Assembly: GCF_017814975.1 (NCBI RefSeq)
Contig: NZ_JAGIQA010000007.1
Location: 124,001-188,000 of the forward strand
Length of the DNA: 64,000 nucleotides
Reading direction: 5' to 3'
DNA from: Cupriavidus consociatus
GTDB taxonomy: Bacteria; Pseudomonadota; Gammaproteobacteria; Burkholderiales; Burkholderiaceae
Under the pieces are notes generated by a model. The model had not been told where the DNA came from. It did no database searches and saw only the letters and a list, made by a program, of their open reading frames with translations. Made by a program: the position numbers and the translations under genes. Shown here in pieces: positions 1-64,000 of this stretch. Numbering within the stretch: position 1 is the first letter of the stretch; every line of letters starts with the position of its first letter.

Positions 1-52
1 GCGTCGGGAAAAGAAGGCGCAGGCATCTGGCGCGGCTCTGCCCTACCGGGCC

Positions 53-1243
53 CTACAAGACCGCCGCGTACTCCAGCGTCTTCGGCGTCTTTACGATCAC
101 CTCCGGCTCCTCCCCGACGATGACGGTGTCATCGAGCCGGAATCCGCCCAGCCCGTAGACGTACAGCCCCGGCTCCGACGAATACACCTCTCCCGCCAGC
201 AGCGCGCGCGTGTTGAAAGCCATGTCTTCGGGATACTCGTGCAGCAGCAGCCCGACCGCATGCCCGGTGCGGTGGAACACGTACTGTCCGCAGCCCGCGG
301 CTTCGATCACCGCTTGCGCGGCGGCGTCCATGTCGCAGACGCGCCGGCCGGGCACCGCGGCGGCGACGGCGGCGTCGGTCGCGCGGGCCGCGACCTGGTA
401 GAGACGTGCCTGTTCGTCGCCGGGCCGGCCACAGAACCATGTGCGTTCGTTCTCGACATACAGGCCGTTCAGCCGCGGCAGTATCAGGTTGACAATGGTG
501 TCGCCCGCGGCGACGCGCGATCCGCACGCGGCGCCGTCGCCGTGCGGCGAGGCCGAGGCCGGACCCGTCAGCGTCCAGCACTTGAGGATGTCGAAATCCT
601 CCCCCGGGAAGCGCCTGGCCGCTTCCTCCACCATCAGCGCCGCCATCGCGTGATCCAGTTCCTGCACCAGCCGGCCGGGGCGGATGTTCTCGCGGTAGCG
701 GTCCTGCACCCAGTCGGTCAGCGCACCCAGCTCGCGCATCACCTGCAGTTCTTCCGCATGCTTGACCCAGCGCAGGCTGCGCATCTCGGCCAGCGACGGG
801 CGCAGCATCAGTTCGGGCAGGTGGCGTTGCGCGCCGGCGAGGATGGAATGCGGCACGTCGACGGCGATGCGCGACATGCCCAGCCCTTTCGCCGCCAGCA
901 ATGCGGCAACCACCTCAGGCAGCTGCGCGGGTAGCGGCAGGCGGTTGGTGACGCGCGGGTGCTCGGCATACCAGGTGACATCGCGCAGCCAGACCGTGCC
1001 CTTCTCGATGGCAAAGCGCATGTGGTTGATCGACAGTTCGTTCATCACCGCGAAGGTCTCGCCGTTGCGCGGCACGACCACGAACACGGGCCGCTCCCAC
1101 GGCCAGACGTCGAGCTGGAAATTGGTGGCGTACTGGAAGAAATCGGGCGTGCCGAATACCAGCGCGTCCACGCGCAGCCTGTCCATCAGCTGCTGCATGG
1201 CCGACAGCCGGTCGTCGTGTACTGCCTTGGTCAGATGTGGCAT
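53..1243 (-). CDS. M24 (creatinase/Xaa-Pro peptidase-like) family protein with altered metal ligands
   Basis: 396 residues, the usual length for the creatinase/aminopeptidase P fold: an N-terminal creatinase-like domain (about 10-155) and a C-terminal pita-bread domain (about 165-390). The fold is recognisable from HRTGHAVGL (His328) and SSEPGLY (Glu357). However, the canonical metal ligands are changed. The first Asp aligns with Leu253, the second with Glu264 (in VENERT), and the last Glu with Asp371. A normal dinuclear metalloprotease is therefore doubtful; it may be a hydrolase of another type, as creatinase itself is metal-free. It starts 9 bases after the stop of the Bug receptor gene and is probably co-transcribed with it under the TetR palindrome at 2277-2292. 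Fold secure, substrate unknown. Confidence 0.85.
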   Translation of the reverse strand: MPHLTKAVHDDRLSAMQQLMDRLRVDALVFGTPDFFQYATNFQLDVWPWERPVFVVVPRNGETFAVMNELSINHMRFAIEKGTVWLRDVTWYAEHPRVTNRLPLPAQLPEVVAALLAAKGLGMSRIAVDVPHSILAGAQRHLPELMLRPSLAEMRSLRWVKHAEELQVMRELGALTDWVQDRYRENIRPGRLVQELDHAMAALMVEEAARRFPGEDFDILKCWTLTGPASASPHGDGAACGSRVAAGDTIVNLILPRLNGLYVENERTWFCGRPGDEQARLYQVAARATDAAVAAAVPGRRVCDMDAAAQAVIEAAGCGQYVFHRTGHAVGLLLHEYPEDMAFNTRALLAGEVYSSEPGLYVYGLGGFRLDDTVIVGEEPEVIVKTPKTLEYAAVL

Positions 1244-1252
1244 GGCAGGTTC

Positions 1253-2221
1253 TCAGAGGGAAATGTTCAGGCGCTTGATGATGGGGCCCCAGGTCTCGGC
1301 GTCGCGCTTCATGTAGCGCTCGACTTCCGACGGCGGCCCCTTGATCGCATCGAGGAACTGGAAGCCGAGCTTCTCCCTGAACTGCGGATCGTCCAGCACG
1401 CGATTGATGTCGGTGTTGACCTGCTGCACCACGCTTGCCGGCGTGCCGGCGCGCGCCACGATGGCGTACCAGCCCGGCACCTGCACGTCGTAGCCGAGTT
1501 CCTTGAAGGTCGGCACGCCCGGCAGCGCGGGCAGGCGCTTGTCACCGGTCACGGCCAGCGGCACCAGCTTCTTGCCGGTGATAAAGGGCTGCACGCCGGC
1601 AACCACATTCATCATCACAGGCGTCTGCCCGGTCATCAGGCTGGTAGAGCCGCCGGCGCCGTTAAAGGGCACATGCTGCATCCGCACGCCGATGCGCTCG
1701 GCCACCAGTTCCATCGCCAGGTGCGTGGAGTTGCCGATACCGCCCGAGGCAAAGCTGATTTCGCCCGGCCGCCCCTTGGCCATGCGCACGAAGTCCTGGA
1801 ACGTGTCGACCTTGAGCGCTGGCGCCGCGACAAACACGAACGGCGAGTTGGCCAGCATCGCCACGCCGGTCAGGTCCTTTGACGGGCTGTACGGCAGCTT
1901 CGGATACAGGAAGGGATTGAAGGCAAGGTTGGAAACGCCGGCGAAGAACAGCGTGTAGCCGTCGGCCGGCTGGCCCAGCACGTATTGGATTGCCAGCGTG
2001 CCGTTGGCGCCGGGCTTGTTCTCCACCACCACCGGCTGCTTCCAGGCCTGGCCGAGCTTCTCGGCCAGCGCGCGCGCCAGTACGTCGTTGCCGGTGCCGC
2101 CGGCCTGCGGCACCACCAGCCGCACGGGTTTCATCGGAAAGCTCTGCGCCTGCGCGATACCCGGCAGCGTCATCGCCACCGCGGTACCGGCAGCCCATGC
2201 CAGTAGTTGTCGCCGGTCCAT
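1253..2221 (-). CDS. Bug-family (TctC-like) periplasmic solute-binding receptor
   Basis: 322-residue extracytoplasmic receptor of the tripartite tricarboxylate transporter family, which binds organic acids in the periplasm. A signal peptide covers about residues 1-25 (twin Arg after MD, hydrophobic stretch, AQA cleavage site). It is followed by the family features: PVRLVVPQ first strand, PVVVENKPGANG loop, and FNGAGGS in the second lobe. The ATG at 2221 is preferred over an upstream start because it opens the signal peptide and follows AGGGTG-type ribosome-binding sequence. First gene of a two-gene unit with the M24-like protein. No TctA/TctB membrane genes are adjacent, so it is an orphan receptor. 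Ligand unknown. Confidence 0.93.
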   Translation of the reverse strand: MDRRQLLAWAAGTAVAMTLPGIAQAQSFPMKPVRLVVPQAGGTGNDVLARALAEKLGQAWKQPVVVENKPGANGTLAIQYVLGQPADGYTLFFAGVSNLAFNPFLYPKLPYSPSKDLTGVAMLANSPFVFVAAPALKVDTFQDFVRMAKGRPGEISFASGGIGNSTHLAMELVAERIGVRMQHVPFNGAGGSTSLMTGQTPVMMNVVAGVQPFITGKKLVPLAVTGDKRLPALPGVPTFKELGYDVQVPGWYAIVARAGTPASVVQQVNTDINRVLDDPQFREKLGFQFLDAIKGPPSEVERYMKRDAETWGPIIKRLNISL

Positions 2222-2276
2222 ATTGCACCCTGAATCGTTCACCAGGCCGCCCCGGCCATCGGGGCGTCGACGTGAC

Positions 2277-2292
2277 TGTACCACGTGGTACA
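2277..2292. promoter_or_regulatory. 16-bp perfect palindrome, probable TetR operator
   Basis: TGTACCACGTGGTACA reads identically on both strands. It lies 56 bases upstream of the Bug receptor ATG and 72 bases downstream of the TetR stop, where an operator of the receptor/M24 operon would sit. Size and symmetry fit a TetR dimer site. The assignment to the neighbouring regulator is inference. Confidence 0.65.
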
Positions 2293-2363
2293 CGATGGGG
2301 TGAAATCAGGGTTTACGCTGAATTTTCGCGAAATCCATGCGATCCTGACTTTGCGCGGGAAGG

Positions 2364-2981
2364 CTACTTGCGGGTCTTGCGAGTGGCGCCGGGCAGCGCG
2401 GCCATCATGCTGGCGAAATATTTCAGCGCGTCGGTGGTGCCATTGCGGTCGCCTGTGGTAACCAGATCGAGCAGCAAGCCGCGCATGGTCGCCAGTTCGA
2501 CGCGGGCGCGCAGCCGCGCCTCGGATTCGGTGAGGCCCATGTCGTGGCGGAAGCGTTCCGCCAGCATCGTGGTCCAGCTGCCGACCACGTCTTCCAGGAA
2601 GCCGCTGAAGCGCTCGCGGTCGCGGATGGCCTTGCCGTAGATCTCGAACAGCAGCTGCATGATCGGCAGATAGGACGGCGCGGCATATCGCTCCCATGCG
2701 GCTTCCATCGCAGCCTGCGGGTCCATGCCGTCGACCACCACGTTGTGCCGCGCGTCCTGCTCGGCATGCCGGATCCGGTGCAGCAGGGCCTGCCAGAAAC
2801 CATCGGCCGATCCGAAGTAGTAGATCAGCATGCGGTGGCTGGTGCCGAGCGCGTCGGCGACGCTGCGCAGCGACAGGTCGCCGAGGCCGTTGGCGAGAAC
2901 GTGTTCGGTGGCGGCGTCCAGGAGCTGGAGCGCCTGCTCGCTGGCGGAGCGGTCGGGGACGGTGGCTTTGGCTTTCGGCAT
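2364..2981 (-). CDS. TetR/AcrR-family transcriptional regulator
   Basis: 205 residues with an N-terminal TetR helix-turn-helix: LLDAATEHVLANGLGDLSLR, then VADALGTSHRMLIYYFGS, the family recognition-helix pattern ending in YYF. The rest is a helical ligand-binding domain. The ATG at 2981 is chosen because it gives the usual 15-20 residue tail before the HTH; an in-frame TTG at 3011 would add ten residues, and neither start has a clear ribosome-binding site. It lies upstream of and parallel to the Bug/M24 operon, separated by the palindrome at 2277-2292, so it probably represses that operon. Inducer unknown, likely the transported acid or a derivative. Confidence 0.88.
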   Translation of the reverse strand: MPKAKATVPDRSASEQALQLLDAATEHVLANGLGDLSLRSVADALGTSHRMLIYYFGSADGFWQALLHRIRHAEQDARHNVVVDGMDPQAAMEAAWERYAAPSYLPIMQLLFEIYGKAIRDRERFSGFLEDVVGSWTTMLAERFRHDMGLTESEARLRARVELATMRGLLLDLVTTGDRNGTTDALKYFASMMAALPGATRKTRK

Positions 2982-3239
2982 GGAGGGACTGTGCTGGGGC
3001 ACCGCCAGCAAGCCGCGGCAGTGTAGCGGCTACGGATTCTACGTCATGGATCGGCGTCGCCCCGCGCGCTCGGTTCGGGCGCATCGGCGCCGTGCTCGGG
3101 CCACTGATCGGCAGGTGGCTCGCCGGCGCGAACCCGGGGGATGCACTGGAAGATTCATGCGTTCATCGTTCCCGCGGGAATCGCGGCGCTGTTCGCGCCG
3201 CTGGTTCCCAAGACCCGCTTACCACCTGCTTGCACCCGA

Positions 3240-3581
3240 TCAGCGCTGGCCCGCATCGAAGGCCTTCTGCCAGACATCATGGTCCGGCGGATAGACCGCG
3301 TCGAAATGCTCGCGCAGCGCGGCGATCTCCTGCACGATCGCGAACGAAAAGCCCTGGCGGCCACCGCGGTCATCGAACTGCAGGCCGTTCAGGTACTGCC
3401 GGCACCCGACCGCATCGAACCACTTGGCGGCGATGGTATTGATGATCCGGGGAAAGGCACGCCCGAGCTCTACCGGACGGACGGCTTCGGGCAGCTCGGC
3501 CATCCAGCGGATGGTTTCGCGGCGCAGCGTCAGGTCATCGTCGGTGGCGGTCTTGCGGTGGAAGGCTGGGTCTTGCGTCAC
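3240..3581 (-). CDS. Conserved-looking small protein of unknown function
   Basis: 113-residue soluble protein (VTQDPAFHRK...WQKAFDAGQR), not recognised. It is rich in charged and aromatic residues with no membrane segment or signal peptide. A GTG start at 3581 is favoured because GGAGA lies six bases upstream; the longer frame has no ribosome-binding site. Codon use is typical of neighbouring genes and the frame is stable, so it is probably real. It lies downstream of the oxidoreductase gene but separated from it by a strong hairpin (3619-3644), so probably a separate unit. Confidence 0.65.
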   Translation of the reverse strand: MTQDPAFHRKTATDDDLTLRRETIRWMAELPEAVRPVELGRAFPRIINTIAAKWFDAVGCRQYLNGLQFDDRGGRQGFSFAIVQEIAALREHFDAVYPPDHDVWQKAFDAGQR

Positions 3582-3618
3582 GTGAGTCTCCGGGTGCAGC
3601 CGGGAGGATAGCCGATTG

Positions 3619-3644
3619 TGGCCGGACCATGTCAGGTCCGGCCA
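3619..3644 (-). terminator. 10-bp perfect inverted repeat, probable transcription stop
   Basis: TGGCCGGACC and GGTCCGGCCA flank a six-base loop, a perfect 10-bp stem. It sits 35 bases after the stop of the oxidoreductase gene and before the next gene's start. There is no uridine tract, so it may act as an imperfect or mRNA-stabilising terminator. Confidence 0.5.
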
Positions 3645-3679
3645 GCCCGGGCTTTCCCCCGGTTGCACGCCGGCAAGGC

Positions 3680-6600
3680 TCAGGCCGCGGCCCGGCGCGC
3701 CGCCCCGCGATACTGCGCCAGCAGGGCTTCGCGGCGCGCGGCCGCAGCCTGCATGCTGGCTTCCTTGACGTGGCCGTAGCCGCGGATGTCGTCGGGCAAC
3801 GCTGCCAGCGCCAGCGCGGTGTCGAGCTTGTCGGCGCCCAGCGAGGCGGCGAACTCGTCGACCATGGCCAGGTAGTCGGCCACCAGCGCGCGCTCGGCGC
3901 GACGCTCCGCGGTCTTGCCGAACACGTCGAACGCGGTGCCGCGCAGGCCTTTCAGGCGGGCCAGCAGGCGGAAGGCGGTCAGCGTGCGCGGGCCGAAGCG
4001 GCGCTTCACGGGATGGCCCTTGCTGTCGGTCTTGCCCGCATTCGCCAGCGTGGGCGGGGCCAGCCAGAAGTTGAGCTGGTAGTCGCGGCCGGGCTCGCCT
4101 TCGAACTGCGCGCGCAGCTTGTCGAGGAACGCCGGATCGGCGTACAGGCGCGCCACCTCGTACTCGTCCTTGTAGGCCATCAGCTTGGCCAGGTTGCGCG
4201 CCACCGCTTCGGTCAGCGGCAGCTTGCGGTCGGCGCCCAGCTTCTGCTCGGCGGCGCGGATGCGCTCGACCGCGTCGCGGTAGCGCCGGGCGTACGCGGC
4301 ATTCTGGTAGTCGGTCAGCATTGCCTCGCGCTTGCGGATCAGCGTGTCGAGGGTCTGCGGCAACGCCACCACCTGCGCAGCCGGCGCACTCGGCGCATTC
4401 GGCAGCAGCGCCTTGACCGCTGCCTCGCCGTGGTGCGCGAGATACCGGCCCCATTCAAAGGCCTGCCGGTTCTTGTCGACCGACACGCCATTGAGTTCGA
4501 TCGCGCGCAGCAGGCTGGCATGCTGCAGCGGGATCCAGCCCTTCTGCCAGGCAAAGCCGAGCAGCAGCGGGTTGGAGTAGATGGCATCCGCCAGCAGCGT
4601 CACCGCCCAGGCGCTGGCGTCGATAAAGGCGCTGGCCTCGCCCACGCTGTTGCGCAGGTCCTGCTCGGCGCTGGCGCCGGGGAACTGCCACTTCGGGTTC
4701 TTGATGAACTCGGCGGTCGGGGTGTTGGCGCTGTTGACCACCGCGGCGGTCACGCCGTGCCGGGTCTTGGACAGCACCTCGGCCGAGGCCGAGACGATGG
4801 CGTCGCCGCCGATCACCAGCCGCGCATCGCCGGTGGCGATACGCGTGGCATGCAGGTCGTGCGGCGCCGGTGCGATCTGCACGTGGCTGATCACCGCCCC
4901 GCCCTTCTGCGCCAGGCCCGCCATGTCGAGCACGGTGACACCCTTGCGCTCCAGGTGCGCGGCCATGCCAAGCAGGCCGCCGATGGTCACTACGCCGGTG
5001 CCGCCAACGCCTGTCACCAGCACACCGTACGGCCGTTCCAGCGCGGGCAGCGAAGGCATCGGCAGCGCCTCGAAATCGGCGCCTGCACCCTTGCCGCCCG
5101 CCGCCGCCGGCTTGCGCACCTGCGCGCCCTCGGCGGTAACGAAGCTGGGGCAGAAGCCGTTGACGCAGGAGAAATCCTTGTTGCACGACGACTGGTTGAT
5201 GCGGCGCTTGGTGCCCAGTTCGGTCTCCAGCGGCTCCACCGACAGGCAGTTGGACTTGGCCGAGCAGTCGCCGCAGCCTTCGCAGACCGCATCGTTGATA
5301 AAGGCGCGCTTTGCCGGATCCGGATACGTGCCGCGCTTGCGGCGCCGGCGCTTCTCGGTGGCGCAGGTCTGGTCGTAGATCAGGATGGTGACGCCCTCGG
5401 TGTCGCGCAGCTCCAGCTGCACGGCATCGAGCTGGTCGCGATGGAACACGGTCACGCCGGACGGCAGCATGCTGCCGTCACCATACTTCTGCGGCTCGTC
5501 GGTGACGACGACCAGCTTCTTCGCGCCCTCGGCCAGAACCTGGTGGGCGATCTGCGGCACAGTCAGCACGCCGTCGATGGGCTGGCCGCCGGTCATCGCC
5601 ACCGCGTCGTTGAACAGGATCTTGTAGGTGATGTTGGCCTTCGCCGCGATCGAGGCGCGGATCGCCAGCAGGCCCGAGTGGAAATACGTGCCGTCGCCCA
5701 GGTTGGCGAACACGTGCTTGTCACCGGTGAAATGCATCTGGCCGGTCCACGCCACCCCTTCGCCGCCCATCTGGCTGAAGGTGTCGGTATTGCGGTCCAT
5801 CCACAAGGTCATGTAGTGGCAGCCGATGCCGGCCAGCGCGCGCGATCCTTCCGGCACGCGCGTGGAGGTGTTGTGCGGACAGCCCGAGCAGAACCAGGGC
5901 TTGCGCTCGGCCGAGATGCGTGGCTGCGCGGCCTCGCGCTCCTTGGCCTCGATCACCGCGACGCGCGCGGCAATGCGGGCGCGCACGGCTTCCGGCAGGT
6001 CGAAGTGCTCCAGCCGCCGGGCGATGGCCTTGGCGATCAGCGCCGGCGACAGCTCGTAGTGCGCCGGCAGCAGCCAGTTGCCGCGCGGCACTGACCATTC
6101 GCCGCCGTCGTTGCCGCGCTGGTCGAACTTGCCGAACACCTTGGGCCGCACGTCCTCGCGCCAGTTGTACAGCTCTTCCTTGAGCGCGTATTCCAGGATC
6201 TGGCGCTTTTCCTCCACCACCAGGATTTCTTCCAGGCCGGTGGCGAATTCACGCGCCCCGTGGGCCTCCAGCGGCCACACGCAGCCTACCTTGTAGACGC
6301 GGATGCCGATGCGGGCACAGGTCTCGTCATCGAGGCCGAGGTCGGCCAGCGCCTGGCGCACGTCCAGGTAAGCCTTGCCGGCGGTCATGATGCCGAAGCG
6401 CGCATTGGGCGAGTCGAGCACCACGCGGTTCAGGCGGTTGGCGCGGACATAGGCAAGCGCCGCATACCACTTGTGGTCGAGCAGCCGCGCTTCCTGTTCC
6501 AGCGGGGTATCGGGCCAGCGGATATTGAGGCCGCCGGCCGGCATGGCAAAGTCTTGCGGCAGCACCACCTGCACGCGGTCGGGGTCGATCTCGACCGAGG

Positions 6601-7258
6601 CGGTCGACTCGACCACGTCGGTGACGCACTTCATCGACACCCACAGGCCGGAATAGCGGCTCATGGCCCAGCCATGCAGGCCGTAGTCGAGGTATTCCTG
6701 CACGTTGGCCGGGTACAGCACCGGGATGCCCGCAGCCTGCAGCACGTGCTCGGACTGGTGCGCGACCGTGGAGGACTTGGCGGCGTGGTCGTCGCCGGCC
6801 AGCAGCAGCACGCCGCCATGGCGCGACGAGCCGGCGGAATTGGCATGCTTGAGCACATCGATGGACCGGTCCACGCCCGGGCCCTTGCCGTACCACATCG
6901 AGAACACCCCGTCGCGCGAGGCGTTGGGGAACAGGTTGACCTGCTGCGAACCCCACACCGCGGTGGCGGCCAGGTCCTCGTTGACGCCGGGCTGGAACAC
7001 CACGTCGCTGGCAGCCAGGTGCGCCTTGGCCTTCCACAGCGCCTGGTCGACGCCGCCCAGCGGCGAGCCGCGGTAGCCGGAGATAAAGCCGGCCGTGTTC
7101 AGGCCGGCGGCGCGGTCGCGCGCCTTCTGCAGCATCGGCAGCCGGACCAGCGCCTGGACGCCGCTCATGTAGACGCGGCCTTTGTCGAGGGTGTACTTGT
7201 CGTCCAGGCTGGCGCTGGCCAGGGTGTCGAGCAGGGCGTGGGGTAGGGGTGCGTTCAC
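3680..7258 (-). CDS. Indolepyruvate ferredoxin oxidoreductase-type fused 2-oxoacid oxidoreductase
   Basis: 1192-residue single-chain enzyme combining the alpha (pyrimidine/TPP domain), ferredoxin-like and gamma modules that are separate subunits in archaeal enzymes. Such enzymes decarboxylate aryl- or branched-chain 2-oxoacids to acyl-CoA, passing electrons to ferredoxin. Visible parts in order: GYRGSPLGG near the N terminus; CSGCPHNTS and the TPP-binding LGDGTYFHSG; a cysteine cluster CEGCGDCSAKSNC with later Cys residues for iron-sulfur centres; then VTGVGGTGVVTIGG and AGLAQKGGAV of the gamma domain. GTG start at 7258 preceded by GGAGACATC. It diverges from a LysR gene that probably controls it. 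Substrate likely indolepyruvate or phenylpyruvate, by family only. Confidence 0.92.
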   Translation of the reverse strand: MNAPLPHALLDTLASASLDDKYTLDKGRVYMSGVQALVRLPMLQKARDRAAGLNTAGFISGYRGSPLGGVDQALWKAKAHLAASDVVFQPGVNEDLAATAVWGSQQVNLFPNASRDGVFSMWYGKGPGVDRSIDVLKHANSAGSSRHGGVLLLAGDDHAAKSSTVAHQSEHVLQAAGIPVLYPANVQEYLDYGLHGWAMSRYSGLWVSMKCVTDVVESTASVEIDPDRVQVVLPQDFAMPAGGLNIRWPDTPLEQEARLLDHKWYAALAYVRANRLNRVVLDSPNARFGIMTAGKAYLDVRQALADLGLDDETCARIGIRVYKVGCVWPLEAHGAREFATGLEEILVVEEKRQILEYALKEELYNWREDVRPKVFGKFDQRGNDGGEWSVPRGNWLLPAHYELSPALIAKAIARRLEHFDLPEAVRARIAARVAVIEAKEREAAQPRISAERKPWFCSGCPHNTSTRVPEGSRALAGIGCHYMTLWMDRNTDTFSQMGGEGVAWTGQMHFTGDKHVFANLGDGTYFHSGLLAIRASIAAKANITYKILFNDAVAMTGGQPIDGVLTVPQIAHQVLAEGAKKLVVVTDEPQKYGDGSMLPSGVTVFHRDQLDAVQLELRDTEGVTILIYDQTCATEKRRRRKRGTYPDPAKRAFINDAVCEGCGDCSAKSNCLSVEPLETELGTKRRINQSSCNKDFSCVNGFCPSFVTAEGAQVRKPAAAGGKGAGADFEALPMPSLPALERPYGVLVTGVGGTGVVTIGGLLGMAAHLERKGVTVLDMAGLAQKGGAVISHVQIAPAPHDLHATRIATGDARLVIGGDAIVSASAEVLSKTRHGVTAAVVNSANTPTAEFIKNPKWQFPGASAEQDLRNSVGEASAFIDASAWAVTLLADAIYSNPLLLGFAWQKGWIPLQHASLLRAIELNGVSVDKNRQAFEWGRYLAHHGEAAVKALLPNAPSAPAAQVVALPQTLDTLIRKREAMLTDYQNAAYARRYRDAVERIRAAEQKLGADRKLPLTEAVARNLAKLMAYKDEYEVARLYADPAFLDKLRAQFEGEPGRDYQLNFWLAPPTLANAGKTDSKGHPVKRRFGPRTLTAFRLLARLKGLRGTAFDVFGKTAERRAERALVADYLAMVDEFAASLGADKLDTALALAALPDDIRGYGHVKEASMQAAAARREALLAQYRGAARRAAA

Positions 7259-7340
7259 GATGTCTCCGTGCTTGTATTCTGATGTCCGGAGCAGTGTAGG
7301 AATCCCGCTGGCTATCGTAAAATCAAGAATTCAAACACCT

Positions 7341-7361
7341 GATATCTGCAAAACGGATATC
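7341..7361. promoter_or_regulatory. GATATC-N9-GATATC repeat in divergent promoter region
   Basis: Two GATATC hexamers, each self-complementary, separated by nine bases in the 115-base region between the oxidoreductase and LysR start codons. The pair ends two bases before the GGAG of the LysR gene, so a bound protein could block that gene's own translation or transcription start. LysR-type autoregulatory site is inference. Confidence 0.4.
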
Positions 7362-7373
7362 CCGGAGACGATC

Positions 7374-8309
7374 ATGGCCAAGGCGCGCGAAGCCCCGGAG
7401 AGACTTGCCAAGGAAATCACATTGCGGCAGTTCCGCTACTTTGTCGCGGCGGCGGAAACCGGACAGTTCTCGATGGCGGCCACCGCGGAGCACGTGTCGC
7501 AGTCGGCGGTGACCAATGCCGTGCTGGCGCTGGAGCAGCGGCTCGCGGTGCGCCTGTTCGAGCGGCGCCCGCATGGCGTGACACTGACGGCGGAAGGCCA
7601 CCTGTTCTACCAGCATGCGCGCCAGATCCTGGATTCGGTCGAGGATGCGCTGCGCGAGCCGCGCTTCCAGGTGCACGGCCTGCAAGGCAGCGTGCGCCTG
7701 GCCGCCTCCTATACCGTGCTCGGCTACTTCCTGCCGGGCTTGCTGGCGCGTTTCCGCACCAACTACCCGGACATCGAGCTGGACCTGCTCGACATGGACC
7801 GGCCGGATATCGAGCGCGCCGTGCTGGCGGGCGAGATCGAGCTGGGGATCGCGCTGCTGTCCAACCTGGAACGGCCGCAGCGCTTCAAGCGCCACACGCT
7901 GATGCGCTCCCGCCGCCAGCTGTGGACCTCGGCCAGCCATCCGCTGCTGGAAATCGAGCGGCCGTCGCTGCGCGACATCGCGGCCTACCCATACATCCTG
8001 ATCACGGTCGACGAGGCCGAGGAATCAACCATGCGCTACTGGCGCAGCCTGAGGCTCTCGCCCAGTATCGCCTTCCGCACCGGGTCGATGGAGGCACTGC
8101 GCGGACTGGTCGCGCACGGCTTCGGCGTCACCGTGCTGTCCGACATGGTGTACCGGCCGTGGTCGCTGGAGGGCAAGCAAATCGAAGCCCGGCCGATCGC
8201 CAACGCGGTGCCGGACATGGAGGTCGGCATGCTGTGGCAGCCGGGGCGCAGGCTGGGCAAGCCGGCCGATGCGCTGCGGGAGTTCCTGATCCATGCGTGC
8301 GGCAGCTGA
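7374..8309 (+). CDS. LysR-family transcriptional regulator
   Basis: 311 residues. The winged HTH begins near residue 20 (TLRQFRYFVAAAETGQFSMA, then SQSAVTNAVLALEQRL) and a periplasmic-binding-protein-like effector domain follows from about residue 100. The ATG at 7374 is chosen because CCCGGAGACGATC precedes it; upstream starts lie inside the oxidoreductase promoter region. It is divergent from the 2-oxoacid:ferredoxin oxidoreductase gene, the classic LysR arrangement, so it likely activates that gene in response to an aromatic or branched-chain 2-oxoacid. Confidence 0.92.
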   Translation: MAKAREAPERLAKEITLRQFRYFVAAAETGQFSMAATAEHVSQSAVTNAVLALEQRLAVRLFERRPHGVTLTAEGHLFYQHARQILDSVEDALREPRFQVHGLQGSVRLAASYTVLGYFLPGLLARFRTNYPDIELDLLDMDRPDIERAVLAGEIELGIALLSNLERPQRFKRHTLMRSRRQLWTSASHPLLEIERPSLRDIAAYPYILITVDEAEESTMRYWRSLRLSPSIAFRTGSMEALRGLVAHGFGVTVLSDMVYRPWSLEGKQIEARPIANAVPDMEVGMLWQPGRRLGKPADALREFLIHACGS

Positions 8310-8488
8310 AGCGCCATCGAAGTGCGCAAATCACCGTATTGTCAAGCTCCAGAGGGCTACCGCCAAAAAGAAATTAGCGCAGCTGCTAAAAAACTTCACC
8401 CAGCCATTGCCGCGCCTTGATGAGCCTTTGCCTTACCTTCATGGAATGGGAATGGACAAGGCGAGGAGATGCGATAAAGGCACGACTG

Positions 8489-8785
8489 ATGTCCGTGGCC
8501 GCGGCGGGCTTGCTCATGCTTGCCGCCGCTTGCAGCACGCCCAGCCAGCCAGGCCCTGGCGCTTCAGGCAAGGTCGTCTGGGACATGGAGCAGTACAAGA
8601 GGGGCACACGCCCCTTCGTACTTACTGCGCAGCGCCGCACTACTTCACCGGCGTCAGGATCGGCGCCCCCTTGTTCTTCAGCAGCATCACGAGGAACTTC
8701 GCCGGCTGGGTGTTGCTGGCATTGCGCCCCACCGAATGGATATCGTCAGGGCCCTCGTGCCAGGTCTGGCCAGGGGTCAGCGTGA
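8489..8785 (+). pseudogene. Possible lipoprotein remnant running antisense into the cupin gene
   Basis: A start with a convincing bacterial lipoprotein leader (MSVAAAGLLMLAAACSTP, lipobox LAAAC) follows AAAGG at proper distance. After about 40 plausible residues (VVWDMEQYKRGTRPFVL) the frame enters the antisense of the cupin gene and becomes Arg/Pro/Ser-rich. The intact part is about 150 bases. Most likely a lipoprotein gene cut off by rearrangement; less likely a genuine 98-residue protein overlapping the cupin gene tail to tail. Confidence 0.35.
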
Positions 8786-9050
8786 CTTCCTTGCCGCCCC
8801 TGACGCCCATCACGATGGTCCCTTCCAGCACATAGATAAACCCATGCGCATCGTGGCGATGGATCGGGTCGGCACCGCCTGGCGGGTATTCCACCATGAT
8901 GATCTGCACTTCCTTGCCGGGGTATTGCGGCAAGGGCTCGGTCGTCAGCAGCGTGACCTTGGCTTCCGGGGGTGCCGCCACCGCCGGCTGCACGGCCAGC
9001 AGGCCGCTGAGCATCAGCGCGGCGATGCCGTATTGTCGGGCGCGTTTCAT
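8640..9050 (-). CDS. Secreted cupin-domain protein
   Basis: 136 residues: a signal peptide (about 1-25, hydrophobic core ALMLSGLLAV, cut after AVA) followed by one cupin barrel. The two metal-binding cupin motifs are visible: PIHRHDAHGFIYVLEG (His-x-His) and PDDIHSV (third His). Small periplasmic cupins of this type are usually uncharacterised metal-binding proteins. It begins five bases after the stop of the AhpD-like gene, so the two probably form an operon. Confidence 0.85.
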   Translation of the reverse strand: MKRARQYGIAALMLSGLLAVQPAVAAPPEAKVTLLTTEPLPQYPGKEVQIIMVEYPPGGADPIHRHDAHGFIYVLEGTIVMGVRGGKEVTLTPGQTWHEGPDDIHSVGRNASNTQPAKFLVMLLKNKGAPILTPVK

Positions 9051-9055
9051 GATGG

Positions 9056-9535
9056 CTATTCCAGGTTGGCCTTGTCGAGGCCGTAGGCTTTGTCGGAAGA
9101 ACCCGGCACGGTACGGAAGGCCACGTTCACGCGGTTCCAGCCGTTGATGGACATGACCAGGAAGGTCAGGTCGGACAGTTCCTTCTCGGACAGATGTTCG
9201 CGCACGCGCTCATAGACGTCGTCGGGCACGCCCTGCGCCGGGAGGTTCGTCAGTACTTCGGTCCATGCCAGCGCGGCGCGTTCGCGCGGCTGGAACAGCG
9301 TCGATTCGCGCCAGATCGCCACATGGTGCAGGCGCAGCTCGCGCTCGCCGTGGATACGGGCCTGCTTGACGTGCATGTCGAGGCAGAAGCCGCAGCCGTT
9401 GAGCTGCGAGGCACGGACCTCGACGAGGTCGCGGATCGACGCCTCGATCGCGCTGTTGTCGAGCAGCGTGGAGAATTCCAGGTACTTCTTGAACAGCTCG
9501 GGGGATTGCTTGATGTAGTTGATGCGTTGCGTCAT
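9056..9535 (-). CDS. Carboxymuconolactone decarboxylase/AhpD-like protein
   Basis: 159 residues with the alkylhydroperoxidase AhpD core: VRASQLNGCGFCLDMHVKQA carries the CxxC pair and the His three residues later, and an upstream Glu (DLVEVR) completes the proton-relay set. Family members reduce peroxides through the cysteine pair and a partner thiol system. The ATG at 9535 follows AGGAGATACC. First gene of a two-gene unit with the secreted cupin. General function in thiol redox or peroxide removal is well supported; the exact substrate is not. Confidence 0.9.
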   Translation of the reverse strand: MTQRINYIKQSPELFKKYLEFSTLLDNSAIEASIRDLVEVRASQLNGCGFCLDMHVKQARIHGERELRLHHVAIWRESTLFQPRERAALAWTEVLTNLPAQGVPDDVYERVREHLSEKELSDLTFLVMSINGWNRVNVAFRTVPGSSDKAYGLDKANLE

Positions 9536-9995
9536 GGTATCTCCTGCTCGATTGGTATTGCGGTGCCTTGGTGGCCCCTTCGCGGCGCGGCGCCGCCTGC
9601 AACAAAAGCCTAGCTGGCCGGCATCGCCGGCGCCAGTTCAAAGTCATGCCGGCTCGGGCCGGCACTGCGTCCGTCTCGCGCCGGGCATGGAGCGCGCGTG
9701 CGACGCGGGAAATTGCTGCGAACGCAGCTTAGTTGCTTCCGTCCGGTTGAGCAGCCCCCAGCGCTTGCACGCAGCTTCCAAGACTGCCGAACGATCGCGC
9801 CGGCACGGCACCATGGCAAGGCGCGCATCGGGGTCACTGCCCTGCTGCGGCAACCCTGACTGCGGAGGCATGCGTGCGGCATTCCGGACTAGGCCAGCCC
9901 GTCGGCCGCGCCTAGAATAGGCTGACACCACGGCACACGGCACGGACGCCGCTGCCATTCCCGGATCCGGATCCCGACAGACGGAGGCGCGAATC
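9536..9995. other. 460-base stretch without a convincing gene
   Basis: No frame shows a protein-like translation. It holds the promoter side of the AhpD/cupin operon and of the plus-strand cupin gene. Small hairpins are visible: TGCCGGC-TCGG-GCCGGCA at 9647-9664 and GCTGCG-AA-CGCAGC at 9715-9728. GGATCCGGATCC at 9963-9974 is a short direct repeat. Confidence 0.6.
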
Positions 9996-10448
9996 ATGAA
10001 GCCAGAACCCTTTGTGGTCACGCCGGACACGTATGCCCGCGCGCTCAACGTGGTCGGGGAAAAGATCACCGTGCTCGCTTCCAACGCCGCCACGCAGGGC
10101 TACGAAGTCTTCCTGCAGCAAGGCGACGAAGGCACCGGTCCGCCGCCGCACTGCCATGACTGGGATGAATCGTTCTTCGTGACCAGAGGGACGATCGAGA
10201 TCGGCTACGGCGGGCAGGTCTTCCAGGCGGTTGCCGGCACCTTTGTCCATGTGCCGGCGGGTACGGTGCACTACTTCCGTTTCGGCGCCGGGGGCGGCGA
10301 AATGGTTTCGGTCACCAGCCACAACGGCAACGCCTCGCGCCTGTTCACGCAGCTGGATGAAGAGATCCCACCCGGCCCGCCGGACTTCGAAAAACTGCTG
10401 GCCGTGGCGCAGGCGTGTGGCGTGACCGTGCCGCTACCTGAACACTGA
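9996..10448 (+). CDS. Cupin-domain protein
   Basis: 150-residue cytosolic single-domain cupin. Motif 1 is PPHCHDWDESFFVTRG (His-x-His, Glu) and motif 2 is VPAGTVHYF (third His), so a mononuclear metal site is expected. It starts at an ATG preceded by GACGGAGGCGCGAATC. No neighbour indicates a pathway. Such proteins include dioxygenases, isomerases and non-enzymatic small-molecule binders. Confidence 0.88.
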   Translation: MKPEPFVVTPDTYARALNVVGEKITVLASNAATQGYEVFLQQGDEGTGPPPHCHDWDESFFVTRGTIEIGYGGQVFQAVAGTFVHVPAGTVHYFRFGAGGGEMVSVTSHNGNASRLFTQLDEEIPPGPPDFEKLLAVAQACGVTVPLPEH

Positions 10449-10606
10449 TACCACCGACCCCGCTGCTAATTTGCACCGACCTCGGCCAGATCCCTCGCCG
10501 GGGGCATATGGTTCTGCGCATACCTTGGTTCCCTTGCCCCCATGGCTCGACTATGGTGAAAGCATTCCCCCGCGCATGCCAGTCGCCGGGGGCCGCGAGG
10601 AGGGTT

Positions 10607-10720
10607 ATGGACCTGCTTGACTGGATAACCGCCGTGGCAACCGTGGTTCTGGTGTATGCCGCGTTGCGTCATCCGCTTTATCCGCCCGGCTGGAACCGCC
10701 GGGAAAACGACCGCTCGTGA
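10607..10720 (+). CDS. 37-residue single-span membrane peptide
   Basis: MDLLDWITAVATVVLVYAAL is an acidic start followed by one membrane helix (about 4-20), then a Pro/Arg-rich cytoplasmic-type tail ending RRENDRS. Although short, it has a near-perfect ribosome-binding site (GAGGAGGGTT before ATG) and is followed four bases after its stop by an intrinsic terminator. That combination argues strongly for expression. No family recognised; it could be an accessory subunit of a membrane complex or a membrane-stress peptide. Confidence 0.65.
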   Translation: MDLLDWITAVATVVLVYAALRHPLYPPGWNRRENDRS

Positions 10721-10724
10721 CGGG

Positions 10725-10747
10725 GCCGCCGCTTGGCGGCTCTTTTG
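10725..10747 (+). terminator. Intrinsic terminator after the small membrane peptide
   Basis: GCCGCC-GCTT-GGCGGC is a perfect six-pair stem with a four-base loop, followed directly by TCTTTTGTG. It begins four bases past the TGA of the 37-residue gene. Confidence 0.8.
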
Positions 10748-10904
10748 TGTTTGCCTCATGCCACTGCCAGCGCGTCGGTCTCGCGCTTGCGCTCCTTCTT
10801 TGCATCGGCCGCATATCGAATGATGAAAGCTCCCCAGGCCGCGCGCGAGTGGTACAGCTCTTGCAGCTGCCCTGCTAACCATCGGCCTGCAGAGGAGAGT
10901 CGCC

Positions 10905-11345
10905 GTGCGCACACCTGCCAGTATTGCCAAACACCCGATTCATCCGATGCTGGTCGCCATCCCCATCGGTCTCTGGATCCTTTCCTTCGCCTGCGACCTG
11001 ATTCGCTATTTCGGCGGCACCAGTCCCAACTGGGGCGTGGTCGCGCTCTACAGCCTCGTCGGCGGCATTATCGGCGCGCTGCTGGCCGCCTTGCCGGGCC
11101 TGATCGACCTGCTCTCGCTGCGCGGCGGCCTGCGCCGCATTGCCTTGATGCACATGGGCATCAACCTCACCGTGGTGGCACTCTATGTCGTCAACGCCTG
11201 GCTGCGCATGCGCGGGACGGACACGCTGGCCGTCCTGTTGTCGGCCGTGTCGATCGGGCTGCTCCTTGTTTCAGGCTGGCTGGGCGGAAAGATGGTGCAT
11301 GTGCATGGCGTCGGCGTGGTGACGCCGCCTGACCCGGTCCGCTGA
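10905..11345 (+). CDS. DUF2231 four-helix membrane protein
   Basis: 146 residues with four predicted membrane helices and the family opening HPIHPMLVAIPIG. DUF2231 proteins are inner-membrane proteins, some with haem-binding or electron-transfer associations, most uncharacterised. The His residues in HPIHP and in MHMG could bind a cofactor. GTG start at 10905 with AGAGGAGAG upstream. It appears to be transcribed alone. Confidence 0.88.
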   Translation: MRTPASIAKHPIHPMLVAIPIGLWILSFACDLIRYFGGTSPNWGVVALYSLVGGIIGALLAALPGLIDLLSLRGGLRRIALMHMGINLTVVALYVVNAWLRMRGTDTLAVLLSAVSIGLLLVSGWLGGKMVHVHGVGVVTPPDPVR

Positions 11346-11377
11346 AAATTGGGCGCGGCGTGGCGGGCGTGTAAATC

Positions 11378-12259
11378 TTGCACGGCGTGCAATCTCCCCG
11401 GTACGGTTTGCGGCGCCGCAGGCAGTGCGGCACCCTGGCGCTCGCCGCCGCGGCATTCGGCACGACCTGCGCGGCACAGGACCTCGATGAGGTGGAACGT
11501 CCGCTTTGGGAAATCGGCCTTGGTTTCGGCGGCATTACCTTGCCGCATTACCGCGGCTCGGACCAACGCGCCAGCCTGCTGTTTCCCGTGCCCTATTTCA
11601 TCTACCGTGGCGAGCACCTGCGCGCCGACCGCAATGGCGTGCGCGGCAAGCTGTTCGACAGCGACCGTGTCGAACTCAACGTCAGCCTGGGACTCTCCCT
11701 GCCGGTGAAGAGCGGCGACGATGAAGCGCGCCGCGGCATGCCCGACCTGAAGACCGCGGTGGAAATCGGCCCCTCGCTGAACCTGACGCTATGGCACTCC
11801 GGCTCGGACCGCACCCGCCTCGATCTGCGGCTGCCGGTGCGGCTGGCATTGACAGTGGAATCGTCGCCCCGCGCAATCGGCTGGATCTTCTCGCCGAACC
11901 TGCATCTCGATATCGCCGACGTGGGCGGCTTCGCGGGCTGGAACCTGGGCGTCACGGCCGGGCCGCTGTTCGCTACCGCACGCTACAACCAGTACTTCTA
12001 TGCGGTCGACGCGCAGTTCGCGACCGCGACGCGCCCGGCCTACGTGGCCCATGGCGGCTACGCCGGCAGCATGGCGACGGCAACGCTGTCGCACCGCTTC
12101 CGCCACGTCTGGCTGGGTGCGTTCATGCGCTATGACCGGCTCGACGGCGCGACCTTCGAAAACAGCCCGCTGGTCCGGCAAAAGGACGCGCTCGCGGCCG
12201 GCGTGGCACTGACCTGGATCTTCGGCGAATCGGCGACGCGGGTTCCCAGCCGGGAATAG
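11378..12259 (+). CDS. MipA/OmpV-family outer-membrane protein
   Basis: 293 residues: a signal peptide with Arg-rich n-region and AAAAFGTTCAA, then an outer-membrane beta-barrel typical of MipA/OmpV: WEIGLGFGGITLPHYRGSD at the N terminus, alternating hydrophobic strands, and a C-terminal strand near LTWIFG. MipA is a scaffold for murein synthases; OmpV relatives act as adhesins or porins. The start is uncertain: TTG at 11378 or GTG at 11387, neither with a clear ribosome-binding site. It is convergent with the MurA homologue. Confidence 0.85.
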   Translation: MHGVQSPRYGLRRRRQCGTLALAAAAFGTTCAAQDLDEVERPLWEIGLGFGGITLPHYRGSDQRASLLFPVPYFIYRGEHLRADRNGVRGKLFDSDRVELNVSLGLSLPVKSGDDEARRGMPDLKTAVEIGPSLNLTLWHSGSDRTRLDLRLPVRLALTVESSPRAIGWIFSPNLHLDIADVGGFAGWNLGVTAGPLFATARYNQYFYAVDAQFATATRPAYVAHGGYAGSMATATLSHRFRHVWLGAFMRYDRLDGATFENSPLVRQKDALAAGVALTWIFGESATRVPSRE

Positions 12260-12312
12260 CGCGCCAAACCCGGCACACCGGCGCATGCGAAGTCAATGTG
12301 ACGATCGACGAT

Positions 12313-12337
12313 GCCGGCAACGCGATGCGCTGCCGGC
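12313..12337. terminator. Inverted repeat between convergent genes
   Basis: GCCGGCA and TGCCGGC are separated by 11 bases in the 89-base gap between the OmpV-type gene and the MurA homologue. Position suggests a shared transcription stop, but no T-tract follows on either strand. Confidence 0.35.
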
Positions 12338-12348
12338 GGAGCTTTGAA

Positions 12349-13650
12349 TCATTCCTCGCTGGTCCACTCGACATGAACGCCGAGGCTGCGCAGGTTCTCG
12401 ACAAAACGCGGATGCGCGCGCCGGATCGGCGTGGCGTTGCGGATTTCCGAGCGGCCTTCGATGCTGGCCGCGACCATGAACAGCGCGATCGCGACGCGGA
12501 TGATGTACGGGCTTTCCACCACCGCCGGGGTCAGCGGGTTGCCGCCGAAGGTGATCAGCCGGTGCGGGTCCGACTGGAACACATGCGCGCCGAACTTCGA
12601 CAGCTCGCCGGTCCAGCCGAGCGCGCCGTCGTAGATCTTGTTCCAGAACATCGCATTGCCCTGCGCACGCACGCCAAGCGCGATAAAGATCGGCAGCAGG
12701 TCGACCGGGAAGTACGGCCACGGCGCGGCTTCCACTTTGGTCAGCACATTGCTGGTGAAAGGCGTCTGCACCTTCAGCGGCCCCTGCAGCAGCGCGCGCG
12801 ACCAGCCGCCCTCATGCACCACCTGCACACCAAACTTGGCAAAGGTGCGGTCGATCAGCGGAAAATTGTCCGGCGTGCTGTTGCGCACCACCACGTCACC
12901 GCCGGTGATCGCGCCCAGTGCGAGGAAAGTGGTGATTTCGTGGAAATCTTCCTCGAAGGTGAACTCGCCCCCGCGCAGCCGGCCACCGCCGCGCACGGTC
13001 AGCCGCGAGGTGCCGATGCCGTCGATGTCGGCGCCAATCATCTGCATGAAGCGGCAGAACTCCTGCACATGCGGCTCGGACGCGGCATTGGTCAGCGTCG
13101 ATTCGCCTTCGGCGGCGGCCGCGCACAGCACGAAGTTCTCGGTGGTGGTGACCGAGGCATAGTCGAGCCAGTGGTGCGTGGGCTTCAGCGGGCCGCCGCT
13201 GCGCACCAGCAGCGAGCCGCTGGCGCGCTCCACTGCGCCGCCGAACGAGCGGAAGATGTCGACGTGCGGGTCGATTTCGCGCACGCCCAGCGTGCAGCCC
13301 TTGACGTTGTCTTCCAGCCGCGCCACGCCGAAGCGGGCCAGCAGCGGCGGCACCAGCATGATCGACGAGCGCATTTCTTCCGGCAGGCGGTGCGTGGCCG
13401 CGTCGAAGATGGTGTCGCGGTGGTGCAGGTCGAGCGTGCCGGTCGCTTCATCGAGACGGACATCACTGCCCAGCATGCGGAAAATATCGAGGATCTTGCG
13501 GACATCGGTGATGTCCGGCACGCCGTGCAGGCGCAGCGGCTGGTCGGTCAGCAGCGTGGCGCAAAGCACCGGCAGCACTGCATTCTTGTTGGCCGAAGGG
13601 ATGATGCGGCCGCGCAGGGGCGTGCCACCGTGGACGATGAGATTGGACAT
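12349..13650 (-). CDS. murA: MurA-family UDP-N-acetylglucosamine enolpyruvyl transferase homologue
   Basis: 433-residue EPSP-synthase-fold protein. MurA transfers enolpyruvate from PEP to UDP-GlcNAc in the first step of peptidoglycan synthesis and is the fosfomycin target. Lys22-Asn23 (SANKNAVLPVL) match E. coli numbering, the fosfomycin-reactive Cys is present as Cys119 in GCTLGVREIDPH, and FPVD carries the catalytic Asp. The C-terminal third departs from E. coli MurA: the MHVPELSRMGA region is WTGELSKFGAHV and the DLRASA motif is absent. It has no mur/div or histidine-operon neighbours and may be a second MurA paralogue. The ATG at 13650 is chosen by homology; weak ribosome-binding site. 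Confidence 0.85.
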   Translation of the reverse strand: MSNLIVHGGTPLRGRIIPSANKNAVLPVLCATLLTDQPLRLHGVPDITDVRKILDIFRMLGSDVRLDEATGTLDLHHRDTIFDAATHRLPEEMRSSIMLVPPLLARFGVARLEDNVKGCTLGVREIDPHVDIFRSFGGAVERASGSLLVRSGGPLKPTHHWLDYASVTTTENFVLCAAAAEGESTLTNAASEPHVQEFCRFMQMIGADIDGIGTSRLTVRGGGRLRGGEFTFEEDFHEITTFLALGAITGGDVVVRNSTPDNFPLIDRTFAKFGVQVVHEGGWSRALLQGPLKVQTPFTSNVLTKVEAAPWPYFPVDLLPIFIALGVRAQGNAMFWNKIYDGALGWTGELSKFGAHVFQSDPHRLITFGGNPLTPAVVESPYIIRVAIALFMVAASIEGRSEIRNATPIRRAHPRFVENLRSLGVHVEWTSEE

Positions 13651-13741
13651 GGGCGAAGCGGTCGGGTGGCGGAAAAGGCAGATCCGGTAAAACAAGCGTC
13701 CGGCATTGTACTGTCCCCGGGCGCCGCGCCGGCTCGCGCAG

Positions 13742-13765
13742 AAAAACGCCGCCGGCCCCGCCGGC
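13742..13765 (-). terminator. Probable terminator downstream of the minus-strand VWA gene
   Basis: Read on the minus strand, GCCGGC-GGG-GCCGGC is followed by GGCG and TTTTT. It lies about 80 bases past the VWA gene stop and before the MurA homologue. Confidence 0.5.
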
Positions 13766-13843
13766 TATGAGATGACCCTTACTGGCCCTTACTGACCCCT
13801 ACCCCCGTCACGGCGTGACGCAGCCTGCGCTTGTCCGCGCCGG

Positions 13844-14905
13844 TCAGCGCCGGAACCACAGCAGCGACAGCGCGGATGCCAGCACCAGCAGCAGCACCGC
13901 CGCCGCCGACAACAGCGCACTCAGCTCGGTTTCCCGGCGTTCCAGCGCAAAACGGGCGCTGAGCTGGCGATAGACCTTGGTCAGGTCGGCGGCCGATCCC
14001 GCCTGGAAGTACTCGCCGCCCGTCAGCGTCGCCACCGCGCGCAGGGCTGGTTCGTCGAGTTGCATGAAGTACGCGAGGCTCGACTCCGGCACGCCGCCGC
14101 CCTGGGGCGAACCGAAGCCCACGGTATAGACGCGCACGCCGCGCTCGGCCGCCATGCGCGCGGCGTCGATCGGGTCCGGGCCGGTGGTGCGGCGGCCGTC
14201 GCTGAGCAGGATCACCGCACCATGCCGGTATGCGCCCGGCTGCATCGGCTGGCGCGCCTGCTCGCGCTTGCGCGCGGCCTCCGCGGCAGCAGCCTCGTCG
14301 AGCGAGGGCGCGCGGCCGAACAGGGTCGCGCTGTCGCTGAAGAGAATCGCCTCCAGGTCGATGCCGTCGTCGGGAAACAGCACCGCCAGTGCCTGGATCA
14401 GTCCGCTGCCGGTGGCGGTGCCGCGCTGCAGCTGGACCCGATCCAGCGCGTCGAGCATGTCCTGGCGGTTGCTGGTCGGCGGCAGCACCACGGTTGCGGT
14501 GGCGGCGAAGGAGACGATGCCGAGCCGCACGCTGGCCGGAAGTCCCACGATCAGGTCACGCGCGGCCTGCTGCGCCGCGGCGATGCGCGTGGGCGGCACA
14601 TCGGTGGCCTCCATGCTGCGCGAGGTGTCCATGGCCAGCACCAGCGTGATGGTGTCTGACGGCAGGGTGACCGTTGCGGTGGGTCGCGCGCACGCCAGCA
14701 GCGCCGCGCCCAGCGCGACCAGGAACAGCAATGGAGGGAGGTGACGCCGCAGGCGTTGGCGCGGGCCGAGCGCGGCGCGGGGCAGCGCAAGGCTGGCATA
14801 CAGCAGGGCGGATTTCTTGCGCCGCGCGAGCAGGTACAGGTAGGCAGCTGCCAGCACCGGGAGCGCCAGCAGCAACCAGAGCATCTGCGGCCAGAGAAAC
14901 TGCAT
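13844..14905 (-). CDS. BatA-like von Willebrand factor A membrane protein
   Basis: 353 residues: two N-terminal membrane helices (about 5-25 and 55-75), a VWA domain with an intact MIDAS (DTSRSM at 93-98) and a C-terminal membrane helix. This is the layout of the BatA/BatB proteins encoded with MoxR ATPases, which are thought to act as metal-dependent adaptors in envelope assembly or stress. It is divergent from the protease-MoxR-DUF58-VWA operon and resembles the VWA protein at 17912-18997 (both open FLWP-MLW), so the two are probably paralogous partners. The ATG follows AAGGAGCAGGGC. Confidence 0.9.
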   Translation of the reverse strand: MQFLWPQMLWLLLALPVLAAAYLYLLARRKKSALLYASLALPRAALGPRQRLRRHLPPLLFLVALGAALLACARPTATVTLPSDTITLVLAMDTSRSMEATDVPPTRIAAAQQAARDLIVGLPASVRLGIVSFAATATVVLPPTSNRQDMLDALDRVQLQRGTATGSGLIQALAVLFPDDGIDLEAILFSDSATLFGRAPSLDEAAAAEAARKREQARQPMQPGAYRHGAVILLSDGRRTTGPDPIDAARMAAERGVRVYTVGFGSPQGGGVPESSLAYFMQLDEPALRAVATLTGGEYFQAGSAADLTKVYRQLSARFALERRETELSALLSAAAVLLLVLASALSLLWFRR

Positions 14906-14979
14906 GCCCTGCTCCTTGGCGCGTGGTTAAGAGGATGGTACTGTATTTTTTAAGGCGGGACGGGACCTGGGGGGCTGCG

Positions 14980-15903
14980 ATGAAACGGGTGACGATCTAC
15001 GGGCTGGTCTCGGCGGCGGTCGTCGTGGTCATCGCAGCGGGCACGGCCATCGCCCTGCGGTCGCAGACGCCAGCCCGCGTGCTCAAGCAGGCAGACATCG
15101 ACGCCGCGGTGCTGCACACGCTGCAGACCAAGAGCCTGCCGTCGCGCACCGCCAGGGCGGCCGAGGCGGTCCGCGAATCGGTGGTCGAGATCCGCAGCTA
15201 CACGCTGGAAGACGATCCCGTGGAAGCGGCCTCGGCGCCGAAGGCCAAGCGTGATCCCCCTGCCACACGCCGCAAATCGTCGCCAGCCTCGCAGCCTGCG
15301 CCACAGGACGAGCTTGCCAGGCGCGAACCGCCCGCCGGCAAGGATCCGGCCGGCGGCAAGCGCGAAGCGCGCCACATCGGCTCGGGCGTGGTCGTGACCG
15401 AAACCGGCATGGTGCTGACCAGCTACCACGTCGTCGCCGATGCCAAGCGGCTGGAGGTCAGGTTCCACGATGGCCACATGGCCGAAGCCACCGTGGTGCA
15501 GGCCATCCCCGAAAAAGACCTTGCCGTGCTACGGCCCAAGTCCATTCCCGACGACCTGCCGGCGGCGACACTCGGCTCCAGCCGTGAACTGGCGCCCGGC
15601 AGCGAAGTCGTGGCGGTCGGCTTCCCCTTCGGCATCGGACCGTCGGTGTCGGCCGGCGTGGTTTCCGGGCTCGACCGCCATTTCGTCTCGCCCGACCGCA
15701 AGCAGAGCCTGGACAAGCTCATCCAGTTCGACGCAGCCGCCAACCCGGGCAATTCGGGCGGGCCGCTGGTGAACATGGACGGCGAAGTGATCGGCATCGT
15801 CACCGCCATCCTCAACCCTAACCAGAGCGGCACTTTCCTCGGTATCGGCTTTGCCGTCACCATCGAGAGCGCCGGCGTTGCCATCGGATCTTCTCCTTTC
15901 TGA
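14980..15903 (+). CDS. Membrane-anchored trypsin-like (HtrA-type) serine protease without PDZ domain
   Basis: 307 residues: an N-terminal membrane anchor (about 6-26), a Pro/Lys/Ala-rich linker (80-130), and an S1C protease domain. The catalytic triad is intact: His150 (TSYHVV), Asp180 (EKDLAVL), Ser259 (NPGNSGGP). The chain ends soon after GIGFAVTIES, where DegP/DegS proteins continue into a PDZ domain, so the PDZ regulatory part is missing. The ATG at 14980 follows a GGGGGG tract. First gene of an operon with MoxR, DUF58 and VWA genes, suggesting proteolysis linked to this chaperone-like module. Such a partner is unusual for MoxR loci. Confidence 0.88.
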   Translation: MKRVTIYGLVSAAVVVVIAAGTAIALRSQTPARVLKQADIDAAVLHTLQTKSLPSRTARAAEAVRESVVEIRSYTLEDDPVEAASAPKAKRDPPATRRKSSPASQPAPQDELARREPPAGKDPAGGKREARHIGSGVVVTETGMVLTSYHVVADAKRLEVRFHDGHMAEATVVQAIPEKDLAVLRPKSIPDDLPAATLGSSRELAPGSEVVAVGFPFGIGPSVSAGVVSGLDRHFVSPDRKQSLDKLIQFDAAANPGNSGGPLVNMDGEVIGIVTAILNPNQSGTFLGIGFAVTIESAGVAIGSSPF

Positions 15904-15916
15904 AACGTGGGGGCCT

Positions 15917-16907
<991 letters not shown>

Positions 16908-16930
<23 letters not shown>

Positions 16931-17915
16931 GCGCCGCCGGCAGGCGGAGGCCGCCGCGAAGGCCTCCGCGGCCCCCGCGGCCGCCAACGCGGCAGTGGCC
17001 GCGGTCGGGTCGAAGCAGACCGAGGCGCTGCTGCGCCGGCTCGAATGGACCGTGGTGCGCCGCCTCGACGGGCTGCTGCAGGGCGACTACCGCACGCTGT
17101 TCCGCGGCTTCGGGCTGGACCTGGCCGACCTGCGCGAATACCGCCCCGGCGACGACGTGCGCCATATCGACTGGAACGTGACCGCGCGGCTGCAAACCCC
17201 GCACGTGCGCGAGTTCCAGGAAGACCGTGATGTCTCCGCGTGGTTCGTGCTGGACCTGAGCGGGTCGGTCGAATTCGGCTCGGGCGCGGTGCGCAAGCGC
17301 GACCTGCTCACCGACTTCACCACGGTGATGGCGCTGCTGCTGACGCGCTACGGCAACCGCGTCGGCGCCGTGCTCTATGGCGGCGCCACCGGCAAGGCTG
17401 CGACCGTGATCCCGGCGCGTTCGGGCAGGCGCCAGCTGCTGCACGTGCTCGACCGCATGCATGCCACGCCGCCGGCCTGCCCTGGCGAGACCCGCCTGCG
17501 CGACCTGCTGGAGCAGGCACGCCTGGTAGCCAGGCGGCGCTCGGTGGTGTTCGTCGTGTCCGACTTCATCAGCGCGACGGGCTGGCAGGCATCGCTCGGC
17601 ATGCTGGCGCGGCGCCACGAAGTGGTCGCGGTGCGGCTGGTCGATCCGCTCGAACTGGCCCTGCCCGACCTGGGCCTGGTCGTGCTGCAGGATGCCGAGA
17701 GCGCCGAGCAGATCTTCGTCGACACGCATGACCCGGCTTTCCGCAAGCGCTTCGCCGCGGCCGCCGGGGCGCGCGAGGCCGAGCTGCACCAGGCCTTCGC
17801 GCGCGCCGGCGTGCAATGCCTGACGCTGTCGACCTACGCCCGGCTGGACCTGGCGCTGCTGAGTTTCACGCGCCAGCGGCGCCACCGGCAAGGCACCGCC
17901 AGGGGGGCGGCATGA
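16908..17915 (+). CDS. DUF58 protein of the MoxR module
   Basis: 335 residues. It contains the DUF58 signature YRPGDDVRHIDWNVTAR (about 80-96) followed by a VWA-like region with DLSGSVEFG in place of a strict MIDAS. DUF58 proteins are almost always encoded directly after moxR and are thought to be cytosolic partners of the ATPase. It overlaps moxR by 23 bases and the next gene by four (ATGA). The Ala-rich N-terminal tail (10-35) is low complexity. Confidence 0.92.
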
Positions 17916-18997
17916 CCGACACGATAACCCGCCTGCCCGTCTTCAGCTTCCTGTGGCCGAGCATGCTGTGGGGGCTCGCGGCCGTGCTGGTGCTGGCGGG
18001 CGGCTACCTGTGGCTGGACGCGCGCCGCCGGCGTGCGACCGTGCACTATCCCGCGCTGAAGTCTGTCGGCGTGCCCCTGCGCGGCGGCGCGGGCTGGCGC
18101 CGCCATGTGGCACCGGCCCTGACGCTGCTGGCGCTGACGGCGCTGCTGGTCGCCATCGCCCGGCCCCAGGCCCTGCTGACGCTGCCCTCGCGCATCAAGA
18201 CCGTGATTTTGGTGATCGACCTCTCCGGAAGCATGCGCGCGCAGGATATCAAGCCCACCCGCATCCGCGCGGCGCAGCAGGCCGCCCGGGTCTTGCTCGA
18301 AGACCAGCCCGCCAGCGTCAGCGTCGGCGTGGTGGCGATGGCGGGCACCGCGGCCGTGGCGCAGGCCCCGAGCCGCAGCAAGGACGACGTGGCTGCCGCC
18401 ATCGAGCGCCTGAAGCCGCAGGGCGGCACGGCGCTGGGCAATGGCCTGCTGATCGCGCTGACTGAGCTGCTGCCGCAGGCCACCAACGACGCCGAACGCC
18501 TGATGAACGACGACACCCCGCAGCCGAAGAAGCCGGCGCTCCGGGGCAGCGCTTCCTCGTCCGCCGGCGACAGCGATTCGGAGCCCGTCACGCCCGGCTC
18601 GTACGGCGCGGGCGCGATCGTGGTGTTCTCCGACGGCGAGAGCAACGCCGGCCCGGGCGCGCTGCAGGCCGCGGAGCTGGCCGCCACCTACGGCGTGCGC
18701 GTCTATACCGTGGGCGTCGGCACGCCAGAGGGCGTGGTGCTGTCGGTCGACGGCATGTCGGCCCGCGTCAGGCTGGACGAAAAGGTGCTGAAGCAGGTCG
18801 CCAACGCCACCGGCGCCGAGTACTTCCGGCTGGAAGACACGGCCCAGCTGAAGAAGGTGTACAGCGCGCTCAATGCGAAGCTGGCCTTCGACAAGCGCGA
18901 CCAGGTGGAGGTCACCGCGTTCTTCACCGCGCTGGGCGCGCTGCTGGCGGCGATGGCGGGACTGCTGTCGCTGTGGTGGTTCGGCCGGGTGATGTAG
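17912..18997 (+). CDS. BatA/BatB-like VWA membrane protein
   Basis: 361 residues with two N-terminal helices, a VWA domain with intact MIDAS (DLSGSM, 103-108) and a C-terminal membrane helix (LGALLAAMAGLLSLWWFG). An insertion of about 35 charged/Ser-rich residues (QPKKPALRGSASSSAGDSDS) interrupts the VWA domain. The ATG overlaps the DUF58 stop. Last gene of the operon; paralogue of the divergent VWA gene at 13844-14905. The usual TPR-containing partner of Bat operons is absent here. Confidence 0.92.
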   Translation: MTDTITRLPVFSFLWPSMLWGLAAVLVLAGGYLWLDARRRRATVHYPALKSVGVPLRGGAGWRRHVAPALTLLALTALLVAIARPQALLTLPSRIKTVILVIDLSGSMRAQDIKPTRIRAAQQAARVLLEDQPASVSVGVVAMAGTAAVAQAPSRSKDDVAAAIERLKPQGGTALGNGLLIALTELLPQATNDAERLMNDDTPQPKKPALRGSASSSAGDSDSEPVTPGSYGAGAIVVFSDGESNAGPGALQAAELAATYGVRVYTVGVGTPEGVVLSVDGMSARVRLDEKVLKQVANATGAEYFRLEDTAQLKKVYSALNAKLAFDKRDQVEVTAFFTALGALLAAMAGLLSLWWFGRVM

Positions 18998-19038
18998 TGC
19001 GGCGGCTTGCGCCAGGCGCTGCGCGTCAGGCCTGCTGG

Positions 19039-20028
19039 TCAGGCGCAAGGCTCCGGTGCCAGTGCCCGGCATGCCGCGGCGCGCGCCGCGTCGAATTCGC
19101 GCCGCGTGCGCGCCACCAGTTCCGCCACCGGCTCCACCTGCGCGACACCCGACACCGAGTGCCCCGCGCTCCAGATATCGCGCCAGCGCCTGATGCCGGC
19201 CGAGCCCTGGCTGCCGTAGAGCGCATCGGCGCGCTCCTGGGTCATGTCGGTGGGCAGGTTGGCCGGGTCGAGGCCGCTGGCGATGATCGACGGACGCAGC
19301 GTGTTGGTCTCCAGCCCGGTGAAGGCACGCGACAGCATCACGTCGTCCAGCTCGCTGCTGACCAGCATGTCCTTGTACCCGTCGGCGGCCATGCTTTCGC
19401 GCGTGGCGATGAACCGGGTGCCCATGTAGGCGAGGTCGCAGCCAAGCACCTGCGCCGACAACAGGCCTACGCCGTCGGAGACACCTCCGGCCAGCACCAC
19501 CGGCCCGTCGAAGAATTGCCGCACCGCGCGCACGAAGGCGAAGCCATTGGCCCACCCGGTCTGCCCGCCCGCGCCAGCGGTCAGCAGGATCAGGCCGTCG
19601 GCGCCGGCCGCCACCGCCTTGCGCGCATGCCGCACCGAAGCCACGTCGGCCAGCACCAGGCAGCCGATCTCGTGCAGCGGGCCGACCACCGCATCGGGGG
19701 CGCCCACGCTGGTGATGACCATTTCGACCCGGTGCCGCAGCAGGCAGTCCAGCTCCTGCTGCAGGGCCTCGCGGCGCATGATCAGGTTGGGGCAGACCGG
19801 CGCGTCGTCGGGCGTCAGCTCAGCGCCGAAGCGCGTCATCCACGCGTCGAGTTCCTCGGTCGAGCGGCAGTTGGCCGTGGGGAACGAGCCGATCACCCCG
19901 GCACGGCATGCGGCCAGCACGAGGTCCGGTCCCGACACGCGGAACATGGGCGCGGCGATCAGCGGCAGCGACAGGCGCCGGGTGATCGATGGCGGCAGGC
20001 GCTGGCCGAATTCAGAGATGGCAGTCAT
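19039..20028 (-). CDS. Nitronate monooxygenase/enoyl-reductase-like FMN protein
   Basis: 329-residue TIM-barrel flavoprotein of the 2-nitropropane dioxygenase family. Family landmarks: LPLIAAPMFRVSGPDL near the N terminus, GADGLILLTAGAGGQTGW for phosphate/FMN binding, GPVVLAGGVSDG and DLAYMGTRFIAT. Such enzymes oxidise nitronates or reduce enoyl groups. It follows the acyl-CoA ligase by 29 bases and ends the Bug-ligase operon controlled from the 22.7-kb operator, so a role on an unusual carboxylate or its CoA ester is more likely here than nitronate detoxification. Start at 20028 by homology; weak ribosome-binding site. Confidence 0.88.
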   Translation of the reverse strand: MTAISEFGQRLPPSITRRLSLPLIAAPMFRVSGPDLVLAACRAGVIGSFPTANCRSTEELDAWMTRFGAELTPDDAPVCPNLIMRREALQQELDCLLRHRVEMVITSVGAPDAVVGPLHEIGCLVLADVASVRHARKAVAAGADGLILLTAGAGGQTGWANGFAFVRAVRQFFDGPVVLAGGVSDGVGLLSAQVLGCDLAYMGTRFIATRESMAADGYKDMLVSSELDDVMLSRAFTGLETNTLRPSIIASGLDPANLPTDMTQERADALYGSQGSAGIRRWRDIWSAGHSVSGVAQVEPVAELVARTRREFDAARAAACRALAPEPCA

Positions 20029-20057
20029 AGCGATGCAGGTAGAAAAAGTTTGCGGGA

Positions 20058-21608
20058 TCAGGCTACGTTGCGGCCCTGGCCGCTCCAGTGGCGCGCGCGC
20101 AGCGCCTTCTTGTCGAGCTTGCCCAGCGCCGTCAGCGGCAGCGCCGGGACGATCTCCACGCGCTTGGGCGTGTTGACGCTGCCCTTGAGCGCCTTGACGT
20201 GGTGGATCAGCTCTTCCGCCGTCGCCGACCTGCCGGTGCGCAGCACCACGTAGGCGGTCACGGCCTCGCCCCATTTGGCATCGGGCACGCCGATCACCGC
20301 GCCCAGGCTGACCGCGGGGTGCGTGGCCAGCGCGTCCTCGACCTCGCGCGGATAGACGTTGAAGCCGCCGCTGACGATCATGTCCTTCTTGCGGTCGACG
20401 ATGTACAGCCGCCCGCAGTCATCGGCCACGGCCACGTCCCCGGTATGGAGCCAGCCGCCGGCAAAGGCCTGCTCCGTCAGTTCCGGCTGGCGCCAGTAGC
20501 CGCTCATCGCGGCAGGGCTGCGCACGCAGATCTCGCCGTGCTGGCCGGGTGCCACCTCGCGGTTGTCGTCGTCGAGCAGGCGCACCTCGCAGCCGGCCAG
20601 CGGGAAGCCGCAGGCGTCCATCAACGCGGGCCGCGACAGGTCGTGGTCTTCCTTGCGCAGCGCGGTCATGGGCGAGCATTCCGACTGGCCATACAGCTGG
20701 CAGAACACCGGGCCGATGCGCTCGATGCCTTCGATCAGCCGCTGGCGCGAAATGGGCGCGCCAGCGTACAGCAGCGTTTCCAGCGCAGACAGGTCGAAGG
20801 CATCGAAGCGCGGATGGTCGAGCAACCCGTAGACCATGGTCGGCACCATCATGGTCGCGTTGATGCGTTCGCGCGCGATGGTGGCGGCCATCTCCTCCGG
20901 GTCGAAGCGCGCCATCAGGTGGACCGTGCCGCCGCGCAGCAGCGTCGGCACGACATTGGTGCCGGTGACGTGCGTGATCGGTGCCACCGCCAGGAAGCGC
21001 GGCGCCAGCGGCATGTCGAAATGAGCGAGCATCTGCAGCGCGACATGGCCGTTGGCGCCGCCCGACTTCATCACGCCCTTGGGCCGGCCGGTGGTGCCGC
21101 CGGTATAGGACAGCGTGCCCATGGCGCTGGCCGACGAATGGTCGACCGGTTCGGAAGCACCGGCCGCCTCTGCCAGCGCCGCCAGGTCGGTGCCGGCATC
21201 AGCGGCGCCCAGCGTCAGGATGCGGCTGCCCGGCAGGCGCGCCGCGATCTCGCCGGCGCGGTGGCCGTAGCTGGCGGCATCGACGATGACCGCCACAACG
21301 TCGGCGTCCTCGACCTGGAAGCAATGCGCGTCCAGCGAGCCCATCGGGTGCAGCCAGCTGGTGGCCGCGCCCAGGCCCTGCACGGCCATGCCGGCGCACC
21401 AGCTGTCGGCACGGTTGGCGCTGAGCAGGGCCACGCGCGTGCCGGCGCCGATGCCATGCCGCGCCAGCACGGCCTGGTAGCGGCCGATCAGGCTGGTGGC
21501 GTGCCGGTAAGTCAGCCGGCCGCCGGCCCACTGGAACGCGATGCGATCGGGATAGCGGCGCAGTGCCGCCAGCGCTAGCGAGAAGAAGGAAGGGGAAGCG
21601 TGGATCAT
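20058..21608 (-). CDS. AMP-forming acyl-CoA ligase
   Basis: 516 residues of the ANL superfamily. The phosphate-binding loop is SYTGGTTGRPKGVM, the adenine motif is YGQSECSPM, the hinge is YIVDRKKDMIVSGGFNVYP, and the catalytic Lys lies in TALGKLDKKALR at the C terminus. It activates a carboxylic acid with ATP and CoA. Second gene of the operon: it begins 27 bases after the Bug receptor stop and precedes the flavoprotein, consistent with import then CoA activation of the same acid. The gene order does not reveal whether the acid is aliphatic or aromatic. Confidence 0.93.
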   Translation of the reverse strand: MIHASPSFFSLALAALRRYPDRIAFQWAGGRLTYRHATSLIGRYQAVLARHGIGAGTRVALLSANRADSWCAGMAVQGLGAATSWLHPMGSLDAHCFQVEDADVVAVIVDAASYGHRAGEIAARLPGSRILTLGAADAGTDLAALAEAAGASEPVDHSSASAMGTLSYTGGTTGRPKGVMKSGGANGHVALQMLAHFDMPLAPRFLAVAPITHVTGTNVVPTLLRGGTVHLMARFDPEEMAATIARERINATMMVPTMVYGLLDHPRFDAFDLSALETLLYAGAPISRQRLIEGIERIGPVFCQLYGQSECSPMTALRKEDHDLSRPALMDACGFPLAGCEVRLLDDDNREVAPGQHGEICVRSPAAMSGYWRQPELTEQAFAGGWLHTGDVAVADDCGRLYIVDRKKDMIVSGGFNVYPREVEDALATHPAVSLGAVIGVPDAKWGEAVTAYVVLRTGRSATAEELIHHVKALKGSVNTPKRVEIVPALPLTALGKLDKKALRARHWSGQGRNVA

Positions 21609-21635
21609 CGTCAGGGTCCCGGATCGGTCGGCGCC

Positions 21636-22637
21636 TCAATCGGCGCGGATGGCGGCATGGGTAATGACGGTGCGCCACTTCTCTTCGTCGCGCCGCAGCT
21701 TGGCCGCGAATTCCTCGGGGCTGTTGCCGACCACGGTCACGCCCAGCTCTTCCATGCGCCGGGACACCTCTGGGTCGCGCAACGACTTGCCCACGGCCGC
21801 CGACAGCTTCTGCACGATGGCCGGGTCGGTCTTGCCCGGCGCGAGCACGCCGAACCAGCCTTCGAGGTCGAGCCCGCGGATGCCGAGTTCGCCGAAGGTG
21901 GGCGTCGCCTTGAAGTACGGCGAGCGTTCGCTGCTGGTGATCGCCAGCATCTTCATGCGCTCGTTGCCGGCATTGGCGCGCGCGCTGGCGAAATCCAGGA
22001 ACGCCACCGGGATATGGCCCGCCTGCAGGTCCGACAGCAACGGCGCGCCGCCGCGGTACGGCACATGGACCATGCTGATGCCGGCGCTCTGCTTGAACAG
22101 CTCGCCGAGGATGTGCGACGAGGTGCCGTTGCCGTACGAGCCGTAGCTGTACTGCCCCGGCCGCTGCTTCGCCGTCGCAATGAAATCCTTCGCGCTGCCG
22201 GTCTGCGCAGACGTCGCGCCAATCAGCACGAAACTGGAGCGGGCCACTTCAGCAACCGGCGCCAGGTCGGTGAAGACGTCATACGGCGGCCTGGTCTTCT
22301 GCACCGACGACTGGATCAGCGCGGTCCAGGTGAACAGGATGGTGTAGCCGTCCGGCTGCGCGCGCGCCACCGCCGTGGTGCCGATCACGCTGCTGGCGCC
22401 CGGCTTGTTCTCCACCACCACCGGCTGGCCCAGCGTCTTGCCGAGCTTGTCGGCGACCAGCCGGGCCAGGATGTCGGCGCCGGCCCCGGCGGTCGAGGGC
22501 ACCACCATGTGGATCGGCTTCTTCGGGTAGTCGGCGGCCTCGGCCGGGTTGGCCAGCGCCGGGACGGCGAGCCACCCGAGCGCGCATGCCGTCATCGCCA
22601 CGGCACAGGCTTTCCTGCTTGAAACGCTTACGGTCAC
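21636..22637 (-). CDS. Bug-family periplasmic solute-binding receptor
   Basis: 333 residues with a signal peptide (ACAVAMTACALGWLAVPALA) and the TctC fold: KPIHMVVPSTAGAGADILAR, PVVVENKPGASS and MVHVPYRGGAP. GTG start at 22637 with AGGAGACAGCT upstream. First gene of the operon with the acyl-CoA ligase and the flavoprotein, about 80 bases downstream of the palindromic operator at 22716-22741, and divergent from a TetR gene. Orphan receptor; ligand probably the acid activated by the ligase. Confidence 0.93.
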   Translation of the reverse strand: MTVSVSSRKACAVAMTACALGWLAVPALANPAEAADYPKKPIHMVVPSTAGAGADILARLVADKLGKTLGQPVVVENKPGASSVIGTTAVARAQPDGYTILFTWTALIQSSVQKTRPPYDVFTDLAPVAEVARSSFVLIGATSAQTGSAKDFIATAKQRPGQYSYGSYGNGTSSHILGELFKQSAGISMVHVPYRGGAPLLSDLQAGHIPVAFLDFASARANAGNERMKMLAITSSERSPYFKATPTFGELGIRGLDLEGWFGVLAPGKTDPAIVQKLSAAVGKSLRDPEVSRRMEELGVTVVGNSPEEFAAKLRRDEEKWRTVITHAAIRAD

Positions 22638-22715
22638 AGCTGTCTCCTGGTCGTCTTCTTGTCATGACGGGCCGGTCTGTCCGTGGGTCGGGCATGCCCG
22701 CCGGAGAATCTTATA

Positions 22716-22741
22716 ACTTGCTTGTTGATTAACAAGTAAGT
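22716..22741. promoter_or_regulatory. 26-bp near-perfect palindrome, probable TetR operator
   Basis: ACTTGCTTGTT and AACAAGTAAGT flank GATT; the arms match at ten of eleven positions. It lies midway in the 191-base space between the divergent Bug and TetR start codons, within an AT-rich patch (TTATAACTT) that may hold a promoter -10. Position and symmetry fit a TetR dimer repressing both directions. Confidence 0.75.
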
Positions 22742-22828
22742 GAAATCCCGAGGCGTCGCGGCAGGGTTATGCCTGCATCACTGCGTTACCATCGGCGTGT
22801 CCACGGCGGATTCCCACGGAGAACACAG

Positions 22829-23476
22829 ATGACGACCGAAGTCGGGGCCGCGCCGGCCCCCGCCCGGCGCCGCACGCAAAAGGAGCGGCGCGACGAGGCC
22901 GCGCGCCGGATCATGGACAGCGCCATGGCGCTGGTATGCGAGAAAGGCATCGCCGGCCTGACGCTGGGCGAGGTGGGCGAACGCGCCGGCTATAGCCGCG
23001 GCCTTGCGGCGCACCACTACGGCCACAAGGAAGGGCTGCTGGTTGCGCTGGTCGAGCAGATCGGCAAGGATGTGCGCGACGTGCGCCAGCAGGTAGCCAA
23101 CTGGGCTCCGGGACTGGAAAGCGTGCTGGGGATCGTCGGCTTCTACGTCGGCCGCCACCCGTCGCTCGACACCGCGTTGCGCGCGCTGCACGTGCTGCTG
23201 TCGGAAAGCGTGGTCACCCGGGGGGCGGTGGCGGACGCGCTGGACCGGCTCAACCGCGAGTCCGTCTCGATCCTGGAAGGGCATATCCGGCGCGGCATCG
23301 AAGCGGGCAATATCCGCGCCGATGTCGACCCGCTGGCCGAATCGGTGGCTATCATCGGCGCCATGCGCGGGGTGTCGGCGCAGTACCTGTTCGGTATGAG
23401 CGATGCCAGTGCGAAGGCGGTGCGCAATGCGCTGGTGGAGACGCTGCGGCGGGGGTTGCGGCGCGAACCCGGCTGA
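22829..23476 (+). CDS. TetR-family transcriptional regulator
   Basis: 215 residues: HTH at about 25-75 (RRIMDSAMALVCEKGIAGLT, then VGERAGYSRGLAAHHYG) and a helical C-terminal domain. The ATG at 22829 follows CACGGAGAACACAG. It is divergent from the Bug/acyl-CoA ligase/flavoprotein operon with a palindromic operator between them, so it very likely represses that operon and itself, probably released by the acid or its CoA ester. Confidence 0.92.
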   Translation: MTTEVGAAPAPARRRTQKERRDEAARRIMDSAMALVCEKGIAGLTLGEVGERAGYSRGLAAHHYGHKEGLLVALVEQIGKDVRDVRQQVANWAPGLESVLGIVGFYVGRHPSLDTALRALHVLLSESVVTRGAVADALDRLNRESVSILEGHIRRGIEAGNIRADVDPLAESVAIIGAMRGVSAQYLFGMSDASAKAVRNALVETLRRGLRREPG

Positions 23477-23822
23477 GCACCGCCGGCATCCCGAGCCGAG
23501 GCATGCGCGGCGCGCATGCCCTGCGCCAGCATCAGGGCAAACCCTGATATCCGCTGTTTCGCCCTTGCCAGCGGCGTGGCACAAGGCTTTCCGGCCCGCG
23601 GCCCGCCAGCCCTGCGCTGGCGCGGCTTGGCCGCGACCCACCGCCCGCTCCGCCCGCCCCGCCATGCGCTACGCGCATGCCTCCATGCGCAGATATCGTT
23701 TTTTTCATCATCGGGCCGACACCTATCATCGGCTTGCCTACCGATGCCTGCCGCCCCCATTTCACGCGCGCCCGGCATCCCGTTAGCCCTAGCCCCTGAT
23801 CTGTCGCCTGGAGTGGAGTGAC
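23477..23822. other. 346-base non-coding stretch with an 18-bp inverted repeat
   Basis: No plausible gene. ATCAGGG-CAAA-CCCTGAT at 23531-23548 is a perfect 7-bp inverted repeat that could be a TetR-gene terminator or an operator for the MFS/amidohydrolase operon 275 bases downstream. AACCCTGATAT within it recurs at 41297-41307. A TTTTTTT run lies near 23699. Confidence 0.55.
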
Positions 23823-25124
23823 ATGCAAGCCAACCCAACCCTAGACCGCGTGAGCGCGCCGATCGGCGCCAGCCAGCGGCGCCGCGCCATCGTTGCCACC
23901 GTGATCGGCAACGGTCTCGAGTGGTTCGATTTCACCGTCTACAGCTTTTTCGCGGTCATCATCGCCCGGCTGTTCTTTCCCACCGGCGACGAGCTGTCGT
24001 CGCTGCTGCTGGCCGTCGCCACCTTCGGCGTCGGCTTCTTCATGCGGCCGGTGGGCGGCATCATCATCGGCATCTATGCCGACCGCGTCGGCCGCAAGGC
24101 GGCGCTGTCGCTGACCATCCTGCTGATGGCGGTGGGCACCACGCTGATCGGCATCGCGCCCACCTACGAGCAGGTGGGCCTGTTCGCGCCGATGCTGATC
24201 GTGCTCGCGCGCCTGCTGCAGGGCTTCTCCGCCGGCGGCGAGATGGGCGGCGCCACCGCCTTCCTGACCGAATACGCGCCCGAGCGCGAGCGTGCCTACT
24301 ACTCCAGCTGGATCCAGGCCAGCATCGGCGTGGCCGTGCTGCTGGGCGCGGCGGTCGGCACCTTCGTCACCTCCTCGCTGCCGCCCGAGGCGCTCAACAG
24401 CTGGGGCTGGCGCCTGCCCTTCCTGATCGGCATGCTGATCGGCCCGGTGGGCTACTACATCCGCCATCACCTCGACGAGACCCCGACCTTCCGCGAAGCC
24501 AAAGACAAGACCGATTCGCCGCTGAAAGAAGTGCTGCGCGACTACCCGCGCCAGACCGCCGCCAGCTTCTCGATGGTGATCCTGTGGACGGTGTGCACCT
24601 ACGTGCTGCTGTTCTACATGCCGACCTATGCCGTCAAGGTGCTGAAGGTGCCGCAGTCGTCGGGCTTCGTGGCCGGCATGGTCGGCGGCATGGCGATCCT
24701 GGTGTTCGCGCCGCTGGTGGGCCGCCTGGCCGACCGCTTTGGCCGCCGCATCCTGCTGTCGGGCTCGGCGGCGCTGATCTTCGTGCTGGCCTGGCCGATG
24801 TACGTGTACATCAACCAGGTCCCCGGCCTGTTCTCGCTGCTGGTGTTCCAGCTGGTCTTCGGCGTGCTGATCGCCGGCTATACCGGCCCGATCCTGGCGG
24901 CCTTCTCCGAACTGTTCCCGGCCAAGGTGCTGTCGACCGGCCTGTCGGTCGCCTACAACCTGGCGGTCACCATCTTCGGCGGCTTTGCCTCGTTCATCAT
25001 CACCTGGCTGATCGCCACCACCGGCAGCACCATGGCGCCCGCGTTCTACGTGATGATCGCCGCCGCCATCAGCTTCGCCGGCACGCTGCTGGTGCGCGAA
25101 CCTGCCTACCTCCGCAAGCAATGA
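23823..25124 (+). CDS. MFS transporter, metabolite:H+ symporter type
   Basis: 433 residues, twelve predicted helices. Family signs: NGLEWFDFTVYSFFAV in helix 1 and the MFS loop motif YADRVGRKAAL between helices 2 and 3, RLADRFGRR in the second half. LLQGFSAGGEMGGATAFLTE is typical of the MHS (proline/citrate/ketoglutarate) subgroup, which imports organic acids or amino acid derivatives with protons. GGAGTGAC precedes the ATG. The amidohydrolase gene begins inside its stop codon (ATGA), so imported substrate and hydrolase are probably matched. Confidence 0.93.
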   Translation: MQANPTLDRVSAPIGASQRRRAIVATVIGNGLEWFDFTVYSFFAVIIARLFFPTGDELSSLLLAVATFGVGFFMRPVGGIIIGIYADRVGRKAALSLTILLMAVGTTLIGIAPTYEQVGLFAPMLIVLARLLQGFSAGGEMGGATAFLTEYAPERERAYYSSWIQASIGVAVLLGAAVGTFVTSSLPPEALNSWGWRLPFLIGMLIGPVGYYIRHHLDETPTFREAKDKTDSPLKEVLRDYPRQTAASFSMVILWTVCTYVLLFYMPTYAVKVLKVPQSSGFVAGMVGGMAILVFAPLVGRLADRFGRRILLSGSAALIFVLAWPMYVYINQVPGLFSLLVFQLVFGVLIAGYTGPILAAFSELFPAKVLSTGLSVAYNLAVTIFGGFASFIITWLIATTGSTMAPAFYVMIAAAISFAGTLLVREPAYLRKQ

Positions 25125-26368
25125 CCATGAACCAGATCCTGTTGAAGGGCGGCAACGTCCTGGACCCTGCCCGCGGCACCGCACTGCCGCGCGCCGATGT
25201 GCTGATCGAGGGCGAGCGCATCGTCGAAGTCTCCGCGCAAGGCATCGTGGCGCCGCACGCGCGGCAGATCGATGTCGCCGGCAAGACCGTGATGCCGGGC
25301 CTGATCGACTGCCACGTGCACGTGCTGGCGGCGCTCGCCAACCTCGGCGTGAACGCGGTGCAGCCCAACGTGCTGGTGGCCTTCCGCGCCATGCCGATCA
25401 TGAAGGCGATGCTGGAGCGCGGCTTCACCACCGTGCGCGATGCCGGCGGCGCCGACTGGGGCCTGTCGCAGGCGGTGGCCACCGGGCTGATCCCCGGGCC
25501 GCGCATCTTCCCGTCGGGCAAGGCGCTGTCGCAGACCGGCGGGCATGGCGATTTCCGCCCGCGCGCCGACGTGCTGGAGCCCTGCTCGTGCGCCTTCCGT
25601 GCCGGCGCCATCGCGCGCGTTGCCGACGGCGTCGATGCGGTGCGCCTGGCCGTGCGCGAAGAGATCCAGAAGGGCGCCACGCAGATCAAGATCATGGCCT
25701 CCGGCGGCGTGGCCTCGCCGACTGACCCCATCGGCAACACCCAGTACAGCGAGGACGAGATCCGCGCGATCGTGGCCGAGGCCGAGGCCGCGCAGACCTA
25801 CGTGATGGCGCACGCCTACACTGGCCGCGCCATCACGCGGGCGATCCGCTGCGGCGTGCGCACCATCGAGCACGGCAACCTGGTCGATGCCGCGGCGGCG
25901 CGCGTGATGCGCGAGCACGGCGCCTTCGTGGTGCCGACGCTGGTCACCTACGATGCGCTGGCCCGCGACGGCGCGCGCCTGGGCCTGCCGCCGGAGTCGG
26001 TCGCCAAGATCGAGACCGTGCGCGAGGCTGGCCGCAACTCGCTGGCGATCTACGCCGAGGCCGGCGTGCCGATGGCCTTCGGCTCCGACCTGCTGGGCGA
26101 GATGCACCACTACCAGTCCGACGAGTTCCGCATCCGCGCCGAGCTGCTTGGCGCGCTCGAGACCATCCGCTCGGCCACCTCGATCGCCGCCGCGGTGCTG
26201 CAGCGCGAGGACGAGCTGGGCACGGTCAGGGCCGGCGCGCTGGCCGACCTGCTGGTGGTCGACGGCGACCCGCTGCGGGACATCGGCCTGCTGTGCGGCC
26301 AGGGCGAGCAAATCTCCCTGGTCATGCAGGCCGGGCGCATCCACGACAGGGCCAAGCATTCCGGCTGA
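25121..26368 (+). CDS. Metal-dependent amidohydrolase (prolidase/imidazolonepropionase-like)
   Basis: 415 residues of the amidohydrolase superfamily. The binuclear-type metal site is complete: His65 and His67 (DCHVH), Lys190 (QIKIMASGG, likely carboxylated), His231 (MAHAY), His251 (IEHGN) and Asp323 (FGSDLLG). The sequence is closest in style to the Sgx9260/Xaa-Pro dipeptidase-like group that cleaves N-acyl or carboxyl-terminal amide bonds. It overlaps the MFS transporter by four bases. Role: hydrolysis of an imported amide or peptide-like compound; exact substrate not predictable. Confidence 0.92.
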   Translation: MTMNQILLKGGNVLDPARGTALPRADVLIEGERIVEVSAQGIVAPHARQIDVAGKTVMPGLIDCHVHVLAALANLGVNAVQPNVLVAFRAMPIMKAMLERGFTTVRDAGGADWGLSQAVATGLIPGPRIFPSGKALSQTGGHGDFRPRADVLEPCSCAFRAGAIARVADGVDAVRLAVREEIQKGATQIKIMASGGVASPTDPIGNTQYSEDEIRAIVAEAEAAQTYVMAHAYTGRAITRAIRCGVRTIEHGNLVDAAAARVMREHGAFVVPTLVTYDALARDGARLGLPPESVAKIETVREAGRNSLAIYAEAGVPMAFGSDLLGEMHHYQSDEFRIRAELLGALETIRSATSIAAAVLQREDELGTVRAGALADLLVVDGDPLRDIGLLCGQGEQISLVMQAGRIHDRAKHSG

Positions 26369-26426
26369 GCCTTCTGCTGGCTTTCCCTTAAGATGGGCGG
26401 CTGGTTCCCCGACGTCCGGCCGCCCC

Positions 26427-27329
26427 ATGCGCATCTCCCCGCTTCCTCCCCTTCCCTGCCTGGTCGCCTTCGAGGCGGCCATGCGGCACGGCAATTTCAC
26501 CCGCGCGGCCGCGGAACTGCACCTGACGCAGAGCGCGATCAGCCGGCAGGTGGCGCAACTGGAACGCTTCCTCGGCAAGAAACTGTTCGAGCGCGGCCCG
26601 CGCGCGCTGAGCCTGACCGTCAGCGGCCAGCAATACGCCGAGCAGGTCCAGCGCCTGCTGGTCGACTGCGCCGAAGCCACCGAAAGCGTGATGCGGCGCA
26701 AGGGCAGCACCGAGCTGACGGTGGCGGCGTCGTCGGGCGTTTCCACGCTGTGGATCGCGCCGCGGCTGGCGCAGTTCCGCGCCGAGCATCCCGACGTGCA
26801 GGTGCGGCTGTTCGTCAGCGATGGGCTTGCGTCGCTGGTCGATACCAGCTTCGATGTCGCGCTGTACTACCTGCGCGAAGGCCCGCCGCAGGGGCTCGCC
26901 GCACAACGGCTCTATGACGAGGAAGTAATGCCGGTCTGTGCGCCCGGCTACCTGCGCGGCCGGCGGCTGGCCGTGGCCGACCTGCCGGGCGAGACGCTGC
27001 TGGTGCTGGAAGACGCGCAGCGCCAGTGGATGTCGTGGCCGGCGTGGCTGGCGCAGAACGGGCTGGGCAAGGCGCGCGTGCAGAACACGGTGGTGTCGAA
27101 CGCCTACCCGATCCTGGTGCAGCTAGCGATCGAAGGCCACGGCATCGTGCTGGGCTGGCGCCACATGATCGACGGCTGCCTCAAGGACGGCAGGCTGGTG
27201 CGCGCGTGCGAGGCCAGCGCCACGCTCGGCGGCGGCTACTACGCGCTGTGGCACCGCGACCGGGTCGAGACGTCGGTCGCGCGCACCTTCCGCCAATGGC
27301 TGGTGCAGCAGAGCGGCAGGCCGGCCTAG
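26427..27329 (+). CDS. LysR-family regulator, GcvA-like
   Basis: 300 residues. The opening PLPPLPCLVAFEAAMRHGNF and LTQSAISRQVAQLERFLGKK are typical of GcvA/AmpR-type LysR proteins. The effector domain spans about 95-295. It follows the amidohydrolase by 58 bases on the same strand and may regulate that unit; it also meets the M20 peptidase gene tail to tail with a four-base overlap. The ATG at 26427 is chosen from homology since no strong ribosome-binding site is present. Confidence 0.9.
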   Translation: MRISPLPPLPCLVAFEAAMRHGNFTRAAAELHLTQSAISRQVAQLERFLGKKLFERGPRALSLTVSGQQYAEQVQRLLVDCAEATESVMRRKGSTELTVAASSGVSTLWIAPRLAQFRAEHPDVQVRLFVSDGLASLVDTSFDVALYYLREGPPQGLAAQRLYDEEVMPVCAPGYLRGRRLAVADLPGETLLVLEDAQRQWMSWPAWLAQNGLGKARVQNTVVSNAYPILVQLAIEGHGIVLGWRHMIDGCLKDGRLVRACEASATLGGGYYALWHRDRVETSVARTFRQWLVQQSGRPA

Positions 27330-28549
27330 GCGTGCGCCGCGTTCACCGCGTTCACCGGCCAGGGCTGGTCCACCAGGAAGCGCTCGCATAGCAGCGCCCA
27401 GTACGCCGCGCCAACCGGGATATTGCCGTCGTTGAAGTCGTAGCCGGGGTTGTGTACCATGCAGCCGCCCTCGGCTCCCTCGCCATTGCCGATCCACAGG
27501 TAGCAGCCGGGCACCGCCTCCAGCATGAAGGCGAAGTCCTCGCTTGCAGCGATCGGCGGCGCCTGGCAGTCGACCTGGCCGGGCCCCAGCAGCTCCAGCG
27601 CAACCTGGCTTGCCAATGCCGTTTCCGCCGGCGTGTTCACCAGCACCGGATAGCCGCGCTCGTAGTCGATCCGCGCCTTCACGCCGTAGCTCTGTGCCTG
27701 CGCGGCAACCAGTTCGCGGATGCGCTGCTCGAGCTGGTCGCGCACGCGGCGGTCCAGCGCGCGCACGCTCAGGCTCAGCACTGCCTGCGCGGGAATGATG
27801 TTGGAGACGGTGCCCGCCTGGAACGCGCCCACCGTGACCACTGCCGTTTGCAGCGGATCGACATTGCGCGCCACGATGGTCTGCAACGCCATCACGATCG
27901 AAGCGCCGGCCACGACCGGGTCGGCCGCGTTGTGCGGAAATGCCGCGTGGCCGCCGATGCCGGCCAGCGTGATGGTCACGCTGTCGGCCGAGGCCTGCGC
28001 CGCGCCCTGGCGCAGCAGCAACCGCCCGGGCGCCGTGCCGGGGACATTGTGCATGGCGAAGATGGCATCGCACGGGTACTTGTCGAACAGCCCCGCTTCC
28101 ATCATCCGCCTGGCACCGCCCAGCCCTTCCTCCGCCGGCTGGAAGATCAGGTTCAGCGTGCCGCTGAAATTGCCTTGCCGCGCCAGATGCCTGGCGGCGC
28201 AAAGCAGCATGGCGGTATGCCCGTCGTGTCCGCAGGCATGCATCACGCCGGGATGGCAGCTGGCATAGGGCAGCCCGGTGGCCTCGGCCATCGGCAGCGC
28301 GTCCATGTCGGCGCGGATGCCGAGGCGGCGGCCGCCGTTGCCCCGCCGCAACCGGCCAACGACGCCGGTGGTGCCGAGCCCGCGCTCCACCTCGTAGCCC
28401 CATTCGGCGAGCAGGCCGGCGACGATGTCGCTGGTGCGGTGTTCCTCGAAGCCAAGTTCCGGATGGCGATGGATATCGCGGCGGATGGCAACGAATGCTT
28501 CTGCGCTGTCCCGCAGCGCTGCCAGGAGAGGATGCATGGCGGCCTTCAT
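27326..28549 (-). CDS. M20 aminoacylase/hippurate-hydrolase-type amidohydrolase
   Basis: 407 residues of peptidase family M20D. Metal-site motifs: HACGHDGH (104-111, with Cys106 and His108) and PAEEGLGGA (Glu140-Glu141), plus GIRADMDALPM. A dimerisation lid domain lies about 190-300. Family enzymes deacylate N-acyl amino acids (hippurate, indole-acetyl amino acids). The ATG overlaps the TGA of the Bug gene, so translation is coupled; the pair suggests uptake or sensing of the acid part of an acylated amino acid. An alternative start MHPLL lies at 28537, after AAGG. Confidence 0.92.
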   Translation of the reverse strand: MKAAMHPLLAALRDSAEAFVAIRRDIHRHPELGFEEHRTSDIVAGLLAEWGYEVERGLGTTGVVGRLRRGNGGRRLGIRADMDALPMAEATGLPYASCHPGVMHACGHDGHTAMLLCAARHLARQGNFSGTLNLIFQPAEEGLGGARRMMEAGLFDKYPCDAIFAMHNVPGTAPGRLLLRQGAAQASADSVTITLAGIGGHAAFPHNAADPVVAGASIVMALQTIVARNVDPLQTAVVTVGAFQAGTVSNIIPAQAVLSLSVRALDRRVRDQLEQRIRELVAAQAQSYGVKARIDYERGYPVLVNTPAETALASQVALELLGPGQVDCQAPPIAASEDFAFMLEAVPGCYLWIGNGEGAEGGCMVHNPGYDFNDGNIPVGAAYWALLCERFLVDQPWPVNAVNAAHA

Positions 28550-29550
28550 TGCGGCTGCAGGCCGATGGCACGCGCAATGCCGCGGTACTGGTCGATGCTC
28601 TGCTGGTACGCCTTCTGGCTTTCCGCCAGCGATGCCGGACGGGATGCGGGCAGGTTCGCGCCATCCAGGCTGGCACGCACCGCCGGGTCGGCCAGCGTCT
28701 GCGCCAGCGCCTTGTGCAGCGCCTGCACGACCGGCTCGGCAGTGTCCTTCTTCACGAAGACGCCGGCCCAGGTCGAGTAGTTGAAGCCGCGCAGCGCCCT
28801 GCTTTCATTGACGCTCGGCACGGACTTCACCGCGTCGAGCCGCGTCGGCGACAGCACCGCCAGCATCCTGACCTGGCCGGTGCGCATGCGCTCGATGTCG
28901 GGCTTGCCGAACGGCGAGACAAAGATATCGACGATGCCGCCCACCAGGTCCTGGATCACGGGTGCGCCGCCCTTGTAAGGCACGTGCGTCATCGGCGCGC
29001 CGATGGTCTGCGACAGGTGTGCCCCCAGCAGGTGGTAGAGCGAGCCGACGCCGACGCTGGCATACGTCAGCGGCTTGCCCGCCCGGGCCGCCTGCGTGGC
29101 ATAAGCCGCGAGTTCATCGACATCCTTCACCGGCAGGTCCTTGCGCACCAGGATGGCCAGGTCGACCGCGCCGACCATGTGGACCAGCCGGAAATCCTCG
29201 CTCTTGTACTTGATCGCCGCGTTCGCCAGCGGGGTCGTGATCAGTTCGCCGGGACCGGCCTGGAACAGCAGGTGCCCGTCGGCCGGTGCATGCAGGACCT
29301 TCTGCGCGGCGATCGCGCCGCCGGCCCCGCCCAGGTTTTCCACGATGACCGGCTGGCCGAACTGGCGGCCCAGCGGCGCATTGAGGTTGCGGGCGACCAC
29401 GTCCGACAACCCGCCCGCCGGAAACGGCACCAGCAGCGTGACAGGCCGGTCGGGATAGGCGTAGGCCGGCGCCAGGCCCGCGCACAGCAGGCCGGTCGCC
29501 GCCGCGCGCAGCAGCCGGCGGGCGATGTTCTGGAATCGGATTCGGGTCAT
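28546..29550 (-). CDS. Bug-family periplasmic solute-binding receptor
   Basis: 334 residues: signal peptide (RRLLRAAATGLLCAGLAPAYA), then TctC-fold landmarks PVTLLVPFPAGGLSDVVAR, PVIVENLGGAGG and MTHVPYKGGAP. The ATG at 29550 has AAGGAGACTGCC upstream; the longer upstream frame lacks a leader. It overlaps the M20 gene by four bases and is divergent from a LysR gene at 29679, so this two-gene operon is likely under that regulator. Confidence 0.93.
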   Translation of the reverse strand: MTRIRFQNIARRLLRAAATGLLCAGLAPAYAYPDRPVTLLVPFPAGGLSDVVARNLNAPLGRQFGQPVIVENLGGAGGAIAAQKVLHAPADGHLLFQAGPGELITTPLANAAIKYKSEDFRLVHMVGAVDLAILVRKDLPVKDVDELAAYATQAARAGKPLTYASVGVGSLYHLLGAHLSQTIGAPMTHVPYKGGAPVIQDLVGGIVDIFVSPFGKPDIERMRTGQVRMLAVLSPTRLDAVKSVPSVNESRALRGFNYSTWAGVFVKKDTAEPVVQALHKALAQTLADPAVRASLDGANLPASRPASLAESQKAYQQSIDQYRGIARAIGLQPQ

Positions 29551-29650
29551 GGCAGTCTCCTTGGCGCCTTGCGTCGCTTTGTGTGTGTTTGTGCGACGGA
29601 TCGTATCGGCCAGCCTGCTATGTGTCCAATGCATTACTCGTCTAAAATTT

Positions 29651-29671
29651 ATTCACAAAACTCATTCACAA
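29651..29671. promoter_or_regulatory. Two ATTCACAA direct repeats before the LysR gene
   Basis: ATTCACAA occurs at 29651-29658 and 29664-29671, spaced 13 bases start to start, in the AT-rich 128-base divergent region between the Bug and LysR starts. Spacing is a little over one helical turn. Candidate LysR contact site; may be chance. Confidence 0.3.
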
Positions 29672-29678
29672 GCCATCG

Positions 29679-30590
29679 ATGCACCTCAAACACCTGCGGC
29701 ACCTGCTCATGGTCGCGGACGTGGAATCGTTCAGCCGCGCGGCGCAACGGCTGCACCTCACCCAGTCGGCGCTGAGCCGCAGCATCCAGGCGCTGGAGGA
29801 CGAGCTTGGCGGCAAGCTCATCGACCGCCATGGCCGGCGCAATGTGCTGACCCCGCTGGGCGAACTGATCGCCGAGCGGGCCCGGCGCATGCTGTTCGAG
29901 GAAGCCGAACTGCATCGCAGCGTGGAACTGTTCCACCGCCATCACCTCGGCGCCATCCGCGTCGGGCTGGGCGCGGGGCCCGGCGCGGTGCTGATGACGC
30001 CTTTTCTGCGCCACATGGCCGTGCACCACCCTGGCATCCAGGTGGCGGTATCGCTCGGCACTTCCGACGCGCTGATGATCCAGCTGCGCCAGCGCACGCT
30101 GGATGCGGTCATCGTCGAGGTCACCAGCGTGGCGCCGGCCACCGACCTGCGCCACGAATTGCTGGCGCAGCTTCAGGGCCGTTTCATCTGCCGCGCGGGC
30201 CATCCGCTGCTGCTGCAGGCCGCCGTCGGCGAGCCCGTGACCTTCGACGATGTCATGCGCTATCCGCTGGCGTCGGCACCGCTGAGCCCGGAAGTCGCGC
30301 GCGGGCTGGTCAAGCGCTTCGGCCCGCGCGCCGACCCCGAGCATTGCCTGAGCCTGCGCTGCGAGAACGTGCGCAGCCTCGTGGAGGCCGTGCTGGTGTC
30401 GGACGCCATCCTGTTCAGCATCGTCGCGGCGGTGCGGGCGGAAATCGCCGAGGGGAAGCTGTGCGAACTGGCGACCACGCCGGCGGTCGACGACGGCCCC
30501 CGCTATGCGTTCTTCACGCTGGCGGGCCGGACCGAGGCGCCGAGCATGGCGCTGTTCCGGCGTTTCGTGGACGAGCACCTGCACGACTGA
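29679..30590 (+). CDS. LysR-family regulator
   Basis: 303 residues: HTH at 1-60 (MHLKHLRHLLMVADVESFSR, LTQSALSRSIQALEDELGGK), effector domain about 90-295. Divergent from the Bug/M20 operon, which it probably controls. The stop codon lies within the first unit of a 15-base tandem repeat (30581-30630), so every repeat carries the same in-frame TGA. Confidence 0.92.
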   Translation: MHLKHLRHLLMVADVESFSRAAQRLHLTQSALSRSIQALEDELGGKLIDRHGRRNVLTPLGELIAERARRMLFEEAELHRSVELFHRHHLGAIRVGLGAGPGAVLMTPFLRHMAVHHPGIQVAVSLGTSDALMIQLRQRTLDAVIVEVTSVAPATDLRHELLAQLQGRFICRAGHPLLLQAAVGEPVTFDDVMRYPLASAPLSPEVARGLVKRFGPRADPEHCLSLRCENVRSLVEAVLVSDAILFSIVAAVRAEIAEGKLCELATTPAVDDGPRYAFFTLAGRTEAPSMALFRRFVDEHLHD

Positions 30591-30630
30591 CACCGGCACG
30601 ACTGACACCGGCACGACTGACACCGGCACG
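30581..30630. repeat. 15-bp tandem repeat, three copies plus five bases
   Basis: GCACGACTGACACCG is repeated exactly at 30581, 30596 and 30611, followed by GCACG. The unit overlaps the last codons and TGA of the LysR gene; being a multiple of three, it keeps the TGA in frame in all copies. Recent slippage duplication is likely. Confidence 0.9.
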
Positions 30631-30649
30631 CCGCCGCATTGCTGGCAAG

Positions 30650-31546
30650 TCAGGCTGCCAGCAATGCGGCGCGGCCGGCGGCCAGCACCTCGCGGCTCAG
30701 GCCGTCGAGCAGGCCGGACGCGGCGCGCGCGTATTGCCAGTGCAGCGGCACGTCCAGCGGCGTGCCCGGCACCAGTTCGACCAGCGCGCCGTCGTCGAGA
30801 TGCTGCGCGATCAGCGACTGCGGATGCAGGCCCCAGCCCATGCCGGCCAGCGCCGCGGTCACGAACGCCTGCGAAGAAGGCAGCGTGTGCCGGGGCAGCT
30901 CCACGTGCCGATGGCACAGCCGCCGCGCCCAGCGCACCTGCAGTTCGTCCTTGGTGTTGAACATCAGGCTCGGGGCCTTCGCCAGCGTGCCGGCTCCCAC
31001 CCCGCCGGCAAAATGCTGCCGCACGAAGGCCGGGCTGGCGGCCGCCAGGTAGCGCATCGCCCCGAGCGGCTGGCTGTTGCAGCCTGCCGCCGGGCGCGCC
31101 GTCGCGGTCACCGCGGCCAGCACGGCGCCGCTGCGCAGCCACTCGGTGGTGTGATCCTGGTCATCGACGGCCACTTCCATCAGCACGGGGCTGGCCGCGG
31201 CGAAGGCTGCGATGGCCGGTGCGGCCCAGGTCGCAAGGCTGTCGGCATTCACCGCGACCGGCAGCGCGACGCGCGCGATGCCCTCCGGCGCCAGCGCCGG
31301 CAACGCGCCCTGCAGATCCTGCTCGAGCAGCCGCACCCGGTCGACGTGCTGGCACAGCCTGCGCCCCGTCTCCGTGGCACGGCAAGGCTGGTCGCGCACC
31401 ACCAGCGCGCAGCCCAGCCGCTCTTCCAGCAGCCGGATGCGCTGGGAAATGGCCGATGGCGTGACATGCAGCGCGCGGGCGGCGCGCTCGAAGCTGCCTT
31501 CTCGCACCACGGCGGCCAGGGCGGAGAGCGCGGAATAATCCAGCAT
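30650..31546 (-). CDS. argP: ArgP/LysG-type LysR regulator
   Basis: 298 residues of the ArgP (IciA/LysG) subgroup, recognised by LDYSALSALAAVVREGSFER, HVTPSAISQRIRLLEERLG and the effector-domain ending. ArgP proteins sense lysine and arginine and activate the exporter gene. It is divergent from the LysE/ArgO exporter at 31621, the standard pairing, with a 74-base control region. The ATG follows TTAAGGCG. Confidence 0.92.
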   Translation of the reverse strand: MLDYSALSALAAVVREGSFERAARALHVTPSAISQRIRLLEERLGCALVVRDQPCRATETGRRLCQHVDRVRLLEQDLQGALPALAPEGIARVALPVAVNADSLATWAAPAIAAFAAASPVLMEVAVDDQDHTTEWLRSGAVLAAVTATARPAAGCNSQPLGAMRYLAAASPAFVRQHFAGGVGAGTLAKAPSLMFNTKDELQVRWARRLCHRHVELPRHTLPSSQAFVTAALAGMGWGLHPQSLIAQHLDDGALVELVPGTPLDVPLHWQYARAASGLLDGLSREVLAAGRAALLAA

Positions 31547-31553
31547 CGCCTTA

Positions 31554-31567
31554 AGTTTTCCTAAACT
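31554..31567. promoter_or_regulatory. Inverted repeat in the argP-argO control region
   Basis: AGTTT-TCCT-AAACT lies eight bases upstream of the argP start within an AT-rich 74-base space shared with argO. It fits a LysR-type site of dyad symmetry, at a position suited to argP autoregulation. Assignment by position. Confidence 0.45.
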
Positions 31568-31620
31568 GGATAAAGTAAAGATAGTTTGTCTTCATTTGCG
31601 CAGGCAGGCAAGCTGCGCCA

Positions 31621-32280
31621 ATGATGACGCCATTCGCCACCTCTTCTCTCCTGTTTCTCCCGTTATCGGTCTCGCTCCAGGGCATGGCCCTGGGCCTGGG
31701 CCTGATCGTCGCCATCGGCGCGCAGAACGCGTTCGTGCTGCGCCAGGGCCTGCGCCGCGAGCATGTCGTGAGCGTGGTGCTGTTCTGCGCCGTTGCGGAC
31801 GCATTGCTGATTGCGGCAGGAGTCATGGGCATGGCGCAAGCAGTGGGCGATAGCCCCGGCCTGGCGCGCGCGCTGGCGCTGGCCGGAGCCGCCTTCCTGG
31901 CGTTATACGGCTGGCGGGCCCTGCGGCGCGCGCGCCAGCCGCACCAGCTGCGCGCAGCGGCCGGACAGGATGGCCTGAGCCGCGGCGCCGCGCTGGCGCA
32001 GGCGGCGGCGTTCACGCTGCTCAATCCCCATGTCTATCTCGACACGGTGCTGCTGGTCGGCAGCATCGGCGCGCAGCAGCCGGCGGCGCTGCGCGGCTGG
32101 TTCGTGGCGGGCGCGAGTTCGGCCAGCCTGTTCTGGTTCGGGCTGCTGGGATTCGGGGCGCGCTGGCTGGCGCCGTGGTTTGCGCGGCCGTGGGCCTGGC
32201 GGGTGCTGGACGGGCTGATCGGCATGACGATGTTCGTGCTGTCGGCACTGCTGCTGCGTCACGCCCTGGCCGCGATCTGA
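31621..32280 (+). CDS. argO: LysE/ArgO-family basic amino acid exporter
   Basis: 219 residues, six predicted helices. Family signature GLGLIVAIGAQNAFVLRQGL near the N terminus and FTLLNPHVYLDT in the second half, both diagnostic of LysE/ArgO. It exports arginine and/or lysine (or toxic analogues) across the inner membrane. Paired with argP as in E. coli and Corynebacterium. Several ATGs lie close together; 31621 is the longest with a good leader to helix 1. Confidence 0.92.
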   Translation: MMTPFATSSLLFLPLSVSLQGMALGLGLIVAIGAQNAFVLRQGLRREHVVSVVLFCAVADALLIAAGVMGMAQAVGDSPGLARALALAGAAFLALYGWRALRRARQPHQLRAAAGQDGLSRGAALAQAAAFTLLNPHVYLDTVLLVGSIGAQQPAALRGWFVAGASSASLFWFGLLGFGARWLAPWFARPWAWRVLDGLIGMTMFVLSALLLRHALAAI

Positions 32281-32281
32281 A

Positions 32282-32309
32282 GGTCATTCCCGCGCAAGCG
32301 AGAATGACC
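32282..32309. repeat. REP-like hairpin between convergent genes
   Basis: GGTCATTCCCGC-GCAA-GCGAGAATGACC is a 12-pair stem with one mismatch and a GNRA-type loop. It resembles the TCATTCCCGCG...GAATGA elements dispersed through many proteobacterial genomes. A second repeat, CGCCTGA/TCAGGCG (32319-32338), overlaps the transketolase stop. It probably terminates or protects both convergent transcripts. Confidence 0.65.
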
Positions 32310-32331
32310 GAGGCGATGCGCCTGAGGGCCG

Positions 32332-33348
32332 TCAGGCGATCCAGTTGCGGATCGATTGCGCCACCACGCCCGCCGAGATGCCATAGCGGTCGTGCAGCGT
32401 GGGCAGTGCGCCGGCATCGAGGAATGCGTCGGGCAACCCGACCTGCCGGAACGGCACCATGGTGCCCGCCTGCATCAGCGTGGCCGCGACCGCTTCGCCA
32501 AGGCCGCCGACCACCGTGTGGTTCTCGGCCACCACCACCAGGCGCCCTTGCCGCTTCGCCTCGCGCAGGATGGTCTCGGTATCGAGCGGCTTGATGGTCG
32601 GCACATGCAGCACCGCCACGCCGATGCGGTCCTTCTCCAGCGCCTTGGCCACCTCCAGCGCGCGCATGGTCATGATGCCCGACGAGATCACCAGCACCTC
32701 GGCGCCGTCGCGCAGCAATTTTGCCTTGCCAAGCTCGAACTTGTAGTCGTACTCGTCCAGCACCACCGGCACATTGCCGCGCAACAGGCGCGCGTACACC
32801 GGGCCGTTGTGCGCGGCAATGGCCGGCACCATCTGCTCGATGTCGATCGCATCGCACGGGTCGATCACGGTCATGTTGGGCATGGCGCGCATCAGCGCCA
32901 GGTCCTCGGCGGCCTGGTGGCTGGGGCCGTAGCCGGTGGTCAGCCCGGGCAGCGCGCAGACGATCTTCACGTCGAGGTTGTCCTCGGCAATGGTCTGGTG
33001 CATGAAGTCGTAGGCGCGGCGCGTGGCAAATACCGCGTAGGTGGTGACGAAGGGCTGCGCGCCTTCATGCGCGAAGCCGGCGGCGGCGCCCATCAGCAGC
33101 TGCTCGGCCATCCCCATCTGGTAATAGCGCTCCGGGAACGCCTGCGCAAAGATATGCAGGTCGGTGTACTTGCCCAGGTCGGCGGTCATGGCGATCACGT
33201 TCTGCTTCCGGCGGCCCATTTCCACCAGCGCGTGGCCGAACGGGGCGGACCTGGTGGCCTGTCCTTCGCCGGCGATGGAGGCGATCATGGCCGAGGTCTT
33301 CAGCTTCGGCTTCGGCGTGGCGTTGGTGGTGGCGATGGTATTGCTCAT
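32332..33348 (-). CDS. Transketolase-like C-terminal subunit
   Basis: 338 residues: the pyrimidine-binding and C-terminal domains of a split transketolase. Visible: FGHALVEMGRRKQNVIAMTADLGKYTDL, the catalytic Glu region MGMAEQLLMGAAAGFAHEG, GLTTGYGPSHQAAEDLALMR, and the C-terminal LVVVAENHTVVGG. It pairs with the N-terminal subunit upstream, whose stop it overlaps by four bases (GGGAGAC ribosome-binding site). Split transketolases occur in catabolic operons, for example sulfoquinovose or other ketose degradation. Natural substrate unknown. Confidence 0.9.
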   Translation of the reverse strand: MSNTIATTNATPKPKLKTSAMIASIAGEGQATRSAPFGHALVEMGRRKQNVIAMTADLGKYTDLHIFAQAFPERYYQMGMAEQLLMGAAAGFAHEGAQPFVTTYAVFATRRAYDFMHQTIAEDNLDVKIVCALPGLTTGYGPSHQAAEDLALMRAMPNMTVIDPCDAIDIEQMVPAIAAHNGPVYARLLRGNVPVVLDEYDYKFELGKAKLLRDGAEVLVISSGIMTMRALEVAKALEKDRIGVAVLHVPTIKPLDTETILREAKRQGRLVVVAENHTVVGGLGEAVAATLMQAGTMVPFRQVGLPDAFLDAGALPTLHDRYGISAGVVAQSIRNWIA

Positions 33349-34190
33349 GCTTGTCTCCCGGCTTCCAGGGCCTGCAGTGCGAGTTGCCATTCGTCGGCAT
33401 CCACGCGGATAAAGTGGTTCTTCTCGCGCTGCTCGAGGAACGGCACGCCGCACCCCATGCGCGTATCGCAGATGATCATGCGCGGCTGCGCGCCGCGGTG
33501 CTCGCGTGCCGCGCGGAAGGCGGCGGCGACAGCGTCGATGTCGTTGCCGTCGACGCGCTGCGTGAACCAGCCGAATGCCTCCAGCTTCGGCACCAGCGGC
33601 TCGAACGCCATGATCTGCGTGGACGGGCCGTCGGCCTGCTGGTTGTTGACGTCGACGATCGCGATCAGGTTGTCCAGCTTCCAGTGCGCGGCGGACAGGA
33701 TGCCCTCCCAGATCGCGCCCTCGTCCAGCTCGCCGTCGGAGAACAGCGTGTAGACGAAGTTGTCGGAGCCCTTGCGCTTGAGGCCCAGGCAGCGGCCCAC
33801 GGCGATGGTCAGCCCCTGGCCCAGCGAGCCGCCGGACATTTCCATGCCGGGCGTGTAGCTGGCCATGCCCGACATCGGCAGGCGGCTGTCGTCGCTGCCA
33901 TAGGTCTCCAGCTCTTCCGCGGGCAGGATGCCGGCCTCCAGCAGCGCCGCGTACAGCGCGATGGCGTAGTGGCCGTTGGACAGCAGGAAGCGGTCGCGCC
34001 CTTCCCATTCGGGATCTTCGGGGCGGTAGCGCATGGCGTCGAAGTAGGCCACGGCGAGCACGTCGGCGATATCGAGCGCCTGGCCGATATAGCCCTGGCC
34101 CTGGACTTCGCCCATCAGCAAGGCGTTGCGGCGGATGCGGTAGGCGCGTTCCCGCAAGGACACGGCCTTGTCGGTGGTTGCTTGTTGCAT
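33345..34190 (-). CDS. Transketolase-like N-terminal (TPP-binding) subunit
   Basis: 281 residues, the diphosphate-binding half: GMEMSGGSLGQGLTIAVG, then SDGELDEGAIWEG with NNQQADG for Mg2+/TPP. Normal length for the isolated N-subunit. GGAGACACC precedes its ATG. Together with the C-subunit it makes an alpha2beta2 transketolase that moves a two-carbon unit between a ketose and an aldehyde. Third gene of a LysR-SDR-MFS-TK operon-like array; it starts 70 bases after the MFS stop. Confidence 0.9.
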   Translation of the reverse strand: MQQATTDKAVSLRERAYRIRRNALLMGEVQGQGYIGQALDIADVLAVAYFDAMRYRPEDPEWEGRDRFLLSNGHYAIALYAALLEAGILPAEELETYGSDDSRLPMSGMASYTPGMEMSGGSLGQGLTIAVGRCLGLKRKGSDNFVYTLFSDGELDEGAIWEGILSAAHWKLDNLIAIVDVNNQQADGPSTQIMAFEPLVPKLEAFGWFTQRVDGNDIDAVAAAFRAAREHRGAQPRMIICDTRMGCGVPFLEQREKNHFIRVDADEWQLALQALEAGRQA

Positions 34191-34260
34191 GGTGTCTCCA
34201 GCAATCGGTTCGATCAGAGTTTCAGAAGGTCGGCAAAGAGGGGGGCTTCAGCGGTTCACT

Positions 34261-35589
34261 TCAGCGGTTCACGGACCTGGCCGGGACCAGGAGCACCAGC
34301 ATCGCGCCGAAGACCACGGTGCCCGAGATGAACACCAGGCCGGCGGTGGACTTCCCCGTCAGGTCGTTCAGCCAGCCCACGATGGCGGGCGAGAAGAAGC
34401 CGGCCAGGTTGGCGACGCAGTTGACCGCGGCGATGCCCGCTGCCGCCGACATGCCGCCAAGCAGCGCGGTGGGCAGCGCCCAGAACTGCGACGACGACGC
34501 CAGGATGCCGGCGGCGGCGATGCACAGGCACACCAGCGACGCGCTGACACTGCCCAGCAGCGGCAAGGTGGCAAAGCCGGCGGCGGCGACCACCATCGGC
34601 ACGATCAGGTGGAAGCGGCGCTCGCGGCGGCGGTCGGCGCTCATGCCCACCAGCGGCAGCGCCACGATGGCGCACAGGTACGGCAGCGCGGTGTAGATGC
34701 CCACCCACAGCGGATCGGCAACGCCGGCCTTGCGGATGATCGTGGGCAGCCAGAAAGTCAGCCCGTACTGGCCCAGCACCACGCAGAAGTAGATCGCTGC
34801 CATCAGCCACAGGCGGCGGTCGCCCATGAACGAGCGGATCGACATGTGCTCCATCTTGTGCGCGTTATCGCCTTCGATATTGCGCTTGAGCAGCGCCTTC
34901 TCGGCGTCGGTCAGCCAGTGCGCCTGGTCGATGCCATTGTCGAGGTAGTACAGGATCGCCACGCCCAGGCACAGCGACGGCAGCGCCTCGATCAGGAACA
35001 GCCACTTCCAGCCGGCCAGGTCGCCCACGCCGTGGAAGGCATGCATGATCCAGCCCGACAGCGGCCCGCCCACGATGCCGGCCAGTGGAATCGCCATGAA
35101 GAACATCGACAAGGCCTTGGCACGCCGCTCGGACGGGAACCAGTACGTCATGTAGAGAATCACGCCCGGCGCGAAGCCGGCCTCGGCCACGCCCAGCAGG
35201 AAGCGCAGGATGTAGAACTGCGTGGGCGTGGTGACGAACGCGAAGCAGGCCGAGATCACCGCCCAGGTCAGCATGATGCGCGCCAGCCAGCGCTTGGCGC
35301 CGACCCGGTGCAGGATCACGTTGCTCGGCACTTCGAAGATGAAGTAGCCGAGGAAGAAGATGCCGGCGCCGAGGCCGTAGATGGTTTCGCTGAAGTGCAG
35401 GTCGCTCAGCATCTGCAGCTTGGCGAAGCCGACGTTGACCCGGTCCAGGTAGGCGCCCAGGTAGCACAGCATCAGGAACGGGATCAGCCGCTTCACCACC
35501 TTGGCGTAGGTGCGGGTCTCGAAGGTGGCGGAATCGGCGTGCAGCGTCGCTTCGCCGCCAATGGGCGAAGCCGCGTATTTGGTCTTCAT
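34261..35589 (-). CDS. MFS transporter, anion:cation symporter type
   Basis: 442 residues, twelve helices. Family clues of the ACS group (tartrate, glucarate, phthalate permeases): CYLGAYLDRVNVGFAKLQM in helix 1 and GAGIFFLGYFIFEVPSN, with VILYMTYWFPSERRAKA in the middle. It imports a sugar acid or similar anion. The ATG at 35589 has GGAGAC upstream. It lies between the SDR and transketolase genes, so its substrate is probably the compound these enzymes process. Confidence 0.92.
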   Translation of the reverse strand: MKTKYAASPIGGEATLHADSATFETRTYAKVVKRLIPFLMLCYLGAYLDRVNVGFAKLQMLSDLHFSETIYGLGAGIFFLGYFIFEVPSNVILHRVGAKRWLARIMLTWAVISACFAFVTTPTQFYILRFLLGVAEAGFAPGVILYMTYWFPSERRAKALSMFFMAIPLAGIVGGPLSGWIMHAFHGVGDLAGWKWLFLIEALPSLCLGVAILYYLDNGIDQAHWLTDAEKALLKRNIEGDNAHKMEHMSIRSFMGDRRLWLMAAIYFCVVLGQYGLTFWLPTIIRKAGVADPLWVGIYTALPYLCAIVALPLVGMSADRRRERRFHLIVPMVVAAAGFATLPLLGSVSASLVCLCIAAAGILASSSQFWALPTALLGGMSAAAGIAAVNCVANLAGFFSPAIVGWLNDLTGKSTAGLVFISGTVVFGAMLVLLVPARSVNR

Positions 35590-35672
35590 CGGTTGTCTCC
35601 TGCCTGGTGGCGCCGCGCTGCGGTGCCCCGGCTGTTGAAGGTCCCGCCTCTTTCGGGCGGCATCACTTGAAT

Positions 35673-36422
35673 TTAGTGGATCAGCATGCCGCCGTTGACG
35701 TCGAGCGTGATGCCGGTCAGGTACGCGGACATGTCGCTCGCCAGGAACACGCAGGCGTTGGCCACGTCGGCGGCATTGCCCAGGCGGCCCAGCGGGATGC
35801 CCTTGATGATGTCGGCGCGCATCTCGGGCGTGAGCTTGTCGCCGGTGATGTCGGTCTGGATCAGGCCCGGCGTGATCGAATTGACGCGGATGCCGTCCGG
35901 CCCGAACTCGCGCGCCATGGCGCGAGCCAGTCCCAGCACGCCTGCCTTGGCGGCGCTGTAGTGCGGCCCGCCGAAGATGCCGCCGCCGCGCTGCGCCGAT
36001 ACCGACGACATGCACACGATGCTGCCGCGCTTCTGCTCGCGCATCTGCGGCAACACCGCCTGCGACATGTACAGCGTGCCGCGCAGGTTCACGTCGAGCA
36101 CGGCGTCGTAGTTGGCCGCCTGGATATCGAGCGTGCGCACCGGCTGGGTGATGCCGGCGTTATTGATGAGCGCATCAATGCGCCCGTAGCGCTGCAGCAC
36201 GGCTTGCGCCGCGCGTTCGCAGGCGGCCTTGTCGGTCACGTCGCAGGCCAGGCCCAGGTGCTGGTCACCCAGCTCACCGGCGGCTGCCTGCGCGTCTTCG
36301 AGGCGCAGGTCCAGAATCACCACGGTGGCGCCCTGCGCGGCGAAGGCTTTCGCGGTGGCCTTACCGATGCCGCGCGCCGAGGCGGCGCCGGTGATGATGA
36401 CTACGTTGTTCTCGACCAGCAT
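35673..36422 (-). CDS. Short-chain dehydrogenase/reductase
   Basis: 249 residues, classical SDR: cofactor motif TGAASARGIG (11-20), NNAG at 87-90, catalytic Ser140, Tyr155 and Lys159 (YSAAK). Asp38 after the second strand (VILDLR) favours NAD(H). AAGGAGACAAAG precedes the ATG. First structural gene after the LysR regulator; probably oxidises an alcohol of the imported sugar acid or polyol to a ketone that the transketolase can use. Confidence 0.92.
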   Translation of the reverse strand: MLVENNVVIITGAASARGIGKATAKAFAAQGATVVILDLRLEDAQAAAGELGDQHLGLACDVTDKAACERAAQAVLQRYGRIDALINNAGITQPVRTLDIQAANYDAVLDVNLRGTLYMSQAVLPQMREQKRGSIVCMSSVSAQRGGGIFGGPHYSAAKAGVLGLARAMAREFGPDGIRVNSITPGLIQTDITGDKLTPEMRADIIKGIPLGRLGNAADVANACVFLASDMSAYLTGITLDVNGGMLIH

Positions 36423-36496
36423 CTTTGTCTCCTTGCAATTGGACTTGGGATGTGTCGAGTTTTGTCGCTGGCGGCCTGACGATCAACGCGGTCTGC

Positions 36497-36521
36497 CTCA
36501 GCTATTGCTGAGAAATTTTCA
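36497..36521. promoter_or_regulatory. Hairpin and T-N11-A dyad upstream of the SDR operon
   Basis: CTCAGC-TATT-GCTGAG (36497-36512) overlaps TGAGAAATTTTCA (36509-36521), an imperfect dyad with T-N11-A spacing typical of LysR boxes. It is about 75-90 bases upstream of the SDR start. Probable regulator site, by position and form. Confidence 0.4.
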
Positions 36522-36592
36522 AACGTCGGCGGCGGCGCTCCCGAAGCGCGCCGCTTGGTTCACTCGGCCGGCCGCGCCGGGGCTTCGCGGGT

Positions 36593-37480
36593 TCAGCGCC
36601 GCGCCGGCAACTGTCGGTCGAGCCAGGCCAGGAAGCGCGCCACGCGCGGCAATTCGGCGTTCTGCGCCGGGTAGACGAGGTGATGGCTGCCCACCTCCAG
36701 CGCATGACTGTCGTCGAACACGGGCACCAGCGCGCCCTTGCGGATCTGCACCGATGCCAGCAGCGTGCTTTCCAGCGCCACGCCCAGCCCCAGTGCTGCC
36801 GTCTCCAGCGACATGTAGGAGCGGTCGAAGCTGAAGTCGAAGGTCTTGTGCGAAGCCGGCACGCCGAACCGCGCGAACCACTGTTGCCACTGCACCAGCG
36901 GCGTTTCGGAATAAATGAGCCGCTGCGCGAGCAGATCCTCGGGTGTACGGATCGGATGCTTTTCGAGATAGGCGGGAGAAGCCAGCGGTGCGATCGTCTC
37001 GCGCCGCAGCGTCTTCACCTGCAGGTCGCGCCAGTGCGCGTAGCCATGGCGGATATCGACATCGTAGTAGCCGCTGGTGAACGACACGTCTTCATACGAG
37101 CACGACAGGTTGAGCTGGATATCGCCATTGTCGGCCTGGAACGATTCCAGCCGTGGCAGCAGCCACATCAGGCCGAAGCTCGGGCTCGAATGCACGCGCA
37201 GGATCTCGATATTGGCCGGGCTGGAGGCGCGTTCGGTAGCGCGATTGAGGTCGGCAAGCACCCCGGTGATATCGCGCAGATACTGCTCGCCCACCGACGT
37301 CAGCGCCAGCCCGCGCCCTTGCCGAAAGAACAGCGCCTGGCCAAGGATCTCTTCGAGATTGCTGAGCTGGTGGCTGACGGCCGACGCGGTCAGGCCGAGT
37401 TCCTCCGCGGCGCGGCTGACGCTCTTGGTCCTGGCAACGCTTTCGAAGGCGATGATGGCCTTTACCGGAGGAATCCGCAT
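36593..37480 (-). CDS. LysR-family regulator, GcvA-like
   Basis: 295 residues: HTH at 1-60 (PPVKAIIAFESVARTKSVSR, LTASAVSHQLSNLEEILG) and effector domain about 90-290. It lies upstream and parallel to the SDR-MFS-transketolase genes, separated by 170 bases that hold a T-N11-A dyad, so it most likely regulates them. Weak ribosome-binding site at the ATG. Confidence 0.9.
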   Translation of the reverse strand: MRIPPVKAIIAFESVARTKSVSRAAEELGLTASAVSHQLSNLEEILGQALFFRQGRGLALTSVGEQYLRDITGVLADLNRATERASSPANIEILRVHSSPSFGLMWLLPRLESFQADNGDIQLNLSCSYEDVSFTSGYYDVDIRHGYAHWRDLQVKTLRRETIAPLASPAYLEKHPIRTPEDLLAQRLIYSETPLVQWQQWFARFGVPASHKTFDFSFDRSYMSLETAALGLGVALESTLLASVQIRKGALVPVFDDSHALEVGSHHLVYPAQNAELPRVARFLAWLDRQLPARR

Positions 37481-37811
37481 GGCATGTTAATGGAATGGAG
37501 TCGCAGCGATTCTACTGGTCGTGCCGCGGATCTCCTCAGTCATTGGTCCCGCAATGCCGCTGTGTTCCCGAACGCGCCACCCGGAATGCCAAACGAACAC
37601 GAAAAAACAAATTCGTGCAGAAACGCCGAAACTATCGGGGAATCCCCTTAGATTTGCGGGGCACATTGTTTAGAGTGCTTACTCTAGAATTGGGCGCGAA
37701 TGATGCAACGCAGCACGCCGGGCGTCTCCTTCGACGCACACCACCGGCCGTGCGTCCACCAGCAAACCTGTCGTCGGGCATCAAGCCCTCGCAGATCCAA
37801 GGAACCATTGC
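37481..37811. other. 331-base control region of LysR and phasin genes
   Basis: No gene seen. It is lower in GC than its neighbours. TAGAGT-GCTT-ACTCTA (37671-37686) is a perfect 6-bp inverted repeat about 126 bases before the phasin ATG, and GGGGAATCCCC (37637-37647) is a smaller one. Either may be an operator or promoter element for the phasin gene. Confidence 0.5.
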
Positions 37812-38207
37812 ATGCCCGAATTCGCGCCCGATCCGTTCGCTGCCAGCCATGGCAGCGGCTTCGCTGACTGCTTCGCCTACTCCAGCATCCTGTTTGCCGG
37901 CTTCCAGCGGATCGCCGAGCTGAACCTGCAGGCCGCGCAGGCGGCCTTCGACGAAAGCCAGCAACGCATGCAGGCGCTGCTGGCCAGCAGGGACCTGCGC
38001 AAGGTCCTCGACACGCAGAACGGCCTCACGCCCGTTGCCGCCGACAAGGCCTGCGCCTACACGCGGCAGCTGTACGAAATCGCGTCCGAAACGCAGGCCG
38101 GGCTTGCCCGGCTGGCGCAGGCCCGCTTCCAGCAGGCGGTCGAGCTTGCGCAGTCCAGGCTGAGCCACGCCACCGCGTCGGCAGTCGCAACGCGGGTCGC
38201 CGCCTAA
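37812..38207 (+). CDS. Phasin-family granule-associated protein
   Basis: 131 residues, mainly amphipathic helices, with phasin features: FAGFQRIAELNLQAAQAAFDESQQRMQALL and QLYEIASETQAGLARLAQARFQ, matching the repeating Q/A/L pattern of TIGR01841 phasins. Phasins coat polyhydroxyalkanoate granules and control their number and size. Shorter than the main PhaP of Cupriavidus (about 190). CCAAGGAACC precedes the ATG. No pha genes are adjacent, so it is probably one of several phasin paralogues. Confidence 0.85.
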   Translation: MPEFAPDPFAASHGSGFADCFAYSSILFAGFQRIAELNLQAAQAAFDESQQRMQALLASRDLRKVLDTQNGLTPVAADKACAYTRQLYEIASETQAGLARLAQARFQQAVELAQSRLSHATASAVATRVAA

Positions 38208-38286
38208 ACCACGGCCCGGACGTGCCGCGCCGCCTGCCGCTCCCTGCCGCGGCAGCGGTACCGCGTCCGCAATAGAGAAGTGTGCA

Positions 38287-39123
38287 ATGAAGGTGCTGTT
38301 GATTGAATCCCACGCTTTGATGCGGGTGGCGTTGCGCAGGACGCTGGAAGAATTCGACGCCGTCGGCGAGGTCGTTACCGCCGAACCGGCGGAACTCGCG
38401 GGGCGCCGCGCTGCCGGCGAAGCCATCGCATTGATCGTGCTCGGCCTGCCGGACGATCCGGAGGCAGCATGGCATCTGCTGTGCCAGGTCGGCAGGACCT
38501 GGCCCGCGGCGCGGCTGCTGGTACTGTCCGACATCGCGCCCCGGAACTGGGTGGATGACAAGGTCACGGCGGGCGTCGTGGGTTGCCTGCCGAAATCGGT
38601 GCCGCCCGATGTGCTGGAAGCAGCGATCCGGCTGGTCGCCAGCGGCTACCAGGTCAGCCTGGGTCCGTTCAGCCAGCGGCCGGGGATTGCACCGGCATCG
38701 CACGATGGCCCGCGCCAGGGCAGTGCCAACGGCAGCGTCGAGCGCCGCGCCAAAGGCAGCACCGTTGCGGCCACGGAGACCGTGGCCGGCTCCCGTTCGC
38801 CCGGCGAGGCCCACGTGCTCGGCCTCACGCCGCGCCAGTACGAAATCCTTGTACTGCTCGCACGCGGCTATCCCGCCAAGACCATCAGCCGGCAGTTGAA
38901 CGTTTCAGTGGCGACGGTCAAGTGCCATTGCAACGCCCTTTACAAGGCGCTCGGCGTGCGCAGCAAGGGCGAAGCCGTCCACGTGGCGCTGCAACGCGGT
39001 GCGCGCCTGGGACAGGCAATGGGTCCCGGCCCCGGGCAAGCGGTACCGAAGCCCGTGGCAAGCCCACCCAGGCCCGGGCCGCGCGCTGCTGTCGCCGATC
39101 CCGAGGATTGCGCCGCGCTGTAA
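38287..39123 (+). CDS. LuxR/NarL-type response regulator with degenerate receiver
   Basis: 278 residues: a receiver-like domain (1-120), a Ser/Arg/Gly-rich linker (130-175) and a LuxR HTH (about 180-240: LTPRQYEILVLLARGYPAKT, ISRQLNVSVATVKCHCNALY). The phosphoacceptor is lost: the expected Asp is Gly53 (LIVLGLP), and the acidic pair at the start is Glu7-Ser8. Lys103 (CLPKS) is kept. Regulation cannot depend on Asp phosphorylation at the normal site. A Pro/Gly-rich tail of about 35 residues is unusual. No histidine kinase lies nearby. Confidence 0.85.
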   Translation: MKVLLIESHALMRVALRRTLEEFDAVGEVVTAEPAELAGRRAAGEAIALIVLGLPDDPEAAWHLLCQVGRTWPAARLLVLSDIAPRNWVDDKVTAGVVGCLPKSVPPDVLEAAIRLVASGYQVSLGPFSQRPGIAPASHDGPRQGSANGSVERRAKGSTVAATETVAGSRSPGEAHVLGLTPRQYEILVLLARGYPAKTISRQLNVSVATVKCHCNALYKALGVRSKGEAVHVALQRGARLGQAMGPGPGQAVPKPVASPPRPGPRAAVADPEDCAAL

Positions 39124-39128
39124 GGGGC

Positions 39129-39170
39129 GGAAAAGAAAAAAGAAAAGGCCCGCCGCAAGCGACGGGCCCC
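39129..39170 (-). terminator. Strong intrinsic terminator of the Bug receptor gene
   Basis: On the minus strand, GGCCCGTCGC and GCGGCGGGCC pair around a short TT turn (ten pairs with one G-U), followed by TTTTCTTTTTTCTTTT. It starts 20 bases past the receptor stop and also separates it from the convergent response regulator. Confidence 0.85.
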
Positions 39171-39189
39171 CGGTGCCAGGCGCGTTGCC

Positions 39190-40176
39190 TTAGTTCAGCG
39201 TCGCTCCCGCCTGCTTGACGATCCGGGCATGCTTGTCCAGCTCGCTGCGGAAGAACGGCACAGCCGCGTCGGCACCCGTGGCCGCCACGACCACGCCCTG
39301 CCCCGCCAGATGCTCCTGCACGTCGCGCTCCTGCAGCGTGGCCTGGATCCTGGACTGCAGCGCCGATACATTCGACTTCGACAGGCCCGCGGGGCCCACG
39401 ATCGCCAGCCAGGCATCGAAGCTGTAGCGCGGCAGGCCGGACTCCGCCAGCGTCGGCACCTCCGGCAGCGCCGGCACGCGCTGCGCGGTCGAGACGGCGA
39501 TGGCCTTCAGCTTGCCGGCTTTGAGCAGCGGCAGCACCGCCTGCACCGTCAGGAAGCCGACCTGTACCTGGCCGCCGACCAGGTCCGTGGTGTAGTTGCC
39601 GGCGCCCTTGTATGGCACATGCCGGATATCCACCTTCGCTTCGCTGGCAAACAGCTGGCCGGCCAGATGCAGCACCGTGCCGTTGCCCGACGAGCCATAG
39701 TTGAGTTCGCCCGGCTTCGACTTGAGCAGCGCGACCAGTTCGCGGGTGCTTTGCGCGTTGACGGAAGGATTGACGACCAGCACCAGCGGCAGCGTGCCAA
39801 TCACGGTGATCGGCGTGATGTCCTTGAGCGAGTCGTAGGGCAGGTTCTTGTAGATAAACGGGTTGATCACGTGGTTCGACGAGATCAGGCCCAGCGTCGA
39901 CCCGTCTTTCGGCGCCCTGACGATCTGCTGCGTGCCCGGCACGCCGCCGGCACCGGCGACATTCTCGACCACCACCGACTGGCCCAGGTGCTTGCCCAGC
40001 GGCTGGCTCAGCGCGCGCGCCACGGCGTCGGCCTGCGATCCCGGCTGGGTCGGCACGATCAGCCTGACCGGCCTGGTTTCCTGCGCATTGACCGCGCCAG
40101 GCAGGCCGCCCAGCACGGCCAGTGTGGTGATGCCCGCAAGCGCATGGCGCGCCCGCCGAAACAGCGTTGTCCGCAT
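39190..40176 (-). CDS. Bug-family periplasmic solute-binding receptor
   Basis: 328 residues with signal peptide (RARHALAGITTLAVLGGLPG, cut near VNA) and TctC-fold landmarks: PVRLIVPTQPGSQADAVAR, SVVVENVAGAGG, IRHVPYKGAGN. It lies downstream of a LysR gene on the same strand (105-base gap) and ends at a strong terminator. The LysR gene is divergent from the aconitase-family enzyme, so receptor and enzyme may belong to one carboxylate pathway. Confidence 0.93.
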   Translation of the reverse strand: MRTTLFRRARHALAGITTLAVLGGLPGAVNAQETRPVRLIVPTQPGSQADAVARALSQPLGKHLGQSVVVENVAGAGGVPGTQQIVRAPKDGSTLGLISSNHVINPFIYKNLPYDSLKDITPITVIGTLPLVLVVNPSVNAQSTRELVALLKSKPGELNYGSSGNGTVLHLAGQLFASEAKVDIRHVPYKGAGNYTTDLVGGQVQVGFLTVQAVLPLLKAGKLKAIAVSTAQRVPALPEVPTLAESGLPRYSFDAWLAIVGPAGLSKSNVSALQSRIQATLQERDVQEHLAGQGVVVAATGADAAVPFFRSELDKHARIVKQAGATLN

Positions 40177-40281
40177 TCCTTGTCTCCGTCTATTGAAATC
40201 GCACCGTGGGCGGTGGCTTTGCGTCGGAGTGTAGTGCTGCGCCGCTGCGCGGCAGAGTGCTAATCCGCTGGACCGGATATC

Positions 40282-41190
40282 TCAGGCTGGCATAGCCTCG
40301 GCGGTGCCTGGCTGGAGCGCGCGGATCATGGCCGCGATCGTGCGCAGCCGCGGTTGCTTGTAGGGCGCGTAGATCAGCAGCTGCCGCTCGCGCCACGGCT
40401 CGTCGAGCTGCACGCGCACAAAACCGCGCGTGCCGGCATAGGCAGCGCCGGCGCTGGCCGGCAGCACGGCGATGCCCAGGCCGGCCTCGACCATGCGGCA
40501 TGCGGCTTCGAAGCTCGACACCGTCACGCTCTGGTTGAACGGCAGGCGCAGGTTCGCCGCCTGTTCGCGCAGCTCCTGGTCGAGCGCGCCGCCGGGCTGC
40601 ACCACCACCAGCGGATGCTCCAGCACTTCCGCGTAGCGGATGCGCTTGCGCCGCGCCAGCCGGTGCGACGACGGCAGGACCACATTGAGCGGATCGCTGG
40701 CGAACGGCCACGACTCCAGGCCAGCAGGCGTCTTGGCCGCGACGCCGATGCCGATGTCGACGCGGTCATCGAGGCAGGCGCGGATCGATTCGGCCGTGGA
40801 GCGTTCGTACAGCGCGATCTCGACCAGCGGATGCGCCGCCTTGAACGCATGCAGCCGCTCCGGCAGGAAGCCGATGATGGCCGACGGACTGGCCGACACG
40901 CGCACCACGCCGGCAACCTGGTCCCCCAGATCCTGCACTTCGCGCGCGAAGCTGGCGATGTCTTCGTTGAGCTTGCGGCCCAGTTCGAGCGCGCGGGCGC
41001 CGGCATCGGTCAGCACCACGCCGGCGGGCGATCGCACGAACAGCACCACGCCGAGGCTGCGCTCCAGTTCGGCGATGCGCCGGCTCAGCGCCGACTGCGC
41101 AATGTGTTCGGTTTCCGCCGCGCGCTTGATCGAGCCTTCGCGTGCCGCGGCGAGGAACAGTTGGATATTGACGGGGTCGATGCGGTGCAT
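40282..41190 (-). CDS. LysR-family regulator
   Basis: 302 residues: HTH at 1-60 (DPVNIQLFLAAAREGSIKRA, IAQSALSRRIAELERSLG), effector domain about 90-290. The ATG at 41190 gives the standard LysR length; the longer frame upstream runs through a heptanucleotide repeat. Divergent from the aconitase-family gene at 41400 and upstream of the Bug receptor, it likely controls both. Confidence 0.9.
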   Translation of the reverse strand: MHRIDPVNIQLFLAAAREGSIKRAAETEHIAQSALSRRIAELERSLGVVLFVRSPAGVVLTDAGARALELGRKLNEDIASFAREVQDLGDQVAGVVRVSASPSAIIGFLPERLHAFKAAHPLVEIALYERSTAESIRACLDDRVDIGIGVAAKTPAGLESWPFASDPLNVVLPSSHRLARRKRIRYAEVLEHPLVVVQPGGALDQELREQAANLRLPFNQSVTVSSFEAACRMVEAGLGIAVLPASAGAAYAGTRGFVRVQLDEPWRERQLLIYAPYKQPRLRTIAAMIRALQPGTAEAMPA

Positions 41191-41210
41191 GGTCTTCGGG
41201 ATGCGGGGCG

Positions 41211-41238
41211 GCGTGTCGCGTGTCGCGTGTCGCGTGTC
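41211..41238. repeat. Four tandem copies of a 7-bp unit
   Basis: GCGTGTC occurs four times without interruption, 20 bases upstream of the LysR start and 160 bases upstream of the divergent aconitase-family start. A copy change shifts spacing by seven bases, so it could alter promoter geometry. Confidence 0.9.
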
Positions 41239-41291
41239 GCCCGATACTAACGCCTGCGCACGTGCCTGCCGCATGCACCACAGGAACACAT

Positions 41292-41307
41292 GGGTTAACC
41301 CTGATAT
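41292..41307. promoter_or_regulatory. GGGTTAACCC palindrome with AACCCTGATAT
   Basis: A perfect 10-bp palindrome in the 209-base divergent region, overlapping an 11-mer (AACCCTGATAT) also present at 23540-23550 ahead of the MFS/amidohydrolase operon. Candidate regulatory site; shared factor is speculative. Confidence 0.4.
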
Positions 41308-41399
41308 GCCCCCGGCAGATAGCAGACATGCCGGATCAGCGCTTCGTGCCGGCGCAATGCAGCCAGTAAAGTGCCGCCAATATGCCACTGGAGACCCGC

Positions 41400-43373
41400 A
41401 TGAGCGCCCCCGATTTCCCAGGCCGCATCCTGTTCCTCGCCGACTCGGCGGATGCCATGGCGCGCCAGCTGCACGGCGAGGCCCTCACGCTCGAACAAGC
41501 CGGACCCCTCCGTGACGACGTGTCCACCGACGAGATCACGCCGGTGCCGATCCTGACGCACTACGACGACAAGCTCGGCCGCTATCCCTATACCGGCTAC
41601 AAGGTCGGCGGCGCCTGCCCGGTCGCGCCTGGCGCGATCCGCGAGGGCGGCTTCTCGGTGACGGTCGCGGGCAACCGCTACGGCAAGGGATCGTCGCGCG
41701 AGCATAGCCCGGCGGCAGAAAAGCTCGCCGGCATCCGGCTGGTGATCGCGCGCAGCTTCGAGCGCATCTACCGCCAGAACGCCGACAACATCGGGCTGTT
41801 CACCTCGACCGACTTCGGCCTGCTTGAGCGCCTGCAGGCCGGCGAGCCGATCGCCGCGGAAACGCTGGTGGCCGGGCGCGACGCGCTGGCCGCCGCCATC
41901 CTGCTGAGCGGCGGGTTGCTGAAGTTCGGCCAGCAATACCTGGACAAGGTCGAACCGGCACCAGCGACACCGCCCGCGGCACCGCAAACCCTGTTCGAGA
42001 AGATCGTCCACCGCCACCTGCTGGCGACGCCCGTGACGCCCGTATCCCCGGCGGGCCCGCAACCCGGCGACGGCATCTTCGTGCGCGCCGACTGGCGCTT
42101 TATCCACGAGTACTACACCGGCATGTGCGCCCACATGCTGCACGCCACGTTCGGCAAGCCGCTGCGACTCAAGGATGCCGGGCGCATCGTGGTATTCGAG
42201 GACCATACCTCCTACGTCAATGAAAGCCCCGCGCATGTGCGTGGCGGGCTGGTCGACAACGTTGCGCGGATGTGCGCGGCGCAGCGGCAGTTCGTCGACG
42301 CCTACCGGCTGCGCTGCCATCGCACGCTGACCGAGGAAGGCTCGCGCACCGACGATGGCAGCCATGCCGCGGGCATCTCGCACGCGATGATGGCCGAGCG
42401 CTATGCGCTGCCGGGACAGGTCGTGGTGGGCACCGACTCGCACACCCCGCATAGCGGCGCGCTCGGCTGCGTGGCGTTCGGCGTCGGCACGACCGACATG
42501 GCCAATGCGTTCGTGACGGGTGCGGTCCGCATGACCATGCCGCAGGGCATCCGCGTCGCGCTCCACGGTGCGCTTGCGCCGGGCGTCACGGCCAAGGATG
42601 TCGTGCTGCATCTGCTGGCGCAGGCTGAGATCAAGGCAGGCGCCGGGGTTGGCAAGGTGTTCGAGTTCACCGGTCCCGTCGTGCGCGCCATGTCCATCGA
42701 CGAACGGGCCACGCTGACCAACATGTGCGCCGAGCTGGGCGGCTTCACCGGCATCGTCGCGCCGGATGCGCAGACCGTGCGCTTCCTCAGGGAGCGCCGC
42801 GGCATGGATTTCGTGATCGAGCCGTGGATGCGCAGCGACGACGATGCCGCCTTCGCGGCCACCATCGAACTTGACTGCGGCACGCTCGGCCCGATGGTGG
42901 CGCGCCCCGGCGATCCGGGCAACGGCCTGCCGCTGGCCACGCTGGACCAGCGCGTGCGGGTGGATATCGCCTATGGCGGCTCCTGCACCGCCGGCAAGCG
43001 CGAGGATTTCGACCTGTACCACGAGGTGCTGCACTGGGCGGTGCAGCGCGGCCTGCGGCTGCCGTCGCATGTCACGCTCTACCTGCAGTTCGGCACCACC
43101 GACGTCCGCGACTATTGCATCCGCCAGGGCTATATGGAAACGTTCCATGCGGTCGGCGCGCGCATATTGCAGCCGTCGTGCGGGGCGTGCGCCAACTGCG
43201 GCCCGGGTTCGTCGGAACAGGCCGAGCAGGTGACGGTGAGTTCAATCAACCGGAATTTCCCCGGGCGCTCCGGGCCGGGGCAGGTGTGGCTGGCCAGTCC
43301 GCCCACCGTGGCCGCCAGTGCGATGGCGGGCGAACTGCTGTCATTCCATGACCTGCAGCGGCGCCACGGGTAA
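41400..43373 (+). CDS. Aconitase-family hydro-lyase with small domain fused at the N terminus
   Basis: 657 residues. The swivel (LeuD-like small subunit) domain comes first (about 1-190: DDVSTDEITPVPI, GNRYGKGSSREHSP), then the LeuC-like catalytic part (about 205-655). This is the reverse of aconitase, where the swivel is C-terminal. Iron-sulfur ligands are present: Cys529 (GGSCTAG), Cys594 and Cys597 (PSCGAC). The enzyme should isomerise or (de)hydrate a hydroxy di- or tricarboxylate. The ATG at 41400 is six bases after GGAG, better than 41382. Divergent from LysR; near a Bug receptor for, presumably, the same acid. Confidence 0.92.
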   Translation: MSAPDFPGRILFLADSADAMARQLHGEALTLEQAGPLRDDVSTDEITPVPILTHYDDKLGRYPYTGYKVGGACPVAPGAIREGGFSVTVAGNRYGKGSSREHSPAAEKLAGIRLVIARSFERIYRQNADNIGLFTSTDFGLLERLQAGEPIAAETLVAGRDALAAAILLSGGLLKFGQQYLDKVEPAPATPPAAPQTLFEKIVHRHLLATPVTPVSPAGPQPGDGIFVRADWRFIHEYYTGMCAHMLHATFGKPLRLKDAGRIVVFEDHTSYVNESPAHVRGGLVDNVARMCAAQRQFVDAYRLRCHRTLTEEGSRTDDGSHAAGISHAMMAERYALPGQVVVGTDSHTPHSGALGCVAFGVGTTDMANAFVTGAVRMTMPQGIRVALHGALAPGVTAKDVVLHLLAQAEIKAGAGVGKVFEFTGPVVRAMSIDERATLTNMCAELGGFTGIVAPDAQTVRFLRERRGMDFVIEPWMRSDDDAAFAATIELDCGTLGPMVARPGDPGNGLPLATLDQRVRVDIAYGGSCTAGKREDFDLYHEVLHWAVQRGLRLPSHVTLYLQFGTTDVRDYCIRQGYMETFHAVGARILQPSCGACANCGPGSSEQAEQVTVSSINRNFPGRSGPGQVWLASPPTVAASAMAGELLSFHDLQRRHG

Positions 43374-43381
43374 GCGCGCCA

Positions 43382-43915
43382 TCAGTACGGAGGATTGACC
43401 ACGACGTACTGCGCGCCCTGCGGCATATACCAGGTACTGCCGCACTGCTGGTAGACCATGCCGCCGTAGTTGACCGGCACGCAGCTCGGCGGGACCGTGC
43501 GCACCATGGACCCCACCACCGCCGACGTCACGGCGACGGTGGCGGTCACCGCGGCGGCCGTCGCCACCGGGTGGTAATCGTTGTCCCAGCCGCAGCAGCC
43601 GCCGTGGCTGTCGACGTTCACGTTGACGTTGCGGCTCGTATTGACGTTGACATCGCGGCTGGCGTTGACGTTGTTGACGCTGGTGTTGCGGACGTTGTTG
43701 GTGCGCGCGTCGGCACGCTGGTTGTTCACCTGCCGCGTTTCGCGGCTGGCGCCGCCGGCAGCGGCGCGCTGCCCGCCTGCGGCATGTCCGCCAGCAGCGG
43801 CATGCCCACCCCCCCTGTCGCCGCGGGCGGCCTCGGCCACCGATGTCCAGCCGGACGCCACCAGCACGAGCGCGGCCGTGTACACCGCGAGCGGCTTTGC
43901 GAATGTGTAGGTCAT
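43382..43915 (-). CDS. Secreted Asn/Val-repeat protein of unknown function
   Basis: 177 residues: signal peptide (cut near VAEA), a Gly/Ala/His-rich stretch (RGGGHAAAGGHAAGGQRAAA), then a low-complexity Asn-Val-rich segment (about 65-100, DVNVNTSRNVNVNVD), GGCCGW, a hydrophobic segment (about 110-130) and a C-terminal part with two Cys and many Tyr. AAAAGGAGC precedes the ATG at 43915. It follows a DUF2092 lipoprotein gene by 28 bases and is probably co-expressed with it at the envelope. The repetitive beta-prone segment resembles surface or assembly proteins, but no function is known. Confidence 0.75.
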   Translation of the reverse strand: MTYTFAKPLAVYTAALVLVASGWTSVAEAARGDRGGGHAAAGGHAAGGQRAAAGGASRETRQVNNQRADARTNNVRNTSVNNVNASRDVNVNTSRNVNVNVDSHGGCCGWDNDYHPVATAAAVTATVAVTSAVVGSMVRTVPPSCVPVNYGGMVYQQCGSTWYMPQGAQYVVVNPPY

Positions 43916-43943
43916 GGCAATGCTCCTTTTGTCCATGGCCCCG

Positions 43944-44768
43944 TTACCGGGTGGCCTTCAGGGGAACGAACTCCGCCTTCCTGGCGTCCTTGGGCGGCAT
44001 GAAGGCGAACGCTGAATTGCCGAACTTCGGATTCAGGTTCCACTTGTAGAGCGTGACCGATTGCGGCCTGGCCTCGTCGGACCGGTTGGTGATGACGAGC
44101 TTGCGCGGCACCGGACGGTTGCCGGCGGCGATCCAGATCTGCCAGTCGAGCTGCCCCTGGCGGAAGGCATAGTGATCGCACAGCTCGCCGCCAACGATGT
44201 CCTGCCCGGCATTCATCGCCGATTCGATGTTGTCCACCGGCGCCGCGGGCGTGCCCCACAGGAACAGGTCGGCCGAGGGGATTTCCACGCCGAAGCGTTC
44301 GCGCAGCCGCTGCGCCAGCACGCCCAGGTTGTCGCTGAATTCGGCCTGGGAGTACGACTTCTGCGCAGGCGAGTACAGCGTGACCAGCTTGCCGTCATAG
44401 ATCAGGTCGCGCTGCGAGCGCGCGCTGCGCATCCGCGCACGCAGCCGGTCCGGCCGCTGTACATCCAGATCCGCCGTGGCGGTGTGCTGCAGTTTCTGGC
44501 CGTCCTGCAGGACCCGTTCGCCCGACAGGTCGATAAACACCTCGAACTGGCGCAGCGACTGCAGGTACTTGCCCATGTCGTTGAGCGCCTGGATCACCGC
44601 GGGGTCGACTGCCTTAGGCTGGGGTTGCGCCTGTGCCTGCGCGCTGCCGGCCGGTGCCGCGGCAGATGCAGCCGATGACGCAGGCGCAGCGGGGGGCGGC
44701 GCGGGCGGCGTGCTGCTGCAGGCCGCGAGCGCGATGACGAGCAGGGTCAGGGCCGGTATGCGTGCCAT
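43944..44768 (-). CDS. DUF2092-type predicted periplasmic lipoprotein
   Basis: 274 residues: lipoprotein leader with lipobox (LVIALAAC, Cys17), a Pro/Ala-rich linker (20-50), then a LolA/VioE-like beta-rich domain (about 60-270) with LYSPAQKSYSQAEF and PRKLVITNRS, as in DUF2092 proteins. These are predicted periplasmic lipid- or hydrophobe-binding proteins. GGGAGTTCACC precedes the ATG. Upstream partner of the Asn/Val-repeat protein. Confidence 0.85.
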   Translation of the reverse strand: MARIPALTLLVIALAACSSTPPAPPPAAPASSAASAAAPAGSAQAQAQPQPKAVDPAVIQALNDMGKYLQSLRQFEVFIDLSGERVLQDGQKLQHTATADLDVQRPDRLRARMRSARSQRDLIYDGKLVTLYSPAQKSYSQAEFSDNLGVLAQRLRERFGVEIPSADLFLWGTPAAPVDNIESAMNAGQDIVGGELCDHYAFRQGQLDWQIWIAAGNRPVPRKLVITNRSDEARPQSVTLYKWNLNPKFGNSAFAFMPPKDARKAEFVPLKATR

Positions 44769-45026
44769 GGTGAACTCCCGATTGACTGGACAATCGCCAG
44801 GCCGCGTGCGGTTTGAGGCCAGCGATGGAGATGCTGGGGAATCTTCTATGACGGGAGGGGGGAAGTGAAGTGAATCTTTTTGTGGTGGCGGTAAGCGGTG
44901 TTGTAGCGAGTTGCAATTGGTCGCGCCAACGGGCGGATGGCAATCCGAACTTGACTGGAATGCCGCGCAAGTGATGTCGGACCCACCCCCTTCCTGCTTT
45001 GCTGCCGCGAATCCGTACCCTCGATG

Positions 45027-45347
45027 TCACCGCGCCGTCTGATACGCCATGCGGAATCCGCCAGCATTCTCTTGCGCAAGGATGTTGCTGACCACGCGAG
45101 GCGTCAGCGGTCCCGACACGCTCAATTCAATCCACGAGTCAGACATCTCTCGCGCGATGTACAGCGCCGCATCGTGCTCGCAGAAGTACGCGAACGCGAG
45201 GCCCTGACCGATGGCGTGCTCGCTTCCTGCCTGGAGGCGTGCGAGGCAGTGCGGGCATACCCGCTCGCGCGCACCCTCGAGGCCGTCCAGGCTTTCGACG
45301 TAGAACTGCAGCAAGTAGGCTGGTATCGACATGGGACTGCGGCCCAT
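45027..45347 (-). CDS. Small Cys/His-containing protein of unknown function
   Basis: 106 residues, soluble. CPHC (31-34) and FCEH (55-58) could form a four-ligand zinc site. The rest is a mixed alpha/beta sequence (SMSD-SWIELSVSG-PLTPRVVSNIL). No family recognised. Start is uncertain: ATG at 45347 or 45332, neither with a clear ribosome-binding site. It stands alone between the DUF2092 gene and ktrA, on the same strand. Confidence 0.6.
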   Translation of the reverse strand: MGRSPMSIPAYLLQFYVESLDGLEGARERVCPHCLARLQAGSEHAIGQGLAFAYFCEHDAALYIAREMSDSWIELSVSGPLTPRVVSNILAQENAGGFRMAYQTAR

Positions 45348-45415
45348 GATGACAAGCCGCTTTTAAGCGCTCATCAGGCTGACCGCGATGGTGAATTCAT
45401 CGAGTTCTTTCGCCC

Positions 45416-46114
45416 CTATCCCTTCTCCGAACTGCCGGCAAATCGCTCGATCTTGCTGGTCAGCCCCGACACCACCAGCAGGTCGCCGGGCAGGACCATG
45501 GTGGCCGCCGTGGCGTGCTCGAACTCCGCGCTGCCGCGCTTGATGCCTACCACGGTCACGCCGAATTGCTCCCGGACATGGGACATCAGCAAGGTCTTGT
45601 TATGGGTGGATGCGGGCGCGTGGATCCTCGCGATGGCGAAGCCGTCGTCGAACTCGATGAAGTCGATCATCTTGCCGGTGATCAGGTGGGCTACCCGCGC
45701 GCCCATGTCCGCTTCCGGATAGACGACGTGGTGCGCACCGATACGTTGCGCGATCTGTCCGTGCTCGGCCGTAAACGCCTTGACCCAGATATCCTGGATC
45801 TGCAGCTCGGTCAGCGCCATCAGCGTCATCAGGCTTGACGACATGTCGGTACCGATGCCCACGATGGCGTGCGAGAAATCCGCCACGCCGAGCTGGCGCA
45901 TGACGTTGACATCGGTCGAGTCGGCCTGGATCGCGCAGGTCAGCACATTGGACCACCGCTGCACCAGGTCGGGATCCCGGTCGATGCCCATCACGTCATG
46001 CCCCAGCCGCATCAGCGACTGCGCCACGGAACCGCCAAAGCGCCCCAATCCGATCACGGCCACACTGTCGCCTGCCGAGAAGGCGAACTGTTCGGAAAAC
46101 AATCTAGCCAACAA
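45416..46114 (-). CDS. ktrA: KtrA-type potassium uptake regulatory subunit (RCK/TrkA domain)
   Basis: 232 residues: an RCK_N Rossmann domain (VAVIGLGRFGG, 18-28; Asp in MGIDRD) that binds NAD(H)/ATP and an RCK_C domain (about 150-225). It gates the KtrB channel-like transporter from the cytosol. The start is a TTG at 46114, placed seven bases after GAGGAG; the gene overlaps the ktrB stop by 11 bases, so translation is coupled. The only ATG-initiated alternative runs far back inside ktrB. Confidence 0.88.
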   Translation of the reverse strand: MLARLFSEQFAFSAGDSVAVIGLGRFGGSVAQSLMRLGHDVMGIDRDPDLVQRWSNVLTCAIQADSTDVNVMRQLGVADFSHAIVGIGTDMSSSLMTLMALTELQIQDIWVKAFTAEHGQIAQRIGAHHVVYPEADMGARVAHLITGKMIDFIEFDDGFAIARIHAPASTHNKTLLMSHVREQFGVTVVGIKRGSAEFEHATAATMVLPGDLLVVSGLTSKIERFAGSSEKG

Positions 46115-47432
46115 TTGGATGCTCCTCGGGGTAACGGTACGGCGTACGGCGCTCGCCCATGGCAAGGGACACCGCGAGCGTGATGGTGCCGACCCGGCCG
46201 GCATACATCAACGCGGCCAGGATCAACTGGGCGGAAGCCGGGAGTTCGGCGGTGATGCCGGTCGACAGGCCCGCGGAGCCGAAGGCCGCGATGACCTCGA
46301 AGATGACCTGGTCGGTCGGGAATTCCGTGACAAACAGGATGGCCAGCGTCCCGATCGTCGTCAGCGCGCTGCCCAGCACCAGCACCGTGATCGCCTGCCG
46401 CTGCGCCGAACTGCTGACGCGGCGCCCGAAGGCTTCGCTGTCGCCACGCCCGCGGATCTCGGCAATCACCAGCAGCGCCAGGATCGCGATGGTGCCAACC
46501 TTGACGCCGCCGGCGGTACTGGCGCTGCCGCCACCGACAAACATCAGGAAGTAGTGCAGCGCCATGCTTTCATGGGTCAGGCCGCCGATGTCGATGGTGT
46601 TGAAGCCGACGGTGCGCGCGGAGACCGAAGCAAAGGCCGCCGACAGCAGCTTCTGCCCCGCCGCCATCGGGCCGAGCGTGCGCGCATTGGTCCACTCGAA
46701 CATCAGCACGCCGGCCATGCCCGCCAGGAACAGCACCCCGGTGGTGGCCAGCGTCAGCTTGCTGTGCAGCGACCAGCGGTGCGGGCGGAAGGTCTTGTTG
46801 CGCAGGTCGTGCAGCACCGGGAAGCCGATGCCGCCGACCAGCGCCGCCACCATCACCGGCAGCAGCACCCACTGGTCGGCGGCATAGCGGACCAGGCTGT
46901 CGGCATGTGTCGAGAAGCCGGCATTGTTGTAGGAGGATATGGCATGGAACAGCCCGTTCCAGGCGGCGTCGCCCCAAGGCGCGCCATAGACGGAGTGCAG
47001 CCGCCACGCCAGCCAGGCGGCCAGCAGCAGTTCCATCCCGATCGTCACCACCAGCACCAGCCTGGCCACGCCGACGATATCGCCCAGCCCGATCGCGCGG
47101 GTCTCGGCCTGGGTCAGCAGCTTGGTGCGCAGCCTCAGCGAGCGGTTGACCATCAGCCCCAGCAGCGTCGACGCCGTCATCATGCCGAATCCGCCAAGCT
47201 GGAACAGCACCATGATGACGGCCTGGCCAAAGCCGGACCAGTACGTGCCGGTATCGACCACGATCAGCCCGGCCACGCACACCGCGGACACCGCCGTGAA
47301 GAACGCGGTCAGCCACGGTACGCTGCCCCCGCCGTCGCGCGACCAGGGCAGCATCAGCAGCACGCTGCCCGCCACGATGGCCAGCAGGAACCCCATGGCG
47401 ACGGCGCGGGCAGGATGCAGGGACGCTCTCAT
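46104..47432 (-). CDS. ktrB: KtrB/TrkH-family potassium transporter
   Basis: 442 residues, eight helices and four half-membrane P-loops. The filter glycines are visible in each loop: AVCVAGL, SYNNAGFSTH, SARTVGFNT and FGSAGLSTG, a KtrB-type set implying Na+-coupled K+ uptake. The length is that of KtrB rather than TrkH (480-plus). Two in-frame starts (47432 and 47468) are possible; 47432 gives a standard N terminus. Operon with ktrA. Confidence 0.92.
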   Translation of the reverse strand: MRASLHPARAVAMGFLLAIVAGSVLLMLPWSRDGGGSVPWLTAFFTAVSAVCVAGLIVVDTGTYWSGFGQAVIMVLFQLGGFGMMTASTLLGLMVNRSLRLRTKLLTQAETRAIGLGDIVGVARLVLVVTIGMELLLAAWLAWRLHSVYGAPWGDAAWNGLFHAISSYNNAGFSTHADSLVRYAADQWVLLPVMVAALVGGIGFPVLHDLRNKTFRPHRWSLHSKLTLATTGVLFLAGMAGVLMFEWTNARTLGPMAAGQKLLSAAFASVSARTVGFNTIDIGGLTHESMALHYFLMFVGGGSASTAGGVKVGTIAILALLVIAEIRGRGDSEAFGRRVSSSAQRQAITVLVLGSALTTIGTLAILFVTEFPTDQVIFEVIAAFGSAGLSTGITAELPASAQLILAALMYAGRVGTITLAVSLAMGERRTPYRYPEEHPIVG

Positions 47433-47531
47433 GCAGGCATTGTGTGCCTTGGCGCGCCACAAATCCATGTGTGCAGCGCAGCACCCGTGTCCCGGCGTCG
47501 GCCGCGACGTGGCAGCGCGGGCCCCGCTGGC

Positions 47532-48974
47532 CTAGCGCGCAGGCGCCGACCGCAGGAAGCCGGCCGAAATCTCTCCTGCCAGCTGGGCGATCGCTTCGAG
47601 CTCCTCCCCGGTCAGCGCCCCGGTAAAGCGCGCCTCGCCCCAGTCGCCGCAGATCAGGGCCACGCAGCGATTACGCACCCGCACCGGGATCAGCAGCAGC
47701 GCGCGGGCATCGGGCATGGCCTGGCGATACCAGCGCGGCACGCGATGCGCGGCCTCCTTGTCAAAGGAGTCTTCGATCAGCAACGGCCGGTCTGCCAGCG
47801 TGGCGAAGTGGAATACATCCGGAACGAAGCCCTCCTCGAAGGACAGCTGGTCGAGCTTGTCGCGCATGCCTTCGCCAAAGGCCAGCCGCGCACCGAAGCG
47901 CCTGGCCGACGGATTCAGCAGCATCAGGAAGCAGCGCGAGAAGTTCAGCGCGCGCATGGCTGACTCCAGCGCAAAGGGCGCAAGCTCGGCAATGGACATC
48001 GCCTTGCCCTCCTGCCGGACTTCGGCGACGACCCGTTGCAGCCTCGCCAGCGCGTCGGCTGGCTTGCCGCCTTGCTCGCCGGGATCACCCCCGGCCTGGC
48101 TGGCGGCGTCGGTGGCCGCCATCGAGGTCGTGAGCACCCTGGCCTGCTCCAGCGCCCCCCCGAGATGCCCCGGTTCCAGGCCCACCCGTTGCGCCTCGGC
48201 CAGCAACTGACTGTCCGCCGTTGGGTCGTCCTGGCCCGCCAGGATCGACGCGGCGGCCTGCGACGACAATCGGGCGACGGCGCCCAGCCAGTCGGCGTGC
48301 GTCTCCGGCATGGCGCCTTCCGGCAACGGGGGCGCGCTCATGGCGCCGGCAATCAACGGGGGCAAGCGCCATTTGATAGCAGCCGCCCGGGCAATCTCGC
48401 CGAGCGACACGCCCAGGACTTCGCGGCAGGCCTCGTCTTCGCCGATCTGCTCTCCGGCCTCGCACATTGCGGTAATGCGGTCCCACGCCTCCGGCACATA
48501 CAGGATCAGCAGCAGCCGGCTCACATGGTGCATCAGGGTGCAGACCACGGCCTCTTCCCCGTCAGCGATGCCCCGCGCTTCTGCCAGGGTCCGGGTGAAT
48601 TCCGCCGCGACCATGGCCTGCTTGAGCGCTTGCGCGGCCCGTGGCCGGTTCTCCGGCACGGTCTGGAAAAAGTCGAGCACGCGCACGCCCAGCGTCAGGT
48701 GGATGACCGTATCCACCCCCAGCACCATGATCGCGCGCGAAACGGTGGTGACCTCGCCGCCGAACGACCGGTACATGGCGGAGTTGGACAGCCGGATGAT
48801 CTTCTGCGACAGGCTGAAGTCCGACAGGATGCTGCTGGCCATTTCGCCGACGTTGCGCTCCGCATCCAGCGAACTGAAGACATGATCGATGCAATACTGC
48901 AGCGTCGGAAAGTCGCCCTGCTCGGCGAGCCTGGCCCAGAGTTGGTCGAGGAATGCCTGCATGTCCATGGCCAT
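47532..48974 (-). CDS. HDOD domain protein with C-terminal GAF-like domain
   Basis: 480 residues: an HDOD domain (about 15-215, with LSDFSLSQKIIRLSNSAMYR and SRAIMVLGVD), a linker, then a GAF-like sensor (about 330-470, RCVALICGDWGEARF). HDOD proteins act in signal transduction without HD-phosphohydrolase activity. It starts three bases after the GGDEF-EAL gene stop and is co-transcribed with it, so the two probably form one c-di-GMP-linked pathway. It precedes ktrB by 99 bases. Confidence 0.88.
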   Translation of the reverse strand: MAMDMQAFLDQLWARLAEQGDFPTLQYCIDHVFSSLDAERNVGEMASSILSDFSLSQKIIRLSNSAMYRSFGGEVTTVSRAIMVLGVDTVIHLTLGVRVLDFFQTVPENRPRAAQALKQAMVAAEFTRTLAEARGIADGEEAVVCTLMHHVSRLLLILYVPEAWDRITAMCEAGEQIGEDEACREVLGVSLGEIARAAAIKWRLPPLIAGAMSAPPLPEGAMPETHADWLGAVARLSSQAAASILAGQDDPTADSQLLAEAQRVGLEPGHLGGALEQARVLTTSMAATDAASQAGGDPGEQGGKPADALARLQRVVAEVRQEGKAMSIAELAPFALESAMRALNFSRCFLMLLNPSARRFGARLAFGEGMRDKLDQLSFEEGFVPDVFHFATLADRPLLIEDSFDKEAAHRVPRWYRQAMPDARALLLIPVRVRNRCVALICGDWGEARFTGALTGEELEAIAQLAGEISAGFLRSAPAR

Positions 48975-48977
48975 GCC

Positions 48978-50759
48978 TCACCGCGGCAACAGGGTCGGGG
49001 CGTCCAGGCGCCACCTGCCCTCGGCGAATGCCGCCTCGAGGTCGGCGGGAGTCATGGCGTGCCCATAGTGCCAGCCCTGTGCCATCTCGCAGCGCTGCGC
49101 GGCCAGCAGCTCGCGCTGGCATGCGGTCTCGACGCCTTCGGCGATCGCCGCCAGCCCGAGCTCGCGCGCCAGCGAGAGGACTGCATAGACGATGGTCTGC
49201 GCGTGCGGCGAATCGACCATGTCGGCGACAAAGCTGCGGTCGATCTTCAGTGCCGACAGCGGAAACCGGCGCAGGTACGACAGGCTGGAATAGCCGGTGC
49301 CAAAATCGTCCACCGCAAAGCGGATGCCCAGCGCCCGCAACTCGGTCAGGACATTGCCCGCCGCCTCGGGATCGATCATCAGCGCGCCTTCGGTAATCTC
49401 CAGCACCAGCCGGCCGGCGCAGACACCGGTATCGCGGATCGCACTGCGCACCTGGTCGGCAAAGCCGGGATGACTGAACTGCACCGGCGACACATTGACC
49501 GACACGTAGCCGACCTGCGCGCCCTTTGCATCCCACATGGCAAGCTGGGCGCAAGCGCAACGCAGCACCCAGGCGCCGAGATGATGGATCAGGCCGTTGT
49601 TCTCTGCGACCGGCACGAAGATCCCGGGAGACACGGGGCGGCCGGCCCGCTCCCATCGCATCAGTGCCTCCACCGCGCACAGGTTCCTGCCATCGAGACT
49701 GACGATGGGCTGGTACTGCAGGGACAGCTCGCCGTTATGCACGGCCTCGAACAGGTCTTGCTCGATGCGGAACTGCTCGTTCAGCTTCTCGTCGAACTCC
49801 GGCGAATAGCGGAAATAGCGATTGCCGCCCAATGCTTTCGCCTCGTACATGGCCCGGTCGGCGCGCCGCAGCAACTCGGCGTCGGAATCCTCGCCGCCGC
49901 TGGCGAAGGCCAGCCCGATACTGGTGGTGACGCGGATCTGGCGCGCCGACAGCTGGAACGGCTGCCGGCAAATCCGCATGACCTGTTCCAGGATGTCGGC
50001 GGCGGCCTCCTCGGCTGCGATGTTTTCGAGCAGCAAGACGAACTCATCGCCGCCCAGCCGCGCCACGGTGTCCGTGCCGCGCAGCACGCCGCGCAAGCGG
50101 GCCGCCATTTCCTTCAGCAAGGCATCGCCGGCGCCATGCCCGAGGGAATCGTTGATCTTCTTGAACCCGTCCAGGTCCATCAGCGCCACCGCGAGCCGGC
50201 GTCCTGCCGGATGCTCTCCGGCCAGGTATTGTTCAATGCGGCGGCGAATGAGGTCGCGGTTGCCGATCCCGGTCAACGGATCGACCAGCGACTGTTCGGT
50301 CAGCTGCTGCAGCCTCTGCATCCACGCCGTGACATCGGTCCCGAACAGCAGCAGCGACGCCTGCCCGGCTTCGTCGATGTCGCGGCAGATATGCAGCTCA
50401 AGGTACCGGTTTCCCGCCGAGGCGTCGGTGAAGCGGACGGTTGCCCGCCGGGCCTGGCCATCCAGCAGGCAGGCCTGCCACAGTGCCGCGGTGCGTTCGT
50501 ATTCGCCGATGGGGAGAATGTCGCGCAGGGACGCGCGGCACAGATAGGCGTAGGGAAGGCCCAGCAGCGCGCCCGACGCCCGGGTCGCGTTCAGGATCTG
50601 GCCGGTGACACTGACATGCAGCGCCAGCCCTTCCGACGTTTCCAGCAAGGCCCAGCCGTGCCGCCCGGCGGGTGCTGGCATCGCGCCATCCGCCTCGTCG
50701 TCGCGGGTCCATTCCGCTCCGTCGTTCGCCAGGACGGCGTCATACGTGAATGCGTGCAT
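48978..50759 (-). CDS. PAS-GGDEF-EAL c-di-GMP turnover protein
   Basis: 593 residues: PAS-like domain (about 35-150), GGDEF domain (about 155-320) and EAL domain (about 325-585). The diguanylate cyclase site GGDEF (236-240) is intact, with an RxxD product-inhibition site (RGTD, 227-230) exactly five residues before. The EAL site is complete (EAL at 364-366; [27 protein letters not shown]). Both synthesis and hydrolysis of c-di-GMP are possible, selected by the PAS signal. No membrane segment. First gene of the unit with the HDOD protein. Confidence 0.93.
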
Positions 50760-51104
50760 ACGGTGTGAATCGACCCGCCCTGCCCGGCCACGCTGTCGCC
50801 GGAAATTGTTGTCATGCCAGGACCTTGACGACAGGACGCGTCAACCCTGTCGGTACCCGGCACGGTATTTGTAAAGTCCCGATTCTATTACGGTGCACGG
50901 CGAATAAGGAAGCGCACTGCGCAGGCTGTGGAAACGCCGCGACGCCATGCAGCCGGGGGAGGCTTGCGCCCGGATTTCCGGCCGCGCCGGATGTCGCGAA
51001 ACCCGCCAAAAACGTACAGCGAGCTGTCGCCACGGTGGACAAACCCGTTCGGATTGTCGAGACTTGGCCAGATCCGCGTGCATTCATCCTGCAGCACCTT
51101 TGCC
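50760..51104. other. 345-base intergenic region without a convincing gene
   Basis: Lower GC than its surroundings. It separates the divergent GGDEF-EAL and PD-(D/E)XK-like genes and must hold both promoters. A minus-strand frame of 72 codons (50888-51106) is less Arg-biased than usual shadows but has no ribosome-binding site. Confidence 0.5.
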
Positions 51105-52484
51105 ATGCCACCGTTGCCCTCGCCTCCCTTGCTCGATGCAACGCTGCGCGCCGTCGCGCGCCGCTATCGCCTGCCGGCAAGCGCCGCCGCGATTTCCGGG
51201 CAGCAGGCCGCCGGCGCGGCAACGGCGCTCGCACTCGCGATCGAGGAGGCCCGCGCGGCGATGGCACGAGGTGAAACGCCGGGCGCGGCACTGAAAGACC
51301 GCTTCATCGACGCGCTCGCGCGCCTGATCCGCGAAGCGCTGCGCACGGACGCCGGCGACCCGGTGTTCCAGGCCATGATCATGCGGCACCGGGCGGCGCA
51401 CGTACGCGAGTACGCGTCGCTGTCCGCGGGCGCCGACCAGGATCGCCGCCAGGTCCGGATGGCCGTCAATGCGATCGCCCATCCGGGCCGGCAGCAACGC
51501 CTCGTGCCGGGTCCGCAACGCGAGGCATTGGCCCGGCTTCATGCATCCACCTCGGCGTCATCGTGGTCCGCGCTGCACGATACCGGACGCGGCCTGCTCG
51601 GCATGCCGGAGATCGCGAATGAAGCGCCGGGCCTGGCGCGGCTGCTCGACAGTCCCGCGCTGAAGCGCTTGCAGCGGCTTGAAGCGCTGGAGGCCGATGA
51701 CCTGGTGCGTCAATACCGGACGCTGTGGGACCGGCAGGGCCCGCGCCCGGGAAGCGCCACCGCCAGTGCGCAAGGCGTCGCCGCCCGCCGGCGTGGCGCT
51801 GCCACCGAAGCACAGGCCGCGCAGGCACTGGAGGCACTGGCGCAGCGGCTCAACCAGGCCGAGGGAGCGCCGGCCTCATACCGCGTCGTGACCTCGATGC
51901 GCGTACCGGCCTCGATCCCCGCCACGCATGATCGCGCCAAGACCGAATGGGACGCCGTCCTGCTCAGGCAACTGCCGCCAGCCGATGCGGTACCGGCCTG
52001 GGAAATCTGCCTGCTCGCGGAGGCCAAGGCCTCCGTCGATGCGGCCACGACCGACCTGCCGAAGCTGCTGCGCGGATTGCGCTTGCTGGCACATGCGGAC
52101 CCGGACGTGGTCTATGCGTTCGAGACGCAGCAAGGGACAGTGCGCCTGCACGGCGCCTCGCTCAGCGCGCTGCATACCGAAGAGGCCGGCCTGCCCGGCC
52201 TGGTGCTGTATTGCTGCGATGCGCCTGCCGAAGCCAGTCCGCGCCTGCTCGGTGCCGCCAGCCGCATGCAGCTGCTGTCGGCGCAGGCCAGCCTTGAGTT
52301 CGCCGGCAAGCTCGAGGAAGGCCAGGCCGCGGAAGCCCCCGCGCTTGCGCCTGTGTGGCACGAGCTGCTGGAATCGCCCCGGTGGCGCGGCGTGCTCAAC
52401 CAATATCCGACGCTGTGGCAAGTCCGCGAACTGATGGTCCATCCTGGCGACCTGATGGCCGCGATCGACAGGGCTGGTGCCTGA
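51105..52484 (+). CDS. Unannotated protein with PD-(D/E)XK nuclease-like core
   Basis: 459 residues. A helical N-terminal part (1-210), then a region fitting the PD-(D/E)XK order: a helix with Glu235 (GAATEAQAAQALEALAQRL), a strand (YRVVTSMRVPAS), a strand with Asp283 (EWDAVLL) and a strand with Glu306-x-Lys308 (CLLAEAKAS), followed by a long helix. The C-terminal 150 residues are unassigned. The pattern suggests a DNA-processing nuclease, but no family match is recalled. It is convergent with DNA polymerase II, 24 bases from stop to stop. Start at 51105 by coding character; weak ribosome-binding site. Confidence 0.7.
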   Translation: MPPLPSPPLLDATLRAVARRYRLPASAAAISGQQAAGAATALALAIEEARAAMARGETPGAALKDRFIDALARLIREALRTDAGDPVFQAMIMRHRAAHVREYASLSAGADQDRRQVRMAVNAIAHPGRQQRLVPGPQREALARLHASTSASSWSALHDTGRGLLGMPEIANEAPGLARLLDSPALKRLQRLEALEADDLVRQYRTLWDRQGPRPGSATASAQGVAARRRGAATEAQAAQALEALAQRLNQAEGAPASYRVVTSMRVPASIPATHDRAKTEWDAVLLRQLPPADAVPAWEICLLAEAKASVDAATTDLPKLLRGLRLLAHADPDVVYAFETQQGTVRLHGASLSALHTEEAGLPGLVLYCCDAPAEASPRLLGAASRMQLLSAQASLEFAGKLEEGQAAEAPALAPVWHELLESPRWRGVLNQYPTLWQVRELMVHPGDLMAAIDRAGA

Positions 52485-52508
52485 CGTGCCAGGGGCGGCA
52501 ACGCTGGC

Positions 52509-54875
52509 CTACTGCGCGAACAACGTCATCTGCCCCGACAACAGCCGCTCGAAATCATCGTCCAGGAACGGCAGGATCGCATCGGCAATCGGCTGCAATT
52601 GCTTGCCGACGTAGTGGTCATAGTCGATCGGCGCGGAACGGCATTCCAGCGGCTCCGGTCCTGCCGTGGTCATCAGATAGCTGATCCAGCCGCCCTGCTG
52701 GTACTGGCGCGGGCGCCCGTGGCGCTCGTTGTAGTCATCGGCGATGCGGGCGGCCCGCACGTGCGGCGGCACGTTGCGCTGGTATTCCTCCAGCCTGCGC
52801 CGCAGCCGCTTGCGATAGACCAGCTGCTCGTCGAGCTCCCCCGCCAGCGTGCGGCGCACGATGTCGCGCACATAGTCCTGGTACGGCTCGCGGTTGAAGA
52901 CCTTCTCGTAAAGCGCCTGCTGGAACTGCTGCGCGAGCGGCGACCAGTCCGTGCGCACCGTCTCGAGCCCCTTGAACACCATCTCGACCGTGCCGTCGGC
53001 CCGCTCCACCTGGCCGGCGTAGCGCTTCTTGCTGCCGAGGTCGGTGCCGCGGATGGTCGGCATCAGGAAGCGGCGGAAATGGGTCTCGAACTGCAGTTCA
53101 AGCGCGCTTTCCAGGCCATAGGTTTGCCACAGGTGGTCGCGCCACCAGTCGTTGACGTAGGCCACCAGGCTGCGGCCGATCTGCTGCGCATCGGCTTCGG
53201 TGCGCGCGCGGCGCAGCCAGACGAAGGTGGAATCCGTGTCGCCATAGATCACCTCGTAGCCGCGCGCCTCGACCAGCGCCCGCGTCTGCCGCATGATCTC
53301 GTGCCCGCGCATGGTGATCGACGACGCCAGCCGCGGATCGAAGAAACGGCATCCGCTTGACCCCAGCACGCCGTAGAACGCGTTCATGATGATCTTGAGC
53401 GCCTGCGCGAGCGGCTTGTTGCGGTCACGCTTGGCCGCCTCGCGGCCCTGCCAGACCCGGGCGACGATCGCCGGCAGGCAATGTTTGGTCCGCGAGAAGC
53501 GCGCGCCGCGAAAGCCGGGAACCGAGTCGGCATCATCCGGATGCGCCAGTCCCTCGACCAGTCCGATGGGATCGATCAGGAAGGTGCGGATGATCGACGG
53601 ATAGAGGCTCTTGTAGTCCAGCACCAGCACCGATTCATAGAGCCCCGGCCGCGAATCCATGACGAAGCCGCCGGGGCTGGCCTCCGGTGCCAGCTCGCCG
53701 AGGTTGGGCGCGACATAGCCCTGGCGGTGCATCAGGGGCATGTAGAGATGCGTGAAGGCGGCAACCGAACCGCCACTGCGGTCTGCCGCCAGGCCCGTGA
53801 CCGTGGCGCGCTCGAGCAGGAACGACAGCAGCTCCGTTTTCTCGAAGATGCGCGTCACCAGCTCGCAATCGCGCAGGTTGTAGCGCGCCAGCGCCGGCTT
53901 GTCCTGCTCGAACATGCGGTCGATGGCATCCATGCGGTCGTACGGATTGTCGATCGCCTTGCCCTCGCCGAGCAGCGTCTGCGCCACCGATTCCAGGCTG
54001 AACGACGGGAAGCTCCACGTGGCCGACCGCAGCGCCTCGATGCCGTCGAGGATCAGCCGGCCCGGCGCGCTGGCGAAATAGTGCTGCTGCGCGTTGTGCT
54101 CGCGCCATTCCATTTCCGCGCCGCCGCGGCCGAGGCGCAGCGGCAACTGGAAGCGCCGCGCATGCTCGACCAGCACGCGCAGGTCGAACTGGACCAGGTT
54201 CCAGCCGATGATCGCGTCGGGGTCGTGACGGGCCAGCCACTGGTTCAGCTTCTCCAGCAGCTCCGGCCGAGTCGCGCAGTATTCAAGCGAGAAATCGGCA
54301 GCGCCCGGCTCCTGCGGCGCAGCGCCCAGCATATAGACCTGGCGCTGGCCGCAGCCTTCGAGCGCAATCGAATACAGCTCGCCAAAGGCGTTGGTTTCGA
54401 TATCGAGCGACACCAGCCGCAGCGTGGGCCGGTAGTCCGCCGAAGGCTTCAACTGGGCGTTGCGCATGACGCCCTCGCCGTCCGGCTCCCCTTCGAACCA
54501 CACCGGCGCCGTGATGAAGCGCTCCATCAGGTAGCGCTCGGGCGGACGGATATCGGCTTCGTAGACGTCGACGCCGGCATCGCGCAGCGAACGGCCGAGC
54601 TGGATCAACTGCCGATGCTGCCGGCAATACAGGCCGATGACCGGCCTGCCGCGGAAGTCCTGCAGCTGCAGCGGGCGCAACTCGACCTCGCGCTCGTGGC
54701 GCAGCAGCGCCTCGGCACGCTCGCGTTGGGCCTCGGGGATGAATGCGACCGACGGCTGATACGGCAGGCGCAGCCGGCGCGGCCCCTCGTCGGTGGCCAG
54801 CCAGACCTCGACCTCGGTGCCGGCCGGGGTATCGCGCCAATGCCGGGTCAGGATGAAACCCTGCTGGAGTGCCAC
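52509..54875 (-). CDS. polB: DNA polymerase II (family B)
   Basis: 788 residues, near E. coli Pol II (783). The proofreading exonuclease motifs are complete: Asp158/Glu160 (DIE), Asp231 (VQFDLR) and Tyr332-x3-Asp336. Polymerase motifs: DYKSLYPSI (420-428), KxxxNxxYG (494-502) and YGDTDS (544-549). It restarts forks and performs accurate or mutagenic translesion synthesis after damage. GTG start at 54875, with AAAGG upstream. Its 3' end is tail-to-tail with the nuclease-like gene. Confidence 0.96.
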
Positions 54876-54919
54876 GCTCAGGCCTTTAGAGTCAAACCAA
54901 TATCGACGTGATTTTAGCG

Positions 54920-55975
54920 TTACAGCATGCGCGCGGCCTCATCGAGCAGCTGCATCGGCGACAGCATCCCGGCGCGGGTCACGCACACCAGCGAAAAAGT
55001 GCGGACCAGCGGCGGATTCCCCGGCACCCGCGCGGTCATCAACTGGAGGTCAGCGGCGGGGCCGGCACTGCCCGGTGCCAGCACGATGTTCATGGGGCTC
55101 AGCCGCACGGCTTGCCGCTCTACCGTGAAGCTGGCTTCGGCATGCGTCAGCACGTCGACCAGCGCCTGCAGCTGCCTCTCCGGCATGCCGGCCCGGCCGT
55201 CCTGTGGGTCGGGTGCGTCAGGTGCGTCAGGCCCACTCAGCGCGGCGAGCGCGGCCTCGTTCTGTGCCACCTGCTCGCGCAGCCGCTCGGACTCGTCGGC
55301 TTGCGTGTCGTCGTGTTCGCCAAGCACGCTGCGCATGCCGACGCCCTGCTGCTCCAGCAGGTGCAGCCGCGTGGTCAGCAACGCCTGCTCGCGCTCGATG
55401 CGGTCGCGGCGAGTCGTGCCGCCCGCGACCTCGGCCAGGGCCTGCAGCGCGAACTGGTCGAGCATGCGGCAGGCGATTTCCTCGCGCAGCGCCGCTTCGG
55501 TCGCCGCGCAGATCCTGACCCGGTGAGCGGTGAAGCTGACCGTGGTCCGGGGCACCTCCGTGCGCATGACATCGCCTTCCAGCGCCACGCCCAGCGTGTG
55601 GCGTTCCTGCTTTTCCATCCCGAGCACGCAATAGGCCTCGGTGGCGGACGCCGAGCCGCTGAAATAGTCGCGCAGGTCCGACGACCGGCTGAACACCGGC
55701 ATCACGTCCTGTGCCGTAGCAAAGAAGGCATGGATGTACGGATCGCTGTTCCAGGTCGCTTCGCTTGCCGGCGAAGCCGGCGGCAGGCCCGCCACGACCT
55801 CGCGCACGTACCGGTCTGCGATAGCCAGCGCCGGGGCAAGCCGCTTGCGATAGCCGCCTGCCAGCCGCACGTACGGACACAGCCGGGTCACGCGCTCCGC
55901 CAGCGCGGCGCGCTCTGCATCGCGCGCCCCGTCATGATGCTTGCCGCGACGGCGCAGCCAGTTCAGGACAGTCAT
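54920..55975 (-). CDS. Conserved-type protein of unknown function with coiled-coil segment
   Basis: 351 residues, cytosolic, no recognised domain. The segment about 190-250 is rich in Arg/Glu/Leu/Gln and likely coiled-coil. N-terminal KRxxxHHDGARD and [22 protein letters not shown] are distinctive and could seed a search. The ATG at 55975 follows GGAGG by nine bases. It lies between polB (44-base gap) and the antiporter gene on the same strand, so a transcription unit running antiporter-unknown-polB is possible. Confidence 0.75.
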
Positions 55976-56032
55976 CGCATGGCACCTCCGTGGCGCGATC
56001 GGTTGGCTTGCGGCGCAGGCGAGTCCGGCAGT

Positions 56033-57220
56033 CTACGGGCCATCCGCTTCGGCCTGGCGCGGTGCCGCGTGGCTGCGCGGCAGCTTGCGGTGGGCGAGCA
56101 ACAGCAGCGGTGTCGTGGCCATCGACAGCGCAACGACGACCGTGACGACGGAGAGTTGCTCGGCATCGATCAGGTTTGCCGCCTGCGCGGCGCCCATCAC
56201 GACAAAGGCGAACTCGCCGCCCTGCGACAGCAGGATGGCAAAGTAGACGCGATGCTGGCGCGGCAATTCGATCCGGTTCGCCAGGTACATCAGCGCCAGG
56301 AATTTGCCAACGACCAGGGCGACCACCAGCACCGCCACCAGCAGCGGCTTGTTGGCCAGCACCGAGAAATCGATCGACATGCCGACCGCGATAAAGAACA
56401 GGCCAAGCAGGATGCCCTTGAAGGGCGCCATGTCCGATTCGATCTCGTGGCGGCATTCGGAACCCGCCAGCAACAGGCCGGCCAGGAATGCGCCCAGCGA
56501 CATCGACAGGTGCACCACGTGCATCAGCAGCGCGATGCCGATGACCCAGAGCAGCGCGAAGATGGTAAAGATCTCGCGCGTGCCGCTGCGCTGGATCATG
56601 CGCAGCACATACTTCAGCACAAGGCGACCGACCACGACGACCGCCGCGATCATGGCCAGCGCCTTCGCCGCGGAAACCCAGCCGCTCGACATGCCGGCGT
56701 CCACCGCAACCGGCGCAAGCAGCGGCAACAGCGCGATCATCGGAATCGCGGCAATGTCCTGGAACAGCAGGATGCCGAAGCTGGATCGCCCGACGGGCGC
56801 GTCCATCAGCCGGTTCTGCTCCAGGATCGCGATCACCATCGCCGTCGAAGACAGCGACAGCGCGAAGCCAGCCGCCACGCCGACGCGCCACTGCACGCCA
56901 AAGACAATGAAAATCACTGCAAGCAGTGCCGCGCACAGCGCGACCTGGATGCCGCCATAGCCGAAGATGGAGCGGCGCATCGCCCACAGCTTCTCGAATT
57001 CCATTTCAATGCCGATGATGAACATCATCAGCACGATGCCCAGCTCGGACACGTCCATGATCGAGTTGACGTCCGTGACCAGCCTCAGCCCCCACGGACC
57101 GATCACTGCGCCGGCAACCAGGTAGCCCAGCACGGAGCCAAAGCCCAGGCGCACCGACAGCGGCACGGCGACCAGTGCGGCGGCGAGGAAGATTACCGCG
57201 TCAACCAGCAGTTGTTCCAT
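56033..57220 (-). CDS. CPA2-family cation:proton antiporter lacking the RCK domain
   Basis: 395 residues, about twelve helices, of the KefB/KefC/YbaL type: GYLVAGAVIGPWGL near the N terminus, ALSLSSTAMVIAILEQ and LLFQDIAAIPMIALLP with the antiport Asp. The chain stops at residue 395, where KefB/C would continue into an NAD-binding RCK domain. A Na+/H+ or K+/H+ exchanger without nucleotide gating is expected. A GGGAGGGGACTG ribosome-binding site precedes the ATG. Confidence 0.9.
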   Translation of the reverse strand: MEQLLVDAVIFLAAALVAVPLSVRLGFGSVLGYLVAGAVIGPWGLRLVTDVNSIMDVSELGIVLMMFIIGIEMEFEKLWAMRRSIFGYGGIQVALCAALLAVIFIVFGVQWRVGVAAGFALSLSSTAMVIAILEQNRLMDAPVGRSSFGILLFQDIAAIPMIALLPLLAPVAVDAGMSSGWVSAAKALAMIAAVVVVGRLVLKYVLRMIQRSGTREIFTIFALLWVIGIALLMHVVHLSMSLGAFLAGLLLAGSECRHEIESDMAPFKGILLGLFFIAVGMSIDFSVLANKPLLVAVLVVALVVGKFLALMYLANRIELPRQHRVYFAILLSQGGEFAFVVMGAAQAANLIDAEQLSVVTVVVALSMATTPLLLLAHRKLPRSHAAPRQAEADGP

Positions 57221-57434
57221 CAGTCCCCTCCCGATGAGATGACGGGGCGAGAGCCCGGGTCATTTGGCGATGCCTCGCTGCCAGGCGGGAAAATGCCGGC
57301 TTCTGCGCGAGGTAGCGGACTGGATACGTAATACATCAGTTCCACGCCGAAGTACAAGCCGGACGGCGCCGCCGGCTCGCGTTACGTTATGCACCCGGCG
57401 GCACACGCGGCAGTCGTGGCAGCCGCACCACCGC

Positions 57435-58340
57435 TCAGTCCAGCCGCTCTAACAACGTCTTGCCGAATTCGTGCAGCAGCCCGATCAGCCTGTCCGCCAC
57501 CGGAGAAAGTGGCGCGCCCTTGCGGAATGTCACGCCGAAGTTGCGCACCAGCGTGGCCGCCGGCAGCGGCACTTCCACCAGATCGTCATCGCTTGCGCGC
57601 AAGGTGCGCCGCGAGACAAAGGTCAGCAGTTCGGTATCGGCCACCACGCGCGGGATCAACGGGATCGAGTTGGTCTCGATCTGCACCACCGGCCGCGGCA
57701 GGTTGCGCGATTCCATGGTCTGGTCGAGCCAGTTCCGGCTCGGCACCGCGCGGTTGGGCAGCGCCCAGCGATAGCCGGCCAGCGCCTCCAGCCCGGGCTT
57801 GCGCACGCGGAAGATCGGGTGCCCCTTGACCGCCGCGACCACGACGGTGTCCTTCAGCAGCGTCTCGCAATGGAATTCGTCATCCTGCTGGTCCGGCACG
57901 AAGCCGAGGATCACGTCCACGCGCCCTTCGCGCAGGTCGTCGCGCAATTCGTAGTTGTGACGAATGCTCAGTTGCAGCACCACGTTGGGGGCTTCGCGCA
58001 GCAGCATCCTGCAGATGGGCGGCAGCAGGTATTCCGCGCCGAGCGGTCCGCTGCCCAGCCTTACGGTGCCTGCCACGCCCCGCGCGATGGCGCCGACCTC
58101 GTCACGGACCAGGTCCGCTTCCTGCAGCAGGCCGGCGGCGCGGGCGCGCAGCGCAACCCCTGCCGCGCTCAGTTTCTGGCCCCGGCCGTCGCGCTCGAAC
58201 AGCGCCGCGCCGAGCGAGGCCTCGAGCCGGTCGACCGCCTTGGTCAGCGTCGGCTGGCTGCGGTGCACCAGTTCGGCGGCGCGGCGGAAGTTGCCGGCGT
58301 TGGCCACGGCCAGGAAGTACTTGAGGTCACGCAGGTCCAT
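57435..58340 (-). CDS. LysR-family regulator
   Basis: 301 residues: HTH at 1-60 (MDLRDLKYFLAVANAGNFRR, VHRSQPTLTKAVDRLEASLG), effector domain about 90-295. The ATG at 58340 follows ACGGAGCGCC. Divergent from the hydroxyacid-dehydrogenase/Bug chimera and its Ldh2 partner, which it presumably regulated before the fusion arose and may still regulate. Confidence 0.92.
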   Translation of the reverse strand: MDLRDLKYFLAVANAGNFRRAAELVHRSQPTLTKAVDRLEASLGAALFERDGRGQKLSAAGVALRARAAGLLQEADLVRDEVGAIARGVAGTVRLGSGPLGAEYLLPPICRMLLREAPNVVLQLSIRHNYELRDDLREGRVDVILGFVPDQQDDEFHCETLLKDTVVVAAVKGHPIFRVRKPGLEALAGYRWALPNRAVPSRNWLDQTMESRNLPRPVVQIETNSIPLIPRVVADTELLTFVSRRTLRASDDDLVEVPLPAATLVRNFGVTFRKGAPLSPVADRLIGLLHEFGKTLLERLD

Positions 58341-58470
58341 GGCGCTCCGTGGCATGCAGCCGGCCGCAGCACGACTGATTACTTTCGTTTATCAAAACCA
58401 AAAAATTATAAGCTGGACGGCATCGAACCGGCGGGAAAGAATCGCTGCATTCCCCTAACCGCTCCGAGTC

Positions 58471-59673
58471 ATGCCCTACACCGTCCTCGTTACCGCACCG
58501 CGCCTGGCAGGCGCCGGCGTCCGCCTGCTGGAAGCCGCCAATGCCAGCGTCCACTACCTGCCCGACGCCGACAGCCCGCAGGCGCTGCATGGGTTGCTCC
58601 GGACGTTGCCGGTGGATGCGGGGATCTCGCGCACGGTCGCACTGACCGGCGCGGCCATCGACGCCTGCCCGACGCTGAAGGTGATCTCCAAGCATGGCGT
58701 CGGCGTCAGCAACATCGATGTCGCCGCCGCCACCGCACGGGGCATTCCGGTCTATGTGACACCAGGCGCCAATGCGCAGTCCGTGGCGGAACTGACGCTG
58801 GCGCTGATGTTCGCGGCGGCGCGTCGCGTGCCGTGGATGGATCGCGAGCTGCGCGCGGGCCGTTGGTCGCGCGCGCAGGACGGCGTGGAACTGCAGGGCC
58901 GCACCATCGGGCTGGTCGGCTTTGGCCAGGTGGCGCAGCGCGTCGCGCGGGTGTGCCTGGCGCTGGGGATGCGCGTCGCGGCATTCGATCCCGCACTGGC
59001 CGGGGCCGCGGCACGCCCCGCCGATGTCGACTGCTGCGATTCCCTGGATGCCCTGCTTGCCGCCAGCGACGTGGCCGTGGTACTGGTCGTGCGTCACGAT
59101 TCACCGTTCCACACCCTCGCCGACTTCCTGCGGCAAGCCAGGGCGCGCAGCGGCGAGACGGGAATCGCACAGGCCGGCAACGGCACGGTCGGACACCTGG
59201 CCGGTGAAATGCTGGCGCGGCGTGCCGGGGTCCGGGTCATGCAGGTGCCATACAAGGGCGCGGGCCCGGCCATGAACGACCTGCTGGGCGGACAGGTGCC
59301 GGCTTACTTCGGCAATACGGTCTCGGTGATGCCGCAACTGGCCGCGGGCAGTATCCGTGCGCTGGCGGTGACCTCTGCGCAGCGGCTGTCGGCGCTGCCG
59401 TCGGTACCGACTGTCGCCGAACAGGGCTTCGCCGGCTTCGAGGCCACCACCTGGCTGGGCCTGGTCGCGCCGGCAGGCTTGCCGGCGGACATCACGGCGA
59501 AGCTGTCCGCCGCCACGCTGCAGGTGCTGGCGCGTCCTGACGTCCAGCAGCGCCTGAAGCAGGAAGGCAGCGTCGCGACGCCGACCTCGCCAGCGGCTTT
59601 CGCCGCGCATATCCGCGCCGAACACGCCAAGTGGGGCGCGCTGATCCGAGAGGCGCAGATCAAGCTGAGCTGA
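58471..59673 (+). pseudogene. In-frame chimera: 2-hydroxyacid dehydrogenase N-terminal half fused to Bug receptor C-terminal half
   Basis: 400 residues. Residues 1-200 are a D-isomer-specific 2-hydroxyacid dehydrogenase: substrate-domain start, KHGVGVSNIDVAAATARGI, then the NAD motif GLVGFGQVAQ (147-156), stopping at ALLAASD. From about 201-206 the sequence becomes a Bug receptor from its middle (VVLVVRHDSPFHTLADFL, VMQVPYKGAGPAMNDLLGG) to its C terminus. The catalytic Arg/Glu/His of the dehydrogenase and the receptor's signal peptide and first lobe are gone. A deletion between two adjacent genes best explains this; it probably encodes no working enzyme. Junction near 59068-59089. Confidence 0.88.
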
Positions 59674-59708
59674 TGCGCGCGCTTGCCCGACTCCCCCTCT
59701 TTTCAGGT

Positions 59709-60776
59709 ATGACCGTGGACACGAACCTGCCGCCCTACTCCTCACTCCTGCAAGCCGTGACCGACATCTTCGCGGCCTACCTGCCCGCCGGCGATGCCGC
59801 CTACGTTGCCGGGTGCCTGGTCGACGCCGACGCGCGCGGCGTGGCCTCGCACGGCATCGGGCGCATCCCGGTCTATACCAGGCGGCTGCGTCTGGGCCTG
59901 GTCAATCCCACGCCAACGCTGGCGGTGACGCCTGGCGACGGTGCGACGGCGCATGTCGACGGGGACAATGGCATGGGCTACATCGTCGCCCGTAAAACGA
60001 TGGATGAAGCGATCGCGCGCGCGCGCCGGCATGGCATCAGCCTGGTGCTGGCCTCGCGCAGCAATCATTTCGGGATGGCGGCGACGTACCTGCAGCAGGC
60101 GCTCGACGCGGGGCTCGGCGCGCTGGTGCTGACCAACGCACCGCCGCTGATGCCGGTGTGGGGCGGCCGCACGCCGTTCCTCGGCACCAGCCCGTTTGCC
60201 TTTGCCGCGCCGGCGCGCGGTACGCCAATCGTGCTGGACATGGCGACTTCGGTGGTGGCCTTCGGCAAGATCCGCCGCGCCGCGCGCCGCGGCGAAGCCA
60301 TCCCGCCGGACTGGGCGCTCGACGCCAGCGGCCAGCCCACCACCGATCCCAAGGCCGCCATCGACGGCGTGGTGCTGCCGATGGCGGGACCCAAGGGATC
60401 CGGGCTCGGGCTGATGATGGAGTTGATGGCGGGCGTGATGTCTGGCGCTGCTTTCGGCGGCCAGGTGCGCAACCAGAACAGCGACTTCACGCAGCTGCAG
60501 GACGTCGGGCATGCATTTATCGCATTCAGGCCCGATGCGGGGCTGCCGCTTGGTGACTACTTCACGCGCGCGGACGAACTGGTCAGCCGCGCCAAGGCCT
60601 CGCCCCTCGCCGACGGCTTCGATGCGATCGCGATGCCCGGCGAGCGCGAAGCGGCACAGGCGCTACGCGCGCGCAGCGAGGGGCTGCAGGTATCGGCGCT
60701 GGACCTCGAAATGCTGGAAGCCGAGATCGGCCTGGCGCGAGCTATCGCAACACCCGGCACTGCTCGCTCAACATGA
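59709..60776 (+). CDS. Ldh2-family malate/L-lactate-type dehydrogenase
   Basis: 355 residues of the YlbC/ComC/malate-L-sulfolactate dehydrogenase family: GVASHGIGRIPVYTRRL near the N terminus, VLASRSNHFGMA with the catalytic His, and PMAGPKGSGLGLMMELMAG for NAD(H) binding. It oxidises a 2-hydroxy acid. The ATG at 59709 has CAGGT before it; an earlier ATG (59673) overlaps the chimera stop. Together with the 2-hydroxyacid dehydrogenase half upstream it recalls the stereospecific pair (SlcC/ComC) of sulfolactate degradation, but this is only a parallel. Its end overlaps the CoA-transferase gene by 35 bases, tail to tail. Confidence 0.88.
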   Translation: MTVDTNLPPYSSLLQAVTDIFAAYLPAGDAAYVAGCLVDADARGVASHGIGRIPVYTRRLRLGLVNPTPTLAVTPGDGATAHVDGDNGMGYIVARKTMDEAIARARRHGISLVLASRSNHFGMAATYLQQALDAGLGALVLTNAPPLMPVWGGRTPFLGTSPFAFAAPARGTPIVLDMATSVVAFGKIRRAARRGEAIPPDWALDASGQPTTDPKAAIDGVVLPMAGPKGSGLGLMMELMAGVMSGAAFGGQVRNQNSDFTQLQDVGHAFIAFRPDAGLPLGDYFTRADELVSRAKASPLADGFDAIAMPGEREAAQALRARSEGLQVSALDLEMLEAEIGLARAIATPGTARST

Positions 60777-61434
60777 GCGGCGCCGCACTCAGCGCCGCCA
60801 CCGCATCGAAGGACACGCCTTCGGCCAGGCCGGTGACCAGCAGTCCGCCGCCCGGCTGCACGTCGATCACAGCCAGGTCCGTATAGATGCGGTCCACCAC
60901 GCCGAGGCCGGTAAGGGGATAACTGCAGTGCTCCACGATCTTGGGCTGGCCGTCGCGCGTGACATGCTCCATCATCACGAAGAGCCTGGCCGCCCCCGCC
61001 ACCAGGTCCATGGCGCCGCCCACGGCCGGGATCGCGTCGGGCTCCCCGGTCGACCAGTTGGCCAGGTCGCCCCCGGCGGAGACCTGGAAGCCGCCCAGCA
61101 CGGTGACGTCGAGATGACCGCCGCGCATCATGGCAAAGGACACCGCATGGTCGGAGATGGAAGCGCCCGCCAGCAGCGCGATCGGCTCCTTGCTGGCGTT
61201 GATCAGGTCGGGATCGGCCGCGCCGTCGCGGATCACCCGGCCCATGCCAAGGATGCCATTCTCGCTGTGCAGGATGATCTCCCGGTCCGGCGGTAACTGG
61301 TCCGACACCAGGGTCGGCATGCCGATGCCGAGATTGACGTAGCTGCCGTCCGGAATATCGGCCGCCACAATGCGCGCCATGTCATGGCGGCTGAGCCGGG
61401 GCAGTTGCTGGAACAGCGGCATTTCACGCGGCAT
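60742..61434 (-). CDS. 3-oxoacid CoA-transferase, subunit B
   Basis: 230 residues, the catalytic half of a class I CoA transferase: Glu58 in HSENGILGMG forms the acyl-Glu intermediate; NLGIGMPTLV and GGFQVSAGGDLANW are typical of PcaJ/AtoA/ScoB. GGAGAACGCC precedes the ATG. It overlaps the A-subunit gene by 11 bases, so the two are translated together. The acid may be acetoacetate, beta-ketoadipate or another 3-oxoacid. Its last 35 bases overlap the convergent Ldh2 gene. Confidence 0.93.
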   Translation of the reverse strand: MPREMPLFQQLPRLSRHDMARIVAADIPDGSYVNLGIGMPTLVSDQLPPDREIILHSENGILGMGRVIRDGAADPDLINASKEPIALLAGASISDHAVSFAMMRGGHLDVTVLGGFQVSAGGDLANWSTGEPDAIPAVGGAMDLVAGAARLFVMMEHVTRDGQPKIVEHCSYPLTGLGVVDRIYTDLAVIDVQPGGGLLVTGLAEGVSFDAVAALSAAPLMLSEQCRVLR

Positions 61435-62101
61435 GGCGTTCTCCGGTCTGCACCACGGCATGGACGAAGATGCCAGGCGTCATCACTTGCTCGGGCATCA
61501 GCGTGCCCAGCGGCACGATTTCATCGACCTGGACAATGGTGTGGCGCGCAGCGGTGCACATCACCGGCCCAAAGTTGCGGCCCGCATAGCGGTAGACGAG
61601 GTTGCCCCAGCGATCCGCGCGATGTGCCTTGACCAGCGCAAAATCGCCGCGCAAGGGTTGCTCCAGCACATAACCTGTGCCATCGATCTTGCGCGTTTCC
61701 TTGCCCTCTGCCAGGGCCGTGCCATACGCGGTCGGCGTAAAGAACGGCCCCAGCCCGGCGCCGGCGGCGCGCATGCGCTCCACCAGCGTGCCTTGCGGCA
61801 CGCATTCCAGCTCGACCTTGCCGGCGCGATAGGCTTCGATAAAGGCTTCGGCATTGCTCGAACGCGGATGGGAGCAGATCACCTTGCGCACAGCCCCGGC
61901 GCGTATCAGCGCCGCAATGCCCGTGTCGCCGTTGCCGGCATTGTTGTTGACGATGGTGAGATCGCGCGCACCGCATGCGAGCAGCGCGTCAAGCAATGCA
62001 CCGGGAATGCCGGAGCCGCCGAAGCCGCTCACCAGCACGGTGGCACCGTCAGTGATGCCGGCCACCGCTTGTTCCAGTGATGCCACAGTCTTGTCGATCA
62101 T
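61424..62101 (-). CDS. 3-oxoacid CoA-transferase, subunit A
   Basis: 225 residues, CoA-binding half: VLVSGFGGSGIPGALLDAL (glycine loop), IVNNNAGNGDTGIAALI and LRGDFALVKAHRADRWGN, characteristic of PcaI/AtoD/ScoA. It follows the Bug receptor by 46 bases on the same strand, and its partner B-subunit overlaps its 3' end. The arrangement receptor-A-B suggests CoA activation of the acid bound by the receptor. Confidence 0.93.
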   Translation of the reverse strand: MIDKTVASLEQAVAGITDGATVLVSGFGGSGIPGALLDALLACGARDLTIVNNNAGNGDTGIAALIRAGAVRKVICSHPRSSNAEAFIEAYRAGKVELECVPQGTLVERMRAAGAGLGPFFTPTAYGTALAEGKETRKIDGTGYVLEQPLRGDFALVKAHRADRWGNLVYRYAGRNFGPVMCTAARHTIVQVDEIVPLGTLMPEQVMTPGIFVHAVVQTGERHAA

Positions 62102-62147
62102 GTTGATGGCCTCGTAGCGGCCAACGTAGCCCCGTTGGCCTGTTGGC

Positions 62148-63140
62148 TTATTGCTGCGGAATGCCGGTGTCCTTGACTACGCGCGCCCAGCGCTCGCGCT
62201 CGCTCTTGATGAAGTTGCCGAAGTGAGCGGGCGTATCGCCGCCGGGCATGCCGCCCAGATCCGCCAGTCTTGCCTTGACCTCGGGCTCGGCGAGGATGCC
62301 GGCCACGGTCTTCTGCAGCCGGCCGATGACCTCCTGCGGCGTGCCGGCCGGTGCCACCAGGCCGAACCATGCGGTCACCTGGAAGTCGTCCACGCCGGCC
62401 TCCTTCATCGTGGGCACGTCAGGCAACTCATGCACGCGGCTGGCGCTGGTCACAGCCAGCGCGCGCAGCTTGCCCGACCGGATATGCGGCAACGAACTGG
62501 GCAGATTGTCCACCATCATGGTGACCTGTCCGGCCACCAGATCGGCCACGGCCGGTGCTGCGCCTTTGTAGGGCACGTGGATGAGGTCAGTGCCAGTGCG
62601 CTTGCGGAACAGCTCGCCGGAAAGGTGGACCGACTGGCCGGTGCCTGAGGAGGCGAAGGAATACTTGCCGGGCTGCGCCTTGGCCAGTGCGACCAGTTCG
62701 GCCACGGTACGGGCCGGCACGTTGGCATTGACCACCAGCACATTGGGCACCGACACGACCATGGTAATCGGCGCAAAGTCCTCCGCGCGGTAGGGCAACT
62801 GGCGGTACAGGCTGTAGTTGATGGCATTGGGCCCGATATTGCCCATCATCAGGGTATAGCCATCGGCGGCAGACTGCCTGAGCGCCTGCGCGCCGATGAT
62901 GCCGCCTCCGCCGGCGCGGTTTTCCACCACCACGGGCTGGCCAAGCAACTCGCCCATGCGCTTGCCGACCAGGCGCGACGCGATATCCGTGGTGCCACCC
63001 GCGGCCGCCGGCACGATCAGCCGGATCGGCTTGTCGGGATAAGCCGCCAACGCTGCGCCTGGAGCTACCGCAACGGCCACGCCAACCGCCCCTGCCACCC
63101 GGGTCGCCACAAGTGCCAGCCCGCCGAGAGCCTGCTTCAT
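62148..63140 (-). CDS. Bug-family periplasmic solute-binding receptor
   Basis: 330 residues with a signal peptide (VATRVAGAVGVAVAVAPGAA) and TctC-fold landmarks: PIRLIVPAAAGGTTDIASR, PVVVENRAGGGG, LIHVPYKGAAPA. AAAGGAGACGAAGG precedes the ATG. First gene of the operon with the two CoA-transferase subunits. The C-terminal half of the chimera at 58.5 kb is a different Bug sequence, so these are separate receptors. Confidence 0.93.
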   Translation of the reverse strand: MKQALGGLALVATRVAGAVGVAVAVAPGAALAAYPDKPIRLIVPAAAGGTTDIASRLVGKRMGELLGQPVVVENRAGGGGIIGAQALRQSAADGYTLMMGNIGPNAINYSLYRQLPYRAEDFAPITMVVSVPNVLVVNANVPARTVAELVALAKAQPGKYSFASSGTGQSVHLSGELFRKRTGTDLIHVPYKGAAPAVADLVAGQVTMMVDNLPSSLPHIRSGKLRALAVTSASRVHELPDVPTMKEAGVDDFQVTAWFGLVAPAGTPQEVIGRLQKTVAGILAEPEVKARLADLGGMPGGDTPAHFGNFIKSERERWARVVKDTGIPQQ

Positions 63141-63175
63141 CCTTCGTCTCCTTTATCGGTCACACCGTGATTCGA

Positions 63176-63237
63176 TGATGGGGTTCCATCACGACATCAG
63201 GGACGATAGATCGACCGTGAGGGCAATGTGAATTCAC
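63176..63237. promoter_or_regulatory. Two palindromes upstream of the Bug/CoA-transferase operon
   Basis: TGATGG-GGTT-CCATCA (63176-63191) and GTGAATTCAC (63228-63237, extended TGTGAATTCACGA) lie 35-97 bases before the receptor ATG. Either could be an operator or, for the second, a T-N11-A LysR-type site. No regulator gene is adjacent. Confidence 0.4.
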
Positions 63238-63350
63238 GATTCGCAAAAGAAGCCTTCGGTCTGACGAAACCCGCGCACCGATTTCCGGCCTCATTGCAGC
63301 GACTTCTGCAACTGCGGACGGATTTGCCTCAGCGACTGCGCGCGCAATGC

Positions 63351-63376
63351 AAAAAGGGCGATCCACCGGATCGCCC
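63351..63376 (-). terminator. Intrinsic terminator of the flavoprotein gene
   Basis: On the minus strand, GGGCGATCC-GGT-GGATCGCCC (nine perfect pairs) is followed directly by TTTTT. It starts 20 bases past the stop of the NADH-dehydrogenase-like gene. Confidence 0.88.
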
Positions 63377-63396
63377 TGCTTGCACTCTGCGCCCCC

Positions 63397-64000
63397 TCAG
63401 GCAACAACGATCCGGCGCGGGTCAGCCAGCGCCAGCGCTTCCGCGCGATCCGCGCTCGGCGGGTAGATCCACTCGCTATTGATCCGTGTCTTCAGCGCCT
63501 TGGCGACGCCTCCGGTCAGCTTGACCTGCCGGTTCCAGCCTTCCGTGTAGACAGCACCCCACGGCCCCAAGTCCAGGCAGGTCACATACTTGGGCTGGCT
63601 ATACGGGAGCAGCGCCTCGCCCACGAGGTCCGCCGCCACGTTGTGCCCTGCCGAACGGCCAAGGTTCATCGCGTGCTGACAGGACATCGCCGCGAAGTTG
63701 CCTTCGTCATCGGTCGCGGCGTAGGCGCAATCGCCGGTGGCGAACACCGAATCGACACCCCTTACCCTGAGATCGCGGTCGACGTGCAGTCGCCCAAAGC
63801 GATCGCGCTCCGCCGGAATCTGCGCGGTGAGTTCGCTGGCGCGGGCGCCGGCGGTCCAGATCACCGTATCCGCCTCGATGCGCTCGCCGTTCTCGAGGGT
63901 GACGCCAGTCGCATCGACGGCCGCGACGCCGGAGCCAAGCTTCCAGGTCACGCCCAGTTCGGTCAGCGCCTGCGTGATCACCGGCCGCGGCCCCGGGCCC
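63397..64000 (-). CDS. NADH dehydrogenase (type II)-like flavoprotein, C-terminal part
   Basis: About 200 residues of the C-terminal half are in the window; the 5' end lies beyond 64000. It shows the second FAD/NAD segment (ITQALTELGV, GERIEADTVIWTAG) and the FAD ATGDCAY motif (SVFATGDCAYAA), with MNLGRSAGHNVAADLVG next. This fits type II NADH dehydrogenases or related NAD(P)H oxidoreductases. A terminator (63351-63376) follows. It is transcribed toward the Bug/CoA-transferase operon but ends before it. Confidence 0.85.
   Translation of the reverse strand, partial: GPGPRPVITQALTELGVTWKLGSGVAAVDATGVTLENGERIEADTVIWTAGARASELTAQIPAERDRFGRLHVDRDLRVRGVDSVFATGDCAYAATDDEGNFAAMSCQHAMNLGRSAGHNVAADLVGEALLPYSQPKYVTCLDLGPWGAVYTEGWNRQVKLTGGVAKALKTRINSEWIYPPSADRAEALALADPRRIVVA

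Follow-up and report, generated by a model that had tools for sequence, protein, structure and literature searches.

Layout of the fused reading frame and its surroundings

Within the window, that is, the whole stretch of 64,000 nucleotides of Cupriavidus consociatus that was analysed, the front of a D-2-hydroxyacid dehydrogenase is joined to the back of a Bug/TctC receptor in a single open reading frame, placed between a divergent gene for a LysR-type regulator and a gene for an Ldh_2-family dehydrogenase (Table 1). In the front part Pfam recognizes 2-Hacid_dh (PF00389) and 2-Hacid_dh_C (PF02826), followed by TctC (PF03401), and the domains at both sides of the junction are cut: the NAD-binding domain covers positions 1-103 of the 178 of its profile, versus 1-178 in the intact protein of G043 (the highest-scoring and closest congeneric genome at this locus, with about 91% DNA identity), and the TctC match covers profile positions 66-272 of 274, versus 3-272 in G043. 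What is retained of the receptor is the second lobe and the C-terminal part of the first. The best NCBIfam profile for the dehydrogenase part is PGDH (phosphoglycerate dehydrogenase), with 141 bits against a cut-off of 454, and the same profile comes out best, likewise below that cut-off (277 bits), for the intact dehydrogenase of G043. In comparison with the intact G043 genes, the DNA identity is 90% for the dehydrogenase part and 92% for the Bug part.

Table 1. Features at the fusion locus, in positions of the window
Feature	Position	Strand	Remarks and basis
LysR-type regulator, divergent, intact	57435..58355	-	Pfam; 96% protein identity to G043
In-frame fusion ORF	58471..59673	+	400 codons plus stop; ORF list, Pfam
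D-2-hydroxyacid dehydrogenase 5' part	58471..59073	+	codons 1-201 of ~330; Pfam, NCBIfam
Deletion junction	59071..59079	+	codons 201-203, GTG GCC GTG; alignment to G043
Bug/TctC receptor 3' part	59077..59670	+	last 198 of 324 codons; Pfam
Ldh_2-family dehydrogenase, downstream, full length by Pfam	59709..60776	+	93% protein identity to G043, residues 1-343 of 355

This architecture agrees with a preliminary description of the locus, made from the sequence alone, according to which a dehydrogenase N-terminal half runs without a stop into the second half of a Bug receptor. The losses that it had claimed for both partners are also found. Arg234, Glu263 and His282 of the dehydrogenase (G043 numbering), which are invariant in all 10 aligned orthologues and have the catalytic role in this family, lie beyond codon 201 and are gone from the fusion. 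In the receptor, it is the signal sequence and the start of lobe 1 that are missing; as judged by reading the sequence, the fusion has no export signal at its N-terminus, the frame opening with that of the dehydrogenase.

Regarding the neighbouring genes, the ATG at 59709 was chosen here as the start of the Ldh_2 gene (the ORF list has a GTG at 59631), and with it the gene begins 35 bases past the stop of the fusion. A promoter and terminator scan of positions 58300-58500 found none. Directly beside the fusion lies a second difference in gene content with respect to G043: positions 60739-63329 of the window carry, on the minus strand, a pair of CoA-transferase genes (60742-62101) and a gene for a Bug receptor (62148-63140), none of which has a counterpart at that place in G043. 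There, some 800 bp that include a gene of the Polyketide_cyc2 family are found instead.

The operon in relatives and the missing 1581 bp

The intact operon of G043 consists of the divergent LysR gene, the dehydrogenase gene, a gene for an RraA-like aldolase, the Bug gene and the Ldh_2 gene. In the blastn alignment with this genome, window positions 56001-59074 match at 91.1% and positions 59077-60738 at 91.7%, and between the two blocks G043 holds 1581 bp, a multiple of three, the junction codon GCC being assignable to neither side. The missing DNA comprises the 3' part of the dehydrogenase gene, the whole RraA-like gene (complete in G043, with 234 codons, PF03737) and, signal sequence included, codons 1-126 of the Bug gene. 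When the region 58356-59745 was searched against 60 congeneric genomes, its own among them, G043, G003 and G040 each gave a split match on the same contig and strand, with a first piece ending at query position 718-719 and a second one starting at 720-722. The preliminary description had proposed aligning the locus in close relatives to find an intact pair of genes, and the intact operon of G043, with its additional 1581 bp at the junction, is what this alignment returned. As the first of two readings, it had also offered a deletion between neighbouring genes. The deletion is supported by the split locus in these three genomes and the gene order in other genera; the direct neighbourhood does not, as the RraA-like gene stood in between and was lost as well.

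As for that gene order, tblastn of the G043 proteins placed the divergent LysR, dehydrogenase, RraA-like and Bug genes in succession in G043, G003 and G040. In a wider scan of contigs, the order dehydrogenase-RraA-Bug was present at 8 of 75 loci, one of them (L081) on the same contig as G040 and the others (L083-L089) from Variovorax, Acidovorax, Xylophilus and Bordetella; the same tblastn gave no LysR match at L088. The parental operon is conserved and probably catabolic. Its Bug gene is also damaged in G003 (locus L062, 4364-5335, minus strand), with an in-frame stop after codon 181, the remainder aligning in full length. G007 (locus L064) has the LysR, dehydrogenase and RraA-like genes, the latter at 6619-7314, but the search turned up no close orthologue of Bug downstream of them, the nearest Bug gene being 36% identical and on the other strand.

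The missing DNA was also sought elsewhere in the genome's own assembly and is absent from it. The best match (72% over 307 bases) lies in another Bug gene. For the lost parts of the dehydrogenase and aldolase genes, the top match has 69% identity along about 262 bases when ranked by E-value, and 83% along 87 bases when ranked by identity. Both observations expected of a deletion remnant, the intact arrangement in close relatives and the absence of the missing DNA from the own genome, are thus available. A deletion driven by repeats or microhomology was considered and rejected: the 30-base surroundings of the two breakpoints in G043 have no word of 7 bases or more in common, and the longest one that they do share, of 6 bases, is 20-30 bases distant from the breakpoints. 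No repeat-mediated mechanism is therefore claimed here.

Distribution, substitution pattern and predicted product

The same architecture in many genera, which would speak against the preliminary description, was sought in the genus, in the family and at 79 individual loci. Apart from the own locus, no second fusion appears among the matches listed for the 60 congeneric genomes, nor among those listed for 299 genomes of the family (own included) searched with a junction-region query of 93 residues, for which the own locus scores 187 bits and the best other match listed 54 bits. The 79 loci examined (4 in the genus and 75 others), where a fusion was defined by a match of the fusion protein whose start lay before residue 150 and whose end lay beyond residue 260, hold none either. 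Four of them (L061, L090, L091 and L131) have matches of that span, which their coordinates place in each case on a single Bug gene, and the match at L089, from residue 2 to 224, continues as an ordinary dehydrogenase. The only near-identical DNA in the plasmid collection is a 59-base match in Cupriavidus sp. EM10, and a thin search of the literature, at the level of titles and the openings of abstracts, found no report of a dehydrogenase-Bug fusion. Among the genomes searched, the fusion is known from one only.

The open frame in itself is unsurprising, since about one third of random joins are in phase: among 20,000 joins of the G043 genes, drawn within codons 150-250 of the dehydrogenase and 80-170 of the Bug gene, 33.6% were in phase and 27.7% gave a frame of at least 380 codons.

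Between the window and G043, the dehydrogenase part shows a dS of 0.305 and a dN of 0.038 (omega 0.12), and the Bug part a dS of 0.243 and a dN of 0.026 (omega 0.11). When the nonsynonymous changes are polarised with G040, the window branch receives 6 in the dehydrogenase part and 4 in the Bug part, and the G043 branch 7 in each, with 3 and 0 ambiguous; if G003, G040 and G007 are required to agree, the figures for the dehydrogenase part become 4, 7 and 5, respectively. Neither half shows an excess of amino-acid change. Under a rough Poisson model, neutral evolution since the split from G043 would have left about 66 and 52 nonsynonymous changes on the window branch, versus the 6 and 4 counted, and an old pseudogene decaying neutrally was rejected as unlikely. 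In the same rough calculation, the fit is already poor if constraint was absent for one tenth of the branch (P about 0.001, rising to 0.01 when the ambiguous changes are included), but not if it was absent for one twentieth (P 0.02, or 0.10). The substitution pattern thus points to a deletion that is recent relative to the G043 split or, less likely, to a chimera under constraint, two situations that one genome cannot separate. Recency is preferred, since the chimera is devoid of essential parts of both proteins and was not found elsewhere.

Regarding the protein that might be made, PMC5812351 describes TctC receptors as two-lobed, with about 300 residues in the mature form, domain 1 spanning approximately residues 1-100 and 230-300 and domain 2 residues 100-229. 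It gives them two loops that coordinate the substrate, one of which connects the first strand to the first helix. As 126 codons are lost and the signal sequence would account for some 24 of them, the break would fall near residue 100 of the mature receptor, and on this description the chimera has lost the loop that follows the first strand. An AlphaFold2 model of the chimera has a mean pLDDT of 61.1 and a pTM of 0.41, residues 101-200 being its worst hundred, and that of the intact G043 dehydrogenase (10 alignment rows) a mean pLDDT of 82.1 and a pTM of 0.63, a weak comparison, as each relative in the 19 rows of the chimera alignment (the chimera, 10 dehydrogenase parts and 8 Bug parts) covers one half only and the control is the dehydrogenase alone. 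The product would presumably stay in the cytosol and, judging from the missing residues and domains, would be inactive both as a dehydrogenase and as a receptor. The alternative raised in the preliminary description, a cytosolic acid-sensing chimera, finds no positive support here, the signal sequence, about 100 first residues of the mature receptor and the three invariant dehydrogenase residues being gone and the model poor.

Origin of the fusion and comparison with known systems

As read from the comparison with relatives, the event is real but ordinary: an in-frame deletion, specific to this lineage, that spans three genes of an operon. A single deletion of 1581 bp would have removed the end of the dehydrogenase gene, the complete RraA-like gene and the beginning of the Bug gene, its ends coinciding in phase by chance and leaving the 400-codon frame; the function of the three-gene operon would be lost in this lineage, with the LysR regulator and the downstream Ldh_2 gene staying intact, and the product, if translated, would be a cytosolic protein with neither activity. 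We consider this explanation, with an inactive product, highly probable, and regard the fusion as most likely the non-working scar of a recent deletion rather than a novel type of protein.

An error of assembly or consensus, in which the intact operon would be real and the assembler would have dropped the 1581 bp, is unlikely. The assembly does consist of 237 contigs, but the junction lies within a long one (C215:182471-183670, with further matches there beyond 221 kb), none of the other contigs carries the missing DNA, and the lack of shared words around the breakpoints leaves no obvious repeat on which to collapse. Very unlikely as well is that the remnant frame is useful only against polarity on the Ldh_2 gene, in-phase deletions being the survivors: the proximity and intactness of that gene fit such a role, but one join in three would be in phase in any case, and no selection is needed to account for it. 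Least credible, and hardly to be expected, is that a three-gene operon gave rise in one step to a new protein of the cytosol, such as a binding module with a partial nucleotide-binding fold, which the cell expresses and selection maintains. The open frame and the low omega of both halves would suit this, as would a break close to the boundary between domains 1 and 2 of TctC given in PMC5812351. Nonetheless, the low omega is equally explained by a recent event, with changes that predate the deletion; the chimera occurs in one genome only among the matches listed and loci examined, without the three invariant dehydrogenase residues or the N-terminal part of the receptor; and its model is poor next to that of the intact dehydrogenase, with the reservation that the alignment rows cover one half each.

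A diverged Bug-RraA-dehydrogenase cluster with another gene order lies on contig C153 of the same genome (locus L156, about 2757-5321; 45%, 45% and 46% protein identity to G043) and may possibly serve as a functional backup. Of 264 candidate places in the genome, 150 counted as hits of the fusion, almost always through its Bug half, which makes the loss of one Bug receptor unsurprising, and a table in PMC5812351 has five Cupriavidus entries of 98 to 190, read here as counts of TctC homologues. Due to this, the loss of one such operon would be easily tolerated. The case calls for caution, as a deletion scar can take the form of an open frame of 400 codons that matches two families well, and it marks a lineage by the loss of a three-gene step that its relatives have kept.

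Compared with the G043 operon, both halves of the fusion, the LysR gene and the Ldh_2 gene are orthologous, at about 91% DNA identity, and the difference is the 1581 bp that G043 has and the window lacks. With the D-2-hydroxyacid dehydrogenases (PF00389/PF02826) the fusion shares codons 1-201, including the nucleotide loop GLVGFGQVA, but not the invariant Arg, Glu and His or the second half of the NAD domain. Likewise, it shares with the Bug/TctC receptors (PF03401) the second lobe and the C-terminal part, but neither the signal sequence nor the N-terminal part of lobe 1.
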